Positions 1 through 64,000 of a stretch of DNA of 64,000 nt are shown here, piece after piece. Within the stretch, counting starts at the first letter, position 1. Each line of letters starts with the position of its first letter. The DNA lies in the NCBI RefSeq assembly GCF_003435815.1, contig NZ_QTUV01000006.1:62001-126000 (forward strand), given 5' to 3'. This DNA is from Dorea sp. AM10-31. GTDB lineage: Bacteria; Bacillota; Clostridia; Lachnospirales; Lachnospiraceae. The position numbers were made by a program, and so were the translations under genes. The notes under the pieces are model-generated. The model was not told the DNA's origin and searched no databases. It saw only the letters and a program-made list of their open reading frames with translations.

Positions 1-3000
1 GGCTGCACTTTGCAGATTATCCACTCAACAGACAGTGACTTGCAGACATATGCAGTTTATACGAACAGAAGTGGACAGAAGTGTTCCATTGCAGAATTTG
101 AAAATGTAATGCTTGCCGGTATTCGGATCAACGGTGGTACACTGAAGATCAGTGACCAGTCGAAAGAAGAAATGAAGTTTAATGGTTTATTTGTAACGGA
201 TAAGGCAGGAAATCTTGAAATTACCGGCAACGGCGGAGAGATTTATGTCGGCAGACTGGATATCAATGGATTTTTACAGATAAATGATAAATGCTCGAAA
301 AAGATTAATGTAGCAAGTAACCTTAATATCAGAAACTATGTAAGCATTAAGAACATGGATATCCATGTGGCTGGAAACTGCAATGTGGCTGGAAGTTTGG
401 AATTTGCTAGCAGTGAACTGGTTGTAGATGGAAATATGGAGGCTTACAATGGGTATCTGCAGATGCAGGATACCGAGGACAAACTGCTTGTGAAAGGGAA
501 TCTGACGTTAGGTGAAACATATGGAAGCAGTAAGGGGGATTGTTTAAGAAATGGAACAGTAGAAGTAAAAGGAGATTTTACCTCGAACTATAAGGAAACA
601 GGCTCCAACTGGTATGGCTATAATGAGACAAATATGCATAAGACGATATTTTCAGGAGAGAAGACACAGAAGATTAGTTTTAAAGAGCCAAGTCAGGTAA
701 ATGGATTCAATGATAATCTGGAACTTCAAAATAACAATATCAATTTTGCAACACCACTCTACTCGCTCACAGTAAATAATGATATGACGATTTCGAAAAC
801 AGAAGATTTACAGATCGTTACGCAATTGATAATTAATAATGGATCTTTTGTAACAACTGGAAATGTTGAGGCTAACATGTTATACATCAACAATACAAAA
901 GAAAATCAGATACAAGGGAATCTGAATATGACTGGAACTGTTGTCTTTAAAAAGGGAAGTCTGGAAGTAGGAGGAAATGCGAAATTTGACAATGGGTATC
1001 TGCAGATGAAGGATACCGAGGATAAACTGGTTGTAAAAGGAAATATGACGTTAGGTGAAACATATGGAGGCAGTGAGAGTGATTTCTTAACAAATGGAAC
1101 AGTAGAAGTGAAGGGAGATTTCACCTCGAACTATAAGGAAACAGGCTCCAACTGGTATGGCTATTATGAAACGAATACGCATAAGACAATATTTTCAGGA
1201 GAGAAGACGCAGAAGATCAGCTTTAAAGAGGCGAGTCAAGTAAATGGATTTAGTGATAAGTTGGAGCTTCAGAATAACGATATCAATTTTGCAACACCAA
1301 TTTATAATGTGAAGATCAATCAGGACACACAGCTTACGAATACAGAAAAACTGATGATAACAGGTACATTAAATACAGGCGGTTATAAATTTGCAACAAC
1401 CGGAAATATAGATGCAGAAAGACTGGACATGGGAGGTGCAGGAGTAGAAATTGCCGGAGATGTAGCGGTCAGAACAATGAATGTGTCAGGCAGTGATAAC
1501 CTTATTGAAGGAAATCTGATGGCGAACGGAGGAGGTGCTGCCTTTAAGCAGGGAAGTCTGGAAGTAGGAGGAAATGCGGAATTTAATAATGGCTTTCTGC
1601 AGATGCAGGATACAGAAGACAAACTGCTTGTGAAAGGAAATCTGACGTTAGGTGAAACATATGGAAGCAGTAAGGGGGAGTGTTTAACAAATGGAACAGT
1701 AGAAGTAAAAGGAGATTTCACCTCGAACTATAAGGAAACAGGCTCCAACTGGTATGGCTATTATGAGACAAATATGCATAAGACGATATTTTCAGGAGAG
1801 AAGACACAGAAGATTAGCTTTAAAGAGCCAAGTCGGGTAAATAGATTTAGTGAGAATCTGGAACTTCAAAATACAGACATTAATTTTGCAACTCCGCTCT
1901 ATTCATTGACGCTGAATCAGGATACCGTACTGATTCACACAGATTTGTTAAAGATTAATGAGTTCCTGAATCTGAACGGACATAAACTGGCAACTACAGG
2001 AAAAACAGAGTGCAGCAATGTAGCCGAAAATGGTGGAACATTAGAAGAAAATCCGAAATTTGGACATAATTATTATAATCAATTGAAACCGGCTGATTTA
2101 AAAGATCATGATATTAAATATGCGGATGAAGCGTGGGTATGTACAAGCTGTGGAAAAATATTTACGGATGCAGAAGGAATTGTGGAATATGATCCAGATC
2201 CATGCAAAGACGGCCATACAATCGTGATTGATCAGGGAAAAGCGGCAACCTGCACTACCGACGGACTTACAGAAGGCAAGCATTGCAGCGTCTGCAAAAC
2301 CGTTCTTGTACCACAGGAAGTAATTCCTGCAAGTCATAATTGGGAAGAAGATTTCACAATTGACAAAGAACCAAGCTGCACAACGGAAGGAAGAAAATCT
2401 ATCCATTGCAAGAAATGTGGCGAAACAAAGGATGAGCAGGTTATTCCGGCAACAGGTCATGATTTTACCGAATGGGAGACGATTGCAGAAACCAGTTGCA
2501 CAAAAGAAGGAATTACACAGCGCCGGTGTAAAATTTGTGGCTTCACAGAGACGAAAAAACTGGATAAAAAGGCGCATGAATGGGGAACAGAATATACGGT
2601 AGATCAGCCGGCAACATTTGCAGCAGATGGAAGTAAGTCTATCCACTGTAAGAATTGTGAAACGATTTCAGAAGCAATCGCAATTCCAAGGATAAACTCT
2701 GTAAAAATTTCGGCAACGGCTTGTACTTATTCAGGTGGAGTAAAAACACCGTCTGTAACAGTAAAAGATGCGAACGGAAATGCATTGCACAACAAAACAG
2801 ATTATATAGTGCAATATGCATCCGGCAGAAAAAATGTAGGAACATATAAAGTAATTGTAACTTTTAAAGATAATTACAGTGGTAAAAAGACGTTATCATT
2901 TACCATTAATCCGAAAGGCACCGCTATAAGCAGTTTAAGTAAATCGAAAAAAGCATTTACTGCAAAATGGAAGAAGCAGAGTGCACAGACATCCGGTTAC

Positions 3001-3201
3001 CAGTTACTCTATTCTACAAATAGTAAGTTCAAATCCCGAAATAAGTATGTCACAGTCAGCAGTTATAAAACAACTTCGAAAACTATTAAAAAGCTGGCGG
3101 CAAAGAAGAAATATTATGTGAAAATCCGTACTTATAGGAGTGTTTCCGGTAAAAAATATTATTCCGGATGGTCGGCAGCAAAAACAGTAGTGACGAAATA
3201 A
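1..3201 (+). CDS. Large repetitive cell-surface protein, N-terminus outside the window
   Basis: The frame is open from base 1, so the true start, and any signal peptide, lies upstream; the TTG at 10 is only an internal codon. Of 1066 visible residues, the first ~660 are beta-rich and polar and hold three near-identical ~88-residue blocks (conserved words LTLGETYG, GDFTSNYKETGSNWYGY, HKTIFSGEKTQKISF). Residues ~710-890 hold a chain of degenerate CxxC zinc-ribbon-like repeats (CTSCGK, HCSVCK, HCKKCG, RCKICG, HCKNCE), each after a G-H/HxW motif. Next come an Ig/MBG-like segment (DYIVQYASGRKNVGTYKVIVTFKDNY) and a Lys-rich FN3-like end. No sortase motif is visible. This modular build is common in secreted Lachnospiraceae proteins; an adhesive or surface role is inferred, and no enzyme domain is seen. 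Confidence 0.8.
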   Translation, partial: GCTLQIIHSTDSDLQTYAVYTNRSGQKCSIAEFENVMLAGIRINGGTLKISDQSKEEMKFNGLFVTDKAGNLEITGNGGEIYVGRLDINGFLQINDKCSKKINVASNLNIRNYVSIKNMDIHVAGNCNVAGSLEFASSELVVDGNMEAYNGYLQMQDTEDKLLVKGNLTLGETYGSSKGDCLRNGTVEVKGDFTSNYKETGSNWYGYNETNMHKTIFSGEKTQKISFKEPSQVNGFNDNLELQNNNINFATPLYSLTVNNDMTISKTEDLQIVTQLIINNGSFVTTGNVEANMLYINNTKENQIQGNLNMTGTVVFKKGSLEVGGNAKFDNGYLQMKDTEDKLVVKGNMTLGETYGGSESDFLTNGTVEVKGDFTSNYKETGSNWYGYYETNTHKTIFSGEKTQKISFKEASQVNGFSDKLELQNNDINFATPIYNVKINQDTQLTNTEKLMITGTLNTGGYKFATTGNIDAERLDMGGAGVEIAGDVAVRTMNVSGSDNLIEGNLMANGGGAAFKQGSLEVGGNAEFNNGFLQMQDTEDKLLVKGNLTLGETYGSSKGECLTNGTVEVKGDFTSNYKETGSNWYGYYETNMHKTIFSGEKTQKISFKEPSRVNRFSENLELQNTDINFATPLYSLTLNQDTVLIHTDLLKINEFLNLNGHKLATTGKTECSNVAENGGTLEENPKFGHNYYNQLKPADLKDHDIKYADEAWVCTSCGKIFTDAEGIVEYDPDPCKDGHTIVIDQGKAATCTTDGLTEGKHCSVCKTVLVPQEVIPASHNWEEDFTIDKEPSCTTEGRKSIHCKKCGETKDEQVIPATGHDFTEWETIAETSCTKEGITQRRCKICGFTETKKLDKKAHEWGTEYTVDQPATFAADGSKSIHCKNCETISEAIAIPRINSVKISATACTYSGGVKTPSVTVKDANGNALHNKTDYIVQYASGRKNVGTYKVIVTFKDNYSGKKTLSFTINPKGTAISSLSKSKKAFTAKWKKQSAQTSGYQLLYSTNSKFKSRNKYVTVSSYKTTSKTIKKLAAKKKYYVKIRTYRSVSGKKYYSGWSAAKTVVTK
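448..1851 (+). repeat. Three long in-frame repeats inside the surface protein gene
   Basis: Blocks of about 264 bases start at 448, 991 and 1588 and are nearly identical over most of their length; blocks 2 and 3 are also similar just upstream (from about 951 and 1550). The separating segments are much more diverged, which suggests recent duplication or gene conversion of the blocks rather than uniform decay. Confidence 0.85.
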
Positions 3202-3231
3202 GAGCAGAAAGGATAAAGCATAAAGCACATT

Positions 3232-3327
3232 ATGAACAAACTGGTGATATTTGACGCTGCTGGCAACGAAATCGGAATGATACTTCAAAAAGTAATAGAA
3301 AAATCATACGTAAAGGGATATATTTGA
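3232..3327 (+). CDS. Possible 31-residue peptide overlapping the next gene's start
   Basis: The ATG at 3232 opens a 31-codon frame (begins MNKLVIFDAAGNEIG) whose TGA overlaps the TTG start at 3324 of the following 7TM protein. An AAAGG lies about 20 bases upstream, too far to be a good ribosome-binding site. It has no Cys, no signal peptide and no match I recognise. It could be a leader for translational coupling or chance. Confidence 0.25.
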   Translation: MNKLVIFDAAGNEIGMILQKVIEKSYVKGYI

Positions 3328-4979
3328 ACATAGGAATGAAAAAGAAAAAAGAATCAAGTGAACAGTTGAATATCGTTATATTTCTGCTGCTTGTGACTGC
3401 CGCATTGGTCTGTCGCTGGCTGGGGAAGATGAGCGCCGGTCGCATCTTCTTTGGCACACTTCGTACGGTGATCTACATCGGCTTATATATCGGATGGGCG
3501 ATCAGCATTCATAAGAGAGTCATTCAAAAATCAGTGAGAAACACATTGCTGTTAGTCGCAGGTCTGATGGTCTTCTGGTTTGTTGTACGCACGACAAAGT
3601 ATTTTTTTACCTATGACTTGCAGATTTCACGCTACCTTTGGTATAGCTACTACGTACCGATGCTGTTTATTCCGTTGACTGCATTGCAGGCGGCATTTCT
3701 TCTTGGTCAGCCGGAAGAATACAGGCTGCCGGGGTGGCTGAAAGGATTATGCATTCCGACGGGGATTCTTAGTATATTTGTGCTGACGAATGATCTTCAC
3801 CAGCTTGTTTTTGCCTTCCCGGAAGGAGCGGCATGGTCGGATAGCAGTTATACATATGGATGGGGCTATTATGCAGTGATTTTGTGGGAAATTGTCTGTG
3901 CATTGATCGGCTTCCTTTTGATGATCTATAAATGCAGACATTCCCGAAAGAAGAAATATTTACCACTGATCGGAATCGGTGCAACTGTACTTTACGCAGC
4001 CATTTATGTAAGCGGTGTGGAATGGATGCAGAAAATAGGTGGAGACATTACCGCAGTTTTATGTTTATTTTTTGTGGGCATACTGGAAAGCTGTGTACGT
4101 TGCGGATTGATCCAGACAAATACAGGGTATGAGCGGCTGTTTGAAGTCTGCACATTGGGAGCCCAGATTTCAGATCAGGACTATAATGTCTGCTACACGT
4201 CCTCCAATGCAATGCCTTTATCTAAGAAAATAATGAAGGAAGCGATGGAGAAAGAAGTCGTGATCGATAAGAAGACACTGATACAGAACCGGGATATCCT
4301 GGGCGGTCATGTCCTCTGGCAGGAAGATATCGAAGACATCATCCAGCTTCTTGAGAGACTGGAAGAAAACAGAAAGACAATCGAAGAAAGTAACTGTATT
4401 GAGCAGGAAAATTATCAGACAAAGGCAGCCATCAATATGCTGCGTGAGAAGAATCGCTTATTTGACAAGCTACAGACACAGACCGCAAAACAGATCGATC
4501 TGTTAAATGACCTGCTCCACCACTATGACGAGGAAGAAAATCAGGAGAAAAGCCGTAGGCTTTTAGCGAAGATCAGTCTTGTCGGAACGTATATAAAAAG
4601 ACGCGGAAATCTGGAATTTATCGAAGAGAGATCAAAAATATCCGATGCCGCCGAACTGGAAGCCTGCATAGAAGAATCTTTTTCCAGCTTGCGATTGATG
4701 GACATCGACTGTGCCTGTTCGTTCCCAACCGGTGAGGAGATTTATGTAAGTGACGCTGTGTCGATGTATCAGTTTTTTGAAACAGTGGTGGAAAAATGCG
4801 TGGACATATGCGATTCTCTGTGGATAAAGCTTCGAAGCCAGGGAGAAAAGCTTCTCTTCTGTATGGAAATAGAAAGCAAGATGGATCTTACCATTTTTTC
4901 GAAAATGGTGCAGTCCTGTACATGTGAAGATGGGATATGGCGTTTTACATTTGCCGTGGAAAAGGCAGGTGAACCGTAA
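3324..4979 (+). CDS. Membrane sensory protein resembling a 7TM histidine kinase without visible catalytic motifs
   Basis: A 551-residue protein starting at TTG 3324 (AAAGGGA 6-12 bases upstream; an in-frame ATG lies at 3336). Residues ~15-250 hold about eight hydrophobic helices like the N-terminal 7TM region of some Firmicute sensor kinases. A PAS-like segment follows (about 265-340), then a long charged helical region (about 345-430). The C-terminal ~120 residues sit where an ATPase domain would be, but I find no H-box histidine and no N, G1 or G2 boxes. Its stop overlaps the next gene, a kinase with PAS and H-box, so it probably feeds signal into that kinase. The role is inferred; the ligand is unknown. 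Confidence 0.7.
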   Translation: MNIGMKKKKESSEQLNIVIFLLLVTAALVCRWLGKMSAGRIFFGTLRTVIYIGLYIGWAISIHKRVIQKSVRNTLLLVAGLMVFWFVVRTTKYFFTYDLQISRYLWYSYYVPMLFIPLTALQAAFLLGQPEEYRLPGWLKGLCIPTGILSIFVLTNDLHQLVFAFPEGAAWSDSSYTYGWGYYAVILWEIVCALIGFLLMIYKCRHSRKKKYLPLIGIGATVLYAAIYVSGVEWMQKIGGDITAVLCLFFVGILESCVRCGLIQTNTGYERLFEVCTLGAQISDQDYNVCYTSSNAMPLSKKIMKEAMEKEVVIDKKTLIQNRDILGGHVLWQEDIEDIIQLLERLEENRKTIEESNCIEQENYQTKAAINMLREKNRLFDKLQTQTAKQIDLLNDLLHHYDEEENQEKSRRLLAKISLVGTYIKRRGNLEFIEERSKISDAAELEACIEESFSSLRLMDIDCACSFPTGEEIYVSDAVSMYQFFETVVEKCVDICDSLWIKLRSQGEKLLFCMEIESKMDLTIFSKMVQSCTCEDGIWRFTFAVEKAGEP

Positions 4980-6220
4980 TGCAGACATTTTTAATGATCG
5001 TTATTTTATTAAGTCTCGTAGGGAATATGATTCTGTTGTTTGCTTTTCAAAATATGAAGCTGGATGATCGAAAATGGTATATCAACATTGCACTTTTTGT
5101 GTTTTTATTTCTGCTTTTAAATGCGTTGGCCTATTCATTCGAGGCGGACCATGGAGGAGAAATATATTTGCAAATGCCATCTGTTCCGATCGGAGTATGG
5201 TGGTGTGTTGTCGGTGTGATCGATGCGTTACTTATCTGGGAAGGACTTCGGCTGAAAAAGATGAGAACAGAAACTATCAGGCAAAATTCCATCAAAGAGG
5301 CGATGAACGTACTGCCGATCGGAATCTGTTATTTTATGGATGATGGAATGTTGAAGCTTTGCAATGAGCAGATGTATCGCCTTTTTCAGACGCTCACTCA
5401 CAGAGATCTGCAAAAGCAAGAAGAATTAAAAGAAGCGCTTCAGCAATGTGAGCGCTACGGTGTGAGTCGGATCAACAACAAAGAAATCTACCTTTTCCCT
5501 GACGGGAAGGCATGGAGCTATCGGGAAAATGAAGTGACAGATCGAAAGGGAAAGGTATATACAGAAGCTATTTTTCTGGACATTACGAAACAATATGAGG
5601 AAAAAATAAATCTGACAAAGCAGACCGAAAAGTTAAAAGAAATATCAAAAGAACTCCGCTATCTGTCGGACAATGTATTGATCCTGACACGTGAGCGGGA
5701 AGTGCTTGCGGCAAAGACAAAGCTTCACGATCAGATGGGAGCCGGTCTTACTGCGATCCGCCAGAGTCTGACGCAGGAGAACGCAGATTATAAAGATGCG
5801 GTGCGCTTGCTTCGGCAGGCCGTAAATGCAATCTGGAATGACAACCAGTATCCGCTGGAAGAAGGCGATTTTGAAAGATTTCTGCAGGATGCAAAGACAC
5901 TTGGCGTGGAGGTAGTGTGCGAGGGAACATTGCCGGAGTCAGAGGAACTGGCTAATATCTGCGTCCTTGCAATGCGCGAGTGTCTGACAAATGGCGTCTG
6001 CCATGCCGGTGCGACAAAGCTTTGGATCGAGATGCAGAATGAAAATCAGCAATGTCGCATCCGTATCACGAATAACGGAGAGACACCGGATAAAGAGATT
6101 GTTCCAAAAGGCGGATTGTATAATATTTCCAGACATGTATTTGACTATGGCGGAGAAATGCAGATACAGTCATTTCCGTATTTTGCATTGACGATTGCAT
6201 TTCAAAAGGAGAGAGTATGA
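4979..6220 (+). CDS. PAS-containing sensor histidine kinase (NarL-type partner)
   Basis: 413 residues. ATG at 4979 overlaps the previous stop (TAATG). Three membrane helices (residues ~3-22, 30-50, 65-85) precede a PAS-like domain (about 105-205, ending LDITKQYEEK) and a coiled coil. The phosphoacceptor box is KLHDQMGAGL (His near 253), typical of HisKA_3-like kinases that pair with LuxR-type regulators. An N-box-like MRECLTNGVCHAGA and a short GGLYNISRHV segment make up a compact ATPase domain. It autophosphorylates and should pass phosphate to the overlapping response regulator at 6217. The kinase end is a little shorter and less canonical than usual, but the order of boxes is right. Confidence 0.85.
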   Translation: MQTFLMIVILLSLVGNMILLFAFQNMKLDDRKWYINIALFVFLFLLLNALAYSFEADHGGEIYLQMPSVPIGVWWCVVGVIDALLIWEGLRLKKMRTETIRQNSIKEAMNVLPIGICYFMDDGMLKLCNEQMYRLFQTLTHRDLQKQEELKEALQQCERYGVSRINNKEIYLFPDGKAWSYRENEVTDRKGKVYTEAIFLDITKQYEEKINLTKQTEKLKEISKELRYLSDNVLILTREREVLAAKTKLHDQMGAGLTAIRQSLTQENADYKDAVRLLRQAVNAIWNDNQYPLEEGDFERFLQDAKTLGVEVVCEGTLPESEELANICVLAMRECLTNGVCHAGATKLWIEMQNENQQCRIRITNNGETPDKEIVPKGGLYNISRHVFDYGGEMQIQSFPYFALTIAFQKERV

Positions 6221-6855
6221 AACAGGTATTAATCGTTGAGGATCAGAGGATGCCTCGTGAAAATATGGAGAGAGTCATTTCAGAAAGTGACAATTATACG
6301 CTTTCTGCCAGCGTAAATGGGGCAGATGTTGCACTTGCCATATGCAGAAGACAGTGTATCGATCTTATATTGATGGATGTATGTACGTCCGGAAATAAAG
6401 ACGGGATCGAAGCGGCAGCAGAGATAAAGGCAGAGCTTCCAAATATAAAAATCATTATCGTAACTTCTATGGTGGAAGTCGGATATTTGCAGCGGGCAAG
6501 AGAGGCGAAAGTAGACAGCTTCTGGTATAAGGATATCAGTCCGGAAAGGCTGATCGATGTTATGGATCGAACGATGGACGGAGAGCGTGTATTTCCGGAT
6601 AAAACACCGAGTGTACAGTTGGGACTTGCCGACAGTTCGGAGCTTACAGCCAAGGAAATCGAAGTGTTACGCTATGTCTGCGATGGACTCGAATACAGTG
6701 AAATCGCAGAGCAGATGAACATCTCACTGCGGACAGTGAAATTTCACATCTCGAATATTTTGTCCAAAACAGGATATGCAAATAAGACGAGACTTGCAAT
6801 CGCAGTGACAAATAAGAACTTCATCATACCGAGCAGTCAGGGAAAAAATCAATAA
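6217..6855 (+). CDS. LuxR/NarL-family response regulator
   Basis: 212 residues, ATG overlapping the kinase stop (ATGA). The receiver domain (1-125) has the acidic pair ED near residues 8-9, the phosphoacceptor Asp in LILMDVCTS (near 51) and Lys in FWYKDIS. The C-terminal helix-turn-helix (about 145-205: ELTAKEIEVLRYVCDGLEYS, then RTVKFHISNIL) is of the LuxR/GerE type. As third gene of the operon it should be phosphorylated by the kinase at 4979. Likely targets are nearby surface-protein genes, but nothing in the sequence proves that. Confidence 0.93.
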   Translation: MKQVLIVEDQRMPRENMERVISESDNYTLSASVNGADVALAICRRQCIDLILMDVCTSGNKDGIEAAAEIKAELPNIKIIIVTSMVEVGYLQRAREAKVDSFWYKDISPERLIDVMDRTMDGERVFPDKTPSVQLGLADSSELTAKEIEVLRYVCDGLEYSEIAEQMNISLRTVKFHISNILSKTGYANKTRLAIAVTNKNFIIPSSQGKNQ

Positions 6856-6915
6856 TATTCCTTGTATGTTCAGATAATATTTATCTGATAGACAAAATTC
6901 TCAGTAAAAATAACG

Positions 6916-6949
6916 AAAACCTGTCCATGTGGACAGGTTTTATTTTTTG
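6916..6949 (+). terminator. Intrinsic terminator after the sensor operon
   Basis: A perfect 12-base stem (6916-6927 with 6930-6941, core ACCTGTCC/GGACAGGT) is followed by a T-rich run, 60 bases after the response-regulator stop. Confidence 0.9.
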
Positions 6950-6958
6950 TCTCTCTGT

Positions 6959-6964
6959 TATAAT
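6959..6964 (+). promoter_or_regulatory. Candidate -10 box (TATAAT) for the secreted protein gene at 7042
   Basis: A consensus TATAAT lies between the terminator and the next gene. No good -35 hexamer is visible at 16-18 bases, because the spacer region is the terminator's T-run. The call rests on position and the perfect -10 alone. Confidence 0.35.
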
Positions 6965-7041
6965 CTATTATAAGAAAACTATGTCGTTTGAGGAGGTAAA
7001 GACCAGTAACTTAGTTGGAAAAGAAGAAGGAGGGATATGTT

Positions 7042-8784
7042 ATGAGAAACTGGAAATCGGGACGAATATGTAACTATCTAATGAAAGGATTGTTGTTGTG
7101 CGCCCTGGTTGTAGGTGGCTGGTTCACTGCGGGTATTGGAGCGAAAGCGGAATCGCTTACTCACTCAGTGGAATTTAAATCTGAAGAATCACAAATAGTA
7201 CAATTTAAGAGAGCAGATGGGCTTGAGCAGCATATTGAAGTAACGAATAATACACAGAGGCCGATGAAAGTAACATTTTCGCACAATGTTCCTATACGGA
7301 ATTACCATACGGAATTAAGGATAGGCGGTCATGAAGTTGCTAGCCGTATGGCTACAGCAGTAAAGGATGCAAATGTACTATATTTATATCCGTGCCAGTG
7401 GGTAGAAAAGGCCTGTGAAGTGAAATTTACAACATCTGCACCAGCTTATACGGATATTACTATCAGCGCAGAATACATTGATCAAAAAATCGGATTCAAA
7501 GAAGACGAGATTGGTCTTACAAAAGATACAGCATATGAGATCCCGTTATCCGGACATCCGTACAGTCTTTATGAAGGTCTGACAGGAACGGGAACAGATG
7601 AACGCTGGTACAAGTTTAATGTTGCAGACAGGGCAGTGATTGATCCAAGCTTCCATCTTGTTAACAAAGAAAGAGCAACTTATTTTGGACAGAATCGTAC
7701 TTTCATTCGTGTCTATGACTCTAATAATAATCAAATCTATAGCGAAGGATCCTCACAATACAATGGCAAAGAGGCGTGGGAGCCTGGAGCAAAGGTGTTA
7801 ACGCGTGGAACATATTATGTATGTATATCAACAAGTAATGGTGCTTATTACCCGGCAATTTTTGATTTTAATCTGAATGGACATGACTATATTTCGGCTG
7901 AGAAGATTAAATGCTCTCATAAAGAAGTGAAAAAATCACAGTTAGGAAATATAAAGATTGTTGCTGAGACGGTACCTGCAAATTCCGATGACAAGATTGT
8001 AGAAGTATATGATCATATTTCCGGAAAGTCATGGAAGCACAACAGCAATAAAGTTACGCATAGTGAAGTTCCGGTATACAATATTAAAGCTGGTAGACAG
8101 AGCTGGCTTACATTCAAGACAAAGAATGGAAAAACCTATACAACGAATCTCTACGTACCGGCAGAGAAATTTAAAAAACCGAAAGTAATAGCTTACCATA
8201 ATTATGCAAAAGTAACTGTAGGATCAGCAAAGATGATGGGTACAAATGCCAGAATTCAGATTTATAAAGGTGGCAAATGGACAACAGTAAAAACGGTAAA
8301 CTATATGTACTGCCCAGATGCGATGAAAATAAAGAATTTGAAGCCGTTGACAACCTATAAGTTCCGCACACAGGCTTATGCGAATGGAACAACCGGTACA
8401 CCGTCTGATGTAGTGACAGTAAAGACTGGATCTGCTGTGAAACCAGCTGTGAAGTCTATTAAGATCGTACAGAAGAAAAAGATAAAAGTAAATGGCTGGA
8501 CATCTCCGGGACACTGGAGTGGAGGTTACTGGTATCCGCCGATTTATCACAAACCGTACACATGGACAAAATACAAAGTAAAAGTTACTTTGAAGAAGAA
8601 AGTTCCGAAAATCGGTGGTATGTGGATTGGTGATACATGGACAAAAGGCAATAAGACAAGCTACACTGTATGGCTGCCAAAGGGAGCACAGACAGGTAAG
8701 AAGCTGAACATTTATATGAATACAGGATTAAGCAAGAACAATGGTCAGGGACCGCAGATTAAAAAAGTGATCAAAGCGAAGTAA
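7042..8784 (+). CDS. Secreted FN3-like surface protein
   Basis: 580 residues from ATG 7042, chosen because GAAGGAGGG (about 7026-7034) is well placed and a signal peptide follows at once (hydrophobic LLLCALVVGGWFTAGIGAKA, cleavage near residue 37). An in-frame TTG at 7015 would extend it by nine residues. The mature part is beta-rich: an N-terminal domain of ~120 residues, a segment with YEGLTGTGTDERWYKFNV (pre-peptidase-like, about 170-270), an FN3-like domain ending TTYKFRTQAYANG (near 450), and a Lys/Trp/Tyr-rich C-terminus. No cell-wall anchor is seen. It shares layout with the protein at 9064, and the two may be distant paralogues. Function is not known to me. Confidence 0.8.
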   Translation: MRNWKSGRICNYLMKGLLLCALVVGGWFTAGIGAKAESLTHSVEFKSEESQIVQFKRADGLEQHIEVTNNTQRPMKVTFSHNVPIRNYHTELRIGGHEVASRMATAVKDANVLYLYPCQWVEKACEVKFTTSAPAYTDITISAEYIDQKIGFKEDEIGLTKDTAYEIPLSGHPYSLYEGLTGTGTDERWYKFNVADRAVIDPSFHLVNKERATYFGQNRTFIRVYDSNNNQIYSEGSSQYNGKEAWEPGAKVLTRGTYYVCISTSNGAYYPAIFDFNLNGHDYISAEKIKCSHKEVKKSQLGNIKIVAETVPANSDDKIVEVYDHISGKSWKHNSNKVTHSEVPVYNIKAGRQSWLTFKTKNGKTYTTNLYVPAEKFKKPKVIAYHNYAKVTVGSAKMMGTNARIQIYKGGKWTTVKTVNYMYCPDAMKIKNLKPLTTYKFRTQAYANGTTGTPSDVVTVKTGSAVKPAVKSIKIVQKKKIKVNGWTSPGHWSGGYWYPPIYHKPYTWTKYKVKVTLKKKVPKIGGMWIGDTWTKGNKTSYTVWLPKGAQTGKKLNIYMNTGLSKNNGQGPQIKKVIKAK

Positions 8785-8806
8785 CGCTTCCTAAAAACAC
8801 CTGAAA

Positions 8807-8856
8807 AACAACAAAATCGCAAGTGGCGTAAGCTGCTTGCGGTTTTGTTGTTTTGT
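8807..8856 (+). terminator. Strong intrinsic terminator
   Basis: A ~17-base stem (AACAACAAAATCGCAAG with CTTGCGGTTTTGTTGTT, one G-T pair) around a 11-base loop, ending in TTGTTGTTTTG, begins 23 bases after the gene at 7042. The near-symmetric A/T flanks could let it act on both strands. Confidence 0.9.
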
Positions 8857-9063
8857 GACTTTTGGCTCCATTGCTACAATGAATAATTTCCTGCGAAATT
8901 GATTATATACTGTCCTTTAGGACGGGGTGAAAAAGAAATATATATGTTATACTTTATTTACAAATAATATATTGTGCTTGAATTATCAGACAAAATGGAT
9001 GATTGTCTTCTGATGAGTGGAAAATCATCCTGAAAAGTATTATGCAAAGGAGGCGTAGATGAT

Positions 9064-10854
9064 ATGAAAACAAAAAGACAAGGACAGAGTAAATTATTTG
9101 TAGTGCTTGCAACACTTCTGGCGATTGTATTTTTTTCATTTGCCGGGGAGACAAATGTAAAAGCTGCTGAGACGTACACACAAAATTATACACCGACGAG
9201 AAAGTCTCCGTTGAAAAAGATTGAATATATCAATCGTGGGGATAATACATTTGATATTAATGTAACGGTAGATTTGTCGGTATATTATCCAAATGATGTT
9301 TTGGGTATTCAAGAGTATGATTTAACTGCGTGGACGAATGGTACAAGCGGGAAAGAGTATGTTGCTTCACAATGTGGCAATATAGACGTAGGAAAATATG
9401 TGCATACTCATCAGATTAGGGGCGAACATCGGAAACATGTAAAACCAGGAGAAAAATTCTGGATTAAATATGAACTTTGCAAGGATGTTCAACTTGAGGA
9501 GTATGGTCCATATCGTGATTTTGAAGCAAGGGAATTGACAGCACCGACTATTAAAGAGCCGGAACAGGCTGAGAATTTATTTAGCAAAGTAAACAGGTAC
9601 ACATGGAATGTCAAGTCTTCAAATGGAAAAGAATATTCAGAAATCAATGCAGAGATGGAAGCAACAAAAGCACCTGGTCAGGGTGAATCCTTATGGGCAT
9701 ATAATAAGGATGACGGCATGATATATGGTAGGTCTTTTACCAACAAGATTAAAGCACTTGTATATCGTGATTTGGAGTCAAAAGAAATTGATATAACTGG
9801 TGATAAGACAGGAATGGTTCTTGTAATTGCAAAAGATGCGGCATCAGCAAAAAAAGCAGGAGATGCAATTACATTAAAGGATAGTGATAAGGTTATATTT
9901 GATCAGGCTGCATATACTAAATCAGTAGCGGCGAAGGACTACAAGGTTCAAATGAGTTCTGATCGATATGATCAGCTTATCGGTTACATTGATGCGTCAA
10001 GTTATAGTTATGCTACGGCACATATCGTAGAAGTCTATAATTACTCAACAAAAAATGGAGAAGGATCACTTTTTAAAAGATATGTGATTAAAGGAAGTAA
10101 TAATTATCGGAGAAGTTTTAAACTTACAGGATTAAAACCTGGCACGGCCAAGCATTATACAGTGCATCTTATACGAACAGATTCAAGTGGAACTGAATAT
10201 GAATATATAGATAACCAATATTGGACATTGAAATCAGCAAGCTTTAAAACACCATCTGTTTCAGGTGTTAAATTTGCACCTAAAAAAGCAAAACTTATAA
10301 TAAATGTACCGTCTACACAGGCGGGTAAAGGTCTTTCCACTATGCATGTATACAAAGGAAATAAGAAGATTAAAACAATTAAGAGTAATGGAAAAACAAG
10401 AATTACCTTTGTATATAGTGGAAGTAAAGCAAGTACTTCTTCTTATAAAGTAAAAGCGGTTTGCGCAAAGAATACAAAGATTACAAAGACCAGTAAGGCA
10501 AAGAAACCGGTTGCTAGTAAGTATAAGAGGCAAGGATGGATCAATCCGAATATAAATGCGATTACGCCATATGCAACAGCAACGTTTGTACCGTGGGAAA
10601 TGAGTTATTACAATGGCAAGGTAACAGTTACAGGATATGTTGTAAACAATCGTATTTTTAAGCTTAAAACTTATAAAGTGAAGGTTGGAGTTGGAGTCGA
10701 TAATAAGATTTACGCATCAACAACAAAGACTTATAAGAATGTAAAAGACAGTACAATTAAAAAGGTTAAATTTTCATTTAAGTCAAAGAAAGCACTTGAT
10801 TTCGTTAATAACTCCCCAACATGGAGTGTGAGAACACTGAAATCGGTATGGTAA
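9064..10854 (+). CDS. Secreted FN3-like surface protein
   Basis: 596 residues, ATG 9064 with AAAGGAGG about 9 bases upstream. Signal peptide at residues 1-33 (basic MKTKRQGQSK, then LFVVLATLLAIVFFSFAG, cleavage near VKAAE). The mature chain has an N-terminal beta domain, an Ala/Lys-rich middle, an FN3-like domain (about 300-400, KLTGLKPGTAKHYTVHLI) and a Lys-rich C-terminal beta domain. No LPXTG motif or transmembrane anchor is seen, so the protein is probably released or held by charge. Its layout parallels the preceding gene; about 280 bases including a terminator separate them, so it is likely transcribed on its own. No enzymatic motif seen. Confidence 0.8.
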   Translation: MKTKRQGQSKLFVVLATLLAIVFFSFAGETNVKAAETYTQNYTPTRKSPLKKIEYINRGDNTFDINVTVDLSVYYPNDVLGIQEYDLTAWTNGTSGKEYVASQCGNIDVGKYVHTHQIRGEHRKHVKPGEKFWIKYELCKDVQLEEYGPYRDFEARELTAPTIKEPEQAENLFSKVNRYTWNVKSSNGKEYSEINAEMEATKAPGQGESLWAYNKDDGMIYGRSFTNKIKALVYRDLESKEIDITGDKTGMVLVIAKDAASAKKAGDAITLKDSDKVIFDQAAYTKSVAAKDYKVQMSSDRYDQLIGYIDASSYSYATAHIVEVYNYSTKNGEGSLFKRYVIKGSNNYRRSFKLTGLKPGTAKHYTVHLIRTDSSGTEYEYIDNQYWTLKSASFKTPSVSGVKFAPKKAKLIINVPSTQAGKGLSTMHVYKGNKKIKTIKSNGKTRITFVYSGSKASTSSYKVKAVCAKNTKITKTSKAKKPVASKYKRQGWINPNINAITPYATATFVPWEMSYYNGKVTVTGYVVNNRIFKLKTYKVKVGVGVDNKIYASTTKTYKNVKDSTIKKVKFSFKSKKALDFVNNSPTWSVRTLKSVW

Positions 10855-10935
10855 TGCATTTAGAAACACGATCAATAATAATCGTATGATAAGGGGCTAG
10901 AGAAGGCATTAAAGTCAATTGGATTTTATCGTTTG

Positions 10936-10990
10936 AGGCTTTCGGCGGAGTGTTACGATAAGCACTTCGCCATTTTTATTTTGATTAAGA
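10936..10990 (+). terminator. Repeated hairpin-terminator block, copy 1
   Basis: GGCGGAGTG (10944-10952) pairs with CACTTCGCC (10963-10971) through one G-T pair and is followed by ATTTTTATTTTG. The block from AGGCTTTCGGCGG through TTTTATTTTGAT is almost identical to one at 29364, and similarity continues weakly downstream. The repeat suggests the same mobile or duplicated module landed at both places. Confidence 0.75.
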
Positions 10991-11099
10991 ACAGTCACCT
11001 TTTTACATATAATCGCACAGCATCTTTATGTGAAAAACGTGATATCAGTAAATACAGATTATATTTTAGCACCAAAGTATTCACATTATTTTATTCGTT

Positions 11100-11366
11100 A
11101 TGCTTTTTCTTGTCGGTGGTTTTATAGATATTTCAACAATCCATGCAGAAGCAGGAAGCAGAACAGGAAGCATTCAAATTATTTACAAGGAGAGAAATAG
11201 TTCGGATAAAGAAGTGACTCTTTCCGGAGTAAAGTTCTCGATATTTCCAATTCAATACATGAAAAATGATGAGCTGGTCTGGGAAAATGGTTTTAAAGAT
11301 TCAGGGATATCATTACAAGATACCAGTGCAGAAGCAAGAGAAAAACAAGCAAAACAATTGTTTTGA
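11100..11366 (+). pseudogene. Truncated pilin-like/prealbumin-fold secreted protein
   Basis: The frame reads a hydrophobic signal-like start (MLFLVGGFIDISTIHAEAGS) and then GSIQIIYKERNSSDKEVTLSGVKFSIF-like sequence (residues ~24-50), the N-terminal pattern of SpaA/Cna_B pilin subunits, but stops after 88 codons where such proteins run to several hundred. Hydrophobic sequence continues upstream without an ATG, so the start is probably lost too. I read it as a gene remnant beside the repeated hairpin at 10936. Confidence 0.45.
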
Positions 11367-11416
11367 TTGTAGGATTATATAAAAAGAGAAAAATGAAGTA
11401 GCCATTATTTAAAGAG

Positions 11417-11450
11417 AACTGATCCATGCGGTGGAATCAGTTTTCTTTCT
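11417..11450 (+). terminator. Intrinsic terminator
   Basis: AACTGATCC pairs with GGAATCAGTT (one bulged A) around a 7-base loop and is followed by TTTCTTTCTT. It lies just after the decayed pilin-like gene. Confidence 0.65.
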
Positions 11451-11670
11451 TATCATGCACAAAAACATACAGAACAAGGCTTGTGGACAGATTATATTTT
11501 TTCACCAGAGCATTGTAGATTTTATTCAAAACATTACGCTCGCCCAGACTGCCGACATCCTGGTCACGGGTATCTTCCAAAAGGCAATGCGACTACAAAG
11601 AAATCAATACCGCAGAATTGCAAAAACAGAGCCGACAGTTGACCTCGGAAAAGATGAAACTCTATGATGA
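11451..11670 (+). other. Mosaic of small gene remnants
   Basis: No intact gene. On the minus strand, 11458-11577 reads as an open 40-codon stretch (contains DTRDQDVGSLGERNVLNKIY and YNLSTSLVLYVFVH), protein-like but unplaced. On the plus strand, about 11585-11673 reads QCDYKEINTAELQKQSRQL then TSEKMKLYDD and stops, which resembles the coiled-coil tail of large serine recombinases. I cannot name either fragment securely. The stretch runs straight into the mglC-derived scar at 11671. Confidence 0.4.
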
Positions 11671-11751
11671 TTGAGTGTAACCGTATGGTTGGTTCAGGTA
11701 GTGCAGCTTCCTTTTTTGTGTGTGCGTAGAGGGCTGATTGGTGTTGTCTTG
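11671..11751 (-). repeat. Inverted, internally deleted copy of mglC coding and downstream sequence
   Basis: 11671-11709 is the exact reverse complement of 18512-18550, inside mglC. 11703-11751 matches, with two small indels, the reverse complement of 18158-18206, downstream of mglC. The two parts join at GCAGCTT, a 7-base word present at both source positions, so the scar looks like a deletion between short homologies in a former mglC copy of opposite orientation. Confidence 0.8.
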
Positions 11752-11801
11752 GGGGCCAGCGCCTCCCCCGGGCAAAATTATCATTAACTATAAAAACTAT
11801 G

Positions 11802-11828
11802 TTGCACGAGGGCATATTCTGCTATAAT
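11802..11828 (+). promoter_or_regulatory. Candidate promoter of the yesN-like operon
   Basis: TTGCAC (11802-11807) and TATAAT (11823-11828) lie 39 bases before the ATG at 11867. The spacer is 15 bases, shorter than ideal, so the -10 is the stronger part of the call. The ribosome-binding site AAGTAAAGGGG follows. Confidence 0.5.
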
Positions 11829-11866
11829 AAAAGGCAGAATGACCAAAGGAAGTAAAGGGGATTAGT

Positions 11867-13468
11867 ATGGAGCGTTATAAAGTACTTCTGGTAGATGATG
11901 AAGTGGAAGTTATTGATATTATGGAGCAAAAGATTCATTGGAATGATCTTGGATTCAAGGTTGTGGGCAGTGCAACGAACGGCGTGAAAGCATTAGAGCT
12001 TGTGGAGAAGCTCCAGCCGGACGTTGTGCTTACGGACATTAAGATGCCTTACATGAACGGGTTGCAGCTTGCGAGAAGACTGAACGAGGATTATCCGAAT
12101 ATTTACATTATGATTTGTACCGGTTTCGATGAATTTGAGTATGCAAAGGAAGCGGTGCATTTAGAAATCAAAGAATATATGTTGAAGCCGATCAACTCGA
12201 CAGAACTGTCTGCAAGTCTTGAGGACTTGAAAGAGACACTGGATCGAGAGCGAGAAGAAAAATTGAATGTAAAGAAATTAAATAATTACTTTCAGGAGGC
12301 ACTGCCGAAGCTGCAGTCGAATTTTCTTATTTCGCTTATCGAAGGAAGAGTTGGTGAAGAGGATTATGACCGGTTTTTACAGGCGTATCAGCTTGATATG
12401 AAAGGACCGCATTTTTGCTGTGTGATCTTTCATACTTCTGCAAATCATGTGCCGGATGGAATGGATCCGTTGCTTCTTTCCATGTCCGTAGAGCGCGAGA
12501 TCAAAGACCGGCTCGTAGAAGAGTGGGAATGCAAGGAATTTATTTACATGGGCAATACGCTTCTTATTTTGGAACTTGATTCAAAGGAGAAGATGGCACA
12601 GGTGACAGATGCCTGCGACAGATTCTGCCGTTGGGCTTATCGAATTATGGGAGCAGTCGTTACGGCAGGAATCGGAACGGTGTGTGACAGCCTTCGTGAC
12701 ATCAGCATTTCTTATGAAGGGGCGAGAGATGCCATTTCTTATCGTGTGCTGTATGGTACAAAGCGCGCCATCAACATCGGAGAGATTGTCCCAAAAGAGC
12801 AGAAGCAGACAGCGCAGCCGGAAGAGATCAGCATGCAGGAGCTTCTTCGCGCGATCCGTATCGGTGATCCGGAAGAGATTAAGGAGATGGCACACAAGGA
12901 AATTGAGAAAATTTATAAAAATACAGAGACAATCAGCCAGCATAATCTGGCAACATTAGAGATTGTCAGCAGATTTGTTCGCTTCTGTACAAATAACTCG
13001 CTTGATTTCAATGAGATTTCCGGATATTCGCAAAATATTTACGAAAAAGTATCACAGATGGATGAAAGCTTGCTTACAAACTGGACGGTCAATATGTCTA
13101 TGGCAATCAGCGACTGTCTTATGAATGCCAGAAATAATACATCGAAAAGACTGATCGTAGACGCCCAGAACATTGTGAAAGACCGATATATGGAGGCCGA
13201 CATTTCGCTCGATGAAGTGTGTGCACAGCTTGGTGTGTCGAACTCTTACTTTTCATCTATTTTCAAAAAAGAAGTAGGAAAGTCTTTTATTTCTTATCTG
13301 ACAGATTACCGAATGGATATCGCAGAGGACCTGGTTCTTAACACAGATGAGAAGAGTTACACGATCGCAGAGAAGGTAGGGTACCTGGATGCGAACTATT
13401 TCAGTTACGTATTTAAGAAGAAATTTGGTGTTTCACCTTCCAAATACCGGGCATCTGCGAAAAAATAA
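11867..13468 (+). CDS. yesN: YesN-type response regulator (receiver + AraC DNA-binding domain)
   Basis: 533 residues from ATG 11867 with AAAGGGG upstream. The receiver domain (1-125) has DDE at 10-12, the phosphoacceptor Asp in VVLTDIKMPYMNG (near 57) and Lys in YMLKPINS (near 107). A ~280-residue linker follows, as usual for YesN proteins, and the C-terminal ~100 residues hold two AraC helix-turn-helix units (SLDEVCAQLGVSNSYFSSIF and the second ending KKKFGVSPSKYR). It is followed 24 bases later by its sensor kinase and then two sugar-binding proteins, so it most likely activates carbohydrate-uptake genes, the facing mglBAC operon being the obvious candidate. The symbol follows the family, not a proven orthologue. 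Confidence 0.93.
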   Translation: MERYKVLLVDDEVEVIDIMEQKIHWNDLGFKVVGSATNGVKALELVEKLQPDVVLTDIKMPYMNGLQLARRLNEDYPNIYIMICTGFDEFEYAKEAVHLEIKEYMLKPINSTELSASLEDLKETLDREREEKLNVKKLNNYFQEALPKLQSNFLISLIEGRVGEEDYDRFLQAYQLDMKGPHFCCVIFHTSANHVPDGMDPLLLSMSVEREIKDRLVEEWECKEFIYMGNTLLILELDSKEKMAQVTDACDRFCRWAYRIMGAVVTAGIGTVCDSLRDISISYEGARDAISYRVLYGTKRAINIGEIVPKEQKQTAQPEEISMQELLRAIRIGDPEEIKEMAHKEIEKIYKNTETISQHNLATLEIVSRFVRFCTNNSLDFNEISGYSQNIYEKVSQMDESLLTNWTVNMSMAISDCLMNARNNTSKRLIVDAQNIVKDRYMEADISLDEVCAQLGVSNSYFSSIFKKEVGKSFISYLTDYRMDIAEDLVLNTDEKSYTIAEKVGYLDANYFSYVFKKKFGVSPSKYRASAKK

Positions 13469-13492
13469 TGCACGTGAAGGGAATAGAATAGC

Positions 13493-15331
13493 GTGAAAAA
13501 CAGATTGAGAAAATTTTCAAAAGAAAATATAACATTCAACATCCAGTCGATCATCATGTCGGTGCTTATGGCGATCACTGTTGTGACGATCGTTGTTATG
13601 GGATTTTTGCTCTATCACCGTTTCAAGCTCGCCATTGATCGAATGGCGGTTGCGAATACAGAATCGAACGTAGAGAGTATGGTGGACCGTGTAAATGCGG
13701 ACCTTTTGGATATGCGTCAGATTTTCAATGCGGCGAACTACAATATCGTTCAGGAATTTGACATTTCCAGCCGTGAATTTACCGAGCAGTTCAGTCTTCT
13801 GTACGAAACGAATTCGGACAAGGTGCAGAGCGTGGCGCTGTATGGAAGTGATGGGAAACTTATCAGTTCTGAGCCGGTATCGGTGGAGAAGAAAATAGAC
13901 GTAACAAGGCAGGACTGGTACCGGAATGCGGAGGACGCAATTGAAAATATCCATTTCTCCGTTCCGCATATCCAAAATCTTTTTGCGGATGGTTCTTACC
14001 GTTTCCATCGAGTTGTTTCGCTGAGCCGCTATGTGGATGTCAACGACGGCGATAAGCCGCGAAGTGGTGTCCTCTTAGTGGATATGAAATATTCGGTTAT
14101 TGAGGATGTGTTAAAACAGATCAATGACTCTTCGGAAGGCATTTACTATTATCTTATCAGCCGCGATGGAGAAATTATTTACCATCCGAGAAGAGCAGAG
14201 ATGGACCGAGGGCTTTTTAACGAAAAGAGTGTCGGAACAGCCAAATACGAAGATGGAACGTATTCCATCAATGCGGATGGCCATAGGGAAAGCATTGTTG
14301 TCGGAAGTATTGCATATACCGGATGGAAACTTGTCGGTGTTGTGCCGGAGAGTGTGCAGACTGCAAGCATCAATCGATTCCGTTACTATGTATTTACGAC
14401 GATCACAATTCTTCTGATGATGCTCCTTTATGGAAATAGATTAGTTTCCCGAAAGATTTCCAAACCGATCCGCCAGCTGGAAGAGTCCGTAAAAGACCAT
14501 GAGGCCGGTGGAAAACCGGACATTTACATTGGAGGTTCTACGGAGATCCGACATTTGGGATATTCCGTTCAGAAGTCTTACGAGCAGATTGAGACTTTGA
14601 TGGAAGAGATCATCCGCCAGCAGAATGAGCGAAGAAAGAGCGAGCTGGATGCATTGCAGAGCCAGATCAATCCACATTTTCTTTATAATACGCTGGAGTC
14701 GATCACGTGGATGATCGAGGCATACAAAAATGAAGGTGCTGTCGTTATGATTTCAGAGCTTGCGAAACTTTTGCGTGTCAGTTTGTCCCGGGGAAAGACA
14801 ATTATTTCTATCAAGGATGAATTGCAGCACAGCCGAAGTTATATGAATATACAGCTTGTGCGCTATAAAGAGCGTTTTAAGATGGAATTTCAGATTGATG
14901 AAGAGATTGAAAAATATTGCATTGTAAAATTAGTCATTCAGCCGATCTTGGAAAATGCAATTTACTATGGCGTTGGAAATATGGATGAGGACGATGACGG
15001 CAAGATCATCGTGCGCGGTGAGAAGAAAGGCGATGACATTTACATTTCCATTGAGGATAATGGAATGGGCATGCGCGAAGAAGTGTTGGAAAATATTTTG
15101 ACAAATAATAATAAAGTTCCAAAGCACGGTTCCGGCGTAGGTGTTATTAATGTACATTCGAGAATCAAGCTTATGTTCGGTGAGCAGTATGGACTGGAAG
15201 TGTACAGCGAACCGGATGAGGGAACGAAAGTTGTAATCCACATTCCGGCGATTTTGCATACGCCTGAGAATGCGGAAATGCTGGAAATGCAAAAATACAC
15301 GCAGGGGAGGAATTTAGATGAAAAAAAATAA
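13493..15331 (+). CDS. yesM: YesM-type sensor histidine kinase
   Basis: 612 residues from GTG 13493. Membrane helix at ~18-42, extracellular Cache-like sensor region (about 45-295, including NFADGSYRFH-like and YYYLISRDGEIIYHP motifs), second helix at ~298-318, HAMP-like linker, then the His_kinase domain with SQINPHFLYNTLESI (phosphoacceptor His near 398) and an HATPase domain (VIQPILENAIYYGVGN; IEDNGMGM; HGSGVGVINVHSRIKLMFG). Its gene end overlaps the next gene by 14 bases. Family knowledge says YesM kinases sense extracytoplasmic ligands, often through a binding protein; the two binding proteins next in the operon fit that. Confidence 0.94.
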   Translation: MKNRLRKFSKENITFNIQSIIMSVLMAITVVTIVVMGFLLYHRFKLAIDRMAVANTESNVESMVDRVNADLLDMRQIFNAANYNIVQEFDISSREFTEQFSLLYETNSDKVQSVALYGSDGKLISSEPVSVEKKIDVTRQDWYRNAEDAIENIHFSVPHIQNLFADGSYRFHRVVSLSRYVDVNDGDKPRSGVLLVDMKYSVIEDVLKQINDSSEGIYYYLISRDGEIIYHPRRAEMDRGLFNEKSVGTAKYEDGTYSINADGHRESIVVGSIAYTGWKLVGVVPESVQTASINRFRYYVFTTITILLMMLLYGNRLVSRKISKPIRQLEESVKDHEAGGKPDIYIGGSTEIRHLGYSVQKSYEQIETLMEEIIRQQNERRKSELDALQSQINPHFLYNTLESITWMIEAYKNEGAVVMISELAKLLRVSLSRGKTIISIKDELQHSRSYMNIQLVRYKERFKMEFQIDEEIEKYCIVKLVIQPILENAIYYGVGNMDEDDDGKIIVRGEKKGDDIYISIEDNGMGMREEVLENILTNNNKVPKHGSGVGVINVHSRIKLMFGEQYGLEVYSEPDEGTKVVIHIPAILHTPENAEMLEMQKYTQGRNLDEKK

Positions 15332-16331
15332 AATAACCTTCCTCGTGCTGGAGACGATTTTGCTTGTGCTGGCATTGTTTTTCGTGTTGAAGATTTTCGA
15401 TAAAAATGTGCCGGAGAAGCGAGTGGCAGTCATTCTCTCCGAATCGGGTGACAACCGCTGGGATTCGCTTATAAAAGGCCTGAAGCAGGCGGCGGATATC
15501 AATGGTCTTCATATGATCATCTGCAATACGGATAAGATTGACAGTACGGAGACGGAAAAAGAAATCATAAATGAACAGAAAAATAATGATATCGATGCAT
15601 TTATCATTTGCCCGGCGCCGGGTGCGGACACCGAAAAAATGATCAAAAAGCAGTGCTCCGGCATCCCGTATATTCTTATTATGGATGAATTTTATAACGG
15701 AACGCAGTTGATTAATGGGCAATCTTCAGACAGGGCGTCTCAGAATAAAGCGACTTCGGAATCGGCGAAAAAATCGCTTGGTGCAGTGATCGGGCCGGAT
15801 TATTATAAAATCGGTACAACATTAGGAAAGCAGATTGGCAAAAAGAAGAAGACGGTAGGAATTGTAGCCGACTGGCGAGAGTCTGCGGCAAATCGTCAGA
15901 TGATCAAAGGTTTGAAAGACGTGCTTAAAGATACCGAAAATGAAGTCAGCTGGTGCTATTACCGTCAAAAAGGACAGGACATCTGTGAAAGTGTAACCCA
16001 GAAAAGTGATGTGGACGCCCTAGTCGTGCTGGATTCGAAAGCGTTGGAAGAGCTTGGCGAGAAATCGGAGCAAGGCACATACAGCAAGGCAGAAATATAT
16101 GGAATTGGCAGCAGTGAAAAGGCAATCGTCTTGCTTGATGACGGAGTGCTCAACGGCCTTATCGTTCCGGATACCTATTCCGTCGGCTACAAGAGCGTAG
16201 AAGAGATTGCGCAGAAACTGAACCGCAGATTTTATCGAATCAAAGGTCATGAGACAGATATAAAGATATTTAGCAAACCAATATTTTCTTTAGATGACAA
16301 TATGGAAAGGTTCATGTATTCCTATGAGTAA
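15318..16331 (+). CDS. Membrane-anchored sugar-binding (Peripla_BP_4) protein
   Basis: 337 residues; ATG 15318 with AGGGGAGG just upstream, overlapping the yesM end. A single N-terminal helix (LVLETILLVLALFFVLKIF) lacks a lipobox and probably anchors the protein outside the membrane. The rest has the two-lobe periplasmic-binding fold: RVAVILSESGDNRWDSLIKG, IDAFIICPAP, KKTVGIVADWRESAANRQMI, VDALVVLDS and LNGLIVPDTY mark the expected strands and helices. The strict glucose/galactose contact set of MglB is not conserved, so the ligand is uncertain. Co-expression with YesMN suggests a receptor that presents ligand to the kinase (inference). Confidence 0.8.
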   Translation: MKKNKITFLVLETILLVLALFFVLKIFDKNVPEKRVAVILSESGDNRWDSLIKGLKQAADINGLHMIICNTDKIDSTETEKEIINEQKNNDIDAFIICPAPGADTEKMIKKQCSGIPYILIMDEFYNGTQLINGQSSDRASQNKATSESAKKSLGAVIGPDYYKIGTTLGKQIGKKKKTVGIVADWRESAANRQMIKGLKDVLKDTENEVSWCYYRQKGQDICESVTQKSDVDALVVLDSKALEELGEKSEQGTYSKAEIYGIGSSEKAIVLLDDGVLNGLIVPDTYSVGYKSVEEIAQKLNRRFYRIKGHETDIKIFSKPIFSLDDNMERFMYSYE

Positions 16332-17373
16332 AAGAAATGAAAGAAACAGAAAGTATAAACGTGTGATCGCAGTTACATTAATGCTCACCCTTCTCGCATC
16401 TGGATGTGGAAAGGAAAAGCCGAAGTCCAATAATATTCTTCGAGTTGGTGTCGTAACGTACACCCAGGATGATCCATTTATCAATGCTATGACAGATAAA
16501 TTGAAAGAGAATTTCAAGGAAATGGAATCCGAAGATTTTAAGATTATCGTGTCTGTGAAAAATGGAGATGATAACCAGCAGGATCAAAATGAGATCGTAG
16601 AAGAAATGATCGACGCTGGATGTGACGTGCTTTGTGTAAATCTCGTTGACAGAACAGCGCCATCCCGCATTATAAGGATGGCGAAACAAGAAAGTATACC
16701 GATCATTTTCTTTAACCGTGAGCCGGTAAAAGAAGACATTATGCAGTGGGAGAAACTATATTATGTCGGATGTGACGCAGAGCAGTCTGGCGTAATGCAA
16801 GGTGAAATTGTTGCAAACTACCTTAAAAATCATCCGGAGGTGGATGTGAACAAAGATGGCAAGATACAGTATGTTCTTTTAGAAGGTGAGGCCGGTCACC
16901 AGGATGCCATTAGCCGAACGGACTATGCAGTAAAGACACTGATCGAACACGATGTGAAATTAGAAAAATTAAGCTATCAGTTTGCAGACTGGAACCGTGG
17001 GCAGGCGGAAAATCGAATGACCCGTCTCATCCAGCAATATGGCAAAGAAATCGAACTTGTTATTTCAAATAACGACGAGATGGCATTGGGCGCTGTGGAG
17101 GCTTGCAGAAAGGCCGGATACAGAGGAAATGATTGGCCGGTGATTTTCGGAATTGACGGGCTGGAGGATGCTCTGAATGCGATCAAGAACGGCCAGATGC
17201 AAGGAACTGTCTACAACGACAATGAAGACCAGGCAAGTGAGCTTGCGAAGTTGTCTGTGGAAGTATTTCGCGGGGACAACAAGTATCGAAGCCAGCTGAC
17301 GGACGGCAGATATTATGTCTCTGAATACCGTCAGGTAGATGAGGAGAATGTAGATGAGTTCTTGGAAAAATAG
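16324..17373 (+). CDS. MglB-like glucose/galactose-binding lipoprotein, canonical order
   Basis: 349 residues from ATG 16324, which overlaps the previous stop; the frame runs 30 bases further upstream but the lipoprotein signal (LTLLASGCGKE, Cys near 28) fits this start. The mature part follows canonical MglB: TYTQDDPFINAM (sugar Asp and stacking Phe), CVNLVDRTA, IIFFNREP (Asn), YYVGCDAEQSGVMQGEIV, GHQDAISR (His, Asp, Arg), FADWNRGQ (stacking Trp), VISNNDE (Asn), FGIDGL (Asp) and TVYNDNEDQ (Asn). All ten contacts known for E. coli MglB appear present. It belongs to the YesMN operon rather than to mglBAC, so it may serve sensing, uptake or both. Confidence 0.9.
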   Translation: MSKRNERNRKYKRVIAVTLMLTLLASGCGKEKPKSNNILRVGVVTYTQDDPFINAMTDKLKENFKEMESEDFKIIVSVKNGDDNQQDQNEIVEEMIDAGCDVLCVNLVDRTAPSRIIRMAKQESIPIIFFNREPVKEDIMQWEKLYYVGCDAEQSGVMQGEIVANYLKNHPEVDVNKDGKIQYVLLEGEAGHQDAISRTDYAVKTLIEHDVKLEKLSYQFADWNRGQAENRMTRLIQQYGKEIELVISNNDEMALGAVEACRKAGYRGNDWPVIFGIDGLEDALNAIKNGQMQGTVYNDNEDQASELAKLSVEVFRGDNKYRSQLTDGRYYVSEYRQVDEENVDEFLEK

Positions 17374-17438
17374 TCCGGAGAAATTATCCGGAGAAATTGT
17401 CCGGAGAAGTTATTAGGAAAAATTGTCAGGAAAAATAA
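17374..17438 (+). repeat. Five degenerate 13-base tandem repeats
   Basis: Units TCCGGAGAAATTA, TCCGGAGAAATTG, TCCGGAGAAGTTA, TTAGGAAAAATTG and TCAGGAAAAATAA start right after the stop codon of the lipoprotein gene and decay toward the 3' side; two copies of GATAGCGTGA follow. Each unit contains a Shine-Dalgarno-like GGAGAA or GGAAAA word. Confidence 0.8.
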
Positions 17439-17485
17439 GATAGATAGCGTGAGATAGCGTGAGAAGAGAGCGAAAGGATAGAAAA

Positions 17486-18076
17486 ATGGACAATACATGG
17501 GTAGCACAGTTTTATGAGGAAACCGATCCGGTGAAGCGAATGGAAATGCTGGAGGCGCATGGAGAAGACGCAGCCGGTGAGGAAGCGAGTGAGGAAGCAA
17601 AAAGAAATGCATGCAGGAAAGAATTGTGGGTTGTGCGCTATGGAAAACGCAGACCAAGAAAAGATGAATTTGTCGGAGGCTTTGTGGAATTAAAAGGCAT
17701 GGCAGAGGCAACGACAATCGATATCGGTGGCATGCGCAGAAAGCAGGCTGCAAAAATCCTTTCCACATTGGGGGTATCCGTAGTAAGACTACAGGATGAA
17801 CTGTACAAAGAAGTACTTCTGGCGGAACTTCAGAATGCATTCAAGCGTTACTTTGAAGTGAGCCGCGGAGGCAGAGGATTTACTTCTCTCGTATTTGGAA
17901 TGGGACAGCTTTCAGACGAAGGCGTTGCAAAGAAGCTTGCAGAGCAGGTCAGTATTATTGCTTTTAAGGCACCGCGGATGCTTCGTATGGAGAAAGAATT
18001 CGCACTGCTTAAGGAAGCGGCACTTCTTGCTTTTAGAGAGGAATATCCGAATAGAGAGCATTTTTTGAATAAGTAG
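17486..18076 (+). CDS. Conserved hypothetical protein (possibly DUF6553 family)
   Basis: 196 residues from ATG 17486, chosen for the GAAAGG about 9 bases upstream; an in-frame GTG at 17459 lies inside a repetitive leader. No signal peptide or membrane helix. The N-terminal third is acidic and Ala/Glu-rich (AGEEASEEAKRNA), followed by a basic motif ELWVVRYGKRRPRKDEFVGG and a helical C-terminus (FTSLVFGMGQLSDEG, MEKEFALLKEAALLAF). I recall such proteins as short, uncharacterised Clostridia families, but the DUF number is from memory. It is the last gene before a terminator and may be co-transcribed with the sensor/binding-protein operon. Confidence 0.7.
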   Translation: MDNTWVAQFYEETDPVKRMEMLEAHGEDAAGEEASEEAKRNACRKELWVVRYGKRRPRKDEFVGGFVELKGMAEATTIDIGGMRRKQAAKILSTLGVSVVRLQDELYKEVLLAELQNAFKRYFEVSRGGRGFTSLVFGMGQLSDEGVAKKLAEQVSIIAFKAPRMLRMEKEFALLKEAALLAFREEYPNREHFLNK

Positions 18077-18094
18077 AATATATTTCGGGCAAGA

Positions 18095-18126
18095 AAAACC
18101 CCGGCCGGTGCGGTCGGGGTTTTTTG
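18095..18126. terminator. Bidirectional intrinsic terminator
   Basis: CCCCGGCCG pairs with CGGTCGGGG (one G-T pair) around GTG. It is followed by TTTTTT and preceded by AAGAAAAA, so it can end transcription of the plus-strand operon and back up the mgl terminator. Confidence 0.85.
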
Positions 18127-18157
18127 ATGTGTGATTGTGGGTTGTTACTGGTGTCCG

Positions 18158-18206
18158 CAAGACAACACCAATCAGCCCTCTACGCACACAAAAAAAAGGA
18201 AGCTGC
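18158..18206. repeat. Counterpart of the inverted scar at 11703-11751
   Basis: This stretch downstream of mglC (CAAGACAACACCAATCAGCC and onward into the terminator arm) recurs in opposite orientation at 11703-11751. With mglC bases 18512-18550 it forms the source of the scar. Confidence 0.8.
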
Positions 18207-18246
18207 CGCCCCGCGATTTTTCAATCGCGGGGCGGCAGCTTCCTTT
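18190..18246 (-). terminator. Terminator of the mglBAC operon
   Basis: A perfect 23-base stem (18196-18218 with 18223-18245, core GAAGCTGCCGCCCCGCGATT) with a 4-base loop. Read on the minus strand it is followed by eight T residues, 33 bases after the mglC stop. Confidence 0.95.
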
Positions 18247-18278
18247 ATGTACATCCACTTAATGGAAGGACAATTTAA

Positions 18279-19931
18279 TTATTTCTTCTGGACATATTTC
18301 AGACAGTCAAGTGTTACGGCTGCAAGGATGATAATACCTTCGAAGATGAACTGAAGGTTTGTATCAATACCAAGGATTGTCAGAGAGTATGTAAGAGATG
18401 TGAAGATAAGTACACCAGTTACAACTCCGGAAATCTTACCGATACCACCAGTAAATGATACACCACCAACTACGCAGGCTGCAATGGCATCCATATCCCA
18501 TCCTTGTCCGTAAGCTGCACTACCTGAACCAACCATACGGTTACACTCAAGCCATGAACCAAATCCATAAAGGATACCAGCAAGGATAAATGCTCCCATT
18601 GTTACTTTGAATACGGAAATACCAGAAACTGCTGCTGCTTCCGGGTTTCCACCTACAGCGTAGAGGTTTTTACCAAATGTTGTTTTGTTCCAGATGAACC
18701 ATACGATTGCAACTGCAGCTACAGCCCAAAGTACGATTGTCGGGAATCTTCCAGCCTGTGGAATGAACATTTTCGGAATCTCTGAATCAATCGCACCGAA
18801 GGAAACACCTTTTGTTGCGTATGTTACAAGACCGAAGATGATAAGCATGTTCGCCATTGTAGAAATGAACGGATGCATCTTAAATCTTGCCATGAAGAAT
18901 CCAGCGATCATAGAGAATACAGTTGTCAGGATTACACAAACGCCTAATGCTAATAAAGCTTTCGGTACCGGAGCCATCTTTGAGAAGTCAAATACATGTC
19001 CGAATACTGTACCTGTGTTGATTCCGTTATGCATGATGATTGTAGATGTTACCATACCCATACCAACCATACGTCCTACGGAAAGGTCTGTACCTGTTAA
19101 GAGGATCAGTCCTGCAACACCAAGTGCTAAGAACATACGAGGTGAAGCCTGCTGTAAAATATTCAAAATGTTAGTTGCTGTAAATAACTGTGTATTCTTT
19201 ACGATTGGTGTAATGATACACAGAGCGATGAAGATTAAAATGATTACAATGTAAAGACCATTCTTGTATAAGAACTGTGCTACATTGAAAGAATATTTAT
19301 AGTTTTCAATCTTCTGTGCATACTGCTGAGAAAGTGTAAATTCAGACATTCTCAGAAGGTCGATCAAATGGAATTTGTGCATATATGCATCATGTTTTCT
19401 GTCTTTGATTTCCTGTACTCTTGACTCGTGAGTCATTTCCGCATCAAAGAGGTGATTCTTTAATACATATTTCTCAGCTTTAATCTCTTCAGAGTCTTTC
19501 AGAGCTGCAACTTTTTTCTTGTGCTCTTCCTGAAGTTTCATTTTAACCTTAGCGTATCTGCTCTCTTCGTCCTTCATCTCAGTTTCGCAGCTCTTAGCTA
19601 CGATATTATAATAGTCGTTATTATAATGTTTAGCGAGATATCCTTCAGCGTCAGCAATCAGCTTGTTGATCGTTGCTTTGTTTTTATTTTCAACAGCAAC
19701 TGCTTTTTCAAGCTCTTTCTTGCTGTTAGCAATAATCTTAGAACTCTCTTCTTTGCTTAAGTTTTTATCTTCTTTTGCGATTGCGATCTGGTTCTTTAAA
19801 GTATTCACTTTATCTGTACCTTCGATACGCAATTCGTCAATCTGTTTCTGAATCTTACCTACATATTCATCAATCGGTTGGAGAAGTTTCGCTTCTTCTT
19901 CAGCCGAGATAATAAAGCTCTTTTCTGCCAT
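18279..19931 (-). CDS. mglC: Galactose-type ABC transporter permease with long coiled-coil N-terminus
   Basis: 550 residues; family members are usually ~330-340. Residues ~225-550 are a typical BPD_transp_2 sugar permease (GVAGLILLTGTDLSVGRMVG, FISTMANMLIIFGL, GNPEAAAVSGI, DAIAACVVGGVSFTGGIGKI), with 8-10 membrane helices. Residues 1-~220 are soluble, Glu/Lys-rich and helical (KIQKQIDELRIEGTDKVNTL; SKKELEKAVAVENK; KMKLQEEHKKKVAALKDSE), so a cytoplasmic coiled coil precedes the first membrane helix. The start ATG at 19931 has GAGAGGAG upstream. It is third in the minus-strand mglBAC operon, 18 bases after mglA. The extension could recruit MglA, a scaffold or a regulator; its role is unknown to me. 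Confidence 0.9.
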   Translation of the reverse strand: MAEKSFIISAEEEAKLLQPIDEYVGKIQKQIDELRIEGTDKVNTLKNQIAIAKEDKNLSKEESSKIIANSKKELEKAVAVENKNKATINKLIADAEGYLAKHYNNDYYNIVAKSCETEMKDEESRYAKVKMKLQEEHKKKVAALKDSEEIKAEKYVLKNHLFDAEMTHESRVQEIKDRKHDAYMHKFHLIDLLRMSEFTLSQQYAQKIENYKYSFNVAQFLYKNGLYIVIILIFIALCIITPIVKNTQLFTATNILNILQQASPRMFLALGVAGLILLTGTDLSVGRMVGMGMVTSTIIMHNGINTGTVFGHVFDFSKMAPVPKALLALGVCVILTTVFSMIAGFFMARFKMHPFISTMANMLIIFGLVTYATKGVSFGAIDSEIPKMFIPQAGRFPTIVLWAVAAVAIVWFIWNKTTFGKNLYAVGGNPEAAAVSGISVFKVTMGAFILAGILYGFGSWLECNRMVGSGSAAYGQGWDMDAIAACVVGGVSFTGGIGKISGVVTGVLIFTSLTYSLTILGIDTNLQFIFEGIIILAAVTLDCLKYVQKK

Positions 19932-19949
19932 TTCTAATACTCCTCTCTG

Positions 19950-21458
19950 TTACAAATACTTCGCACTGAGTCTCAATAATTCTTCCTGATCTGTTTCCTT
20001 TGTATTAACAATACCTGCGAGACGTCCGTTGGACATAACTCCGATACGGTTTGTAATACCAAGGATCTCCGGCATCTCTGAGGAAACAACGATAATCGTC
20101 TTTCCCTGTTTTGCCATGTTAATGATCAGTTCGTAAATTTCATATTTTGCACCAACGTCGATACCTCTGGTCGGGTCATCCATCATGAATACCTGTGGTG
20201 AACGTTCTAGCCATTTTCCGAAGATCGCTTTCTGCTGGTTTCCTCCGGAAAGGTTTGAGATCATATCATCCGGTCCCATACATTTTGTATGCATAACCTT
20301 GATTTCCTCAGCAGTTGCACGTACCATTCTGTCATGTGATAATGCAATACCTTTTTTGTAATGATTCATGTTCGCGATCGTAGTGTTAAATGTAATATCG
20401 CCTTTCAGGAACAATCCGTTGGCCTTTCTTTCCTCTGTGATCAGAGCAAATCCGTGGTCCATTGCATCCTTAGGTGATGTAAAGTTCATAACTTTACCGT
20501 TGTATAATACATTTCCTTCTGCTCTTGTACGTATTCCGAAAATAGTTTCCAGAAGTTCTGTACGTCCGGCTCCAACCAGACCATAGAATCCAAAGATTTC
20601 TCCTTTTTTGATATCAAAGGAAATATTCTGAAGTTTTGGTGCATACTTTGTTGAAAGATTTTGTACAGAGAAAATGGTTTCTCCCGGTTCATTGTCAACA
20701 GGCGGGAATCTGTTATCCAGAGAACGACCAACCATGGCTGCAATCAATTCGTTCATATCTGTGTCCTTGCTCTCTTTTGTCATAACAAGGCTACCATCTC
20801 GCAGTACGGAGATCTCATCACAGATATTGAAAATTTCGTCCATCTTATGTGAAATATAGATCAGGGAAATTCCCTGTGCTTTCAGCTGACGCATCATTTT
20901 GAAAAGTTTTTCAACCTCTGGTGCTGTCAGGGATGATGTAGGCTCATCCAAAACGATTACCTTAGAATTATAAGAAATTGCTTTTGCAATCTCACACATC
21001 TGTCTCTGAGATACAGACATCTTCTTCATAGGCTGTGTCAGGTTTGCTGTGATTCCAAGCTTTCTGAACAACTGTGCTGTTTCTTTTTTCATTCTTCCCT
21101 CGTCGATAACTCCAAGTGAATTCTTTGGATATCGACCAAGGAACATATTGTCAATAACGCTTCTTTCAAGACACTGGTTCAACTCCTGATGTACCATCGC
21201 TACACCGTTCTCCAGTGCATCCTTCGGTCCTGAGAAGTTTACTTCTTTGCCATCTAATATTATTGTCCCCTCATCTTTCTGATAAGTTCCAAAGAGACAT
21301 TTCATCATCGTCGATTTTCCGGCACCGTTTTCACCCATAAGTCCCATAATGGTTCCAGGTTTCACATTCATGTTGATACCCTTCAGTACTTTATTTCTAC
21401 CGAATGATTTACTCATGCCATTAATCGATAAGATGTATTTATTCTTATCTTCTGTCAT
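19950..21458 (-). CDS. mglA: Galactose-type ABC transporter ATP-binding protein (two ATPase domains)
   Basis: 502 residues, the normal length for MglA/RbsA-type fused ATPases. First domain: Walker A GENGAGKST, signature MSVSQRQMCEIAKA, Walker B VIVLDEPTSSL. Second domain: degenerate Walker A GLVGAGRTE, signature NLSGGNQQKAIFGKWL, Walker B VFMMDDPTRGIDVG. It energises uptake through MglC. The ATG at 21458 has AAGGAAG upstream (minus strand). It sits between mglB and mglC, with 88 bases to mglB. Nothing unusual was seen, in contrast to its two partners. Confidence 0.96.
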   Translation of the reverse strand: MTEDKNKYILSINGMSKSFGRNKVLKGINMNVKPGTIMGLMGENGAGKSTMMKCLFGTYQKDEGTIILDGKEVNFSGPKDALENGVAMVHQELNQCLERSVIDNMFLGRYPKNSLGVIDEGRMKKETAQLFRKLGITANLTQPMKKMSVSQRQMCEIAKAISYNSKVIVLDEPTSSLTAPEVEKLFKMMRQLKAQGISLIYISHKMDEIFNICDEISVLRDGSLVMTKESKDTDMNELIAAMVGRSLDNRFPPVDNEPGETIFSVQNLSTKYAPKLQNISFDIKKGEIFGFYGLVGAGRTELLETIFGIRTRAEGNVLYNGKVMNFTSPKDAMDHGFALITEERKANGLFLKGDITFNTTIANMNHYKKGIALSHDRMVRATAEEIKVMHTKCMGPDDMISNLSGGNQQKAIFGKWLERSPQVFMMDDPTRGIDVGAKYEIYELIINMAKQGKTIIVVSSEMPEILGITNRIGVMSNGRLAGIVNTKETDQEELLRLSAKYL

Positions 21459-21546
21459 AGCTCTGCTTCCTTTTCTTATTGAAAGAGAGGTATCATCACT
21501 GACACCCCTCTATTGTTTCATTCATTTACCAGTTTACGAACTTTAA

Positions 21547-22818
21547 TTATTTGAGAAGTTCTGTGTATGAAGATGCATTGTCTGTTTTAACCATGTTAAT
21601 TGCAAATGCGTCATACTCGTCTGGGTTTCCAAGACGGTTTGTGATGTTAGACTCTGTCTGTCCATCTCCACCGATGTAGTCAACTTTCAGATTGAGAAGG
21701 TCATCGTAGTTCTCAAGAAGCGGCTGATATGTTGAGCTTAAGAAGTTATCTGAAGCATTGTAGATGTTAAGCCATACTTTCTTTTCTGGGCTCTTCTTAG
21801 CATCAAGCTGGTTAGCAACTTTTTTGTATACTACTGTTGAATCTGTAAAGTCTTTATAGTTATCAGCTGTTACAGCAATGTTTAATGCGTAGTAAGATCT
21901 CTCTTCTTCGCTATATCTGTAATCTTCGCCTTCTTTCAGACAGTTACCAGCATCATCTTTTGTTCCGATACCTGTGTTAATGTCTACTCCGTCAAGAGCG
22001 TTACGAAGAACTCTCAGTGTCAGGTACGCCTGAACGTCTGCATGCTGAGAAATTGTTCCGCCGTATCCTTCTGCGATAGCTGCTACAGCGTCACTGTTTG
22101 CATCGTATCCGAATGTAGGTACTTTGTTTTTCTTAGCCCATGCGTTGAACATTGACATTCCCATACCATCGTTGTTAGAAACAACTACGTCGATCTTATC
22201 TCCGAAAGAAGCTTTCCATGTTCCGATAGCGTTACCTGCTGTAGCGGCATCCCATGTAGCTCCTGCTGCATTCTTCATTTCCTGAGAAGCAAGCTCACGA
22301 ACTGTGTATTTCTTTCCATTAACTTCAAGTGTTGCGTCTTTAACAATTTTAGATTTTCCATCTACGTTTGTTCCAGCTGGTTTAGAGTTGATTTCTTTCT
22401 TCTCTTCAATACCTGTTCCGAGTGCTTTACGAACTCCACGTGTACGAGCGATTGAATCGTTGTGTCCGATATCACCGATTGCAAGAACATATCCGATAAC
22501 TCCGTCACCGTTTCTATCGATCTTGTCGATGTTAGCTTTGATGTAATCAAGAACCATCTGTCCCTGAAGTTCAGCTCCCTGGTTAGCATCGAAACCTACA
22601 TAGTAAGTATTTTTGTTGAAGCTAAGAGCATCTTTGTCAAGCTCTCCTGTTGAGCTGTTAGATGGCTGACGGTTAAACCAGCAAAGTGGTTTGTCCTTGT
22701 TCGCTACCTTAGTGTCAGATGAGTCTGAAGATCCTGAAGATCCTGAAGATCCACATCCTGCCAATGATAATGCGAGTATTACTGCCATCATTGATGCAAC
22801 TACTTTTCTTTTTTTCAT
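21547..22818 (-). CDS. mglB: Galactose-binding lipoprotein of the Mgl transporter, circularly permuted
   Basis: 423 residues with a lipoprotein signal (ALSLAGCGSSG, Cys22) and a Ser/Gly linker. The mature sequence starts where the middle of MglB should be: PLCWFNRQPS (Asn49), TYYVGFDANQGAELQGQMV, GHNDSIAR (His119, Asp121, Arg125), ATWDAATA (Trp189), VVSNNDG (Asn215), FGYDANS (Asp239), TISQHADVQ. After the normal C-terminus and a short linker (near 328-345) come the canonical first ~80 residues: VWLNIYNASDNF (Asp357, Phe359) through AFAINMVKTDN, ending at LLK. A ~40-residue insert (about 138-182) is also present. MglB normally delivers glucose or galactose to MglAC. Strong RBS GGGAGG precedes the ATG at 22818. 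Confidence 0.9.
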   Translation of the reverse strand: MKKRKVVASMMAVILALSLAGCGSSGSSGSSDSSDTKVANKDKPLCWFNRQPSNSSTGELDKDALSFNKNTYYVGFDANQGAELQGQMVLDYIKANIDKIDRNGDGVIGYVLAIGDIGHNDSIARTRGVRKALGTGIEEKKEINSKPAGTNVDGKSKIVKDATLEVNGKKYTVRELASQEMKNAAGATWDAATAGNAIGTWKASFGDKIDVVVSNNDGMGMSMFNAWAKKNKVPTFGYDANSDAVAAIAEGYGGTISQHADVQAYLTLRVLRNALDGVDINTGIGTKDDAGNCLKEGEDYRYSEEERSYYALNIAVTADNYKDFTDSTVVYKKVANQLDAKKSPEKKVWLNIYNASDNFLSSTYQPLLENYDDLLNLKVDYIGGDGQTESNITNRLGNPDEYDAFAINMVKTDNASSYTELLK

Positions 22819-22963
22819 TGTTGTTTTCCTCCCGTTTTGTGAAATTTGTTTTAAAACATGTCTTTCTTAATGACTGACCTTAGTATAATCACCAAAGGAG
22901 GAAAATAAAATAGAATATTTTTGGATTAAGTATTAATTTTCTCTGATTTTCAATAAAAAATTT

Positions 22964-23479
22964 ATGCATGTTGTTTATTCGTTTTTTTCATTTATTATAG
23001 AAAGTTTACGTCTACAGCTCGCTGTATATCGTAGCGCAAAAGTGGAAGAACAGTATCCGAATATTTTGTTCGCAAAAGATGGAGAAATATATAATTTTCA
23101 TGGAAAGAAAGTGATGCCAATCGGTGGTGCATACAGCGTTGACAAATATTATAGGATACGAAACGGATTACCATGGTTTGAATCAGAACAGCCGGATGAA
23201 GTGATAAAAGAATATGTGGAACAGCAGTTAGATAAAGCCAAGTGGAATGTGGATATCGTACTCTCGCATACAGTACCGATTGAAGCGGAACCAGTGTGGG
23301 CGTTTATTCCAGGGCTTGATCAATCAGCAGTGGACAAGACAACGGAAAAATGGCTACAGAAGATTTATGACAGGTTAGATTTTACAGAGTGGTATGCGGG
23401 ACATTACCATGTAGAAAGTGAGGAGTGTGGAATACGAATTATGTATGAAGATTATGATGAAATTTGTGCTGAAGGGTAA
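22964..23479 (+). pseudogene. C-terminal fragment of a metallophosphoesterase
   Basis: 171 codons. Residues ~30-168 (YPNILFAKDGEIYNFHGKKV, MPIGGAYSVDKYYRIRNGLP, LSHTVPIEA, WYAGHYHVE) match the C-terminal half of calcineurin-like phosphoesterases, including the LSHTVP and GHYH metal-ligand region. The N-terminal metal motifs (DxH, GDxxD, GNHD) are missing, the first ~28 residues look unrelated, and no ribosome-binding site precedes the ATG. It is therefore a truncated gene, starting just beyond the mgl promoter region. Confidence 0.75.
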
Positions 23480-23535
23480 AAGAATGGTTTGCTGATTTGA
23501 AAAATATAAGTTTATAGATGAAGGGGGATTTTTTA

Positions 23536-24018
23536 ATGATATATCTCAGCAGTTTTAAATTAAGTGACAGAAGCATTAAAAATCCTAATATATATCCATA
23601 TAATGTGTTTCATCGAAAAGACATAGATCCGTTCATATTTGCACCAATCACCGTGTTATATGGGAATAATGGTTCTGGAAAATCTATTATTTTGAATATC
23701 ATAGCAAATAAACTCATGCTAACAGGGAAAGAGTATGCGATCAGTAATTCTTTTGGAATTGTGGACTATTGCGGAAAATTTTCATCAGAGTGCCAGTTTA
23801 GTTATGGAGAGGATGAATTTGGCAATGCATTTAGGAGATTTCCTGAAAACAGCAGATTTATCAAGAGTGAGGATATCCTGTATGAAATTAAAAAAATACA
23901 GCAAAGACAGATTCTTTCTGATGGTATGGAATATGATTATATAAAAAATGGACATTCACAAAAAAGAAGCCGCTTTCTTGTTGCTTTTCAGTCAACTGAT
24001 ATGCTCCCTTCTAAGTAG
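23536..24018 (+). pseudogene. N-terminal fragment of an AAA/ABC-type ATPase
   Basis: From ATG 23536 (AAGGGGG about 8 bases upstream) the frame gives IYLSSFKLSD and a Walker A in VLYGNNGSGKSIILNIIANK (near residue 47), typical of small SMC/RecF-like ATPases of ~220-250 residues. It runs into the inverted-repeat element at 23997 and stops there; the last residues (TDMLPSK) are encoded by that element. The signature motif and Walker B are absent, so the product is probably inactive. Confidence 0.75.
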
Positions 24019-24064
24019 ACAAGAGAAATAATAAAATCTTGTTTATTTAGAAGGGAGCATATCA
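23997..24064. mobile_element. 68-base inverted-repeat element, collapsed IS or MITE-like
   Basis: TGATATGCTCCCTTCTAA (23997-24014) and its exact reverse complement TTAGAAGGGAGCATATCA (24047-24064) bracket 32 bases; inner TAGACAAG and CTTGTTTA extend the pairing. The words resemble the ends of IS3-family elements of Clostridia (from memory). No transposase remains and no clear target duplication is visible. It interrupts the ATPase gene. Confidence 0.65.
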
Positions 24065-25447
<1,383 letters not shown>

Positions 25448-25592
25448 AATGGATAGAGATGTCGCTGGTACTCCACAATGCACTTGAAGTGAGAATGTGT
25501 CAGGCTACATTTTCTATGCGGCAATTTCCACAAAAACGACAAGCCAATTTAGTAAACATTTCATGAAAATAGTTTTCTTTAAGTAAAAGTTT

Positions 25593-25632
25593 GCGTAAAA
25601 ATATTGACTAAATATTTTTACGCTGATATATT
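25593..25632 (+). promoter_or_regulatory. Promoter with overlapping operator for the GH42 gene
   Basis: TTGACT (25604-25609), a 17-base spacer and TATATT (25627-25632) form a good sigma-A promoter. GCGTAAAAATA (25593-25603) and TATTTTTACGC (25613-25623) are a perfect 11-base inverted repeat enclosing the -35 box, a likely LacI-family operator. Further out, ATTTAGTAAA (25547-25556) and its exact complement TTTACTAAAT (25712-25721) flank the promoter. Confidence 0.85.
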
Positions 25633-25734
25633 CATTTCACAAGATACGAAAAATAAACGCAATAAAACAAAAGAAAATGCGTAAAAACGTATGGAAAAGC
25701 GAAAGCAAAACTTTACTAAATAAGGAGTAGAGGG

Positions 25735-25790
25735 ATGGAGAAACTTATAAAATGATTCGTGACGAACTTCGTAAGAGAAAGGAACAGTAA
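25735..25790 (+). other. Two tiny leader frames before the GH42 gene
   Basis: AAGGAG (25722-25727) is ideally placed for ATG 25735, which encodes only MEKLIK; a second frame (ATG 25752, MIRDELRKRKEQ) overlaps it and ends one base before the GH42 ATG. They may couple translation or be remnants of a lost upstream gene. Confidence 0.35.
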
Positions 25791-25791
25791 T

Positions 25792-27747
25792 ATGTGGCGT
25801 GGAGTTGATTATTATCCGGAACAGTGGGATGAGGCTTTTTTAGAAGAAGATTTGGAAAATATCTGTGAGCTTGGATGCAATGTGATCCGTATCGCAGAGT
25901 TCGCATGGCATCTGATGGAAAAAACAGAAGGAAATTATGATTTTTCCTTTTTTGACCGTGTAATTGAAAAGGCAAAAGAAAAAGGTCTGAAGGTGATCAT
26001 GGGAACTCCGACAGCGACCATTCCGGCATGGCTTGTGAAAAAGCATCCGGATATCCTGTCAGAGTTTGAAGACGGAACCGTCCGCACTTTTGGTGGACGC
26101 CATGTATATTGCTTTAACAGCGATGTGATGTATGAGTACTCAGAGAAGATCATCCGCGCACAGGCTGAGCATTATAAAAATGAAGATGCGATCGTGGCAT
26201 GGCAGATTGACAATGAGCTGGGACATGAAGACAGTGACATCTGCTACTGTCCGAAATGCCGCTGCGCATTTCAGGGATTCCTTGAGCAGAAATTCGAGGG
26301 AAATATTGATAAGTTGAACGAAATTTACGGAACCACATTCTGGTCACAGGAATACAACGGATTTGATGAGATCCCACTTCCATCCAAGACCATAACCACA
26401 CACAATCCGGCACTTCGTCTGGACTGGGAAAGATTCCGCAGCGAAAGCATTGTAAAATTTGCAAACTTCCAGACAGCGCTTCTTAAGGAAATCATTCCAG
26501 ATGCGGTTGTGATGCATGACTTCCCGGGCGGAGGACTTGGAAAGCACGTAGATTATTCAGAAGTTGCAAAGAATCTGGATGTGGTAGCTTATAACAATTA
26601 CCCGGTATGGGGTGGGCAGAAAGAGCCGCTTCCTGCAAATGAAATTGCATTTGGACTGGATTATATCCGTGGGCTCAAACGGGAAAACTTCTGGATCACA
26701 GAAGCGATCATGGGAGCACAGGGACATGATGTAACCGGATTTGCTCCACGCCCGAATCAGGCAAAGCTCTGGTCTTATCAGAGTATGGCGAGAGGTTGCG
26801 AATCGCTGATGTATTTCCGATACAGAGGTGCAACAAAAGGGGCAGAGCAGTTCTGTTATGGAATCTTGGATGCAGATAATGTTAAACGTAGAAAGTTTCA
26901 CGAAGTACAGGGATTCTTTAATGAGATTAGGAATTACGAAAAAGAACTGAGCGCACCGGTTAAAAGTGAAGTTGCAATCGTATATGATTATGATTCGCTT
27001 GCAGCATTCCGTATCCAGAGACAAAGTTTCCTTCTCGACTGCGAAGCAGAGATGAAGAAGTTCCATAAAGTATTCTTTGATGCAAATGTTCCGGTGGATG
27101 TGATTTCGGCGGGAAGTACTCTTTCTGGTTACAAGATCGTGATTCTTCCACAGATGATCATTGCGAAACCGGATTTCCAGAAGCAGGTGAAAGAATTTAC
27201 CGAGAACGGCGGAACGCTGGTTCTGACTTTCCGTGATTTTGTAAAAGATGAAAATAACAATCTGTTGTTTAAAAAGGTACTTCCGGTTGACTTTGATGAG
27301 TTTGCGGGAATCTATGTGACAGAGACGGAAAGTCTTCAGGAAGGACAGGAATTCCCGCTTGCAGGCGAAGAAGATTTCAGTTGTACACAGGGAGAGGGAG
27401 GAATTTTCCGTGACCTGCTCAGTGTGACAGATGCAGAAGTGCTGTTCCGCTACAATGATGTATTCTTCAAGGACTACGCAGCAGTGACAAAGAAGAAGCA
27501 GAAAGATGGATATGTATATTACCTTGGATGCGGATTGGATGAAACTATTTTAAAACAGCTTCTCAAGAAAATGGCAGACGAACAGGGAATCATATCTGAG
27601 CATTCAACTGATGGCGTTGAGATCGTATACCGAGAGAGCGAAGACAGAAAGATTAAGATCACCATGAACCACAATGCATTCGAGGTGCAAAATGCAGGTG
27701 TGACATTGGCGCCGTTTGAATGCAAGGTGGAAGAAGTTCGGAAATAA
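25792..27747 (+). CDS. GH42 beta-galactosidase
   Basis: 651 residues from ATG 25792 (AGAAAGGAAC upstream); the frame extends to a GTG at 25759 but that segment overlaps leader frames. The GH42 catalytic barrel is clear: WQIDNELGH supplies the acid/base Glu142 and FWITEAIMG the nucleophile Glu304. Cys107 and the CYCPKC cluster (151, 153, 156) match the metal-binding cysteines known in this family. A trimerisation domain (about 390-590) and a small beta-sandwich end follow. There is no signal peptide, so it hydrolyses internalised beta-galactosides in the cytoplasm. With the LacI regulator and the Mgl transporter it makes a galactoside-use locus. Confidence 0.95.
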   Translation: MWRGVDYYPEQWDEAFLEEDLENICELGCNVIRIAEFAWHLMEKTEGNYDFSFFDRVIEKAKEKGLKVIMGTPTATIPAWLVKKHPDILSEFEDGTVRTFGGRHVYCFNSDVMYEYSEKIIRAQAEHYKNEDAIVAWQIDNELGHEDSDICYCPKCRCAFQGFLEQKFEGNIDKLNEIYGTTFWSQEYNGFDEIPLPSKTITTHNPALRLDWERFRSESIVKFANFQTALLKEIIPDAVVMHDFPGGGLGKHVDYSEVAKNLDVVAYNNYPVWGGQKEPLPANEIAFGLDYIRGLKRENFWITEAIMGAQGHDVTGFAPRPNQAKLWSYQSMARGCESLMYFRYRGATKGAEQFCYGILDADNVKRRKFHEVQGFFNEIRNYEKELSAPVKSEVAIVYDYDSLAAFRIQRQSFLLDCEAEMKKFHKVFFDANVPVDVISAGSTLSGYKIVILPQMIIAKPDFQKQVKEFTENGGTLVLTFRDFVKDENNNLLFKKVLPVDFDEFAGIYVTETESLQEGQEFPLAGEEDFSCTQGEGGIFRDLLSVTDAEVLFRYNDVFFKDYAAVTKKKQKDGYVYYLGCGLDETILKQLLKKMADEQGIISEHSTDGVEIVYRESEDRKIKITMNHNAFEVQNAGVTLAPFECKVEEVRK

Positions 27748-27847
27748 GTAGGATTTTTTGACAGAGAACAGTGGATTTGGTATTGTTTAAAAGATGGAAA
27801 ATCTGACAGACGAGAAAATGAATCGGCAATATAGAAATAAAATAATG

Positions 27848-27882
27848 AGAAGTGGGTTGCGTCTGGTAATCCGCTTCTTTTC
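27848..27882 (+). terminator. Terminator after the GH42 gene
   Basis: AGAAGTGG pairs with CCGCTTCT (one G-T pair) around a 15-base loop, followed by TTTCCC. The T-run is short, so its strength is uncertain. Confidence 0.55.
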
Positions 27883-28231
27883 CCACGCATATTTGCGTAA
27901 GTAACGACAGCATACATCATGATTAAGGGATGGGGAAAAAGCCTTGATTTTAATGGGTTTCTTGGATGAAAACGTAAAATTTACACCTTATTTACACCTT
28001 TGGAAGATCGGACCGGTAGTCAAGACATGTGGAGACTGAAAGAGATATGTTCTGAAAATTTGGAATTGATGAATGCTGGCATAATTTTAAGGAACAATGG
28101 GAAGTTGCCGATTTTTTACAAAAGAAATCTTGACAGTAACATTGAATGCTGAACAATAATGTTAACAGAACCCACCACGTCTCTGATTTTTATGCGCAAC
28201 CCGGTGGGACTTTTTATTTGTGGATTATTTT
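27883..28231 (+). other. Intergenic stretch with no gene; candidate promoter and hairpin
   Basis: I see no convincing coding frame. TTGACA (28130-28135) precedes an A/T-rich AATAAT at a poor spacing of 19, with an AACATT/AATGTT inverted repeat around it. CCCACC (28171-28176) can pair with GGTGGG (28203-28208) before ACTTTTTATTT, a weak terminator or attenuator ahead of the small frames at 28232. The A/T-rich ATTTACACCTTATTTACACC near 27980 is a short direct repeat. Confidence 0.4.
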
Positions 28232-28342
28232 ATGTATCAGTATCCAAAACAATCATTATCAAAAGAAATACTTATATCTGAACAAGCTCGTGACCGTATA
28301 CTGTCTAAATTGATGAGTGGAGAATTGGAGGTTTTAGAATGA
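28232..28342 (+). CDS. 36-residue orphan protein
   Basis: Encodes a hydrophilic peptide beginning MYQYPKQSLSKEIL and ending KLMSGELEVLE. Its TGA overlaps the next small frame's ATG (ATGA). The ending resembles C-termini of restriction-specificity or regulator proteins, but this is weak. No clear ribosome-binding site. It may be the tail of a lost gene. Confidence 0.35.
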   Translation: MYQYPKQSLSKEILISEQARDRILSKLMSGELEVLE

Positions 28343-28467
28343 AGAAAGATTTAACTAATTCAAGGCTAGATAGACAAAATATTCTAAATAATGAAATGGC
28401 AATTGAAGAGATACAAAATAAATCTGGTGTAGAAGGTATTGTATCAATAGAAGGCTGTATTGATTAG
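28339..28467 (+). CDS. 42-residue orphan protein
   Basis: ATG 28339 with GGAGG 8-10 bases upstream encodes a hydrophilic helical peptide (MKKDLTNSRLDRQNILNNEM to SIEGCID). It overlaps the preceding small frame and precedes the kinase-like gene at 28486 by 18 bases, so the three could form one transcript. I do not recognise it; the good ribosome-binding site and coupling argue it is translated. Confidence 0.5.
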   Translation: MKKDLTNSRLDRQNILNNEMAIEEIQNKSGVEGIVSIEGCID

Positions 28468-28485
28468 TAAAACAAGGAGATTTTT

Positions 28486-28992
28486 ATGATTAAAGTTATT
28501 ATGATGTGTGGAATATGCGGTTCCGGGAAAACAACTTATGCAAAGCAGAAAGAAAAAGAAGGCTATGTTCGCTTGTCCATTGATGAGGAAATGTGGAAAA
28601 CTTACGGGAGAAAGGGGATTGATTATCCAAACGAACAGTATGAGAAACTTTCAGAAATAGTGGAAATGGCACTCCAGAAGGAACTCCTGTCTCTCATTCA
28701 ACAAGGAAAACATGTAGTCCTTGATTTCAGCTTTTGGAATAAGGCAAACAGAGCGTATTATAAAAGGCTTATAGAAAAAGCTGGCGGTACACCAGAACTT
28801 GTTTATATGAAGGCTAGTAAAGGAACCTTACAAAAAAGATTGTATAAAAGGAATCAGTCTTTGAATGCTAATTCTCCATTCATAATAACAAATGAGATAC
28901 TAGAGCATCATTATAACGATTTTCAAGAACCATGTGGCGAAGGAGAAAAAGTAATTTTACAGGAAGAAGATTGTGTTGGGGGCAGCCATTGA
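28486..28992 (+). CDS. P-loop kinase-like NTPase (AAA_33 / zeta-toxin-like)
   Basis: 168 residues, ATG 28486 with AAGGAG upstream. Walker A is MCGICGSGKTTYAKQKEKEG (near 8-27), followed by YVRLSIDEEMW, a Walker-B-like HVVLDFSFWNKANRAYYKRL and a lid-like KRLYKRNQ. This fits the AAA_33 group of small kinases (polynucleotide-kinase or zeta-toxin related) of ~150-180 residues. The substrate cannot be told from the sequence. No antitoxin of the epsilon type is seen; the two small frames just upstream are the only candidates, a weak inference. Confidence 0.8.
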   Translation: MIKVIMMCGICGSGKTTYAKQKEKEGYVRLSIDEEMWKTYGRKGIDYPNEQYEKLSEIVEMALQKELLSLIQQGKHVVLDFSFWNKANRAYYKRLIEKAGGTPELVYMKASKGTLQKRLYKRNQSLNANSPFIITNEILEHHYNDFQEPCGEGEKVILQEEDCVGGSH

Positions 28993-29330
28993 TAGACCCG
29001 ACCACCTTTGGTGGTAGGCAATACGAGGGGGAACCGCAAGGAATGTTGCTACCCCGTACGGTTATTCCGAGAGGGGGAATTTCCGTTACCGAAGATGAAG
29101 ACTACAAATGTATATCCAGTACAATTAAAGTAATGGCTTGTATCAAATCTTACTGGCGATGAAGTACCTGCGTTTATCTGATGAGGAGTGGACAGTATTT
29201 GTAAATGCTTTCGATAAGCTGATTCAAAATAATAATGGTGTGGTCAGTCTCGTAGCAATGAATCTTCCTGCGGATTGGAAAGAACATTTAAGTGTATAAA
29301 TGCAGTGGAATTGCATAAAATAATAAAGCA
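28993..29330 (+). other. Decayed coding sequence
   Basis: The frame 28990-29162 (PTTFGGRQYEGEPQ, VIPRGGISVTEDEDY) and the frame 29159-29299 (ATG, MKYLRLSDEEWTVFVNAFDK to WKEHLSV) look protein-like but are short, overlap by a few bases and lack ribosome-binding sites. They are probably pieces of one or two broken genes that I cannot identify. Confidence 0.4.
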
Positions 29331-29415
29331 GACCTAACCAAGCGCTTTTTGCTCAAAATGGTTAGGCTTTCGGCGGAGTGTTACGATAAGCACTTCGCCA
29401 TTTTTATTTTGATAA
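29331..29415 (+). terminator. Double hairpin ending in the repeated terminator block, copy 2
   Basis: CCTAACCA (29333-29340) pairs with TGGTTAGG (29359-29366). Next comes the repeat block with GGCGGAGTG (29372-29380) and CACTTCGCC (29391-29399) followed by ATTTTTATTTTG, nearly identical to 10936-10990. Confidence 0.75.
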
Positions 29416-29641
29416 GGAACATTCACCTTTTACTTACATATGATTGCACAATTTGAACATAAAAAGCCTCATGATCATGTGCGAAAATGAAAGTGAAACT
29501 TATTAGATGATATAATTGTTATATCGGCTAAAAAATAGCGCAATGGGAAAAAAGAATGGCGTTTTTGCCGATGACGCGATATACTAATTAGCAGATTGGT
29601 AGTTTTGGATATAGGTTATGATTTGTGATGGAGGATTGTAG

Positions 29642-30532
29642 ATGAGATACCTTTTAGTTGCTGATATAGCAAAAAAATGGAATATGTCAGAGCGCAGTGT
29701 TAGAAATTACTGTGCTCAAGGGCGTGTGAACGGTGCATTTCTTACTGGTAAGACATGGAACATTCCAGAAAACGCAGAAAAACCGGAGCGCACCAACAAA
29801 AGAAAAGAAGAGCCGATTACTCTGTTGGATATTCTGAAAGAGCAGAAGGCAAGTAAATATTCCGGTGGGATTTATCATAAGACACAGATTGATTTGACCT
29901 ATAACTCTAACCATATGGAGGGAAGTCGCCTGACACACGATCAAACTAGATATATCTTTGAAACCAATACTATTGGCGTAGAAAAAGAAGTGCTGAATGT
30001 GGATGATGTGATCGAAACGGCAAAGCACTTCCGGTGCATTGACATGATTATTGATCATGCAAAAGCAGCTTTGACGGAGAAGTTCATCAAAGAACTTCAT
30101 TTGGTTTTGAAGAATGGCACCAGCGATTCTAGAAAAGATTGGTATGCTGTTGGTAATTATAAGAAACTTCCGAATGAAGTCGGTGGCAGGAATACAGCCC
30201 TTCCAGAAGAAGTTGCCGATAAAATGAAGGCCTTGCTGACAGAATATAACGCCAAGGAAGCAAAGACCTTTGAGGATATTCTGGACTTCCATGTGAAGTT
30301 TGAGCGGATTCATCCGTTCCAGGATGGTAATGGGCGTGTGGGCAGATTGATTATGTTTAAGGAGTGTCTGAAATACAATATTGTTCCGTTTATCATTGAG
30401 GATAATCTGAAAATGTTCTATTACCGTGGATTGAAGGAATGGGATAATGAAAAAAGCTATCTGACAGATACTTGCCTGACCGCACAAGATAAGTATAAAG
30501 CGTATTTGGATTATTTTAGGATTGCCTGCTGA
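29642..30532 (+). CDS. Fic-family AMP-transferase-like protein with N-terminal HTH
   Basis: 296 residues, ATG 29642 with GGAGG about 9 bases upstream. Residues ~1-45 (LVADIAKKWNMSERSVRNYC, GKTWNIP) form a MerR/excisionase-like helix-turn-helix. The Fic domain has the complete HPFQDGNGRVGR core (224-235) and an inhibitory helix motif SNHMEG (89-94) lying N-terminal to it, as in class II Fic proteins. Such enzymes transfer AMP, or sometimes other groups, to Ser/Thr/Tyr of proteins and are held inactive by the inhibitory Glu. The target is unknown. It stands alone, between the repeated hairpin and a LysR gene. Confidence 0.9.
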   Translation: MRYLLVADIAKKWNMSERSVRNYCAQGRVNGAFLTGKTWNIPENAEKPERTNKRKEEPITLLDILKEQKASKYSGGIYHKTQIDLTYNSNHMEGSRLTHDQTRYIFETNTIGVEKEVLNVDDVIETAKHFRCIDMIIDHAKAALTEKFIKELHLVLKNGTSDSRKDWYAVGNYKKLPNEVGGRNTALPEEVADKMKALLTEYNAKEAKTFEDILDFHVKFERIHPFQDGNGRVGRLIMFKECLKYNIVPFIIEDNLKMFYYRGLKEWDNEKSYLTDTCLTAQDKYKAYLDYFRIAC

Positions 30533-30654
30533 AATTGAACAAAATAATATGATGTGTGGGTGGTGAATAAATGCTTAAAGGTAAAGATATAGATGATGTC
30601 TGGGATGCAATATGATAGAATGGTTACAAGAAAAATTTGTAGGAATATAAAGAT

Positions 30655-31536
30655 ATGGAATTAAGATTATTACGCTATTTTTTAACAGTAGCAAAAGAAC
30701 AGAGCTTTACAAAAGCAGCAGAACAATTGCATATTACCCAGCCAACGCTATCCAGACAAATGGCGGCATTTGAAGAGGACCTGGGAATAACATTATTTAT
30801 TCGAAACGGGAAGAAAATATCGCTCACCGATGAAGGAATTTTATTAAAAAGGCGTGCCTTGGAGATTCTTAATCTTGAGGAAAGGACGCTTGAGGAACTG
30901 AAAGGAAAAGAAGAGGTTGTAGAGGGCACGATAACCATTGGATGCGGTGAATTTGCAGCAGTGGAGACATTGGCGAAGATATGTAAAACATATAAAGAAA
31001 AATATCCGCTGGTTCAGATTGTATTGCATACTGCAACAGCAGATGCAGTGTATGAGATGATGAACAAAGGACTTGTAGATATTGCATTATTCATGGAGCC
31101 GGTGGACACCGAAGGGCTGGATTATATCCGGATCACAGATTGCGATCACTGGTGTGTCGGAATGCGGCCGGATGATCCGCTGGCAGAAAAAGAGTTTATA
31201 AAAAAAGAAGATCTTATTGGAAAGCCCTTGATCCTGCCGGAAAGAATGAACGTTCAAAGTGAACTTGCCAACTGGTTTGGGAAAGACTTTTCAAAATTAC
31301 AGATTGCTTTTACGAGTAATCTCGGAACGAATGCCGGAATTATGGCGGCAAATGGACTTGGGTATCCAATTTCAATTGAGGGTGCTGCAACAAAGTATTG
31401 GCGAGAGGATATTCTTGTACAGCGAAGAATTTCTCCTGAAATCACGACCAGTACGGTGATTGCCTGGCGACGGAATATCCCATATTCTTTGGCAGTCCGT
31501 AAAATGATCGAGGAGATTAATGCTTTTCAGGCATAA
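30655..31536 (+). CDS. LysR-family transcriptional regulator
   Basis: 293 residues from ATG 30655. The winged helix-turn-helix (MELRLLRYFLTVAKEQSFTK, AAEQLHITQPTLSRQMAAFE) and the effector-binding domain (VVEGTITIGCGEFAAVE to the end) are full length. The next gene in the same direction is a broken flavodoxin, and LysR proteins next to flavodoxin/aldo-keto-reductase genes are common in Clostridia. The short leader 30543-30654 holds only a 14-codon remnant (MLKGKDIDDVWDAI). Confidence 0.92.
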   Translation: MELRLLRYFLTVAKEQSFTKAAEQLHITQPTLSRQMAAFEEDLGITLFIRNGKKISLTDEGILLKRRALEILNLEERTLEELKGKEEVVEGTITIGCGEFAAVETLAKICKTYKEKYPLVQIVLHTATADAVYEMMNKGLVDIALFMEPVDTEGLDYIRITDCDHWCVGMRPDDPLAEKEFIKKEDLIGKPLILPERMNVQSELANWFGKDFSKLQIAFTSNLGTNAGIMAANGLGYPISIEGAATKYWREDILVQRRISPEITTSTVIAWRRNIPYSLAVRKMIEEINAFQA

Positions 31537-31661
31537 AACAAAATTCAATATAAGCATTAGACATAATGAAGCGATAGAGCTTAAAATAGATGTGTAAGAT
31601 GAATGTAAATCTTATACATCTATTTTTTGTGAAAAATACGTATAGAAAGGGGCTTTTTATT

Positions 31662-32081
31662 ATGAGTAAAAAATTAGTGGCATTTTTCAGTGCAAGCGGA
31701 ACAACAAAAAAAGTAGCACAGATGATCGCAGAGGAAGCAAAAGCGGATTTGTTTGAGATTGAGCCGAAGATTCCATATACAAAGGCAGATCTTGACTGGA
31801 TGAATAAAAAATCCCGAAGCAGTGTGGAAATGAGTGATAAGAAATACAGACCGGAGATTATGGAAAAAGAGATCGATATGAGTTCTTATGACGAGATCCT
31901 TCTGGGATTCCCTAAAATGGAGTACAGTTTATAGTAGTGTATAGCGTGTACCAAGTTATAATTATGGGGTTGAAAATAACAGTATACACAGATAATGTGG
32001 AAAAATGTGTATGACGTTTATATAGAAAATAACATTGAAAAAGAAATTCAAGAATGGGTAAATTCATTAAATTTAAAATAG
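31662..32081 (+). pseudogene. Flavodoxin with the middle deleted
   Basis: ATG 31662 (GAAAGGGG upstream) opens with KLVAFFSASGTTKKVAQMIA, the FMN-phosphate loop of a flavodoxin, continuing to YDEILLGFPKMEYSL where a stop falls at 31932. The second loop (expected FPIWWY and onwards) is absent. A downstream frame ending at 32081 reads YIENNIEKEIQEWVNSLNLK, like the C-terminal helix of the same family. About 60-70 residues appear to have been lost between, so the gene is broken although its LysR neighbour is intact. Confidence 0.75.
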
Positions 32082-32096
32082 AATAATAATTACATG

Positions 32097-32138
32097 AGTG
32101 ACAGAAGATAAGAATCTGAATTCCCTGTCACTTTTATA
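32097..32138 (+). terminator. Terminator after the flavodoxin remnant
   Basis: AGTGACAG pairs exactly with CTGTCACT around a 20-base loop, followed by TTTATATT. Between it and 32241 I see only A/T-rich sequence with imperfect repeats of AAGAAC/GTTCTT. Confidence 0.7.
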
Positions 32139-32241
32139 TTATTTGATAAGAAAAAAGAACTGGTTTATATCCGATAAGAATATAGACTGGTTCTTATTTT
32201 TAATATGCTATTATATACACAGGGAGTCGGGGAATGTCGAA

Positions 32242-32478
32242 CTATAGCAAGCCGGAAAAGAAAGCATTGATATCGGTATGAAAGAGTTTTGCAAGTGCAA
32301 CTAATTCAGATGCCTTAATGTTCATGCGATTTGTTTCCAGTTTGGCATAGGTACTTTTGGTGATGGAGATACCCATAAGATTTAATTTTGCAACTACTTG
32401 GTCTTGAGTCATATTGTTTTTATATCGAATTGCTTGGATATTTTTACCAATATCCATATCTGGTCTAATCTTTTGCAT
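32242..32478 (-). CDS. Small XRE-family HTH regulator
   Basis: 78 residues, ATG at 32478 with AAGGGGA upstream on the minus strand. It is almost entirely a Cro/CI-type helix-turn-helix (IGKNIQAIRYKNNMTQDQVV, SITKSTYAKLETNRMNIKAS). It points away from the genes that follow, the arrangement of an element-edge or autoregulated repressor. It may control the conjugative-element genes to its right, but no operator is identified. Confidence 0.88.
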   Translation of the reverse strand: MQKIRPDMDIGKNIQAIRYKNNMTQDQVVAKLNLMGISITKSTYAKLETNRMNIKASELVALAKLFHTDINAFFSGLL

Positions 32479-32607
32479 AATGATGAACTCCCCTTATAAA
32501 ATAAAAAGTTTCGTAATACAGAAACATATATATTGATTCTAAAGAATTTAAATTTTATAATGTTTCGTAATAAGGAATTATTTTTAACAGGAAGAGGTAA
32601 AAGTATA

Positions 32608-33000
32608 ATGGATGTGGAGATGGAAAAGAGAAAATTTTTAAATCTATGTGGCAAAAGAGATCGAGCATTATTGTCAGGTGAAAAAAGAATGACATTGGGG
32701 GATATGGAACGATTGACATATCTGACAGAATTTTTTGAACTGGAGAACTATGGAATCGCCTTATGGAAAGAATTTGGTGATGATGTAAAAGAGCCATTTG
32801 AAGCGATGATGAAAATGTTAGATGAGCCGGAGTGCATAGAAGATCGATGGCTTGATGACGAAGCAAAAGGGGAAAAGTGGTTGTTAGAATTTCAGGAACT
32901 GGCATTAACGGAAGAATACAGGGAATGGATTCGAAATTATATCGATAAAAAATATGAAGAAAGAGGATTACCATATCCGACAGGAGCAGACTTCGATTAA
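32608..33000 (+). CDS. Hypothetical acidic protein
   Basis: 130 residues from ATG 32608 (GGAAGAGG about 9 bases upstream; the longer frame from 32533 lacks one). It is helical and rich in Glu, Arg and Trp (GKRDRALLSGEKRMTLGDME; YREWIRNYIDKKYEERGLPY). No membrane helix or known motif. A terminator overlaps its stop codon. It lies at the left fringe of the conjugative element and may be its first gene or a neighbour. Confidence 0.65.
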   Translation: MDVEMEKRKFLNLCGKRDRALLSGEKRMTLGDMERLTYLTEFFELENYGIALWKEFGDDVKEPFEAMMKMLDEPECIEDRWLDDEAKGEKWLLEFQELALTEEYREWIRNYIDKKYEERGLPYPTGADFD

Positions 33001-33015
33001 GAGGTCTGCTTTTTT
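32986..33015 (+). terminator. Terminator overlapping the end of the gene at 32608
   Basis: GCAGACTTC (32986-32994) pairs with GAGGTCTGC (33001-33009), one mismatch, around CGATTAA-region bases that include the stop codon, followed by TTTTTT. Confidence 0.85.
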
Positions 33016-33040
33016 CTGGTCTTTTGGGAGGTGATAAGAG

Positions 33041-33373
33041 GTGGAAGTAAGTATTTATGAACTCTTGGCGGCAGCAAGAGAATCGGCTAAATCTGATTAT
33101 ATAAAAGGGGACAGCATTTTGTGTGAGAAGAGATTTCATCCAGATACCCATTACATGGTAGAAATAGAACTGCTGAAAAATGATAACAAGCTGGGAAAAA
33201 AGGGCAATTATATACGGAAGTTTTTGACAGAACCGGAGTATCTTCCCATTTTACAAAAGCAGGAAAAACATCTCATAAAAATAAAAAGACAGGCAATTGT
33301 TCAAAAAGGAAACTTGCGATATATCCCTCCCCCGGACAGGCTGGACCGCCGCCGGGAGAGGGATCTTTTATAA
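33041..33373 (+). CDS. Hypothetical small basic protein
   Basis: 110 residues from GTG 33041, with GGGAGGTG 10-16 bases upstream. The first half is acidic/helical (SIYELLAAARESAKSDYIKG), the second strongly basic (IKIKRQAIVQKGNLRYIPPP, DRLDRRRERDLL). No recognisable domain. The 3' end lies inside a strong GC-rich hairpin (CCCTCCCCCGG with CCGGGAGAGGG). Probably an accessory gene of the conjugative element. Confidence 0.55.
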   Translation: MEVSIYELLAAARESAKSDYIKGDSILCEKRFHPDTHYMVEIELLKNDNKLGKKGNYIRKFLTEPEYLPILQKQEKHLIKIKRQAIVQKGNLRYIPPPDRLDRRRERDLL

Positions 33374-33551
33374 CCGGCTGGGAAGGAACAGTAGTGTTCC
33401 TCTGGCGATAGTGGTATAAAAAAGCCAGATTTTCCGCAGGTTTTGGGACGCTGGAACATAGAAAAGTGTTCACGAATGGCACTTTTGCAACGATCCGTTG
33501 CAGCAGTGACAACATTTTTGACCTTACGTTAAACAGAAAAAATGAAAGGAT
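33374..33551 (+). other. Hairpin-rich leader before the ParM-like gene
   Basis: Three stems occur in 120 bases: AGGAACA-GTAG-TGTTCCT (33384-33401), AAAAGTG/CACTTTT (33462-33468 with 33480-33486) and TGCAACG-ATC-CGTTGCA (33486-33502). No gene is seen. The position suggests a centromere-like parC site or an attenuated leader. Confidence 0.5.
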
Positions 33552-34469
33552 GTGATTGCGATAATCATAGGAATTGATCATGGCTATTATGCCATTAAAA
33601 CAAGACAAGTGTCTTTCCCAAGTGGAATTATTGGGTATGATTACGAGCCGTATACCATGCAGAATGTTCTGCAATATCAAGGAAAGTATTATGTCTGCGG
33701 TACGGGAAGACAGACGCTGGTAAAAAATAAAACGTCAAATGATAATTATTATCTGCTGACGTTGGCAGCCATTGCAGAAGAAATCAAGCATCGGAAAGCG
33801 GAACGAAAGACAGAGGTAATTCTGGCTGTTGGACTTCCGCTTTCAAGTTTTGGAAGAGAGAAACAGGGATTCAGGGAGTATCTGTTGCGGAAAGAGCAGC
33901 CAGTGCGATTTTTATATGAAAGTGAGTTATATGAGATAACAATAAAAGATGTGAAACTGTTCCCACAGGGATACTCTGCGCTTGCTCTGCATCCAGAGTA
34001 TCTGAAGAATGAACCGTCTGTTCTGCTTGTTGATATTGGTGGCTGGACCGTTGACCTTATGAGGCTGGACAATGCTGTTCCGAATGCAGCAACGTGCAGA
34101 AGTCTGGAACTTGGAGTAATCCGATGTATTGATGAGACAGCAGAACAAGTGCGTAGAAATACCGGACTGTCTGTGACAGAAACTCAAATTGAGCGTGTGC
34201 TTCGGGGAGAATCTTGCAGTATGGCAGAAGAGGCCAGACGGATCATACAGGAAAACGGACGGAAATATATAGAAAGAATACTGTCTGCGGTGACAGAATC
34301 CGGGTTTGATCTCCGGGCAGTACCCACCGTATTTATGGGGGGAGGCTCTGCAATTTTAAAACGCCACGTGACCACACAGGACGCGATTTGCCGCCCCGTT
34401 TTTATAGAGGACGTCCATGCCAACGCAACAGGGTATGAACGGATTGTACAGCAGATGTGGGCGAGATGA
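33552..34469 (+). CDS. ParM/StbA-family actin-like segregation protein
   Basis: 305 residues from GTG 33552 (GAAAGGATG region upstream). Actin-fold motifs are in order: phosphate-1 IGIDHGYYAIKT (6-17), phosphate-2 VLLVDIGGWTVDL (near 158-170) and adenosine loop FMGGGSAILK (near 262-271). Plasmid ParM proteins polymerise to push DNA copies apart. Here the next gene overlaps it by four bases and encodes a small partner protein, as in parMR operons. On an integrative element this pair may stabilise the excised circular form (inference). Confidence 0.88.
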   Translation: MIAIIIGIDHGYYAIKTRQVSFPSGIIGYDYEPYTMQNVLQYQGKYYVCGTGRQTLVKNKTSNDNYYLLTLAAIAEEIKHRKAERKTEVILAVGLPLSSFGREKQGFREYLLRKEQPVRFLYESELYEITIKDVKLFPQGYSALALHPEYLKNEPSVLLVDIGGWTVDLMRLDNAVPNAATCRSLELGVIRCIDETAEQVRRNTGLSVTETQIERVLRGESCSMAEEARRIIQENGRKYIERILSAVTESGFDLRAVPTVFMGGGSAILKRHVTTQDAICRPVFIEDVHANATGYERIVQQMWAR

Positions 34470-34756
34470 CACGCCCTGTGTATTCGTTCCGCCCGAATCT
34501 GAAAAAACCAGAACACCAAAGGGCATGGGAGAAATTTCAAAGTGTTCCAGAAGGGCAGAAAAGCCAGTATCTGGTTCAGGCAATTCTGGAAAAAGAGGAT
34601 CGAAAATGGCTGGAAGAAGTCATTCAAAAGACGATAAAAGAAAGTGTTCGAGAATTAGGAATATGTGGCACTACGGAACAATCGACAACGAACCCATCAT
34701 CGGAAGAAATACCAGATCAGATGATGGATTTTCTATCTCAAATGGAAAATTTGTAA
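34466..34756 (+). CDS. Small partner of the ParM-like protein (StbB/ParR-like)
   Basis: 96 residues from ATG 34466, which overlaps the parM-like stop (ATGA). The sequence starts TRPVYSFRPNLKKPEHQRAW, has a helical core with basic and acidic stretches (KEDRKWLEEVIQKTIKESVR) and an acidic C-terminus. I see no secure ribbon-helix-helix, but the position directly behind an actin-like gene is that of the DNA-binding adaptor ParR/StbB. Family assignment is by context. From 34757 to 34910 there are only very short frames (such as MIARYIHCWIC) and no gene. Confidence 0.6.
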   Translation: MTRPVYSFRPNLKKPEHQRAWEKFQSVPEGQKSQYLVQAILEKEDRKWLEEVIQKTIKESVRELGICGTTEQSTTNPSSEEIPDQMMDFLSQMENL

Positions 34757-34910
34757 AGGGGGTGAGGCCTATGATTGCACGATACATACATTGTTGGATC
34801 TGCTAGGGGTAAGGCATAAAATGCATCGTTATCTTTGGTGGGTATTGTGAATAGCTTTCCATGCGGCTTTGGAGTATGTTGTGTGTAGCGAAAGAGAAAG
34901 GAGAAAGGTT

Positions 34911-35501
34911 ATGGCAGAAATGAAAAATATCTGCGGAAAGATCCCGATGGACTTACATGAGAAAGTAAGAGAAGAGATTGAACTCACAGAAAGCAGCACA
35001 CAAAAATTTTTACAACAGGTCATTGAAGAACATTTCAACAGACTGGAAGGAAAAGGAGAAATAAGCATGGGAGCAGTAAGAACAGTAGCAGTACAGGTAT
35101 CAGAGGAATTATTCCAGAGATTAAAAGTAGTCATCGGAAAGAAACACATGAAACAGAAAGACTTCTTAATTCAGATTATAGAAGAAGCACTGGAAAAGGC
35201 AGAGGCCGAATGGCAAAGCAAAGATCAGCCTGAAGAATCCGAACAGACAATTGGAGAATTGGGAACAGAAGAAACACAACCGGAAGAAAGCACTGAGCCG
35301 GAAAGGGACAGCGAACCAGAAGAGGAAAGCGAACCAGATGGAGAGAGCGAACCGAAAGAGGAAAACGAACCAGAAGGGGAGAGTGAACCGAAAGAGGAAA
35401 ACGAACCAGAAGGGGACAGCGAACCGGAAGAGGAAACTGAACCAGAAAGAGAAACTGATCTGGAAGAAGAAACCAAAACAGAAGAACCAACAGAATGGTA
35501 A
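34911..35501 (+). CDS. Ribbon-helix-helix-like protein with acidic repeat tail
   Basis: 196 residues from ATG 34911 (AAAGGAGAAAGG directly upstream; an in-frame start at 34869 is less likely). Two similar ~40-residue units, CGKIPMDLHEKVREEIELTE and VAVQVSEELFQRLKVVIGKK, each a strand followed by two helices, look like tandem ribbon-helix-helix modules. The last ~90 residues are an acidic tail of SEPEEE/SEPKEENEPEG repeats encoded by ~36-base direct repeats (about 35310-35440). Function unknown; DNA binding is inferred. A terminator follows. Confidence 0.7.
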   Translation: MAEMKNICGKIPMDLHEKVREEIELTESSTQKFLQQVIEEHFNRLEGKGEISMGAVRTVAVQVSEELFQRLKVVIGKKHMKQKDFLIQIIEEALEKAEAEWQSKDQPEESEQTIGELGTEETQPEESTEPERDSEPEEESEPDGESEPKEENEPEGESEPKEENEPEGDSEPEEETEPERETDLEEETKTEEPTEW

Positions 35502-35524
35502 CCAATTGATACAGAATAACGAAG

Positions 35525-35555
35525 GGCGGTATGAGAAATCATGCCGCCTGTTTTT
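35525..35555 (+). terminator. Intrinsic terminator
   Basis: GGCGGTAT pairs with ATGCCGCC (one G-T pair) around GAGAAATC, followed by TGTTTTT. It separates the acidic-tail gene from the methyltransferase gene. Confidence 0.85.
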
Positions 35556-35571
35556 ATCAGCAAAAAGGAGG

Positions 35572-36867
35572 TTGATAGCCGCAACCATTCAATTTTTTGA
35601 TCTCTTTAGCGGAATCGGGGGATTCCGTGAAGGCTTAAGACGGGCAGGAAACTTTGTCTGTGTCGGACATTGCGAGGTGGATACTTATGCGGATAAGAAC
35701 TACCGATTGCTGTTTGACACAGAAGGGGAGTGGTATTGTAGTGATGCAAGAACAATTGAACCAGAACGAATGCCAGATTTTGATTTACTCTGTGCAGGAT
35801 TTCCTTGCCAGGCATTCTCTATCGCCGGAAAGCGAGAAGGATTTGCTGACGCAAGAGGAACTCTCTTTTTTGAAATTGCCCGGATTCTTGAAGCTAAAAG
35901 ACCATCGTATTTTATCCTTGAAAATGTTCCCGGTTTGTTATCGCATGACAAAGGCCGGACGTTTTGCACCATCCTCAGTACGCTTTCTGAACTGGGGTAT
36001 CATGTCGAATGGAAAGTGCTTAACAGCAAGGATTTCGGAGTCCCCCAAGCAAGAAAGCGGGTGTATATTGTCGGATATCTTGATTTCCGATGTGCCGGAA
36101 AAGTATTACCTGAACCAGAAACAAATGGAGCAGCTCTTGTTCAAATCCGGGCAGGAAGTCAGGGAAAAAGAGTCTACAGTCCAAAAGGATTAAGCTGTAC
36201 CCTGACATCACAAGCCGGAGGAATGGGTGGAAAGACAGGATTATATGATGTGGGTGTTCCAATTAAAGAAAATACAAAGCTCGGCTACAAACTTGCAAGA
36301 GAGGGTGACAGCATCGATTTAGGCTATGCGAATCTCAACAGCAGGAGAGGAAGAGTCGGACATCAGATAGCACACACCCTGACTACAGGTATCCAACAGG
36401 GAACACTTCATTTTGTAGATTTGTCTCCGCCACCACTGGTAACTGAAGAATGCAGAAGCCTTAATACCCGACAATGTGGAATCCATAAATACAAAGGAGA
36501 ATGTTCCGGCGTATTAAGTGAAGAAGGGGCAAGAGCAGTCCTTACACCAGCCAAAGAAAATGTCCGTCAGAACGGCAGACGCATGAAAGAACCAGAAGAA
36601 CCGATGTTTACAATTACTGCAACCGATCGTCATGGCATCTTGTATCACGGAAGAATAAGAAGATTAGTTCCAAGGGAATGTCTGCGACTGCAGGGGTATT
36701 ATGATTGGCAAATAAATAAAATCATAGACAGCACTTCTGATGCACAGCTTTATAAACAGGCTGGAAACGGAGTAACTGTCAATGTTATCGAGGCAATTGG
36801 CAGATTGTTACAAAAGGCAGACTCCGAACTCAACACACAGGAAGTGTCTGAGAAAGGAATCCATTAG
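35572..36867 (+). CDS. Orphan DNA cytosine-5 methyltransferase
   Basis: About 431 residues. The frame is open much further upstream, but that part overlaps the preceding gene and terminator. AAAAAGGAGG (35562-35571) puts the start at TTG 35572 or the next few codons, uncertain because the spacing is tight and no ATG exists. C5-methyltransferase motifs are complete: I FFDLFSGIGGFREGL, IV AGFPCQAFS (catalytic Cys79), VI ENVPGLL, VIII QARKRVYIVGY, and X YKQAGNGVTVNV. No restriction enzyme lies nearby, so it probably modifies the element to resist host restriction or marks its DNA. A second methyltransferase (46365) and a SAM synthetase (42846) sit on the same element. Confidence 0.92.
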   Translation: MIAATIQFFDLFSGIGGFREGLRRAGNFVCVGHCEVDTYADKNYRLLFDTEGEWYCSDARTIEPERMPDFDLLCAGFPCQAFSIAGKREGFADARGTLFFEIARILEAKRPSYFILENVPGLLSHDKGRTFCTILSTLSELGYHVEWKVLNSKDFGVPQARKRVYIVGYLDFRCAGKVLPEPETNGAALVQIRAGSQGKRVYSPKGLSCTLTSQAGGMGGKTGLYDVGVPIKENTKLGYKLAREGDSIDLGYANLNSRRGRVGHQIAHTLTTGIQQGTLHFVDLSPPPLVTEECRSLNTRQCGIHKYKGECSGVLSEEGARAVLTPAKENVRQNGRRMKEPEEPMFTITATDRHGILYHGRIRRLVPRECLRLQGYYDWQINKIIDSTSDAQLYKQAGNGVTVNVIEAIGRLLQKADSELNTQEVSEKGIH

Positions 36868-36869
36868 GC

Positions 36870-37826
36870 ATGATCGGTATAAAAGACCAATACTTTGGCA
36901 CAGAAATCGAGATGACAGGAATTACCAGACAACGTGCTGCAGAAGTTGTTGCTGAAATGTTTGGAACAGAAGCATATTATGACGGCACTACTTATGGAGT
37001 CTGGTCAGTGATAGATTTGGAAGGAAAAAAGTGGAAATTTATGTCTGATGGGAGCATTTATACACAACGAAAAGTATACGGTCGAATTGTAGACGCAGGT
37101 GGAGAATATTCAACAGAAATGGTATCTCCGAAATTATCCTATGATGAAATGGGTAAGTTACAGGAAGTAGTACGATGTCTGCGACAGCATGGCGGTTTTG
37201 TAAATGAGTCCTGTGGTCAGCATGTTCATGTAGATGCATCGAATCATACACCGCAGAGTCTGAAAAATGCACTGACAATTATGTATGCAAAGGAAGATAT
37301 TCTGTTCAAAGCACTGAAAGTGCAGGAGAGAAGAGCAAATAGTTATTGTCAGAGGGTGCGACCGGAGGTATTGGAGAAAATCCGAAAAATACCAAATAAA
37401 TCAATCACAATGGACCGAGTAAGAAATGTCTGGTATGGAGGCAGGGATGGAAGTCATACCCATTATGATCATACCCGTTATTATGCTCTGAATCTTCATG
37501 CTGTGTTTTCAAAAGGAACTTTGGAATGGCGCTGTTTTGAAAGCACACTTCATGCAGGAAAGGTAAGAGCAAATATTACTCTGGCATTAGCCATTTCCGC
37601 ACAGGCGATCAATCAGAGATCGACACAGATGAAAAAGACACTGATATCAGAAAATCCAGCATTTACATTTCGTACATTTTTATTGAGACTTGGGTTAATT
37701 GGAGACGAATATAAAAATGTCCGAAAACATTTGCTGGCAAATCTGGATGGTGATCTTGCGTGGAGATATGATAAAAGCACGTATGAGTGTTTGAAGAAAA
37801 ATCAAAGGACAGAAGGAGTCAGATAG
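36870..37826 (+). CDS. Amidoligase-family protein
   Basis: 318 residues from ATG 36870, two bases after the methyltransferase stop. FGTEIEMTGITRQRAAEVVA at the start, CGQHVHVDASNHTPQSLKNA (near 115-134), TRYYALNLHAVF and GTLEWRCFESTL are the conserved motifs of the amidoligase group, ATP-dependent carboxylate-amine ligases of the glutamine-synthetase-like superfamily. The genes for these enzymes often stand next to gamma-glutamylcyclotransferase-like genes, exactly as here (37839). Comparative-genomic proposals say they form or break amide bonds on peptides or proteins; the real substrate is unknown. Confidence 0.85.
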   Translation: MIGIKDQYFGTEIEMTGITRQRAAEVVAEMFGTEAYYDGTTYGVWSVIDLEGKKWKFMSDGSIYTQRKVYGRIVDAGGEYSTEMVSPKLSYDEMGKLQEVVRCLRQHGGFVNESCGQHVHVDASNHTPQSLKNALTIMYAKEDILFKALKVQERRANSYCQRVRPEVLEKIRKIPNKSITMDRVRNVWYGGRDGSHTHYDHTRYYALNLHAVFSKGTLEWRCFESTLHAGKVRANITLALAISAQAINQRSTQMKKTLISENPAFTFRTFLLRLGLIGDEYKNVRKHLLANLDGDLAWRYDKSTYECLKKNQRTEGVR

Positions 37827-37838
37827 AGGTGAGAAAAA

Positions 37839-38321
37839 ATGGAAGATAGATATTACTTCGCTTATGGCAGCAACATGAATCTGGAGCAGATGAAGTACAG
37901 GTGTCCGGCTGCGGAAGTTGTGGAAAATGTCCGGCTTGAAGATTATCGGCTGGCATTTCGAGGAAAGGCTCCGGGTAACGGAGTAGCAACGGTACTGCCG
38001 GAAAAGGGAAGCTGTGTCGAAGGAGTTTTATGGAAAATCACAGAAGCGTGTGAGAAGAGTCTGGATTTCTATGAAGGATTCCCAAGTTTTTATGGGAAAG
38101 AATCGATTCAGGTAAAAAATCAGGATGGAGTGGAGAAAGAGGTGTTTGTATATATGATGAACGCTCCGCACAAAGATGTTCCGGCAAGACCATCGAAGTT
38201 TTATCTGGATGGAATTCTGGAAGGATATAAGGATAACCAGATTCCAACAGATTCTGTCATGAAAGCGGTGAAGCGTACCAGACAGGAAGTGAAAAAAGAA
38301 AAAAATCGATATACAAGATAA
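37839..38321 (+). CDS. Gamma-glutamylcyclotransferase-like protein (AIG2/GGCT fold)
   Basis: 160 residues from ATG 37839, 12 bases after the amidoligase. YYFAYGSNMNLEQMKYRCP (5-23) is the substrate-cradle YGSNM motif; the catalytic Glu is probably in DFYEGFPSFYGKE (near 77-89). Such enzymes release 5-oxoproline from gamma-glutamyl amines, so this one could undo bonds made by the neighbouring amidoligase (inference). The C-terminus is basic and ends KKEKNRYTR. Confidence 0.88.
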   Translation: MEDRYYFAYGSNMNLEQMKYRCPAAEVVENVRLEDYRLAFRGKAPGNGVATVLPEKGSCVEGVLWKITEACEKSLDFYEGFPSFYGKESIQVKNQDGVEKEVFVYMMNAPHKDVPARPSKFYLDGILEGYKDNQIPTDSVMKAVKRTRQEVKKEKNRYTR

Positions 38322-38325
38322 AACG

Positions 38326-38357
38326 TACCGCAGAGGAAACATCTTCTGCGGTATTTA
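38326..38357 (+). terminator. Intrinsic terminator
   Basis: TACCGCAGA pairs exactly with TCTGCGGTA around an 11-base loop, followed by TTTAATT, between the cyclotransferase and adhesin genes. Confidence 0.75.
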
Positions 38358-38395
38358 ATTAAAAAAATCTATTTATAATTAGGAAGGAAAAGCAC

Positions 38396-41300
38396 ATGAA
38401 GGTTAGAAAATTAAAGACCAGAATAGCTGCTTTTGGACTGGCTGTCCTGATGGGCATCAGTACCTTGAGCAGTGTAAATGCGTTTGCGGTCGAACAGACA
38501 GGCTCGGAACAGCAGACGGAAGTACAGGCGGTAACAAGCCAGAAAGATACATCGGTTACAGCAGATGATATCACAAAAGCGGTTTCGGATGAAACATTTG
38601 CGGTGGAAACCTGTATGGAAGGAATCCATTATGATGCAGAAAAAGAAGATGTTACGCTTGTAAGTATCAAAGATGAGAATGGTGGAGAGTATCATTCTGA
38701 CAAAGCAGGAACATATATTGCCACTTATATGGTCGTTCCAAAAGATAAGAGTGACAGCTATACCATCACCCGGAAAGTGACTCTGACGGATACAGAAGGT
38801 CAGGCACATTCTGAAGAAAATGGTGGAGAGAAACAGAAGTCAGATACAGAATCTGAAGATGATTCGGATTCGCCTGTGCAGAACTACACAGATGTAGAAA
38901 TTGAAACATCCGAAGAAGATGCATCTGCACAGGCAGTCAAAGAACTGAAAGAGGACATCGAAGAGGGAAATGTGATGGTATTGTCTGCGGCTGAAAGAGC
39001 TACAAGCAGCGGTTCCACAGTTACATTGACAAAGGGGAGAACTATTTATTATCCAAGTTATATTGGAAATTATCTTACTTGCCTGTTTACAGTCAATGGG
39101 AAAATTGCATACTGCCTTCAGTCCCAGAAAGCATCCCCACCGAGTGGAAGTTATGTAGCACAGGTACTGGACAGCAATAAAAATCTACAGAAAGTCCTTT
39201 ATTATGGTTATGGCGGGGCAGGAGATCTGACAGGAAGTTATCTGTCTGGAAAAACGGAAGATGAAAAGTATGTGTATACACACATTGCAGCCAGCTACGC
39301 TTATGCAGGAGAAGCCGGATTTACAGGGTGTAATTATAATGACCTTGTAAATGCAGGGGTTATCGCATATATCAATTATCTGTTTGGACAGGAAGAACCG
39401 CCAAAAGGTGAACTGAGCCTTTCAAGCACAAAGCTGAATGCAGTACGGGATGGAAACATCCAGAAAACACCAAATATCACACTGTCTGGAGATCACAGAA
39501 ACTATGTGACATTGAGTGTACCGGAAAATGTGACAGCACATAATCTTTCCAAAGGAACAAGTGTTACAAATGGAAAAATCCAGATTTATGGTGGAGATAC
39601 ATTCTATCTGTCTGCGGATTTATTACTGACAGGCAGTTATGCTTCCGGCAACTTATATGGTTCTGTCGGAAAGACATGGAGAACACTGGTGCTGACAACC
39701 GGAAATTCCAAGCAGGATATCGGTGTATTTGAAAGTGAAACAGCAGCTCCGGTAAGTTTTAGTGTACAGTGGCTGAATATGACACGCATTGAACTTATGA
39801 AGAAAGATGTCAATACACAGAATCTACTGTCAGGAGCAGTTTATGGTATTTATACTGATAAGAAGTGTGAAAACCTGCTGATGACAATGTCAGCAACCGG
39901 AAGAGATGGAAAAGCAGTCAGCGATTATTTTGATTCTGCACTGAAAACTGTGTATGTAAAAGAGATCACTGCTCCGACAGGATATAAACTGAATACAGAA
40001 GTATATAAAGTAGATGTTGCAGCCGGAAAGACATTGAATGTAACAGCAACAGATGAGAGAGTCACCGGAAAAGTAAAAATCGCAAAGATCGATAAAGAAA
40101 CACTTGCATTTAAAGCGCAGGGGGACAGTGCTCTTCGTGGTGCGGTGTATGGTCTTTATGCCAAAGAGGACATCGTGCATCCGGATGGCACAACAGGAGT
40201 TCTGTATAAACAGGACAGCCTGATTGCACAGGGAGTCATCGGAGATGACGGAACACTGGAATTTTCAGAATTATACCTTGGAGAAATGTATCTAAAAGAA
40301 ATCACTCCACCGGAAGGATATACACTGGATACTACCAAATATGAGGTATCAGTAACTTATGAAGGTCAGGATGTTGCCGAAGTGACAAGAGACCTTACGG
40401 TAAAAGAGCAGGTAAAGAAACAGGCATTCCAGTTAATCAAAATCAGTGAAGATGGAGAGCAGACAGAAACGGACCTGGTTGCAGGAGCAAGATTTAAGGT
40501 ATATCTGATCAGCGACCTGACACAGGTGAAAAATGGGAAACTGAAACCGTCCAATGGAGAAAGCTATACAGCAAGTGATTTCAAGAATTATGACTTCAGC
40601 AAAGAGCAGGTTGCAGTTACTTATGAGAATGGAACCGCCGTACCAGTACCGGAACTGATCACTGATACCAAAGGATATGCAGTCAGCCCGGAACTGCCGT
40701 ATGGAAGTTATGTTGTAGTGGAAAGCACTACCCCGGAGAATCTGAAAACCATTGATCCATTTGTTGTAAATGTGGAAAATGACAGCAGAGAACCAATGCA
40801 GTGGAGAGTATTTGATGACCGTCCGTTTGAATTTTTGTTGAAAATCGTAAAGAAGGATGCACAGACTGGAAATACGGTTTTAAAGGCCGGAGCCTCTTAT
40901 AAGATTTACGATGTGACAAATAAGAAATATGTGGAACAGGTTGTTCAGTATCCGAAGAAAGAAAAGATCAGTGTATTCAAAACAAATGAGGAAGGATATC
41001 TGATCACACCGCAGGAACTGAAGTGCGCTACCTATCGAATCGAAGAAGTAAAAGCACCGGAAGGATTTGTAAGACAGGGAAGCGAAGAGTCCCTGTATGA
41101 TGGAACAACGATTATTTCACCATTAGAGCAGACTACAAAAGGAACATATAAAGAAAATCCACAGAATGGTATTGTAATTACAGTATCCTCAAACACTGCA
41201 CATCAGATTGATCCGGATACAGGAGCTGCGATTGTAGAAGTAGAACAGAAAAATGACGAACAGGTAGGAAGCCTGCTCCTGACGAAAAAGGGAGAACAGC

Positions 41301-42760
41301 TTACCGAAGTAACCGGAGATTCTGTTCTGGCAAAAGTAAAAGCACTGGTTTCTAAAGTAAGAAATACCGTATCTGGTAAAGAAGAAACAGGTATTTATAA
41401 AGGCTTTAAATATGAAGAAACCGGAGTAGAAGGTGCTGAATTCGAAGTATATGCCAAAGATACCATCTATTCACCGGACGGAGCAAAGGACGAAGAAGGA
41501 AATCCAGTTGTTCGTTATGAGAAAGATGATCTGGTAGCCAAACTGACTACAGATGAAAATGGAACAGCAGTTATCAACAATCTGCCACTGGGAACGTATT
41601 ATCTGAAAGAAGTTGTAGCAGGAGAGAATTTTGTCCTAAATACAGAACAGAAAGAATTTACCCTGACAGCAGAGGATGATACACAGGCAGTTGTTTATGA
41701 AGGCGTTACCTATAAAAATGAAAGACAGAAAGTTTTCGTATCAGTAGAAAAGAAAGATTCTGTCACAGGCGAAAAGCTGGAAGGTGTTATTTTTGGACTG
41801 TATGCTGCAGAAGATATTCTTTCTAATCAGGGAGAGGTTCTCGTAGAGAAAGATACCTTGCTGGAAAAGAAAGCAACGGATGCAAAGGGAACACTTACTT
41901 TCGACAGTGATCTTCCACATGGAAAATACTATGTCAAAGAGGAAGTCAGAAAAGCTGGATATCTTCCAAATGAGGAAGTATGGAATGTAGATGCAACTTA
42001 CGAAAATCAGAATCTTGCAAAGATTGAACTGAACAAAGAAGTTGAGAATCAGCCGACAGAAACACGCATTACAAAAACAGATGCAACTACCGGAAATGAG
42101 CTGGAAGGAGCCAAACTGCAGGTCATTGATAAAGACGGAAATGTTGTGGAAGAATGGGTAAGCAGTAAGGAAGAACATGTCATTTACGGACTGCCGGAAG
42201 GAAGTTATACCTTACATGAGGAACTGGCTCCTTATGAAGATGGCTATGTGTCTGCCAGCGATGTGATGTTTGAAGTCAAAGAAGATGGCAGTGTGACAAA
42301 GGTTGAGATGAAAGATGAATATTCCAAAGTGGAAATTTCAAAAACAGACCTTACAACCGGAAAAGAACTGGAAGGGGCAAAGCTTCAGATTATCCGCAAA
42401 GACGGAACTGTTCTGGAAGAGTGGATTACAGATGGAAAACCACATTCCGTTGAAAAACTCCCAGTCAATGAAGAACTTACTCTGCGTGAGATCACAGCAC
42501 CGGATGGTTACGAGATTGCGGAAGATGTCACATTTACATTGAAAGATACAATGGAAGTCCAGAAAGTAGAAATGAAAGATGCCAGAACACCGGAGAAAAC
42601 AACAGAAAAAACAAATGCACCAAAAACAGGTGATAACCAGAAAATATGGGCGTTTGTTCTGCTTGCACTGGCATCTGCTGGAACAGCTACAGGAGTGACT
42701 GTATACCGCAGAAAGAAGTCAAAAATGACAGACAACAAAAAAGAAACAGAAGAAAAATAA
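38396..42760 (+). CDS. LPXTG-type adhesin with thioester-like domain and Cna_B/SpaA repeats
   Basis: 1454 residues, ATG 38396 with AGGAAGG upstream. Signal peptide ~1-31 (AAFGLAVLMGISTLSSVNAF). Residues ~215-330 resemble a thioester domain (GKIAYCLQSQKASP, Cys240), but the expected Gln of the TQxA-like motif appears as His296 (YTHIAASYAYAG). About eight prealbumin-like domains follow, starting near ELMKKDVNTQNLLSGAVYGI, VKIAKIDKETL, FQLIKISEDG, LLKIVKKDAQTG, LLLTKKGEQ, VSVEKKDSVTGEKLEG, RITKTDATTGNELEGAKLQV and VEISKTDLTTGKELEGAKLQ; several have the Lys/Glu pattern of isopeptide bonds. The end is NAPKTGD, a membrane helix and a basic tail, so it is sortase-anchored. It likely helps donor-recipient or host contact. 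Confidence 0.9.
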   Translation: MKVRKLKTRIAAFGLAVLMGISTLSSVNAFAVEQTGSEQQTEVQAVTSQKDTSVTADDITKAVSDETFAVETCMEGIHYDAEKEDVTLVSIKDENGGEYHSDKAGTYIATYMVVPKDKSDSYTITRKVTLTDTEGQAHSEENGGEKQKSDTESEDDSDSPVQNYTDVEIETSEEDASAQAVKELKEDIEEGNVMVLSAAERATSSGSTVTLTKGRTIYYPSYIGNYLTCLFTVNGKIAYCLQSQKASPPSGSYVAQVLDSNKNLQKVLYYGYGGAGDLTGSYLSGKTEDEKYVYTHIAASYAYAGEAGFTGCNYNDLVNAGVIAYINYLFGQEEPPKGELSLSSTKLNAVRDGNIQKTPNITLSGDHRNYVTLSVPENVTAHNLSKGTSVTNGKIQIYGGDTFYLSADLLLTGSYASGNLYGSVGKTWRTLVLTTGNSKQDIGVFESETAAPVSFSVQWLNMTRIELMKKDVNTQNLLSGAVYGIYTDKKCENLLMTMSATGRDGKAVSDYFDSALKTVYVKEITAPTGYKLNTEVYKVDVAAGKTLNVTATDERVTGKVKIAKIDKETLAFKAQGDSALRGAVYGLYAKEDIVHPDGTTGVLYKQDSLIAQGVIGDDGTLEFSELYLGEMYLKEITPPEGYTLDTTKYEVSVTYEGQDVAEVTRDLTVKEQVKKQAFQLIKISEDGEQTETDLVAGARFKVYLISDLTQVKNGKLKPSNGESYTASDFKNYDFSKEQVAVTYENGTAVPVPELITDTKGYAVSPELPYGSYVVVESTTPENLKTIDPFVVNVENDSREPMQWRVFDDRPFEFLLKIVKKDAQTGNTVLKAGASYKIYDVTNKKYVEQVVQYPKKEKISVFKTNEEGYLITPQELKCATYRIEEVKAPEGFVRQGSEESLYDGTTIISPLEQTTKGTYKENPQNGIVITVSSNTAHQIDPDTGAAIVEVEQKNDEQVGSLLLTKKGEQLTEVTGDSVLAKVKALVSKVRNTVSGKEETGIYKGFKYEETGVEGAEFEVYAKDTIYSPDGAKDEEGNPVVRYEKDDLVAKLTTDENGTAVINNLPLGTYYLKEVVAGENFVLNTEQKEFTLTAEDDTQAVVYEGVTYKNERQKVFVSVEKKDSVTGEKLEGVIFGLYAAEDILSNQGEVLVEKDTLLEKKATDAKGTLTFDSDLPHGKYYVKEEVRKAGYLPNEEVWNVDATYENQNLAKIELNKEVENQPTETRITKTDATTGNELEGAKLQVIDKDGNVVEEWVSSKEEHVIYGLPEGSYTLHEELAPYEDGYVSASDVMFEVKEDGSVTKVEMKDEYSKVEISKTDLTTGKELEGAKLQIIRKDGTVLEEWITDGKPHSVEKLPVNEELTLREITAPDGYEIAEDVTFTLKDTMEVQKVEMKDARTPEKTTEKTNAPKTGDNQKIWAFVLLALASAGTATGVTVYRRKKSKMTDNKKETEEK

Positions 42761-42787
42761 AATAAAAATTACAGGATAAACCAATCT

Positions 42788-42828
42788 GACAGGGCAGGAG
42801 ATGTGCATAAAGCAGCTTCTGCCCTGTC
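42788..42828 (+). other. Stable hairpin between adhesin and metK
   Basis: GACAGGGCAG (42788-42797) pairs exactly with CTGCCCTGTC (42819-42828) around a 21-base loop. No T-run follows, so a processing site or attenuator is more likely than a terminator. It lacks the core of known SAM riboswitches. Confidence 0.55.
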
Positions 42829-42845
42829 TGTATATAAGGAGAAGA

Positions 42846-44009
42846 ATGATGAGACGTTTTTATACAGCAGAATCAGTAACAGAAGGACACCCAGACAAAG
42901 TATGCGATCAGATAGCAGATGCAATCTTAGATGAATGTCTGCGTTACGATCCATCTTCGAGAGTGGCGTGTGAAGTCCTTGCTACAAGAGGAAATGTGTT
43001 TGTAGCAGGAGAAATCACCAGCGGATATGAACCACCAGTGTTTGATGTGATCCGAAAAGTTTTAGAAGAGTGTGGGTATTGTACAGATGGGATAGAAATG
43101 GATACGTTTGTACACCAGCAGAGTCCAGATATTGCGAAAGCAGTGAGTGTGTCGAAAGAATTTCGGGATAATATTGGTGCAAAGATAAGAGACAGAAGCA
43201 GGGGAGCTGGAGATCAGGGTGTTATGGTCGGATATGCGTGCGATGAGACTCCGCAGCTTATGCCAATGCCGACTGTTCTGGCACACCGGATCACACGTGA
43301 ACTTTCGGCTTGCAGAAGAAGCGGATATATCAAAGATATCTTTTCTGATGGAAAAGCACAGGTAACCGTAGAATATGAAGATGGAAAACCAGTGAGACTG
43401 GAAAGTGTTGTTGTTTCCTGCCAGCATGGTGCAGAAAAGAGCCTGAAGAAGTTAGATGCCGAGATTAGAGAGAAAGTGCTTCGCTCAGCACTCAGATTAC
43501 TGCCGCCGGATGAGGATACGAAGATTCTGATTAATCCGTCAGGAAAATTTGTGTGTGGAGGGTTTGATGCAGATACCGGACTGACGGGGAGAAAGCTGAT
43601 GGTGGATACTTATGGCAGTATGATTCCGCATGGCGGCGGTGCATTTTCGGGAAAGGACTGTTCGAAAGTAGACCGTTCGGCGGCTTATATGGCAAGGTAT
43701 ATCGCCAAAAATATAGTAGCTGCTGAGTTTGCAAGCAAGTGTCAGGTGTCTCTGGCTTATGCAATCGGAGTAGCAGAACCGGTTATGATTGAGGTAGATA
43801 CCTTTGGTACAGGAAAAGTGTGTGCAGATGATTGTCTGGCGGCAGCAATCCCACTGGTGTTTGGAGTGACACCCGTTCAGATCATGGAATCCCTTCGATT
43901 GAATCGTCCGATTTTCCGGCAGACGGCAGTTTTTGGTCATTTTGGAAGAAAGGAGTTTCCTTGGGAGCGGACAGATAAGGTACTGGCTCTTCAGGATACG
44001 ATTCTGTAA
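42846..44009 (+). CDS. metK: S-adenosylmethionine synthetase on the conjugative element
   Basis: 387 residues from ATG 42846 (AAGGAG about 4-9 bases upstream; the open frame begins earlier but without a site). Signature motifs: TAESVTEGHPDKVCDQIADA (ATP/metal), VFVAGEITS, DQGVMVGYACDE, LINPSGKFVCGGFDADTGLT, and GGGAFSGKDCSKVDRSAAYM. It makes SAM from Met and ATP. The mid-protein loop and C-terminus are divergent, as expected for an accessory copy. It sits between an adhesin gene and a Toprim-protein gene, on an element with two DNA methyltransferases, so it probably supplies their cofactor in a new host. Its stop overlaps the next start (TAATG). Confidence 0.93.
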   Translation: MMRRFYTAESVTEGHPDKVCDQIADAILDECLRYDPSSRVACEVLATRGNVFVAGEITSGYEPPVFDVIRKVLEECGYCTDGIEMDTFVHQQSPDIAKAVSVSKEFRDNIGAKIRDRSRGAGDQGVMVGYACDETPQLMPMPTVLAHRITRELSACRRSGYIKDIFSDGKAQVTVEYEDGKPVRLESVVVSCQHGAEKSLKKLDAEIREKVLRSALRLLPPDEDTKILINPSGKFVCGGFDADTGLTGRKLMVDTYGSMIPHGGGAFSGKDCSKVDRSAAYMARYIAKNIVAAEFASKCQVSLAYAIGVAEPVMIEVDTFGTGKVCADDCLAAAIPLVFGVTPVQIMESLRLNRPIFRQTAVFGHFGRKEFPWERTDKVLALQDTIL

Positions 44010-44986
44010 TGCCTTGGGTAACAGAAGAAGAGATTCAGGCAGCAAAAAATATGACTGCGTATGAGTATTTGCGAACACATCAGGCACAGAGACTGCAAAA
44101 GACAAGAACCAGAAATGAATGGCAGTTGACGGACCATGACAGTTTTAAAATCAATGAATTGTCGAGTAAATGGCATTGGAAATCCAGAGATATCGGGGGA
44201 GTGTCTGCACTGCGGTTCCTGATTGAAGTGGATGGAATGAAATTTACAGATGCTGTAAAACTGCTGTGCGAAGAGAGTCCGTCTTTTATTCCGACACAGT
44301 CTGCCGAAAAGGAAAAACCACTATTTAAACTGCCGGAGAGATATTGTAATTGCAGACGAATCAGGGCTTATTTAAACCACAGAGGAATCAGCGATGAAGT
44401 GATCACATATTGTATTTCACATGAAATCCTTTATGAAAGTGTCCCGTACCATAACGCAGTTTTTGTTGGGAAAGATGAATCCAGAAAAGCAAGATATGCA
44501 TTCCTGCGAGGAATCTATGAAAAAAACGGGAAGGGATTCAAGATGGAGCAGACCGGGAGTGAAAAAAAGTACAGCTTTTGCATTCCACCTGAAAGAGAAA
44601 CAAAGCGAGTTGCCGTATATGAAGCGTGTATTGATGCATTGGCACACATGACACTGGAAGAAGGAAAGAGGGATAAATATCGTCTTTCCCTTGGGGGAAT
44701 CGCTGCTCCGAAAGAAAACGCACTGATACAGAGTGAACGTTTTAAAAAGCCGCCGGACGCACTGGAAGAGTTTCTGAAGAACCATCCGGAAATCAAAGAA
44801 ATTGAAATATGCACCGATAATGACTTTGCCGGGAGATGGGCGAAAGAACAGATGAAAAAACATTACGAGGGAACGTATCAGATTATCTGCAATCTGCCGG
44901 AAAAAGAAGGGGAAGATTATGCAGACCTTGCGAAAGAAAAAAAGCAGGCAAATAAATGCAGGGACAGACCATTGGAAAGAAGGTGA
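44009..44986 (+). CDS. DUF3991/Toprim-domain protein
   Basis: 325 residues, ATG overlapping the metK stop. The N-terminal part (TAYEYLRTHQAQRLQKTRTR, then FKINELSSKWHWKSRDIGG) resembles a primase-type zinc-ribbon-less DNA-binding module followed by DUF3991 (YLNHRGISDEVITYCISHEI). The C-terminal Toprim fold carries AVYEACIDALAHM (first acidic site) and EIEICTDNDFAGRWAKEQMK (the DxD pair). Such proteins are common on Tn1549-like elements and may act in element replication or strand processing. The Toprim acids are kept. The basic end is CRDRPLERR. Confidence 0.85.
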   Translation: MPWVTEEEIQAAKNMTAYEYLRTHQAQRLQKTRTRNEWQLTDHDSFKINELSSKWHWKSRDIGGVSALRFLIEVDGMKFTDAVKLLCEESPSFIPTQSAEKEKPLFKLPERYCNCRRIRAYLNHRGISDEVITYCISHEILYESVPYHNAVFVGKDESRKARYAFLRGIYEKNGKGFKMEQTGSEKKYSFCIPPERETKRVAVYEACIDALAHMTLEEGKRDKYRLSLGGIAAPKENALIQSERFKKPPDALEEFLKNHPEIKEIEICTDNDFAGRWAKEQMKKHYEGTYQIICNLPEKEGEDYADLAKEKKQANKCRDRPLERR

Positions 44987-44992
44987 TAGAGA

Positions 44993-45739
44993 ATGGAAGA
45001 AAAAGGAACGATGCACGTACATCTGTTGACGGAGCTGACTGGAAATCTTTATTCAGAAGAATCCGAATGGGAAGAAGATTGGTCGGAGAGTGATGAATAT
45101 GGAATGCCGTTAGATGGAACAGAACTTGCCGATTATGAAGAAGTCATCCGAGAAGAACTGGAACGTTATGGGGAAGATGATCTCATGCAGTATTTTGATG
45201 GAAGTGAGTCCATTCAGGGAAAGATACAAAGTGCAGTTGTTACGATAGAAAACAAAGACGGAATCCTGTACGGCTGTACCAAACTGGAATTAAATGAATT
45301 TTTAAGTCAGGAAGAGCTACAGGAATTCACCGAATACATTACAGGACAGTACAGTGACGGTTGGGGTGAAGGATTTGAGCAGAGGGATATAAAGGTGGAT
45401 GGTGGAACGCTGAATGTGCATTTTTGGCATCCAGATATGGAACAGCCGAAAATGTATGAAAAGAAAACAGAGCAGATTCCGACAAAGCCTGAGAAACAAC
45501 GTCCCAAGTTACAGTTCCTTGGACATGATGGGAATATTTTTTCCATTATGGGCGATGCCTCAACTCTTTTGAAAAAGAATAAACAGACAGCAGAAGCAAA
45601 AGAAATGTGTAAAAGGGTATTGGAAAGTGGGGACTATTACAAAGCACTTTTGATTATCAGCGAATATGTGGAAACTGAGTTGAGTCCACCACCAAAAGAA
45701 AATAGGAAGGCAAAGAAGAAACAGCAGCCGGAACGGTGA
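44993..45739 (+). CDS. Element-specific hypothetical protein (acidic, DUF-type)
   Basis: 248 residues from ATG 44993 with GGTGATAGAGA upstream. The N-terminal half is very acidic (SEESEWEEDWSESDEYGMPL), the middle has LNEFLSQEELQEFTEYITGQ and SDGWGEGFEQRDIKVDGG, seen in antirestriction-like element proteins, and ~60 residues before the end resemble a helical repeat (FSIMGDASTLLKKNKQTAEA). It ends in a basic tail KAKKKQQPER shared in kind with two other genes here. Function unknown. Confidence 0.7.
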   Translation: MEEKGTMHVHLLTELTGNLYSEESEWEEDWSESDEYGMPLDGTELADYEEVIREELERYGEDDLMQYFDGSESIQGKIQSAVVTIENKDGILYGCTKLELNEFLSQEELQEFTEYITGQYSDGWGEGFEQRDIKVDGGTLNVHFWHPDMEQPKMYEKKTEQIPTKPEKQRPKLQFLGHDGNIFSIMGDASTLLKKNKQTAEAKEMCKRVLESGDYYKALLIISEYVETELSPPPKENRKAKKKQQPER

Positions 45740-45750
45740 AAGGAGAGAAC

Positions 45751-46344
45751 GTGAGTAAGTATAAGATTACAGAGATTGAACATCCGAAATATCCATGGCT
45801 CCATCGAATACAGGCGGTGTCAGATGTGAATGAGAAAGTACCAAAAGGAACACTGGGCGGTTTTATAGAGAATGAAAACAATCTGTCACAGGAAGGGACT
45901 TGCTGGATTTATGATGATGCAATCTGTTGTGAAAACGGTGAGGTAAAGGAAGAGGCTGCACTTTATGATGGCAGTCTGGTCAGAGGTTATGCTGTTGTTA
46001 CCGGAGATACTACTTTTTATGACAGAGCAGTTGCGAAGAGAGACTGTTATATCTGTGGCGGTGAGATAAAGGAAAATGCGGTAATCAGTGGAAAAGCATT
46101 TATTGATACGGTAGGAGTAAATGCACCTGTTATCGGTGGAGAAAGCCATGTGTATGGAGAAGTAAGAGGAAATATCTATATCAAAGGGGATATTTTCCCT
46201 TGGGATATATTTAATAACCACACAAAAGATATGTTCTTATATGAAAATGGAAAGTGGAGTGCTTTTTCTGTTCCTGAGAAACTGAAACCGCCACAGTCCT
46301 ACCAGAAAAGACAAACAAAGAAGAAAAATCAGCCGGAACGCTGA
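45751..46344 (+). CDS. Beta-helix (hexapeptide-like) hypothetical protein
   Basis: 197 residues from GTG 45751, preferred over the ATG at 45736 because AAAGGAGAG sits just before it. The sequence has a strand-turn repeat of a left-handed beta-helix: LGGFIENENNLSQEGTCWIY, GSLVRGYAVVTGDTTFYDRA, ENAVISGKAFIDT, GGESHVYGEVRGNIYIKG. Proteins of this shape on phages and mobile elements are mostly uncharacterised (YdcK-like). No acyltransferase residues can be named. It ends KKKNQPER, like its neighbour upstream. The gene overlaps the end of the previous one only if the upstream ATG is used. Confidence 0.7.
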   Translation: MSKYKITEIEHPKYPWLHRIQAVSDVNEKVPKGTLGGFIENENNLSQEGTCWIYDDAICCENGEVKEEAALYDGSLVRGYAVVTGDTTFYDRAVAKRDCYICGGEIKENAVISGKAFIDTVGVNAPVIGGESHVYGEVRGNIYIKGDIFPWDIFNNHTKDMFLYENGKWSAFSVPEKLKPPQSYQKRQTKKKNQPER

Positions 46345-46364
46345 GAAAAGAAAGGATGATGCCT

Positions 46365-47168
46365 ATGACAAATGGCCTGAGTTTGGAAGAACTTATGAAA
46401 GAGGGAACATACCCAGAGGAATATGCTGAAGGGGAAAACTGGAAAATATTACATGGAGATACATTAAAACTGGTCAAAGCATTCCAGCCGGGAATCTTTG
46501 ATGCAGTCATTACCGATCCACCGTATGCGTCCGGTGGAACAAAGCAGAATGAAAGAAATCGTACTACAAACCAGAAATACAGCAGTATGAGTGCTGCAAA
46601 TGCACTTCCGGATTTTGATGGGGACAATAAAGATCAGAGATCATGGACACACTGGATGGCTGAGTGGCTTTACGATGTGCGGAAAGCCTGCAAGAAAGGA
46701 GCTCCGATCTGTCTGTTCATTGACTGGCGTCAGTATCCATCAATTACCGATGCATTGCAGTGGGCAGGATGGATTTGGCGAGGAACAGCGGTGTGGGATA
46801 AGGGAAACTCCCGTCCACAGAAAGGCCGTTTCCGCCAGCAGGCTGAATACATTGTGTGGGGCAGTAATGGACCGATGCCAATCAACCGTCCGGTATCTTG
46901 TCTGCCGGGAGTCTTCCGATATGGAAATCCGCAGAACCGGATTCATGTGACAGAGAAGCCGTTGCAGCTTATGAAAGATGTCATCCAGATTTGCGAACCG
47001 GGAGGTCTGATCCTGGACCCGTTTGCCGGAGCAGGAACGACTGTCCTTGCAGCGGTTATGACAGGCTATCGTGCAGTAGGAATTGAGGTAACAGATGCCT
47101 ACTACAAACTGGGAAGTGACAGAGTGAGAATTGCATTAGAAGCAGAGCAGAAAGAGGATGAAAAGTAG
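46365..47168 (+). CDS. DNA N6-adenine/N4-cytosine methyltransferase (beta class)
   Basis: 267 residues from ATG 46365, the start with best spacing to AAAGG (46351-46355); ATGs at 46356 and 46359 are too close. Motif IV is DAVITDPPYASGG (near 45-57) and motif I, ILDPFAGAGTTVLAA, follows near the C-terminus, the order of beta-class amino-methyltransferases. Between them is ICLFIDWRQYPSITDALQWA. No restriction partner is nearby, so it is an orphan enzyme that may modify the element against host restriction, with the C5 enzyme at 35572. Base specificity (A or C) cannot be decided by eye; DPPY favours adenine. Confidence 0.92.
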   Translation: MTNGLSLEELMKEGTYPEEYAEGENWKILHGDTLKLVKAFQPGIFDAVITDPPYASGGTKQNERNRTTNQKYSSMSAANALPDFDGDNKDQRSWTHWMAEWLYDVRKACKKGAPICLFIDWRQYPSITDALQWAGWIWRGTAVWDKGNSRPQKGRFRQQAEYIVWGSNGPMPINRPVSCLPGVFRYGNPQNRIHVTEKPLQLMKDVIQICEPGGLILDPFAGAGTTVLAAVMTGYRAVGIEVTDAYYKLGSDRVRIALEAEQKEDEK

Positions 47169-47172
47169 CCGG

Positions 47173-47196
47173 GATGTCCAATTGGACATCTTGTTT
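47173..47196 (+). terminator. Terminator formed by an 18-base palindrome
   Basis: GATGTCCAATTGGACATC is a perfect palindrome followed by TTGTTTTTT, four bases after the methyltransferase stop. A second near-palindrome, GCATCCA-AC-TGGATGC, lies at 47216-47231 before the next gene. Confidence 0.8.
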
Positions 47197-47249
47197 TTTA
47201 TAGAGAAAATACTTGGCATCCAACTGGATGCAGGAAGGAGATGGAGCGT

Positions 47250-47573
47250 ATGGAACAGGCGCTGGCTTATGTGTGCTGTTCAGCAGAAGAAAGTCGGGTA
47301 AAAGTGCAGAAATATTGCAGAAAAATCTATGAACTTGGGTATGTACCAATCTGTCCGAGATTTGTATTCTCACCATTTTTGGAAGAATCCGATGCAGAAG
47401 ATATGCAGGGATATGGAAGAATGTCCCATATCCTTTTGCGGAGATGCCGGATGGTAGTCGTATGTGGGAAAGAAGTGACAGGAACAATGAATACCGAAAT
47501 CAGTATGGCAGACAGACTCCATATCATTTGTACGACACTTGATGGACTGGTACAGATAAAAGAATCAAAATAA
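47250..47573 (+). CDS. Small deoxyribosyltransferase-like hypothetical protein
   Basis: 107 residues; ATG 47250 is preferred because GGAAGGAG (47232-47239) is too close to the in-frame ATG at 47241. The sequence LAYVCCSAEESRVKVQKYCR, YELGYVPICPRFVFSPFLEE, and VVVCGKEVTGTMNTEISMAD has the Rossmann-like pattern of nucleoside 2-deoxyribosyltransferase/DUF4406-type proteins found on phages and integrative elements. No catalytic function is shown. It stands just upstream of the candidate oriT and mobilisation genes. Confidence 0.7.
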   Translation: MEQALAYVCCSAEESRVKVQKYCRKIYELGYVPICPRFVFSPFLEESDAEDMQGYGRMSHILLRRCRMVVVCGKEVTGTMNTEISMADRLHIICTTLDGLVQIKESK

Positions 47574-47582
47574 ATCGGAATC

Positions 47583-47690
47583 GAGTTAATCCGGTACTAC
47601 AGAAACTGGTGGTACTCGTTTTGCAAGCATAGCGTTTGGATATCCAAACGCACTTTGGGGAGAACCCCAATCCCCCGAATACAAAATGAA
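47583..47690. other. Candidate origin of transfer (oriT)
   Basis: Directly before the mobC/relaxase genes lies a non-coding run with GTACTAC/GTGGTAC arms (47594-47614), a perfect 20-base palindrome GCGTTTGGATATCCAAACGC (47632-47651), and TTGGGG-AGAA-CCCCAA (47655-47670) followed by TCCCCCGAAT. Dense inverted repeats next to relaxase genes are typical of oriT. The nick site cannot be named from sequence alone. Confidence 0.55.
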
Positions 47691-47711
47691 AACGGAAAGG
47701 AAGGATAAGCT

Positions 47712-47882
47712 ATGTTAAGAGACGGAGTCATGATTATGATCGCATTGATGTGTGGAGGTTGTTTCGGAGTCGTGGTGACCTGCTGTATGGTAACTGCGAA
47801 ACGGTCGGATCAGGAGCTTGGCGATATGATGAAAGAGAAAAGAGAAGGGACGGTGATGCAATGCGAAAACGAAACCATGTGA
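47712..47882 (+). CDS. Small membrane protein (DUF3789-like)
   Basis: 56 residues from ATG 47712 with AAGGAAGGA upstream. One hydrophobic helix (MIMIALMCGGCFGVVVTCCM), then a charged tail (KRSDQELGDMMKEKREG). Its 3' end overlaps the mobC start at 47861 in another frame. Similar single-helix proteins accompany mobilisation genes in Lachnospiraceae elements; the DUF number is from memory. Confidence 0.6.
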   Translation: MLRDGVMIMIALMCGGCFGVVVTCCMVTAKRSDQELGDMMKEKREGTVMQCENETM

Positions 47883-48169
47883 TCCCGGTGCGGTTAAATG
47901 CAAGGGAACTCAGGGAATTGGAGGAACAGGTGGAAAAAAGCGGACTGAGTCGGGAAGAGTTTATGCGTTCGCTGATCTTAGGAGCACAGGTACACGCAAA
48001 ACCTTGTGAACATCACCCGGAACTGCTTAGGAAGATAGCGGGTCTGTGCAATAATGCGAACCAGCTTGCCCATGTTGCGAATGCTTCGGGAATGGCAAGT
48101 GAGCAGAGTGTGCAGGAAATGCTCCGGCTTACCAAAGAGATATGGCATCTGGTAAAGGAAGAGTGGTAA
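47861..48169 (+). CDS. mobC: MobC-type relaxosome accessory protein
   Basis: 102 residues from ATG 47861 (AGAGAAGGGA upstream); the open frame begins earlier inside the small membrane-protein gene. N-terminal ribbon-helix-helix-like VIPVRLNARELRELEEQVEK and SGLSREEFMRSLILG, then the MobC helix motif LCNNANQLAHVANASGMAS. MobC binds oriT next to the nick and helps the relaxase open the strands. It is seven bases before the relaxase gene. Confidence 0.88.
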   Translation: MRKRNHVIPVRLNARELRELEEQVEKSGLSREEFMRSLILGAQVHAKPCEHHPELLRKIAGLCNNANQLAHVANASGMASEQSVQEMLRLTKEIWHLVKEEW

Positions 48170-48175
48170 TGACAG

Positions 48176-49459
48176 ATGGCTTATACAAGTGTTATCCCCG
48201 TCCACCGCCTGGACCGTTCCATCGAATATGTGAAAGACAAAGAAAAAACCACACAGAAAGCAGACTCTCTGGAGGCTGCCATTGATTATGCCATGAACCG
48301 GACAAAGACGGAACAGGCGGTCTTCGAAGATACCATCGGATGTACCAATGAAAATGCGTATGCAGATATGGTGGCAACAAAAAAGAGATTCCATAAGATG
48401 GGCGGTGTGGAAGGATACCATCTGGTACAGAGTTTTGCAGAAGGTGAGGTGACACCGGAACTGGCACATCTCATCGGACAGGAACTGGCAGACCGGCTCT
48501 TAAAGGGACAGTATGAAGTCGTTATCACAACGCATCTGAATACCAGACATTATCATAACCACATTGTCTGGAACTCTGTGAGCATGGCAGACGGGCGTAA
48601 GTACCACAGTAATGCAAAGAGTTATTATACGGAGATCCGGAAGATCTCCGATGAGCTGTGCAGAAAATATGGCCTGTCTATCATTGAATCCGACCAGAAA
48701 AAATCAATCCCTTATGTACAGTGGAAAGCGGAACAGGAAGGGAAACCGACATGGAGAAGTGCGATCCGTCTGGATATCAGGGAGTCTGTACAGGAAAGCT
48801 ACTCCTGGTCACAATTCTTAAAAGAAATGGAAAAGCGTGGATACACATGGAAACTGAACCGGAAATATGTCGCTTTAAAGGCTCCGGGGATGGAACGGTA
48901 CATCCGGCTACGGTCTCTTGGAAAAAACTATTCCGAAGAGGAGATCCGTGGACAGATCTTACAGCCAAAAGTAAAACGCATCTATCAAAAGACGGTGCAG
49001 ATTCCTCCAAAGAGGAAACTGACCGGGATACAGGCATTATATTATTCCTATCTATATCAGATGGGAGTACTGCCAAAAAGACCGAGAAGAAGTCCGTATG
49101 CCATCAGAGAGGATATCCGGAAACTGGATCAGAGGATTGAACAGATTGAGTTTTTAATGAAGCATGACATTACGACCAGAGAACAGCTTGCCACATACCG
49201 TGAGCCGTTACAAAAGCAGATTTCAGAACTGATGAAGGAACGCAGAAAGCTCTATCGGAATGACAGTGAAGACAGTGGAAAAGTACGGCTGTCCGAAATC
49301 AATGAGGAATTAAAAAATCTCCGAAAAGAAGTCCGTATGACCGTCCGGATTGAAAAGCATTCATTGGAAATCGAAGAAAGACTTCGAAAGGCAGAAGAAC
49401 AAAACCAGAATGAGAAACGTGTGGAACACAAAGAAAAAGAGAGTCAGGAGGTGAGATAA
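48176..49459 (+). CDS. MOBP-type relaxase
   Basis: 427 residues from ATG 48176. The N-terminal ~200 residues form the relaxase domain: TSVIPVHRLDRSIEYVKDKE, then HLNTRHYHNHIVWNSV (the metal-binding His cluster, near 122-137), preceded by GYHLVQSFAEGEVTPELAHL. The C-terminal half is helical and basic with coiled-coil character (IRKLDQRIEQIEFLMKHDIT). Relaxases of this group nick oriT and carry the strand into the recipient; the catalytic Tyr near the N-terminus cannot be singled out with certainty. MobC precedes and a PcfB-like protein follows with two bases between, as in Tn1549-like elements. Confidence 0.93.
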   Translation: MAYTSVIPVHRLDRSIEYVKDKEKTTQKADSLEAAIDYAMNRTKTEQAVFEDTIGCTNENAYADMVATKKRFHKMGGVEGYHLVQSFAEGEVTPELAHLIGQELADRLLKGQYEVVITTHLNTRHYHNHIVWNSVSMADGRKYHSNAKSYYTEIRKISDELCRKYGLSIIESDQKKSIPYVQWKAEQEGKPTWRSAIRLDIRESVQESYSWSQFLKEMEKRGYTWKLNRKYVALKAPGMERYIRLRSLGKNYSEEEIRGQILQPKVKRIYQKTVQIPPKRKLTGIQALYYSYLYQMGVLPKRPRRSPYAIREDIRKLDQRIEQIEFLMKHDITTREQLATYREPLQKQISELMKERRKLYRNDSEDSGKVRLSEINEELKNLRKEVRMTVRIEKHSLEIEERLRKAEEQNQNEKRVEHKEKESQEVR

Positions 49460-49461
49460 GT

Positions 49462-50268
49462 ATGAATTACGGAGCAGAACCGGCAGATCAGGTGGTGCGG
49501 TACAGTCTGGAAGGAATGGAATACTCTTTGAAGATTACCGGAAATGTGGCAAAGCATGTGGCAATCTTTATTGCGGCCGCCCTGAAAGATCAGAAAAAGA
49601 CAAGAGGGAAAACAAGGCTTACCAGAATGTTAAAGGAACAGCGCCCGATGAAATTTTTTACCGTTCCGGGTGACCGCTTAAAAGAATTTGCAAAAGAGGC
49701 CAAGGCGAGAGGTATCTTATATGTAGTCATCAAAGATAAGGTGAATCCGGATCAGACAGAGGTCATGGTATTTGCAGATGATGCAGCAAAGATGAACCGG
49801 GTATTAGACCGGATGAATCTGGATTTTGTAAAAGCAGAATCAGGCTCTATGGTTACAGAAGCAGTGGAAAAAGAGAATGCACCGGAAAAGGCAGAGAACC
49901 AGATGGAAAAAGAAACCGGGGAGAATGTACGGACAGAGACCGTTGTCCTGCCGGAAGGCAAGATAGAATTTGAACTGGATGATGCGGAAGAAATGTTCCA
50001 GATCGGGGATGAGGCTTTCCCAGAAGGAAATTTTACACATGCGCAGGAGGGGAAAGCAAAGAATCCGTCCGAACCTTTCTCGCGCAACAAAAATATTTCT
50101 TCCGGTCGGGAAACTAGCTGGGAAGAAAAGAATGAAAAACCATCTGTGCGGAAAGAACTCGGAGATATCCGTAAGGAACAGGAAGAGAAACGTAAGAGGC
50201 CGGACAGACGGAAAAATGCCAGAGAGAGCAGGAAGAAACGTAAGAATATGAAAACGAAAGGCAGGTAA
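49462..50268 (+). CDS. PcfB-family (DUF3801) conjugation protein
   Basis: 268 residues from ATG 49462. The first ~130 residues (RYSLEGMEYSLKITGNVAKH, AALKDQKKTRGKTRLTRMLK, FFTVPGDRLKEFAKEAKARG, VMVFADDAAKMNRVLDRMNL) match the PcfB/DUF3801 pattern. A long acidic then basic tail follows (ENAPEKAENQMEKETGENV to KKRKNMKTKGR). PcfB of pCF10 helps dock the relaxosome at the coupling protein; the same role is likely here, between the relaxase gene and traG. Its last base is shared with the next frame. Confidence 0.85.
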   Translation: MNYGAEPADQVVRYSLEGMEYSLKITGNVAKHVAIFIAAALKDQKKTRGKTRLTRMLKEQRPMKFFTVPGDRLKEFAKEAKARGILYVVIKDKVNPDQTEVMVFADDAAKMNRVLDRMNLDFVKAESGSMVTEAVEKENAPEKAENQMEKETGENVRTETVVLPEGKIEFELDDAEEMFQIGDEAFPEGNFTHAQEGKAKNPSEPFSRNKNISSGRETSWEEKNEKPSVRKELGDIRKEQEEKRKRPDRRKNARESRKKRKNMKTKGR

Positions 50269-51260
50269 TGTATATGGATTTAACAGATATGATTTCAGGT
50301 GGAACGGAAGAACAGCAGATTCCTGAACAGAAATTGACCAAGGAAGAATATGCAGCCAAGAAGCAGCAGGAAAGAGAAGAGGTATGGGCTGAAGTAGATT
50401 CACAGGCACAGGGAGTTTTTCAGGATGGAGAAAAACTGAAAGGCTTTCTGGATTTTATGGCAGAGTGTAATACACAGAGAACTCCGAATCTGCTTTTGAT
50501 TTACGGACAGCATCCAGATTTTAAGGTAGTAAGGTCTTATGAACGCTGGAGAGAAGAACACCGTTCAGTAAAAGCAGGGGAGCATGGCATTACTTATATG
50601 ATTTCCACTGAATACGAAAAAGACGGTGAAATGCGGAGAGGGTATACGATCGGAAAAGGATTTGACATCAGTCAGATGTCAGGAAAGCCATTGGAAGAAC
50701 GCCCTCAGCGAAGTCTGACAGAACTGATAGGAACTGTCTTAAAAGACCAGTCGGTACGTGTGCAGATTGAGGATGATCTGCCAGACAAAGTGCAGGCCCA
50801 GTACAATCCGAGATACCGTACCATTTATATCCGCAACGGAATGAGTGAAGTAACGACATTCCATGCACTGAACAGAGAACTGGCGTGTGCAGCACTGGAC
50901 CAGCATACCGGAACCTACAGCCGACAGAAAGTCAGTGCACAGGCTTATTGTGCAGCCTATGTGATTGCGAAACGTTATGGTGTGGATGTTACCGGATTCA
51001 ATCTGGAGTATATTGCACAGAGGAATGAATGCGGAAAGAAAGATCCGCAGGAACTGAGAGACTTTTTAAATGATGTCCGTCAGGCTTCCTACAGTATACG
51101 AAACCATATCGAACGCAATTTTGGTGCAAAGGAACAGGAGTATATAACCGATGAGTTCGCAATCGGAGACCCTGTAAAAATACCGGAAACCAAGGATGAA
51201 AAACCATCTGAAAAAGCATCCGGAAAAGAGAAAAAAGCAAAGAGCCAGCCGGAACGATAA
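50268..51260 (+). CDS. LtrC/ArdC-like protein without the metalloprotease motif
   Basis: Annotated from 50268 (ATG); ATG 50274 gives MDLTDMISGG and is equally possible. 330 residues. The N-terminal half (FLDFMAECNTQRTPNLLLIY, VRSYERWREEHRSVKAGEHG) is the ArdC/LtrC DNA-binding-like domain of conjugative elements. The second half (YNPRYRTIYIRNGMSEVTTF, CAAYVIAKRYGVDVTGFNLE) is the usual ImmA-like peptidase region, but where HExxH should be it reads FHALNRELACA, so it is probably not a zinc protease. Such proteins may protect incoming single-stranded DNA. Ends with the QPER tail (KEKKAKSQPER). Confidence 0.8.
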   Translation: MYMDLTDMISGGTEEQQIPEQKLTKEEYAAKKQQEREEVWAEVDSQAQGVFQDGEKLKGFLDFMAECNTQRTPNLLLIYGQHPDFKVVRSYERWREEHRSVKAGEHGITYMISTEYEKDGEMRRGYTIGKGFDISQMSGKPLEERPQRSLTELIGTVLKDQSVRVQIEDDLPDKVQAQYNPRYRTIYIRNGMSEVTTFHALNRELACAALDQHTGTYSRQKVSAQAYCAAYVIAKRYGVDVTGFNLEYIAQRNECGKKDPQELRDFLNDVRQASYSIRNHIERNFGAKEQEYITDEFAIGDPVKIPETKDEKPSEKASGKEKKAKSQPER

Positions 51261-51343
51261 AAGTGAAAAAGTTGGACGGTTGGAGTAGCTATTACGGAGG
51301 TCTTGTGATATGGTTGGTGTAACAAAAAAAGGAGGTCAGCCAG

Positions 51344-51655
51344 ATGACAAAATACTATTTGAAGATGGATAACATTATGAAAAATATGTTCGTGGTGGCA
51401 CTGAATGATGAGCTGCAGGCACAGAGTGAGCAGGATGAATGTTTGGAAGAAACGAAAGCTCTTCTGAAAAAAGTAAGTGAATACGACCTCGCCCAGAAAC
51501 GGCTGCAGATTACAGCCGGAGAACAAAGGCAGATCCGTAAGGCACTGAACAGGCTTAGAAGTAAATATCTTGCAGCCGGAAGATATAGTGATGGAATAGA
51601 TAAAATCATTATTCAGGTTGCAAAACCGAATACCACCAGACACATGTTCTGGTAG
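51344..51655 (+). CDS. Small helical conjugative-element protein, unrecognised
   Basis: 103 residues from ATG 51344 (AAAGGAGG about 9 bases upstream). Three or four helices (NMFVVALNDELQAQSEQDEC, LAQKRLQITAGEQRQIRKAL, KYLAAGRYSDGIDKIIIQVA), no membrane segment. I do not recognise the family. It is conserved in position in such elements as far as I recall, between LtrC- and DUF4314-like genes. Between 51261 and 51343 there is only a leader with GGAGG words. Confidence 0.65.
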   Translation: MTKYYLKMDNIMKNMFVVALNDELQAQSEQDECLEETKALLKKVSEYDLAQKRLQITAGEQRQIRKALNRLRSKYLAAGRYSDGIDKIIIQVAKPNTTRHMFW

Positions 51656-51671
51656 AGAAAGGAGTGGTTGA

Positions 51672-51950
51672 TTGGTCATTTATTCAAGAGAAAAAGTGGC
51701 AAGACTTAGAGAACAGTATCCGGCAGGAACAAGAATCTGTCTGAATTCGATGGACGGAGAAGCGGGTATGCCGCAGGGACTGGAAGGAACTGTGCAGTAT
51801 GTGGATGATGCAGGCCAGCTTGGTGTTAAGTGGGACAACGGCAGAAGTCTCTCACTGATACCGGGAGTGGATTCCTTTCATAAGAAAGAAGGACAGGGAC
51901 ATCCAGAAGAAAAGCCACGCAAGAAAAGAGAATCTGACTTGCAGAGATAA
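51672..51950 (+). CDS. DUF4314-like small protein
   Basis: 92 residues from TTG 51672, chosen for AAAGGAG seven to twelve bases upstream; no ATG is available. VARLREQYPAGTRICLNSMD, GLEGTVQYVDDAGQLGVKWD and GRSLSLIPGVDSF form the SH3-like barrel of DUF4314. A basic tail KPRKKRESDLQR ends it. Its TAA (51948-51950) overlaps the beginning of the traG frame. Role unknown, but it is a frequent companion of coupling-protein genes. Confidence 0.8.
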   Translation: MVIYSREKVARLREQYPAGTRICLNSMDGEAGMPQGLEGTVQYVDDAGQLGVKWDNGRSLSLIPGVDSFHKKEGQGHPEEKPRKKRESDLQR

Positions 51951-52649
51951 GTACAAAAAAGCAGGACTGGGTTCTGTATCTTGTCTTTCTGCCATTTGTC
52001 TGGTGGGCGGCAGCGATTACCGCTTGTGCCATTACACCGGATAAGAATTTTATTCAAATCTTAGAAACGCTGAGCGAAAAACTCGAACAGCCGTTTTTTA
52101 TCACGTATACACCGTATACGTTCAAATGTATTCTGATATTCACAGCAGCCTATTTCTTAGGCATTGGTATTTATGAATCCCAAAAAAGAAATTATAGAAG
52201 AGGCGTGGAACATGGTTCCGCAAAATGGGGCAATGTGTCCGAAATCTGCAGACGTTACTGCGAAAAGCAGTACACGAATAATCTGCTTCTGACACAGCAT
52301 TTCCGCATGGGACTGGATGGATATAAGCATAAACGAAATTTAAATGTGCTGGTAGTCGGAGGTTCCGGGGCAGGAAAGAGCCGGACCTATGCGATTCCGA
52401 ACATCATGCAGTGCAACTGCTCGATGGTGATCACAGATCCGAAAGCGGAACTTCTGCGCAAAACAGGAGGTGTTCTGGAACGGAATGGATATGAAGTCCG
52501 GGTTTTTGATTTGATCAATCCGGAGACTTCCTGGTGTTATAACCCGTTTGCGTATGTCCGGGATGATAAGGATGTACTGAAGCTGATCAATAACCTGATC
52601 CGCAACACAACACCGAAGGGAGCGCAGAGCTCAGACCCGTTTTGGGAGA
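51947..52649 (+). CDS. traG: VirD4/TraG coupling protein, first exon
   Basis: The frame is open from 51938 but contains no ATG, GTG or TTG before the first membrane helices; ATA 51947, overlapping the upstream stop, is the earliest plausible start, so the start is unresolved. Two helices follow (WVLYLVFLPFVWWAAAIT; CILIFTAAYFLGIGIY), then the AAA domain with Walker A VVGGSGAGKSRTY and MVITDPKAELL. The exon ends after DPFWE at 52649, where the group II intron begins. Joined to 55384-56432 it gives 1752 bases, a multiple of three (583 residues), and restores DPFWEKSETALLQALMLYLL. The protein hands relaxase-bound DNA to the secretion channel. Confidence 0.85.
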
Positions 52650-55383
52650 GTGCGACTTGTTCGTAGGCGGTAAAAAGTCTACGCACAATCGTAAAAATAT
52701 GATTGTGAACTGATAATTTGATAAGTGGAATGATGGGGTAACGCCCTGAAACGCTTACACTTGGTGGGCATGCAGTTTCTGTAAAGGAGATTGTATGAAG
52801 CCCCACGACAAAGACTGAGAGTAACCGTAGCAGCTTGCCAATAAAGTTGCCGAAAGCAGTCCAGAGGTGGATTGTGTTACCTATAGGTCGAGTGTCTATA
52901 AAATATCTATGGTTAGAATGTCTGCTCTGGCGTGCAGACTGACGAATCTGCGAAGGTACGGTTCTAAAAGAAGACCATATAGAAATGTATGGGTGCGTTA
53001 AAGCGCAGTCAGTGTGGTTTAGTAGAAATTTTCCCTACGAACGACCATGATATGTTACAGGCATATCCAAGCTGACAGGACTATAGCAGAAACCTAAGGA
53101 TATATATGCACAGATAGAATTGTCGGAACAAGGAAAGGTACCAGGTCTCTTTTCAGAGATTTTCTGACGAAGAATATAAGCAGATTTACTGGTGCTGAAA
53201 GGTGGAGATCGAACCGTTGAGAACTCCTGTAATGGGAGAAGGAGGAATGGTCTCCAGCCGATTGTGAAAAATCAGATATTATTCAGTCCAACATAAGGAT
53301 TCGAGTAAGACCAAAAGGGTCACTTTCAAGGAGGTGATGCCTTATGCCAAAGAAAAGCAAAAGCCTATGTGTAGATGACCTTCGGCATGCAGAATATTAT
53401 GATATGCAGACTACTTTTGATACATTATATCAAAAGAGCATGGACGGTGAAAAATTCGAGCATCTCATGGAGCTGATACTAAGCCGGGACAATATACTGC
53501 TTGCATATAGAAATATAAAAGCCAACAAGGGAAGCTATACAGCAGGAACAGACAATCAGAATATCACAGTAATCGGGAGAATGACACCCGATATGGTAGT
53601 AAAGAAAGTGAGGTTTATTGTCACAGAAAGTCAGCATGGCTACAGACCCAAACCTGTAAGGCGAAAAGATATCCCAAAGCCAAATGGAAAAACACGTCCA
53701 TTAGGGATTCCCTGTATATGGGACAGGCTGGTACAGCAATGTGTGAAACAGATTTTAGAACCAATATGTGAAGCAAAGTTTTATAACAACAGCTATGGGT
53801 TCAGACCTAATCGGTCTGTAGAACATGCAATATCAAAAACCTATACGATGTTACAGCGAATGAATTTACATTATGTTATTGAATTTGACATAAAAGGGTT
53901 CTTTGATAATGTGAATCACAGCAAGCTGATAAAGCAGATGTGGGCAATGGGAATACAAGATAAGCAGCTGCTATTTGTAATCCGGCGAATTCTGAGCGCA
54001 CCTATACGAATGCAGGACGGTTCCACGATTATCCCTGACAAGGGAACACCGCAGGGAGGAATTATTTCCCCTTTGCTGGCAAATATCGTACTGAATGAAC
54101 TTGACTGGTGGGTAGCGAGCCAGTGGGAAGAAAATCCTCTGGCATTGCAGAAAGCGAAGTATCGGACTATCCGCACATCCCCAGTTCTGGACAAAGGCAG
54201 TGGATACAATATGATGCGCAAAACAAGATTAAAAGAAATGCACATCATTCGATATGCGGATGATTTTAGAATTTTCTGTAAAACCAAGGAAGATGCCGTA
54301 AAAACAAAAGAAGCTGTTACAAGGTGGATTGAAGAACGACTGAGGCTTGAAGTATCCCCAGAGAAAACAAGGATTGTAAATACCCGTAAAAGGTGGTCGG
54401 AGTTTTTGGGATTCAAGATAAGAGTTATTCAGAAAAACCACAGATATATCGTGAAGTCAGCAATTTGTGACAAAAAGGCTAAGATTGAAAAAGAGAAGTT
54501 AGTGGAACAGGCAAAACATATCGCCAAGCCAAGGGAGAAAATGACTTGTTTAAATGAGATAAGATTATACAACTCCATGGTGTTAGGCATACAGAATTAT
54601 TATCAGATTGCAACCTGTATCAGTATTGATTGCAGGGGATTCCACAGACAGGTGATGACGGTACTGACCAATCGGATGAACACTGAAAAAGGAAGTATGC
54701 TGAAACGGGAAGGTGGGACAATGACAAAAAGCGAACAGGAAAGGTTTGGAAAATCGAAAATGGTTCGTTATGTTGCTGGAATTGACCAAATGATATACCC
54801 AATCGCATATGTGAAATATAAAGTGGCTATGCCGAAAAGAATCAAAGTATGCAGTTATACAGCGGAAGGCAGAGAGCCAATCCATACAGAATTAAGCCTA
54901 AATAAGGCAGTTCTGTATGGATTGAAAACAAAGAAACCTCAAGAAGATAGCATAGAAGTTCTGGACAGCAGTCTGTCACTCTTTTCTGCACAGCAAGGGA
55001 AATGTGCTATCAGCGGGGAAGAATTTACAACTGCCCAAAGCATTGCTTGTTGGTATAAAAAGCCAAAAGAGCAAGGTGGTTTGGAACGCTACAAAAATAT
55101 GACTCTGATTCATGACAGATATTTACCGTTATTACAGAAAACATCTCTGGAACAATTAAAAGCCTTAGCCAAAACATTGAAAGTAACTACGAAAATGATG
55201 TCTAAGATAAACAGTCTGCGAAAGCTGTCTGGACTTCCTACAATAGGATAATGTGAAAATTTGGAAACTGATTAAATATCTGAGAAAAGCAATCGGTGGG
55301 GCGCCGGATGCGGTGAAAGTCGCATGTCCGGTGCTAGTCGGGGGAAAAGCTGGAGATTACATCAAAGGCTTACCTATCGACAC
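52650..55383 (+). mobile_element. Group II intron with reverse transcriptase, inserted in traG
   Basis: The 5' end GTGCG (52650) and the 3' AC (55383) fit group II consensus. Domain V is the hairpin near 55301-55334 (GCGCCGGATGCG, GAAA loop, CGCATGTCCGGTGC), followed by a domain VI arm ending CTATCGACAC. The non-coding domains I-III lie in 52650-53340 and contain TTTCCC (near 53030), which can pair, with one G-T, to GGGAGA, the last six exon bases, as EBS1-IBS1. Excision restores the traG frame exactly, so the ends are well supported. Confidence 0.92.
53344..55251 (+). CDS. ltrA: Group II intron reverse transcriptase/maturase
   Basis: 635 residues from ATG 53344 (AAGGAGGTG about 7 bases upstream). 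Reverse-transcriptase domain (about 50-380) with the catalytic YADDF (304-308) and the upstream GTPQGGIISPLLANIVL motif. Maturase domain X follows (about 410-530). The C-terminal ~90 residues occupy the place of an HNH endonuclease but lack most ligands: QQGKCAISGEEF has one Cys, and the expected HHI stretch reads ACWYKKP, while NMTLIHDRY is kept. It should splice the intron RNA and copy it at new sites; the endonuclease may be inactive. Confidence 0.95.
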   Translation: MPKKSKSLCVDDLRHAEYYDMQTTFDTLYQKSMDGEKFEHLMELILSRDNILLAYRNIKANKGSYTAGTDNQNITVIGRMTPDMVVKKVRFIVTESQHGYRPKPVRRKDIPKPNGKTRPLGIPCIWDRLVQQCVKQILEPICEAKFYNNSYGFRPNRSVEHAISKTYTMLQRMNLHYVIEFDIKGFFDNVNHSKLIKQMWAMGIQDKQLLFVIRRILSAPIRMQDGSTIIPDKGTPQGGIISPLLANIVLNELDWWVASQWEENPLALQKAKYRTIRTSPVLDKGSGYNMMRKTRLKEMHIIRYADDFRIFCKTKEDAVKTKEAVTRWIEERLRLEVSPEKTRIVNTRKRWSEFLGFKIRVIQKNHRYIVKSAICDKKAKIEKEKLVEQAKHIAKPREKMTCLNEIRLYNSMVLGIQNYYQIATCISIDCRGFHRQVMTVLTNRMNTEKGSMLKREGGTMTKSEQERFGKSKMVRYVAGIDQMIYPIAYVKYKVAMPKRIKVCSYTAEGREPIHTELSLNKAVLYGLKTKKPQEDSIEVLDSSLSLFSAQQGKCAISGEEFTTAQSIACWYKKPKEQGGLERYKNMTLIHDRYLPLLQKTSLEQLKALAKTLKVTTKMMSKINSLRKLSGLPTIG

Positions 55384-56432
55384 AGTCCGAGACTGCACTT
55401 TTACAGGCACTTATGCTGTATTTGCTGCATGAAGCTCCACCAGAAGAACAGAACTTCCCGATGATCATGGAAATGCTTGGCAGTGCACAGGTCAAAGAAG
55501 ATGATGAGGATTACCAGTCACCATTGGACATTTTGTTTGAAAGACTGGAAATGCGGGACCCAGAGAGTATTGCGGTCAAGCAGTATGCCATTTATAAGCA
55601 GGCGGCCGGCAAGACTGCGAAATCTATTTTGATTTCTGTTGGTGTCCGTCTGGCAGCGTTCAATCTGAAACAGATCGCCAATCTGACCTGTACAGACGAA
55701 CTGGACTTATACAGTATCGGGGAGAAAAAAGTGGCACTGTTTTGCTGTATTCCAGATGCGGACACCAGTATGAATTATCTGGTCGGCATGATTTACAGCA
55801 ATCTGTTTCAGACACTGTATTATGTGGCAGACCGGAAGTACGGAGGAAGGCTTCCGATTCCGGTACACTGCATTATGGATGAATGGCCAAACGTAGCATT
55901 GCCGGATGACTTTGACAAGATTCTGGCAACCATGCGTTCCAGAGGGATTTCCTGCAGTATCATCATCCAGAACATTGCACAGATGAAAGCCTTGTTTAAA
56001 GACTCGTATGAGAGTCTTATCGGTAACTGCGATGAATTTTTATATTTGGGTGGAAATGAAAAAGAAGGACATAAGTATGTCTCGGAATTATTGGGAAAAG
56101 AGACATTGGATACCAATACCTACGGACAGACAAAAGGGCGTAGCGGTAGCTATTCGGTGAATTATCAGCAGACTGGAAGGGAACTTTTAACACCGGATGA
56201 AATACGGCTTTTAGATAACCGCAAAGCGATTTTGTTTATTCGTGGGGAGCGTCCAATCATGGACGATAAATATGATTTAAAAAAGCATGTGAATTTCAGA
56301 TACACAGAGGACGGTGGTGCATCGCCTTATGATTATGCGAAAACACCACTGGCTCACGACGACCTAAAGATTGACATTAACAGATTAGACGACTACGAAC
56401 TGCTGTCTACCGAGGACATCCTTGGTGAATAG
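55384..56432 (+). CDS. traG: VirD4/TraG coupling protein, second exon
   Basis: Continues the AAA domain: SETALLQALMLYLLHEAPPE, Walker B VHCIMDEWPNVALP, ATMRSRGISCSIIIQNIAQM, FLYLGGNEKEGHKYVSELLG and the C-terminal segment GRELLTPDEIRLLDNRKAIL. Without splicing, an internal ATG (55413) would give only a 339-residue fragment without Walker A. The whole protein needs the intron upstream to be removed. The channel genes follow after 30 bases. Confidence 0.9.
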
Positions 56433-56462
56433 CAGTTTTTTGATGGATTGGAGTGATGTGTA

Positions 56463-56837
56463 TTGAAGAAACTTCTCACAGGAGAAAAAAATAGAACAAA
56501 AAAGAATACAACTGAAAAAATGACAACCCCGATGCCGATGGGGAGAAAACAGAAAAAGTGGATGAGCCTTTACATGGCGCTGGTACTGACCGTAACGGTT
56601 GGAGCAACGACCGCATTCGCAGCCGGAGATCCGTTGTCCGTTATCAATAACTTGTCTACATTTATTTTTTCTCTGATTCGTGCGATCGGTTTGATTTTGC
56701 TTGGATTTGGTGTTGTGCAGGTTGGTCTGTCTTTAAAAAGCCATGATCCAAGCCAGAGGGCAAATGGATTTCTGACACTGGCCGGAGGAGTAATTATTAC
56801 GTTTGCCAAAGAAATCCTCGATTTGATTATGGCGTAA
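56463..56837 (+). CDS. VirB2-like pilin / Maff2-type membrane protein
   Basis: 124 residues from TTG 56463 (GGAGTGATG upstream; ATG 56520 is an alternative that drops 19 basic residues). A signal-like helix (MSLYMALVLTVTVGATTAFA, likely cleavage AFA-AGD) is followed by two helices (FIFSLIRAIGLILLGFGVVQ; NGFLTLAGGVIITFAKEIL) around a short basic loop, the fold plan of VirB2/TrbC pilins. In Tn1549-type elements the gene in this place is called Maff2. It probably forms part of the transfer channel or its surface. Confidence 0.75.
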   Translation: MKKLLTGEKNRTKKNTTEKMTTPMPMGRKQKKWMSLYMALVLTVTVGATTAFAAGDPLSVINNLSTFIFSLIRAIGLILLGFGVVQVGLSLKSHDPSQRANGFLTLAGGVIITFAKEILDLIMA

Positions 56838-56867
56838 GCCTCTTTGAAAAAATATATCAGGAAACAG

Positions 56868-56891
56868 CAGGAGTGCCGGAAGGTACTCCTG
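56868..56891 (+). other. Stable intergenic hairpin
   Basis: CAGGAGTGCC pairs with GGTACTCCTG (one G-T pair) around a GGAA loop, between the virB2-like and virB6-like genes. No T-run follows; it may stabilise or process the mRNA so that the pilin is made in excess. Confidence 0.6.
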
Positions 56892-56924
56892 TATTCAAAA
56901 ATATGTTCAGGGAGGTGAGAATAT

Positions 56925-57767
56925 TTGAGTGACAACTGGATTGTACAGAATCTAAACTCAGCACTATCCACATGGAGTGAAAAGATGGCAGAACTGTGGA
57001 CTCTGCTGACTGAAAATCCGGCAACTTTTAAGGGTGGCGGCATCTGGCGGATTATGACAAATATCAATGATGCACTGACAGCCATTGCCTATGGATTACT
57101 GGTGTTATTTTTTGCAGCCGGAATCATAAAAACGTGTGGCAGTTTTACAGATCTGAAAAAGCCGGAACATGTGCTAAAAGCATTTATCCGGTTTGCTCTT
57201 GCTCAGGGAGCAATCACATACGGAATGGAACTTATGCGGGCACTGTTTTCCATCGTGCAGGGAATCGTGACAACCGTAATGAGCGGCTCCAGTATGGCAG
57301 GAAGCGTGACGGAACTTCCAACGGAGATTGTAGATAAGATTGAGAGCGTGGGAATGCTGGAATCCATTCCGTTGTGGATTGTCACACTGCTTGGCAGTCT
57401 GCTGATCACTGTATTGTCATTTGTGATGATTCTGACAGTGTATGGCAGAATGTTCAAAATTTATATGTATACGGCAATCGCCCCGATTCCGATTTCCTCA
57501 TTTGCAGGAGAACCCACGCAGTCCATTGGAAAGAACTTTATCCGTTCTTATATAGGCGTATGTCTGGAAGGGGCAATTATTGCACTGGCATGTATTATCT
57601 TTTCTGCTTATGCAGCAAGCCCTCCGGCTGTCGGAGATACGGAGTTGAGTGCAGTTACAATCGTGTGGAACTATGTAGGAGAACTGGTATTTAATTTACT
57701 GGTGTTGGTTGGAGCAATTAAGGCATCTGACCGTATTGTCAGAGAAATGATGGGACTTGGAGGTTAA
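56925..57767 (+). CDS. VirB6/TrbL-like conjugal membrane protein
   Basis: 280 residues from TTG 56925 (GGGAGGTGAG about 7 bases upstream). Six or more hydrophobic segments: AIAYGLLVLFFAAGIIKTC, FALAQGAITYGMELM, LWIVTLLGSLLITVLSFVMI, YTAIAPIPISSFAG, YIGVCLEGAIIALACIIFSA, LVFNLLVLVGAI. The pattern, including the IAPIPISSFAGE loop, is that of the TrbL/VirB6-type proteins of Gram-positive elements that line the inner-membrane channel. It lies between the pilin-like gene and the DUF4313 gene. Confidence 0.85.
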   Translation: MSDNWIVQNLNSALSTWSEKMAELWTLLTENPATFKGGGIWRIMTNINDALTAIAYGLLVLFFAAGIIKTCGSFTDLKKPEHVLKAFIRFALAQGAITYGMELMRALFSIVQGIVTTVMSGSSMAGSVTELPTEIVDKIESVGMLESIPLWIVTLLGSLLITVLSFVMILTVYGRMFKIYMYTAIAPIPISSFAGEPTQSIGKNFIRSYIGVCLEGAIIALACIIFSAYAASPPAVGDTELSAVTIVWNYVGELVFNLLVLVGAIKASDRIVREMMGLGG

Positions 57768-57771
57768 AAAT

Positions 57772-58203
57772 ATGGATACAAAGAAAACATTAAGATATAA
57801 CTGGGAATTCGGACGTGAGACAGTAGCGATACGAGTGAGCTCTTATCGGAACAATGGAAATTTATATGTAGGACTCTGCCATAAGGAAGGGAGAGAATGG
57901 GAAGATTTTGGAGATGTAACCATTAATCTGCCCTATCAGTTCTTAGAGCCAAATGAGGCTTTTATAACAGGAGATTTTACCAAGGATATGCTTCATTTTA
58001 TCAAGGAACATAAACTTGGAAAAGTGTTGAATGAAACAGGAAGATCAGGATATGCAACCTATCAGAAGGTAGCGTTTGATCTAGCAAGACTTGCGGAATT
58101 TGATCCGGAAGGCGTTGCAGAACATTGTAGATTTGCCGGGATAGAAGTACCGAAAGAAAAACCACAGAAAACGAAGAAACAAAACAGGGGAGAGGAACGA
58201 TAA
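57772..58203 (+). CDS. DUF4313-like protein
   Basis: 143 residues from ATG 57772, directly after the virB6-like stop, with GGAGG (57759-57763) inside the end of that gene. TLRYNWEFGRETVAIRVSSY, NGNLYVGLCHKEGREWEDFG, VTINLPYQFLEPNEAFITGD and KVLNETGRSGYATYQKVAFD match the DUF4313 pattern from memory. Soluble; function unknown. The C-terminus is basic, KTKKQNRGEER. Confidence 0.8.
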   Translation: MDTKKTLRYNWEFGRETVAIRVSSYRNNGNLYVGLCHKEGREWEDFGDVTINLPYQFLEPNEAFITGDFTKDMLHFIKEHKLGKVLNETGRSGYATYQKVAFDLARLAEFDPEGVAEHCRFAGIEVPKEKPQKTKKQNRGEER

Positions 58204-58206
58204 TTT

Positions 58207-58647
58207 ATGGAAGTAAAGATGAACAAAGAAATCAGGGACTATCAGGAATCCATGTTTATGGGACTGGACCTGAGACAATGTGTGTGTTCTGTTCTTGCGA
58301 TTCTTACAGCAGTCGGAATTTACTTTGGAATGCGTGATATTACCGGACAGGAAATAACCGGATGGCTGTGTGTGCTTGGTGCTGCTCCATTTGCTGCCTG
58401 TGGCTTTTTCAAATATCATGGTATGACAGCCGAACAGTTTTTATGGGCAGTGATCAAATCCGAATTGCTGTATCCGAAGAAACTGGTGTTTCAGTCGGAA
58501 GATATCTACTACTCCTGCATGCAGGAGACCATCTCGCTGGGAGAAAAGAATCAAAAGGATGGAGCGGAAATCATAAAAGAGCGGGAGCAAAAAGCAGAAG
58601 CAAAACAGAGAAAGAAACGTAAGGGAAGGAGTGATGCCTTTGATTAA
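58207..58647 (+). CDS. PrgI-family (VirB3-like) membrane protein
   Basis: 146 residues from ATG 58207, three bases after the previous stop. Starts MEVKMNKEIRDYQESMFMGL, has two helices (VCSVLAILTAVGIYFGM; WLCVLGAAPFAACGFF) and KLVFQSEDIYYS, typical of PrgI, the VirB3 counterpart of Gram-positive conjugation systems. The tail is basic and repeats RKKRKGR. Its 3' end overlaps the VirB4 start, which fits the known VirB3-VirB4 partnership. Confidence 0.88.
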   Translation: MEVKMNKEIRDYQESMFMGLDLRQCVCSVLAILTAVGIYFGMRDITGQEITGWLCVLGAAPFAACGFFKYHGMTAEQFLWAVIKSELLYPKKLVFQSEDIYYSCMQETISLGEKNQKDGAEIIKEREQKAEAKQRKKRKGRSDAFD

Positions 58648-60970
58648 AACCTTAAGTCAGGCACTTCGGATGGATAAGGAACGCTTCAAAGTTCCGAAAT
58701 CCGTCCAACAGGCAATTCCCATCCAGCGAATCTGGCCGGATGGAATTTTTCAACAGGGAACGAAATTCTCAAAAACATATCGTTTTACAGATATCAACTA
58801 TTATATTGCGAGTAAGGACAATAAGACAGAAATGTTTCTGGATTATTCCGAACTCTTAAATTCATTGGATTCCGGCATTTCTGCCAAAATTACCATCAAT
58901 AACCGGAGAATCAATAAAGAAGAATTTGAAAAATCAATCCTGCTTCCAATGAAGGAAGATGGACTGGACCACTATCGGGAAGAATACAACGAAATGCTCC
59001 TGTCTAAGATTACAGGAACAAACAACAGCATCTATCAGGAACGGTATCTGACCGTCAGTGTACATAAAAGATCGATTGATGATGCAAGAACCTATTTTGC
59101 ACGTATCGGAACAGACATCGTAACACATCTGGCAAAGTTATCGTCCACAGCAGAAGGACTGGACGCAGAGAGCCGGCTCCAGATTTTTAGGGATTTCTTC
59201 AAGGGAGATGTCCCACAGGCATTCCCATTTGATCTGAAACAATTTGCCAAGAAGGGAACAAGTTTCAAGGACTGGATGTGTCCGGATTCTATGGAATTTG
59301 AACGGGACCATTTTAAAATCGGTGACAGGTACGGAAGAGTCCTGTATATGCAGGATTATGCAAGTTATGTCAAAGATGACATGATTTCAGAACTGTGTGA
59401 CTTCAGCCGGAATCTGATGTTGTCGATTGACATCCTGCCAGTCCCTACGGATGAAGCAGTAAGGGAAATCCAGAACCGACTGCTTGGTGTGGAAACCAAC
59501 GTGACCAACTGGCAGAGAAGGCAGAACGCAAACAATAACTTTTCAGCTATCGTCCCATACGATATGGAGTTGCAGAGGAAAGAAACGAAAGAAATGCTGG
59601 ATGATCTGACAACCAGAGACCAGCGGATGATGTTTGGAATTCTGACGATGGTACATCTGGCAGACAGTAAAAAGCAACTGGATTCCGATACAGAACTGCT
59701 CCTGTCGGTGGCAAGAAAGCATCTGTGCCAGATGTCAACATTAAAGTGGCAGCAAGTGGACGGACTCAATACAGTGCTTCCTTACGGACTGCGAAAGCTC
59801 AATGCGCTGCGTACACTGACAACGGAATCAACGGCTGTTTTAATCCCGTTCCATACCCAGGAAATCCTGCAGCCGGGAGGTATCTATTATGGGCAGAATG
59901 CAGTCAGCAAGAACCTTCTGGTAGCCGACCGGAAGAAACTGATGAATGGAAACAGTTTCCGGTTGGGCGTCAGTGGATCAGGAAAGAGCTTTTCGGCAAA
60001 AGAAGAGATTGTGCATCTGGCATTGAGTACCGATGACGATATCCTGATTCTTGATCCGGAGTCCGAATTCACAAAATTAGTAGAGGCTCTTGGTGGACAG
60101 GTTGTAAAAGTATCTGCGACATCAGACAATCACCTGAATGCAATGGATATGGACGCAGCCTACGGCAATGAAAAGAATCCACTGATTGAAAAATCGGAGT
60201 TTATCCTGTCTGTGTTCGAGCAGTTGGTTGGAGCAGGAAATCTGTCGGCAAAAGAAAAGTCGATTCTGGATCGCTGTGCTGCAGATGTGTACCGGGATTA
60301 TATCCGAAGTGGTTATACCGGAGAAGTTCCGACATTGAAAGATATGTACCGACAGCTGATGTTACAGCCGGAAGAAGAGGCAAGAGGACTGGCATTATCA
60401 TCCGAACTTTTTATCAATGGAAGCCTGAACACCTTTGCACAGCCGACCAATGTGAATAAGAAGAACAGGATCATGGATTATGATATCCGGGAACTGGGGG
60501 AACAGCTGATGCCACTGGGAATGCTGGTTACCTTAGACAGTATTTTCAACAGGGTAATTCAGAACTGGAAAGAAGGAAAAACTACATGGATATTTGCCGA
60601 TGAGTTTTATTTGTTATTTCGCTATGAATACAGTGCAAATTTCTTCTACCGACTGTACAAGAGAATCAGAAAATACAATGGATTCGTGACAGGTTTAACC
60701 CAAAATGTTGAGGAACTTCTGAAATCGGACACTGCAAGACTGATGTTGGCAAACAGTGAGTTTTTGATTCTTTTGAATCAGGCAAGTACAGACAGGGAAG
60801 AACTGGCAACTCTTTTGAATATTTCCGAAAACCAACTGTCCTATATTACAAATGTATCGGTTGGCAGTGGTCTAATCCGTTGCTCTGGGAATATCGTACC
60901 ATTTGAGAATACGTTCCCAAAGAATACAGACCTTTATAAACTAATGACAACAAAACCGGGAGAATCATAA
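58634..60970 (+). CDS. VirB4/TraE-type conjugation ATPase
   Basis: 778 residues from ATG 58634, preferred over the adjacent GTG 58631. The N-terminal ~400 residues are the VirB4-type domain; the ATPase domain has Walker A FRLGVSGSGKSFSAKEEI (near 445) and Walker B TWIFADEFYLLF (near 653), then FVTGLTQNVEELLKS and FLILLNQASTDREEL. It powers assembly and transfer through the channel. It overlaps the prgI-like gene and shares a base with the next gene's start. Length and motif order are normal for the family. Confidence 0.95.
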   Translation: MPLIKTLSQALRMDKERFKVPKSVQQAIPIQRIWPDGIFQQGTKFSKTYRFTDINYYIASKDNKTEMFLDYSELLNSLDSGISAKITINNRRINKEEFEKSILLPMKEDGLDHYREEYNEMLLSKITGTNNSIYQERYLTVSVHKRSIDDARTYFARIGTDIVTHLAKLSSTAEGLDAESRLQIFRDFFKGDVPQAFPFDLKQFAKKGTSFKDWMCPDSMEFERDHFKIGDRYGRVLYMQDYASYVKDDMISELCDFSRNLMLSIDILPVPTDEAVREIQNRLLGVETNVTNWQRRQNANNNFSAIVPYDMELQRKETKEMLDDLTTRDQRMMFGILTMVHLADSKKQLDSDTELLLSVARKHLCQMSTLKWQQVDGLNTVLPYGLRKLNALRTLTTESTAVLIPFHTQEILQPGGIYYGQNAVSKNLLVADRKKLMNGNSFRLGVSGSGKSFSAKEEIVHLALSTDDDILILDPESEFTKLVEALGGQVVKVSATSDNHLNAMDMDAAYGNEKNPLIEKSEFILSVFEQLVGAGNLSAKEKSILDRCAADVYRDYIRSGYTGEVPTLKDMYRQLMLQPEEEARGLALSSELFINGSLNTFAQPTNVNKKNRIMDYDIRELGEQLMPLGMLVTLDSIFNRVIQNWKEGKTTWIFADEFYLLFRYEYSANFFYRLYKRIRKYNGFVTGLTQNVEELLKSDTARLMLANSEFLILLNQASTDREELATLLNISENQLSYITNVSVGSGLIRCSGNIVPFENTFPKNTDLYKLMTTKPGES

Positions 60971-61320
60971 TGAAGAAAAAAGAAGAAGTAACGATAACTT
61001 TTTATGCTGCAGAGTGCGGTGAGTTCCATGATTTAGGAGAATATACAAAATGCAGAACGCTGGAAGAGGCATATAAAAAGTACCAGAAATATTGTAGAAC
61101 ATCTGCCAATATGTGTCCGGCTATTGAGTTTTCTATTCATGATCCAGAATCAATTTATTCAGACATGGAATATCCATTACCGTTGTCATCAAAAGACAGG
61201 GGAGACTTGGAACTTGTGCCATATTACAACGAACATCCACTGGTAAATGAGGCAATCAGACAGGTGGAGCAGTTGCAGAAACAGCAGGAAAAAAAGAAAC
61301 ATCGGGATGTTGCCCGATGA
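60970..61320 (+). CDS. Small hypothetical conjugation-operon protein
   Basis: 116 residues, ATG overlapping the virB4 stop (TAATG). Starts KKKEEVTITFYAAECGEFHD, with LGEYTKCRTLEEAYKKYQKY and AIEFSIHDPESIYSDMEYPL in the middle; soluble, with a basic end QEKKKHRDVAR. This resembles the LPD16/YodL-type small domains seen on such elements, but the match is weak. Its tight coupling to virB4 means it is surely translated. Confidence 0.75.
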   Translation: MKKKEEVTITFYAAECGEFHDLGEYTKCRTLEEAYKKYQKYCRTSANMCPAIEFSIHDPESIYSDMEYPLPLSSKDRGDLELVPYYNEHPLVNEAIRQVEQLQKQQEKKKHRDVAR

Positions 61321-61349
61321 GATAAGAGATACGGAAAGAGGGTGACCGG

Positions 61350-63041
61350 ATGAAAGATATCAAGGAACGGGTAAGGGATAAGAATCCGAAGATTCGAAAT
61401 CCGGCTGCCCGACTTCCGAAAGAACTGGTTCGCTCAGCGGTTCTGGAAGCAAAAGAAAAGCCAAGGGAACTACATGAAAAAAGCAGTGGGCAGTCAGAAT
61501 CCCCAACACAGTATGGAACTGAAAAAATAGAATCCGTACAGTACAGAGCGGCGAGTGTGGCAGGAAAAAGTATAGGGAAAACCACATATCAAGGTGGAAA
61601 AAAACTTGCTGGAGTGACCTACAGGAAGATAAAGGAAAGAAAAAGCAGACAGGAAGAAGCGAAAGCTGCCGAAGAAGCAATGGAGCAGGGGGCAGAAAGC
61701 GGAAAGAAATTAATCAAGTTGAAACCGGAGCAGGCAGCACTTGCCAAGGAGAATGGTAAACGGCAGGTGAAAGCAGCACCGAGAGTGGTAAAAGTATCCG
61801 GTCTGTCTCAAGAAAAAATAAAGACACAGGCATCCATGCAGAAACAGCAGATGGAAAAAAGTCTTCAGGCGATGCAGAAAGCAAGAGCAGCCCAGATGGC
61901 AAGAAAGTCAGCACAGGCATCGGCAGAAAGTGGAAAAGCAGTCCTTCAGGTAACTGGAAAGGGTTCAAAGTTATCCGTACAGGGAATTACAGCAGCGATT
62001 CAAAAAGGGGTAGTAGCTCTTGAAAAAATGGGAAAATGGATTGCTGCCGGAGGTAGTGCATTTCTTCTGGTATTTATTCTGATTGTGGGAATCATTGCAG
62101 GAGCAGCTTTCAGCAGTAATTCGGAAAGCTCCGAATCCCTAAGTGAAGAAGTGCTTGCGTATACTTCTGTGATACAGCAGTATGCATCCCAATACGGCAT
62201 TCCGGAATATGTGTCTGCGATACAGGCCATCATGATGCAGGAATCTGGAGGCAGGGGAACAGACCCGATGCAGTGTTCGGAAAGTCCATATAATACAAGA
62301 TTCCCACACACTCCTGGTTCTATTACTGATCCGGATTATTCGATAGAGGTTGGAGTACAGACCTTTGCAGACTGTATCAGACAGGCAGGATGCAGCAGTC
62401 CACAGGATCTGGACAAGCTGAAACTTGCATGGCAGGGATATAACTATGGAAATGGCTACATAGGATGGGCATTGCAAAGAGGCGGTTATACAGAAGCCAA
62501 TGCATTGCAGTTTTCACAGGAACAGGCAGCTTCGCATGGATGGAGCAGTTACGGAGATCCCCAATACGTTCCCCATGTGATGCGGTATTATTCCGGTGGC
62601 AGCCTGTTTGCTGGTTTGTTTGGTAATCAGCAGATTGTGTCGGTTGCAATGGGGCAGCTTGGAAACAGTGGCGGTCAGAAGTTCTGGAGCTGGTACGGAT
62701 TTGACAGTCGGGTAGAATGGTGTGCCTGTTTTGTAAGCTGGTGTGCGGATCAGAGCGGTCTGATTGCAAGTGGGAATGTTCCTAAATTCTCATTGTGCAG
62801 TGATGGAGTGTCCTGGTTTCAGGGAAAGAATAAGTGGCAGAGTGGCGGAACAACTCCGACAGCTGGAATGATCATCTTTTTTGACTGGGATCATGATGGA
62901 ACATCGGATCATGTAGGAATAGTAGAAAAGTGTGAAGGTGGAAGAGTTTACACGATTGAGGGAAATTCCAGTGATCAGGTACGGCAGAGAAATTATGCAG
63001 TAGATTACAGTTCTATAATGGGATATGGGGTGATAAATTGA
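61350..63041 (+). CDS. Bifunctional peptidoglycan hydrolase of the conjugation machinery (lysozyme-like + CHAP)
   Basis: 563 residues from ATG 61350. The first ~230 residues are cytoplasmic, basic and Ala/Gln-rich; one membrane helix follows (WIAAGGSAFLLVFILIVGII, ~230-255). Outside, a lysozyme-like muramidase/transglycosylase domain (AYTSVIQQYASQYGIPEYVS, IMMQESGGRGTDPMQCSE, with Glu of MQESGG as likely catalyst, to ~420) and a CHAP amidase/peptidase (VEWCACFVSWCADQSGL with catalytic Cys, DHVGIVEKCEGGRVYTIEGN with His) complete it. Such VirB1-like enzymes cut the wall for channel assembly. It is last in the tightly packed transfer operon. Confidence 0.92.
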   Translation: MKDIKERVRDKNPKIRNPAARLPKELVRSAVLEAKEKPRELHEKSSGQSESPTQYGTEKIESVQYRAASVAGKSIGKTTYQGGKKLAGVTYRKIKERKSRQEEAKAAEEAMEQGAESGKKLIKLKPEQAALAKENGKRQVKAAPRVVKVSGLSQEKIKTQASMQKQQMEKSLQAMQKARAAQMARKSAQASAESGKAVLQVTGKGSKLSVQGITAAIQKGVVALEKMGKWIAAGGSAFLLVFILIVGIIAGAAFSSNSESSESLSEEVLAYTSVIQQYASQYGIPEYVSAIQAIMMQESGGRGTDPMQCSESPYNTRFPHTPGSITDPDYSIEVGVQTFADCIRQAGCSSPQDLDKLKLAWQGYNYGNGYIGWALQRGGYTEANALQFSQEQAASHGWSSYGDPQYVPHVMRYYSGGSLFAGLFGNQQIVSVAMGQLGNSGGQKFWSWYGFDSRVEWCACFVSWCADQSGLIASGNVPKFSLCSDGVSWFQGKNKWQSGGTTPTAGMIIFFDWDHDGTSDHVGIVEKCEGGRVYTIEGNSSDQVRQRNYAVDYSSIMGYGVIN

Positions 63042-63211
63042 TGGTTTCTTTCATAATTTGTTAAGGATTTTATAAGGGAGTTAATGAATCCTTTAGAAAA
63101 TAGTCACAAAATAGGCACAGTTGATTGATAAATTGTTATTGTAACTTTTAGTGATAGACATATAAAGAGTTAGAAATCTTTATAATTGACTTGAATTAGG
63201 AGGTAGTGAAT

Positions 63212-64000
63212 ATGAGTGATCAGAATGTAAAAGCAGCACAAAAATATTTAAATGCGATGTTTGGTGGACATAAGGATTGGGTAAAACTGGATGAAGATGG
63301 AAAGACCGGAACAGCCGTGATGCAGGGAATCATTCGTGCATTTCAGATTCAGAATGGAATCTCAACGATTACAGGAACGGTTGGACCACTTACTATTAAT
63401 ACCATGAAGAAGTTAGCCATTATTACAAAAATGGATCCGAATGATACTCCGCAGGTTAATGTATGCTTGATTCAGTGTGCTCTGTTTTGCAAAGGATATG
63501 CTGCTGGAGGAATTACTGGAATTTATTATACATCAGGAGTAAATGCAGTTAAAAAGATGCAGGAAAATGCAGGACTGGAAGTTACGGGCAAAATTGATTG
63601 GAAAGTTTGGTCTGGATTGTTATCCCTAAACTGGTTTACAAAGGTTTCTGGTGGGGATTCCAATATTGTTCTTATTCAACAGCAATTAAATAGTGACTGG
63701 TCAGATGTTATTGGTGTTGGACCTTGTGATGGAATTGCCTCAAGACAGACAATTTTGTCTTTAGTTGGTGCATTGCAGGCGGCTGAAGGAGTTACAACTG
63801 AATTAATTACAGATTTGAATTCAGTTAATTTTGGCGATGCAACAACAAATGCGTTTCCGGGTACATTACAGAACGGACAGAACTCGACGAAATATGTTCC
63901 ATTTAATAAGATTGCTCAATACGGACTATATTTTAACGGATATAATCCGGGAAGATTCGATGGCGTGTTTGATTCGACTACAGAGTCAAAGGTGTCAGAA
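63212..64000 (+). CDS. Peptidoglycan-binding domain protein, 3' end outside the window
   Basis: ATG 63212 with TTAGGAGG about 8 bases upstream; the frame stays open to the last base (263 codons seen). The sequence has repeated PG_binding_1-like units: AAQKYLNAMFGGHKDWVKLD with GIIRAFQIQNGISTITGTVG, then VCLIQCALFCKGYAAGGITG with NAVKKMQENAGLEVTGKIDW, and a third start, YGLYFNGYNPGRFDGVFDST. No signal peptide is seen. In related proteins a DUF1906-type glycoside-hydrolase-like domain follows, but here that part is not visible. The 170-base leader (63042-63211) separates it from the transfer operon, so it probably has its own promoter. Confidence 0.8.
   Translation, partial: MSDQNVKAAQKYLNAMFGGHKDWVKLDEDGKTGTAVMQGIIRAFQIQNGISTITGTVGPLTINTMKKLAIITKMDPNDTPQVNVCLIQCALFCKGYAAGGITGIYYTSGVNAVKKMQENAGLEVTGKIDWKVWSGLLSLNWFTKVSGGDSNIVLIQQQLNSDWSDVIGVGPCDGIASRQTILSLVGALQAAEGVTTELITDLNSVNFGDATTNAFPGTLQNGQNSTKYVPFNKIAQYGLYFNGYNPGRFDGVFDSTTESKVSE

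Follow-up and report, generated by a model that had tools for sequence, protein, structure and literature searches.

The gene at 21547..22818 (-) in the window, a 64,000-nucleotide stretch of the Dorea sp. AM10-31 genome, encodes a circularly permuted MglB that we take, with a probability of about 95%, to be the sugar-binding subunit, anchored in the membrane, of a CUT2 ABC importer of the mgl type and a member of the Type Ic/Cluster Bc proteins, first represented structurally by Treponema pallidum MglB-2 (TpMglB-2). This assignment rests on the permuted order, the sequence and fold match to the TpMglB-2 family, the sugar contacts, the gene order mglB–mglA–mglC and the kinship of the moved segment. 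The permuted form is real, was read correctly from the DNA and is already known. The locus comprises the following features:

21547..22818 (-), permuted MglB-type lipoprotein gene, 423 aa (ORF, structure and profile matches)
22756..22818 (-), signal peptide, residues 1–21, followed by the lipobox Cys22 (sequence pattern)
21844..22701 (-), residues 40–325, equivalent to the part of canonical MglB that begins near mature residue 82 and ends at the C terminus (profile comparison and alignment)
21793..21843 (-), linker, residues 326–342, joining the old C terminus to the old N terminus (alignment)
21550..21792 (-), residues 343–423, corresponding to canonical residues 1 to about 81 (profiles, alignment, Pfam)
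19950..21458 (-), mglA, ATP-binding subunit, 502 aa (best NCBIfam match MglA, 667.8 bits, below the curated cut-off of 828)
18279..19931 (-), mglC, permease, 550 aa (NCBIfam MglC on residues 216–550, 285.1 bits, below the cut-off of 386; PF02653)
19287..19931 (-), helical MglC extension, residues 1–215 (no Pfam family over cut-off; model)

The three best PDB sequence matches of the permuted protein are the Treponema pallidum MglB-2 entries 5jx2, 6bgc and 6bgd, all colinear with it over residues 40–423 (5jx2, 303.7 bits, E = 2.3e-89). Among the matches listed, the remaining 14 distinct chains comprise 11 canonical MglB-type proteins that align in two separate stretches and 3 that align in one. 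Pfam places PF13407 (Peripla_BP_4) first, at residues 68–277, and PF18610 (Peripla_BP_7) C-terminal to it, at residues 345–415, both over cut-off, with PF18610 covering the moved segment at 140.8 bits against a curated cut-off of 36.8. The colinear 5jx2-type match, the split canonical matches and the position of PF13407 before PF18610 together establish that the order is permuted. The NCBIfam equivalog for canonical MglB (NF011924) matches in two stretches, at 87.6 bits and far below its cut-off of 420, which counts against the assignment to MglB. Profiles, alignment and the 5jx2 match thus bear out the circular permutation claimed by a sequence-only reading of this DNA: canonical residues 1 to about 81 sit after the canonical C terminus, across a linker of about 17 residues by alignment, at the place where Type Ic/Cluster Bc proteins have a fourth cross-over between the lobes. 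The break had been put at residue 85–90, which is near; the alignment places it at about mature residues 81/82. The lipoprotein signal described in that reading as normal is also present, in the form of a lipobox pattern, LAGC, ending at Cys22. Although the predicted structure is of middling confidence, the match to 5jx2, made with sequential aligners, shows at the level of sequence and model that segment 343–423 would complete the N-lobe.

No description of this form was known to the sequence-only reading, but one exists. The crystal structure of TpMglB-2, its circular permutation and its binding of D-glucose were reported in 2016, in a paper whose accessible text also names the form Type Ic/Cluster Bc and describes two clades, one of spirochaetes and one of mostly Gram-positive gut organisms (PMC4990184); because structure, permutation, clades and name are described there, the form counts as known. 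This paper, the three PDB entries 5JX2, 6BGC and 6BGD and the Pfam family PF18610, which is among the profiles of a 2022 survey of solute-binding proteins (PMC9602780, accessible text), lead us to reject the notion of an undescribed form. The window protein resembles TpMglB-2 (Tp0684) in its permuted order along residues 40–423, its fold, the C-terminal placement of N-lobe strands 1–3, the change of Asn256 to Gln, the altered Ca2+ loop and the neighbouring mglA and mglC, and differs from it in sequence (about 40–43% identity in structure alignments), in its Gram-positive host and at the position of E. coli Asp14, which is Asp357 in the window protein and Asn311 in TpMglB-2. A later paper reportedly deals with 6BGC and 6BGD. 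With canonical MglB/GGBP of E. coli and Salmonella (1GLG, 1GCA, 2FVY) the protein shares nine of ten contacts, the Asp-Asn-Asp core of the Ca2+ loop and both lobes, but its N-lobe strands 1–3 are C-terminal and the two are colinear over only about 220 residues.

All ten E. coli sugar contacts map onto the permuted protein. Nine are identical (N49, H119, D121, R125, W189, N216, D239, D357 and F359), and Q258 takes the place of E. coli N256; the earlier list of nine equivalents and Gln258 holds except for its Asn215, which should be Asn216. The same pattern, nine identical contacts and one Asn-to-Gln change, is found in 44 of 44 permuted rows, drawn from the window, 38 of 80 contig loci, L087, L089, L111, P0098 and P0109. 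In the Ca2+ loop, G109 provides no counterpart to the Gln142 side chain and D210 substitutes Asp for Glu205. MglB-2 has both departures in this loop and the same Gln for Asn256, but Asn for Asp14 (PMC4990184, accessible text). The pocket is kept, as had been anticipated from the DNA, and the permutation would be neutral or nearly so for it.

The inversion near this locus, relative to the related locus L007, marks the neighbourhood as rearranged and might favour a misassembly or a recent local accident confined to one genome. The chance of this is negligible, as the permuted order is common to all 80 loci examined in other genomes (the 80 best of 384 encoding a relative; shortest match 38–423), to a Treponema saccharophilum plasmid protein (L087) that matches along residues 4–423, and to the crystal structures. 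The assembly error that the earlier reading had raised is therefore ruled out. Two long database proteins (P0098, P0109) contain internal repeats of body parts, with no canonical N terminus among them. A less easily dismissed alternative concerns the source of the moved part. Because it is only 13% identical to E. coli MglB, the 2016 paper left an origin in another gene open (PMC4990184, accessible text), and a C-terminal segment of foreign origin that took on its N-lobe role by convergence would fit this value as well as the 20% identity in our profile alignment. Against it, a profile of the C-terminal 88 residues in the 44 permuted rows, of which the program kept 19, picks out the N termini of 25 canonical-order MglB proteins with a score of 36.5 (P = 7.6e-7), aligning in register to residues 24–104 of the E. 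coli MglB precursor. Its score was 1.6 against a reversed MglB profile and 19.4 against a single profile of six other sugar-binding proteins, a weak control because it mixes six diverse proteins. In a tree of the moved part alone, permuted and canonical MglB group together against the six outgroups with an SH-aLRT of 96, on 85 columns of a rotated-sequence alignment. The full tree comprises 18 permuted rows, among them one from Treponema, with 25 canonical rows and 6 outgroups; in it, the permuted rows form one clade at 100/100 inside MglB, which separates from the outgroups at 100/97. The body-only tree likewise sets MglB apart from the outgroups, with an SH-aLRT of 93 under the tool's star, and puts a long-branched canonical row (can_L092) beside the permuted clade at 86; the separate moved-part and body trees resolve no single canonical group as nearest to that clade. 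Because the alignments used rotated sequences, these trees speak to affinity and not to order. On the profile scores and the moved-part tree we reject a foreign gene as the source, which we judge very improbable, and the sequence comparisons instead indicate that the moved part descends from mglB itself.

As a reason for the changed order, the 2016 paper put forward an adaptation to membrane anchoring, in which the anchored N terminus was moved away from the sugar-contact residues (PMC4990184, accessible text), and 36 of 44 permuted rows do carry a lipobox by the strict pattern. So, however, do 17 of the 20 fetched canonical rows (L091–L110) and the window's own canonical-order protein at 16324. 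Since lipobox-bearing MglB of canonical order is common in the same family, anchoring does not require permutation; we reject it as a sufficient reason and regard the adaptation as unlikely. The three canonical rows with no lipobox by pattern (L094, L107, L108) lie more than 1.2 kb from mglA.

By best NCBIfam and Pfam matches, mglA and mglC adjoin the permuted mglB in the window, and the order mglB–mglA–mglC recurs in all 71 usable loci. In the window's family, 27 of 250 sampled genomes carry PF18610, as do 6 of 61 relatives and 2 of 398 genomes across the phylum, one of the two being the nearest genome itself; the permuted-order loci (best 80 of 384) include Anaerobutyricum, Roseburia, Blautia and Holdemanella. 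Two of 23 matching plasmid records cover at least 80% of the permuted protein, one from Agathobacter rectalis (L089), with genes for an IS91-family transposase and an integrase nearby, and one from T. saccharophilum (L087), so the gene may have been transferred on plasmids. The genus Treponema enters our comparisons through the latter record and the PDB alignments. Near the operon, window positions 24386–27747 (+) hold an ORF read as a LacI-type regulator and a large ORF read as a family 42 beta-galactosidase, which would fit galactose use.

The operon is further distinguished by its permease. Window MglC has 550 residues, and its first strongly hydrophobic stretch begins at 217. The preceding extension was found in 28 of 250 family genomes, namely all 27 that carry PF18610 and one other (G022), where the match is counted as chance because of its E value of 5.2e-4, 29% identity and six internal stops. 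It is whole in 24 of the 27 and partial in three, in which it runs to a contig end (G233), sits at a contig start (G274) or falls into two pieces near a contig start (G007); extension and PF18610 share a contig in 25 of 27. With whole MglC as query, 26 matches of at least 639 bits and 66–85% identity appeared, one in each PF18610 genome except G274; the next-best match scored 235 bits, and none of the 55 lower-scoring matches starts before query residue 200. Across the phylum, the two MglC matches with the extension both lie in PF18610 genomes, and 25 others start at residue 201 or later. In two genomes of the phylum search, G651 and G610, the canonical MglC matches fall inside reading frames of 890 aa and 847 aa, respectively, which may be ATPase–permease fusions. 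At 20 fetched canonical loci, from 45 genomes with the short type only, the best MglB relative has canonical order and MglC spans 328–423 residues; MglC of E. coli and of Fusobacterium is likewise short.

T. saccharophilum MglC, at 562 residues, is 26% identical to the window protein over the extension (53/205) and 56% over the core (187/333). An HMM of the Firmicutes extension recovers that of T. saccharophilum with a score of 32.7 bits and E = 3.9e-9 (composition-bias correction, 22.7), against 4.0 bits for the best of 500 shuffles, whereas BLAST with the extension did not find it at E ≤ 1e-4. The extension is modelled as helical (pLDDT 79–90 over residues 11–200) and the membrane core poorly (pTM 0.47). 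Foldseek with this MglC model gave no match at E ≤ 0.001 (best, BtuC 2qi9_A, 5.6e-3), and the extension alone gave only weak matches (Pfam Rac1, 21.4 bits, below its cut-off of 25; an IFT20 chain, E = 0.014). No literature on the extension was found among titles and abstract openings, and 'mglc' occurs 0 times in the accessible text of PMC4990184; as far as these searches show, the extension is new. It should be cytoplasmic, because no signal or membrane stretch precedes it. As MglB acts across the membrane, its pairing with extended MglC is most simply read as one inherited operon lineage and not as contact. We propose tentatively, with the odds somewhat against it, that permuted MglB and this cytoplasmic coiled-coil MglC domain of about 210 residues mark a separate Firmicutes/Treponema mgl lineage, in which the domain would act as a module with a function such as docking or regulation in an undescribed CUT2 sub-type.

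A second MglB-like protein is encoded beyond mglC, in a sensor cluster:

11867..13468 (+), response regulator (sequence; a homologue beside mglC in L089 is annotated 'response regulator')
13493..15331 (+), putative histidine kinase (name from sequence reading; relatives at related loci)
15318..16331 (+), further PF13407 substrate-binding protein (Pfam)
16324..17373 (+), canonical-order MglB-like lipoprotein (PDB and NCBIfam matches, contacts)

The 16324 protein matches canonical MglB in one stretch, keeps all ten contacts and scores 244.6 bits with the NCBIfam MglB equivalog, likewise far below the cut-off of 420; its ordinary order makes it the internal control for which it had been proposed. 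A canonical-order relative (E ≤ 1e-30) is present in 20 of 27 PF18610 genomes: in 15 it shares the strand of mglC and lies 4.4–4.8 kb past that gene, in two (G076, G178) it directly precedes mglB, and in three (G021, G231, G278) it is on another contig. The window's response regulator has relatives in 54 of the 71 usable loci, and its kinase in 47. These counts make a permuted transport protein together with a canonical one beside a two-component system a common arrangement, in which the permuted MglB probably serves transport and the 16324 protein probably works with the adjacent two-component system.

Relative to L007 (94–97% identical DNA), the sensor block at about 11.7–18.2 kb is inverted. 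A 52-base inverted repeat (11703–11754 and 18155–18206, 96%) lies at its ends, and a 39-base piece of mglC at one end (11671–11709) is an inverted copy of 18512–18550; together they resemble a scar. The window order looks derived, because the canonical-order protein lies on the mglC strand in 15 related genomes. Between the gene for the 16324 lipoprotein and mglC, at 17459–18076 (+), lies a DUF6553 gene (PF20190, 234.3 bits). The window may include some mobile DNA, since its nearest virus record (G002, 80.8 kb) contains 33% of the 31-letter words sampled from it; this record gave no match to permuted MglB in a search that lacked a positive control.

In the mechanism that we envisage, permuted MglB would be lipidated at Cys22, would close around glucose or galactose like other MglB proteins and would hand the bound sugar to MglC/MglA. 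A single rearrangement inside an mglB gene, in an ancestor of the whole clade, would have given rise to the permutation. In T. pallidum, a canonical-order MglB-1 is encoded outside the transporter operon (PMC4990184, accessible text).

Collectively, the DNA reading confirms that a textbook binding protein has undergone circular permutation in nature; it reveals no new kind of system. What is added to the known form is the MglC extension and the probable mglB origin of the moved part, for which the sequence evidence given here is absent from the accessible text of the 2016 paper. The constant pairing with extended MglC offers a starting point, open to testing, for explaining what sets this lineage of operons apart.
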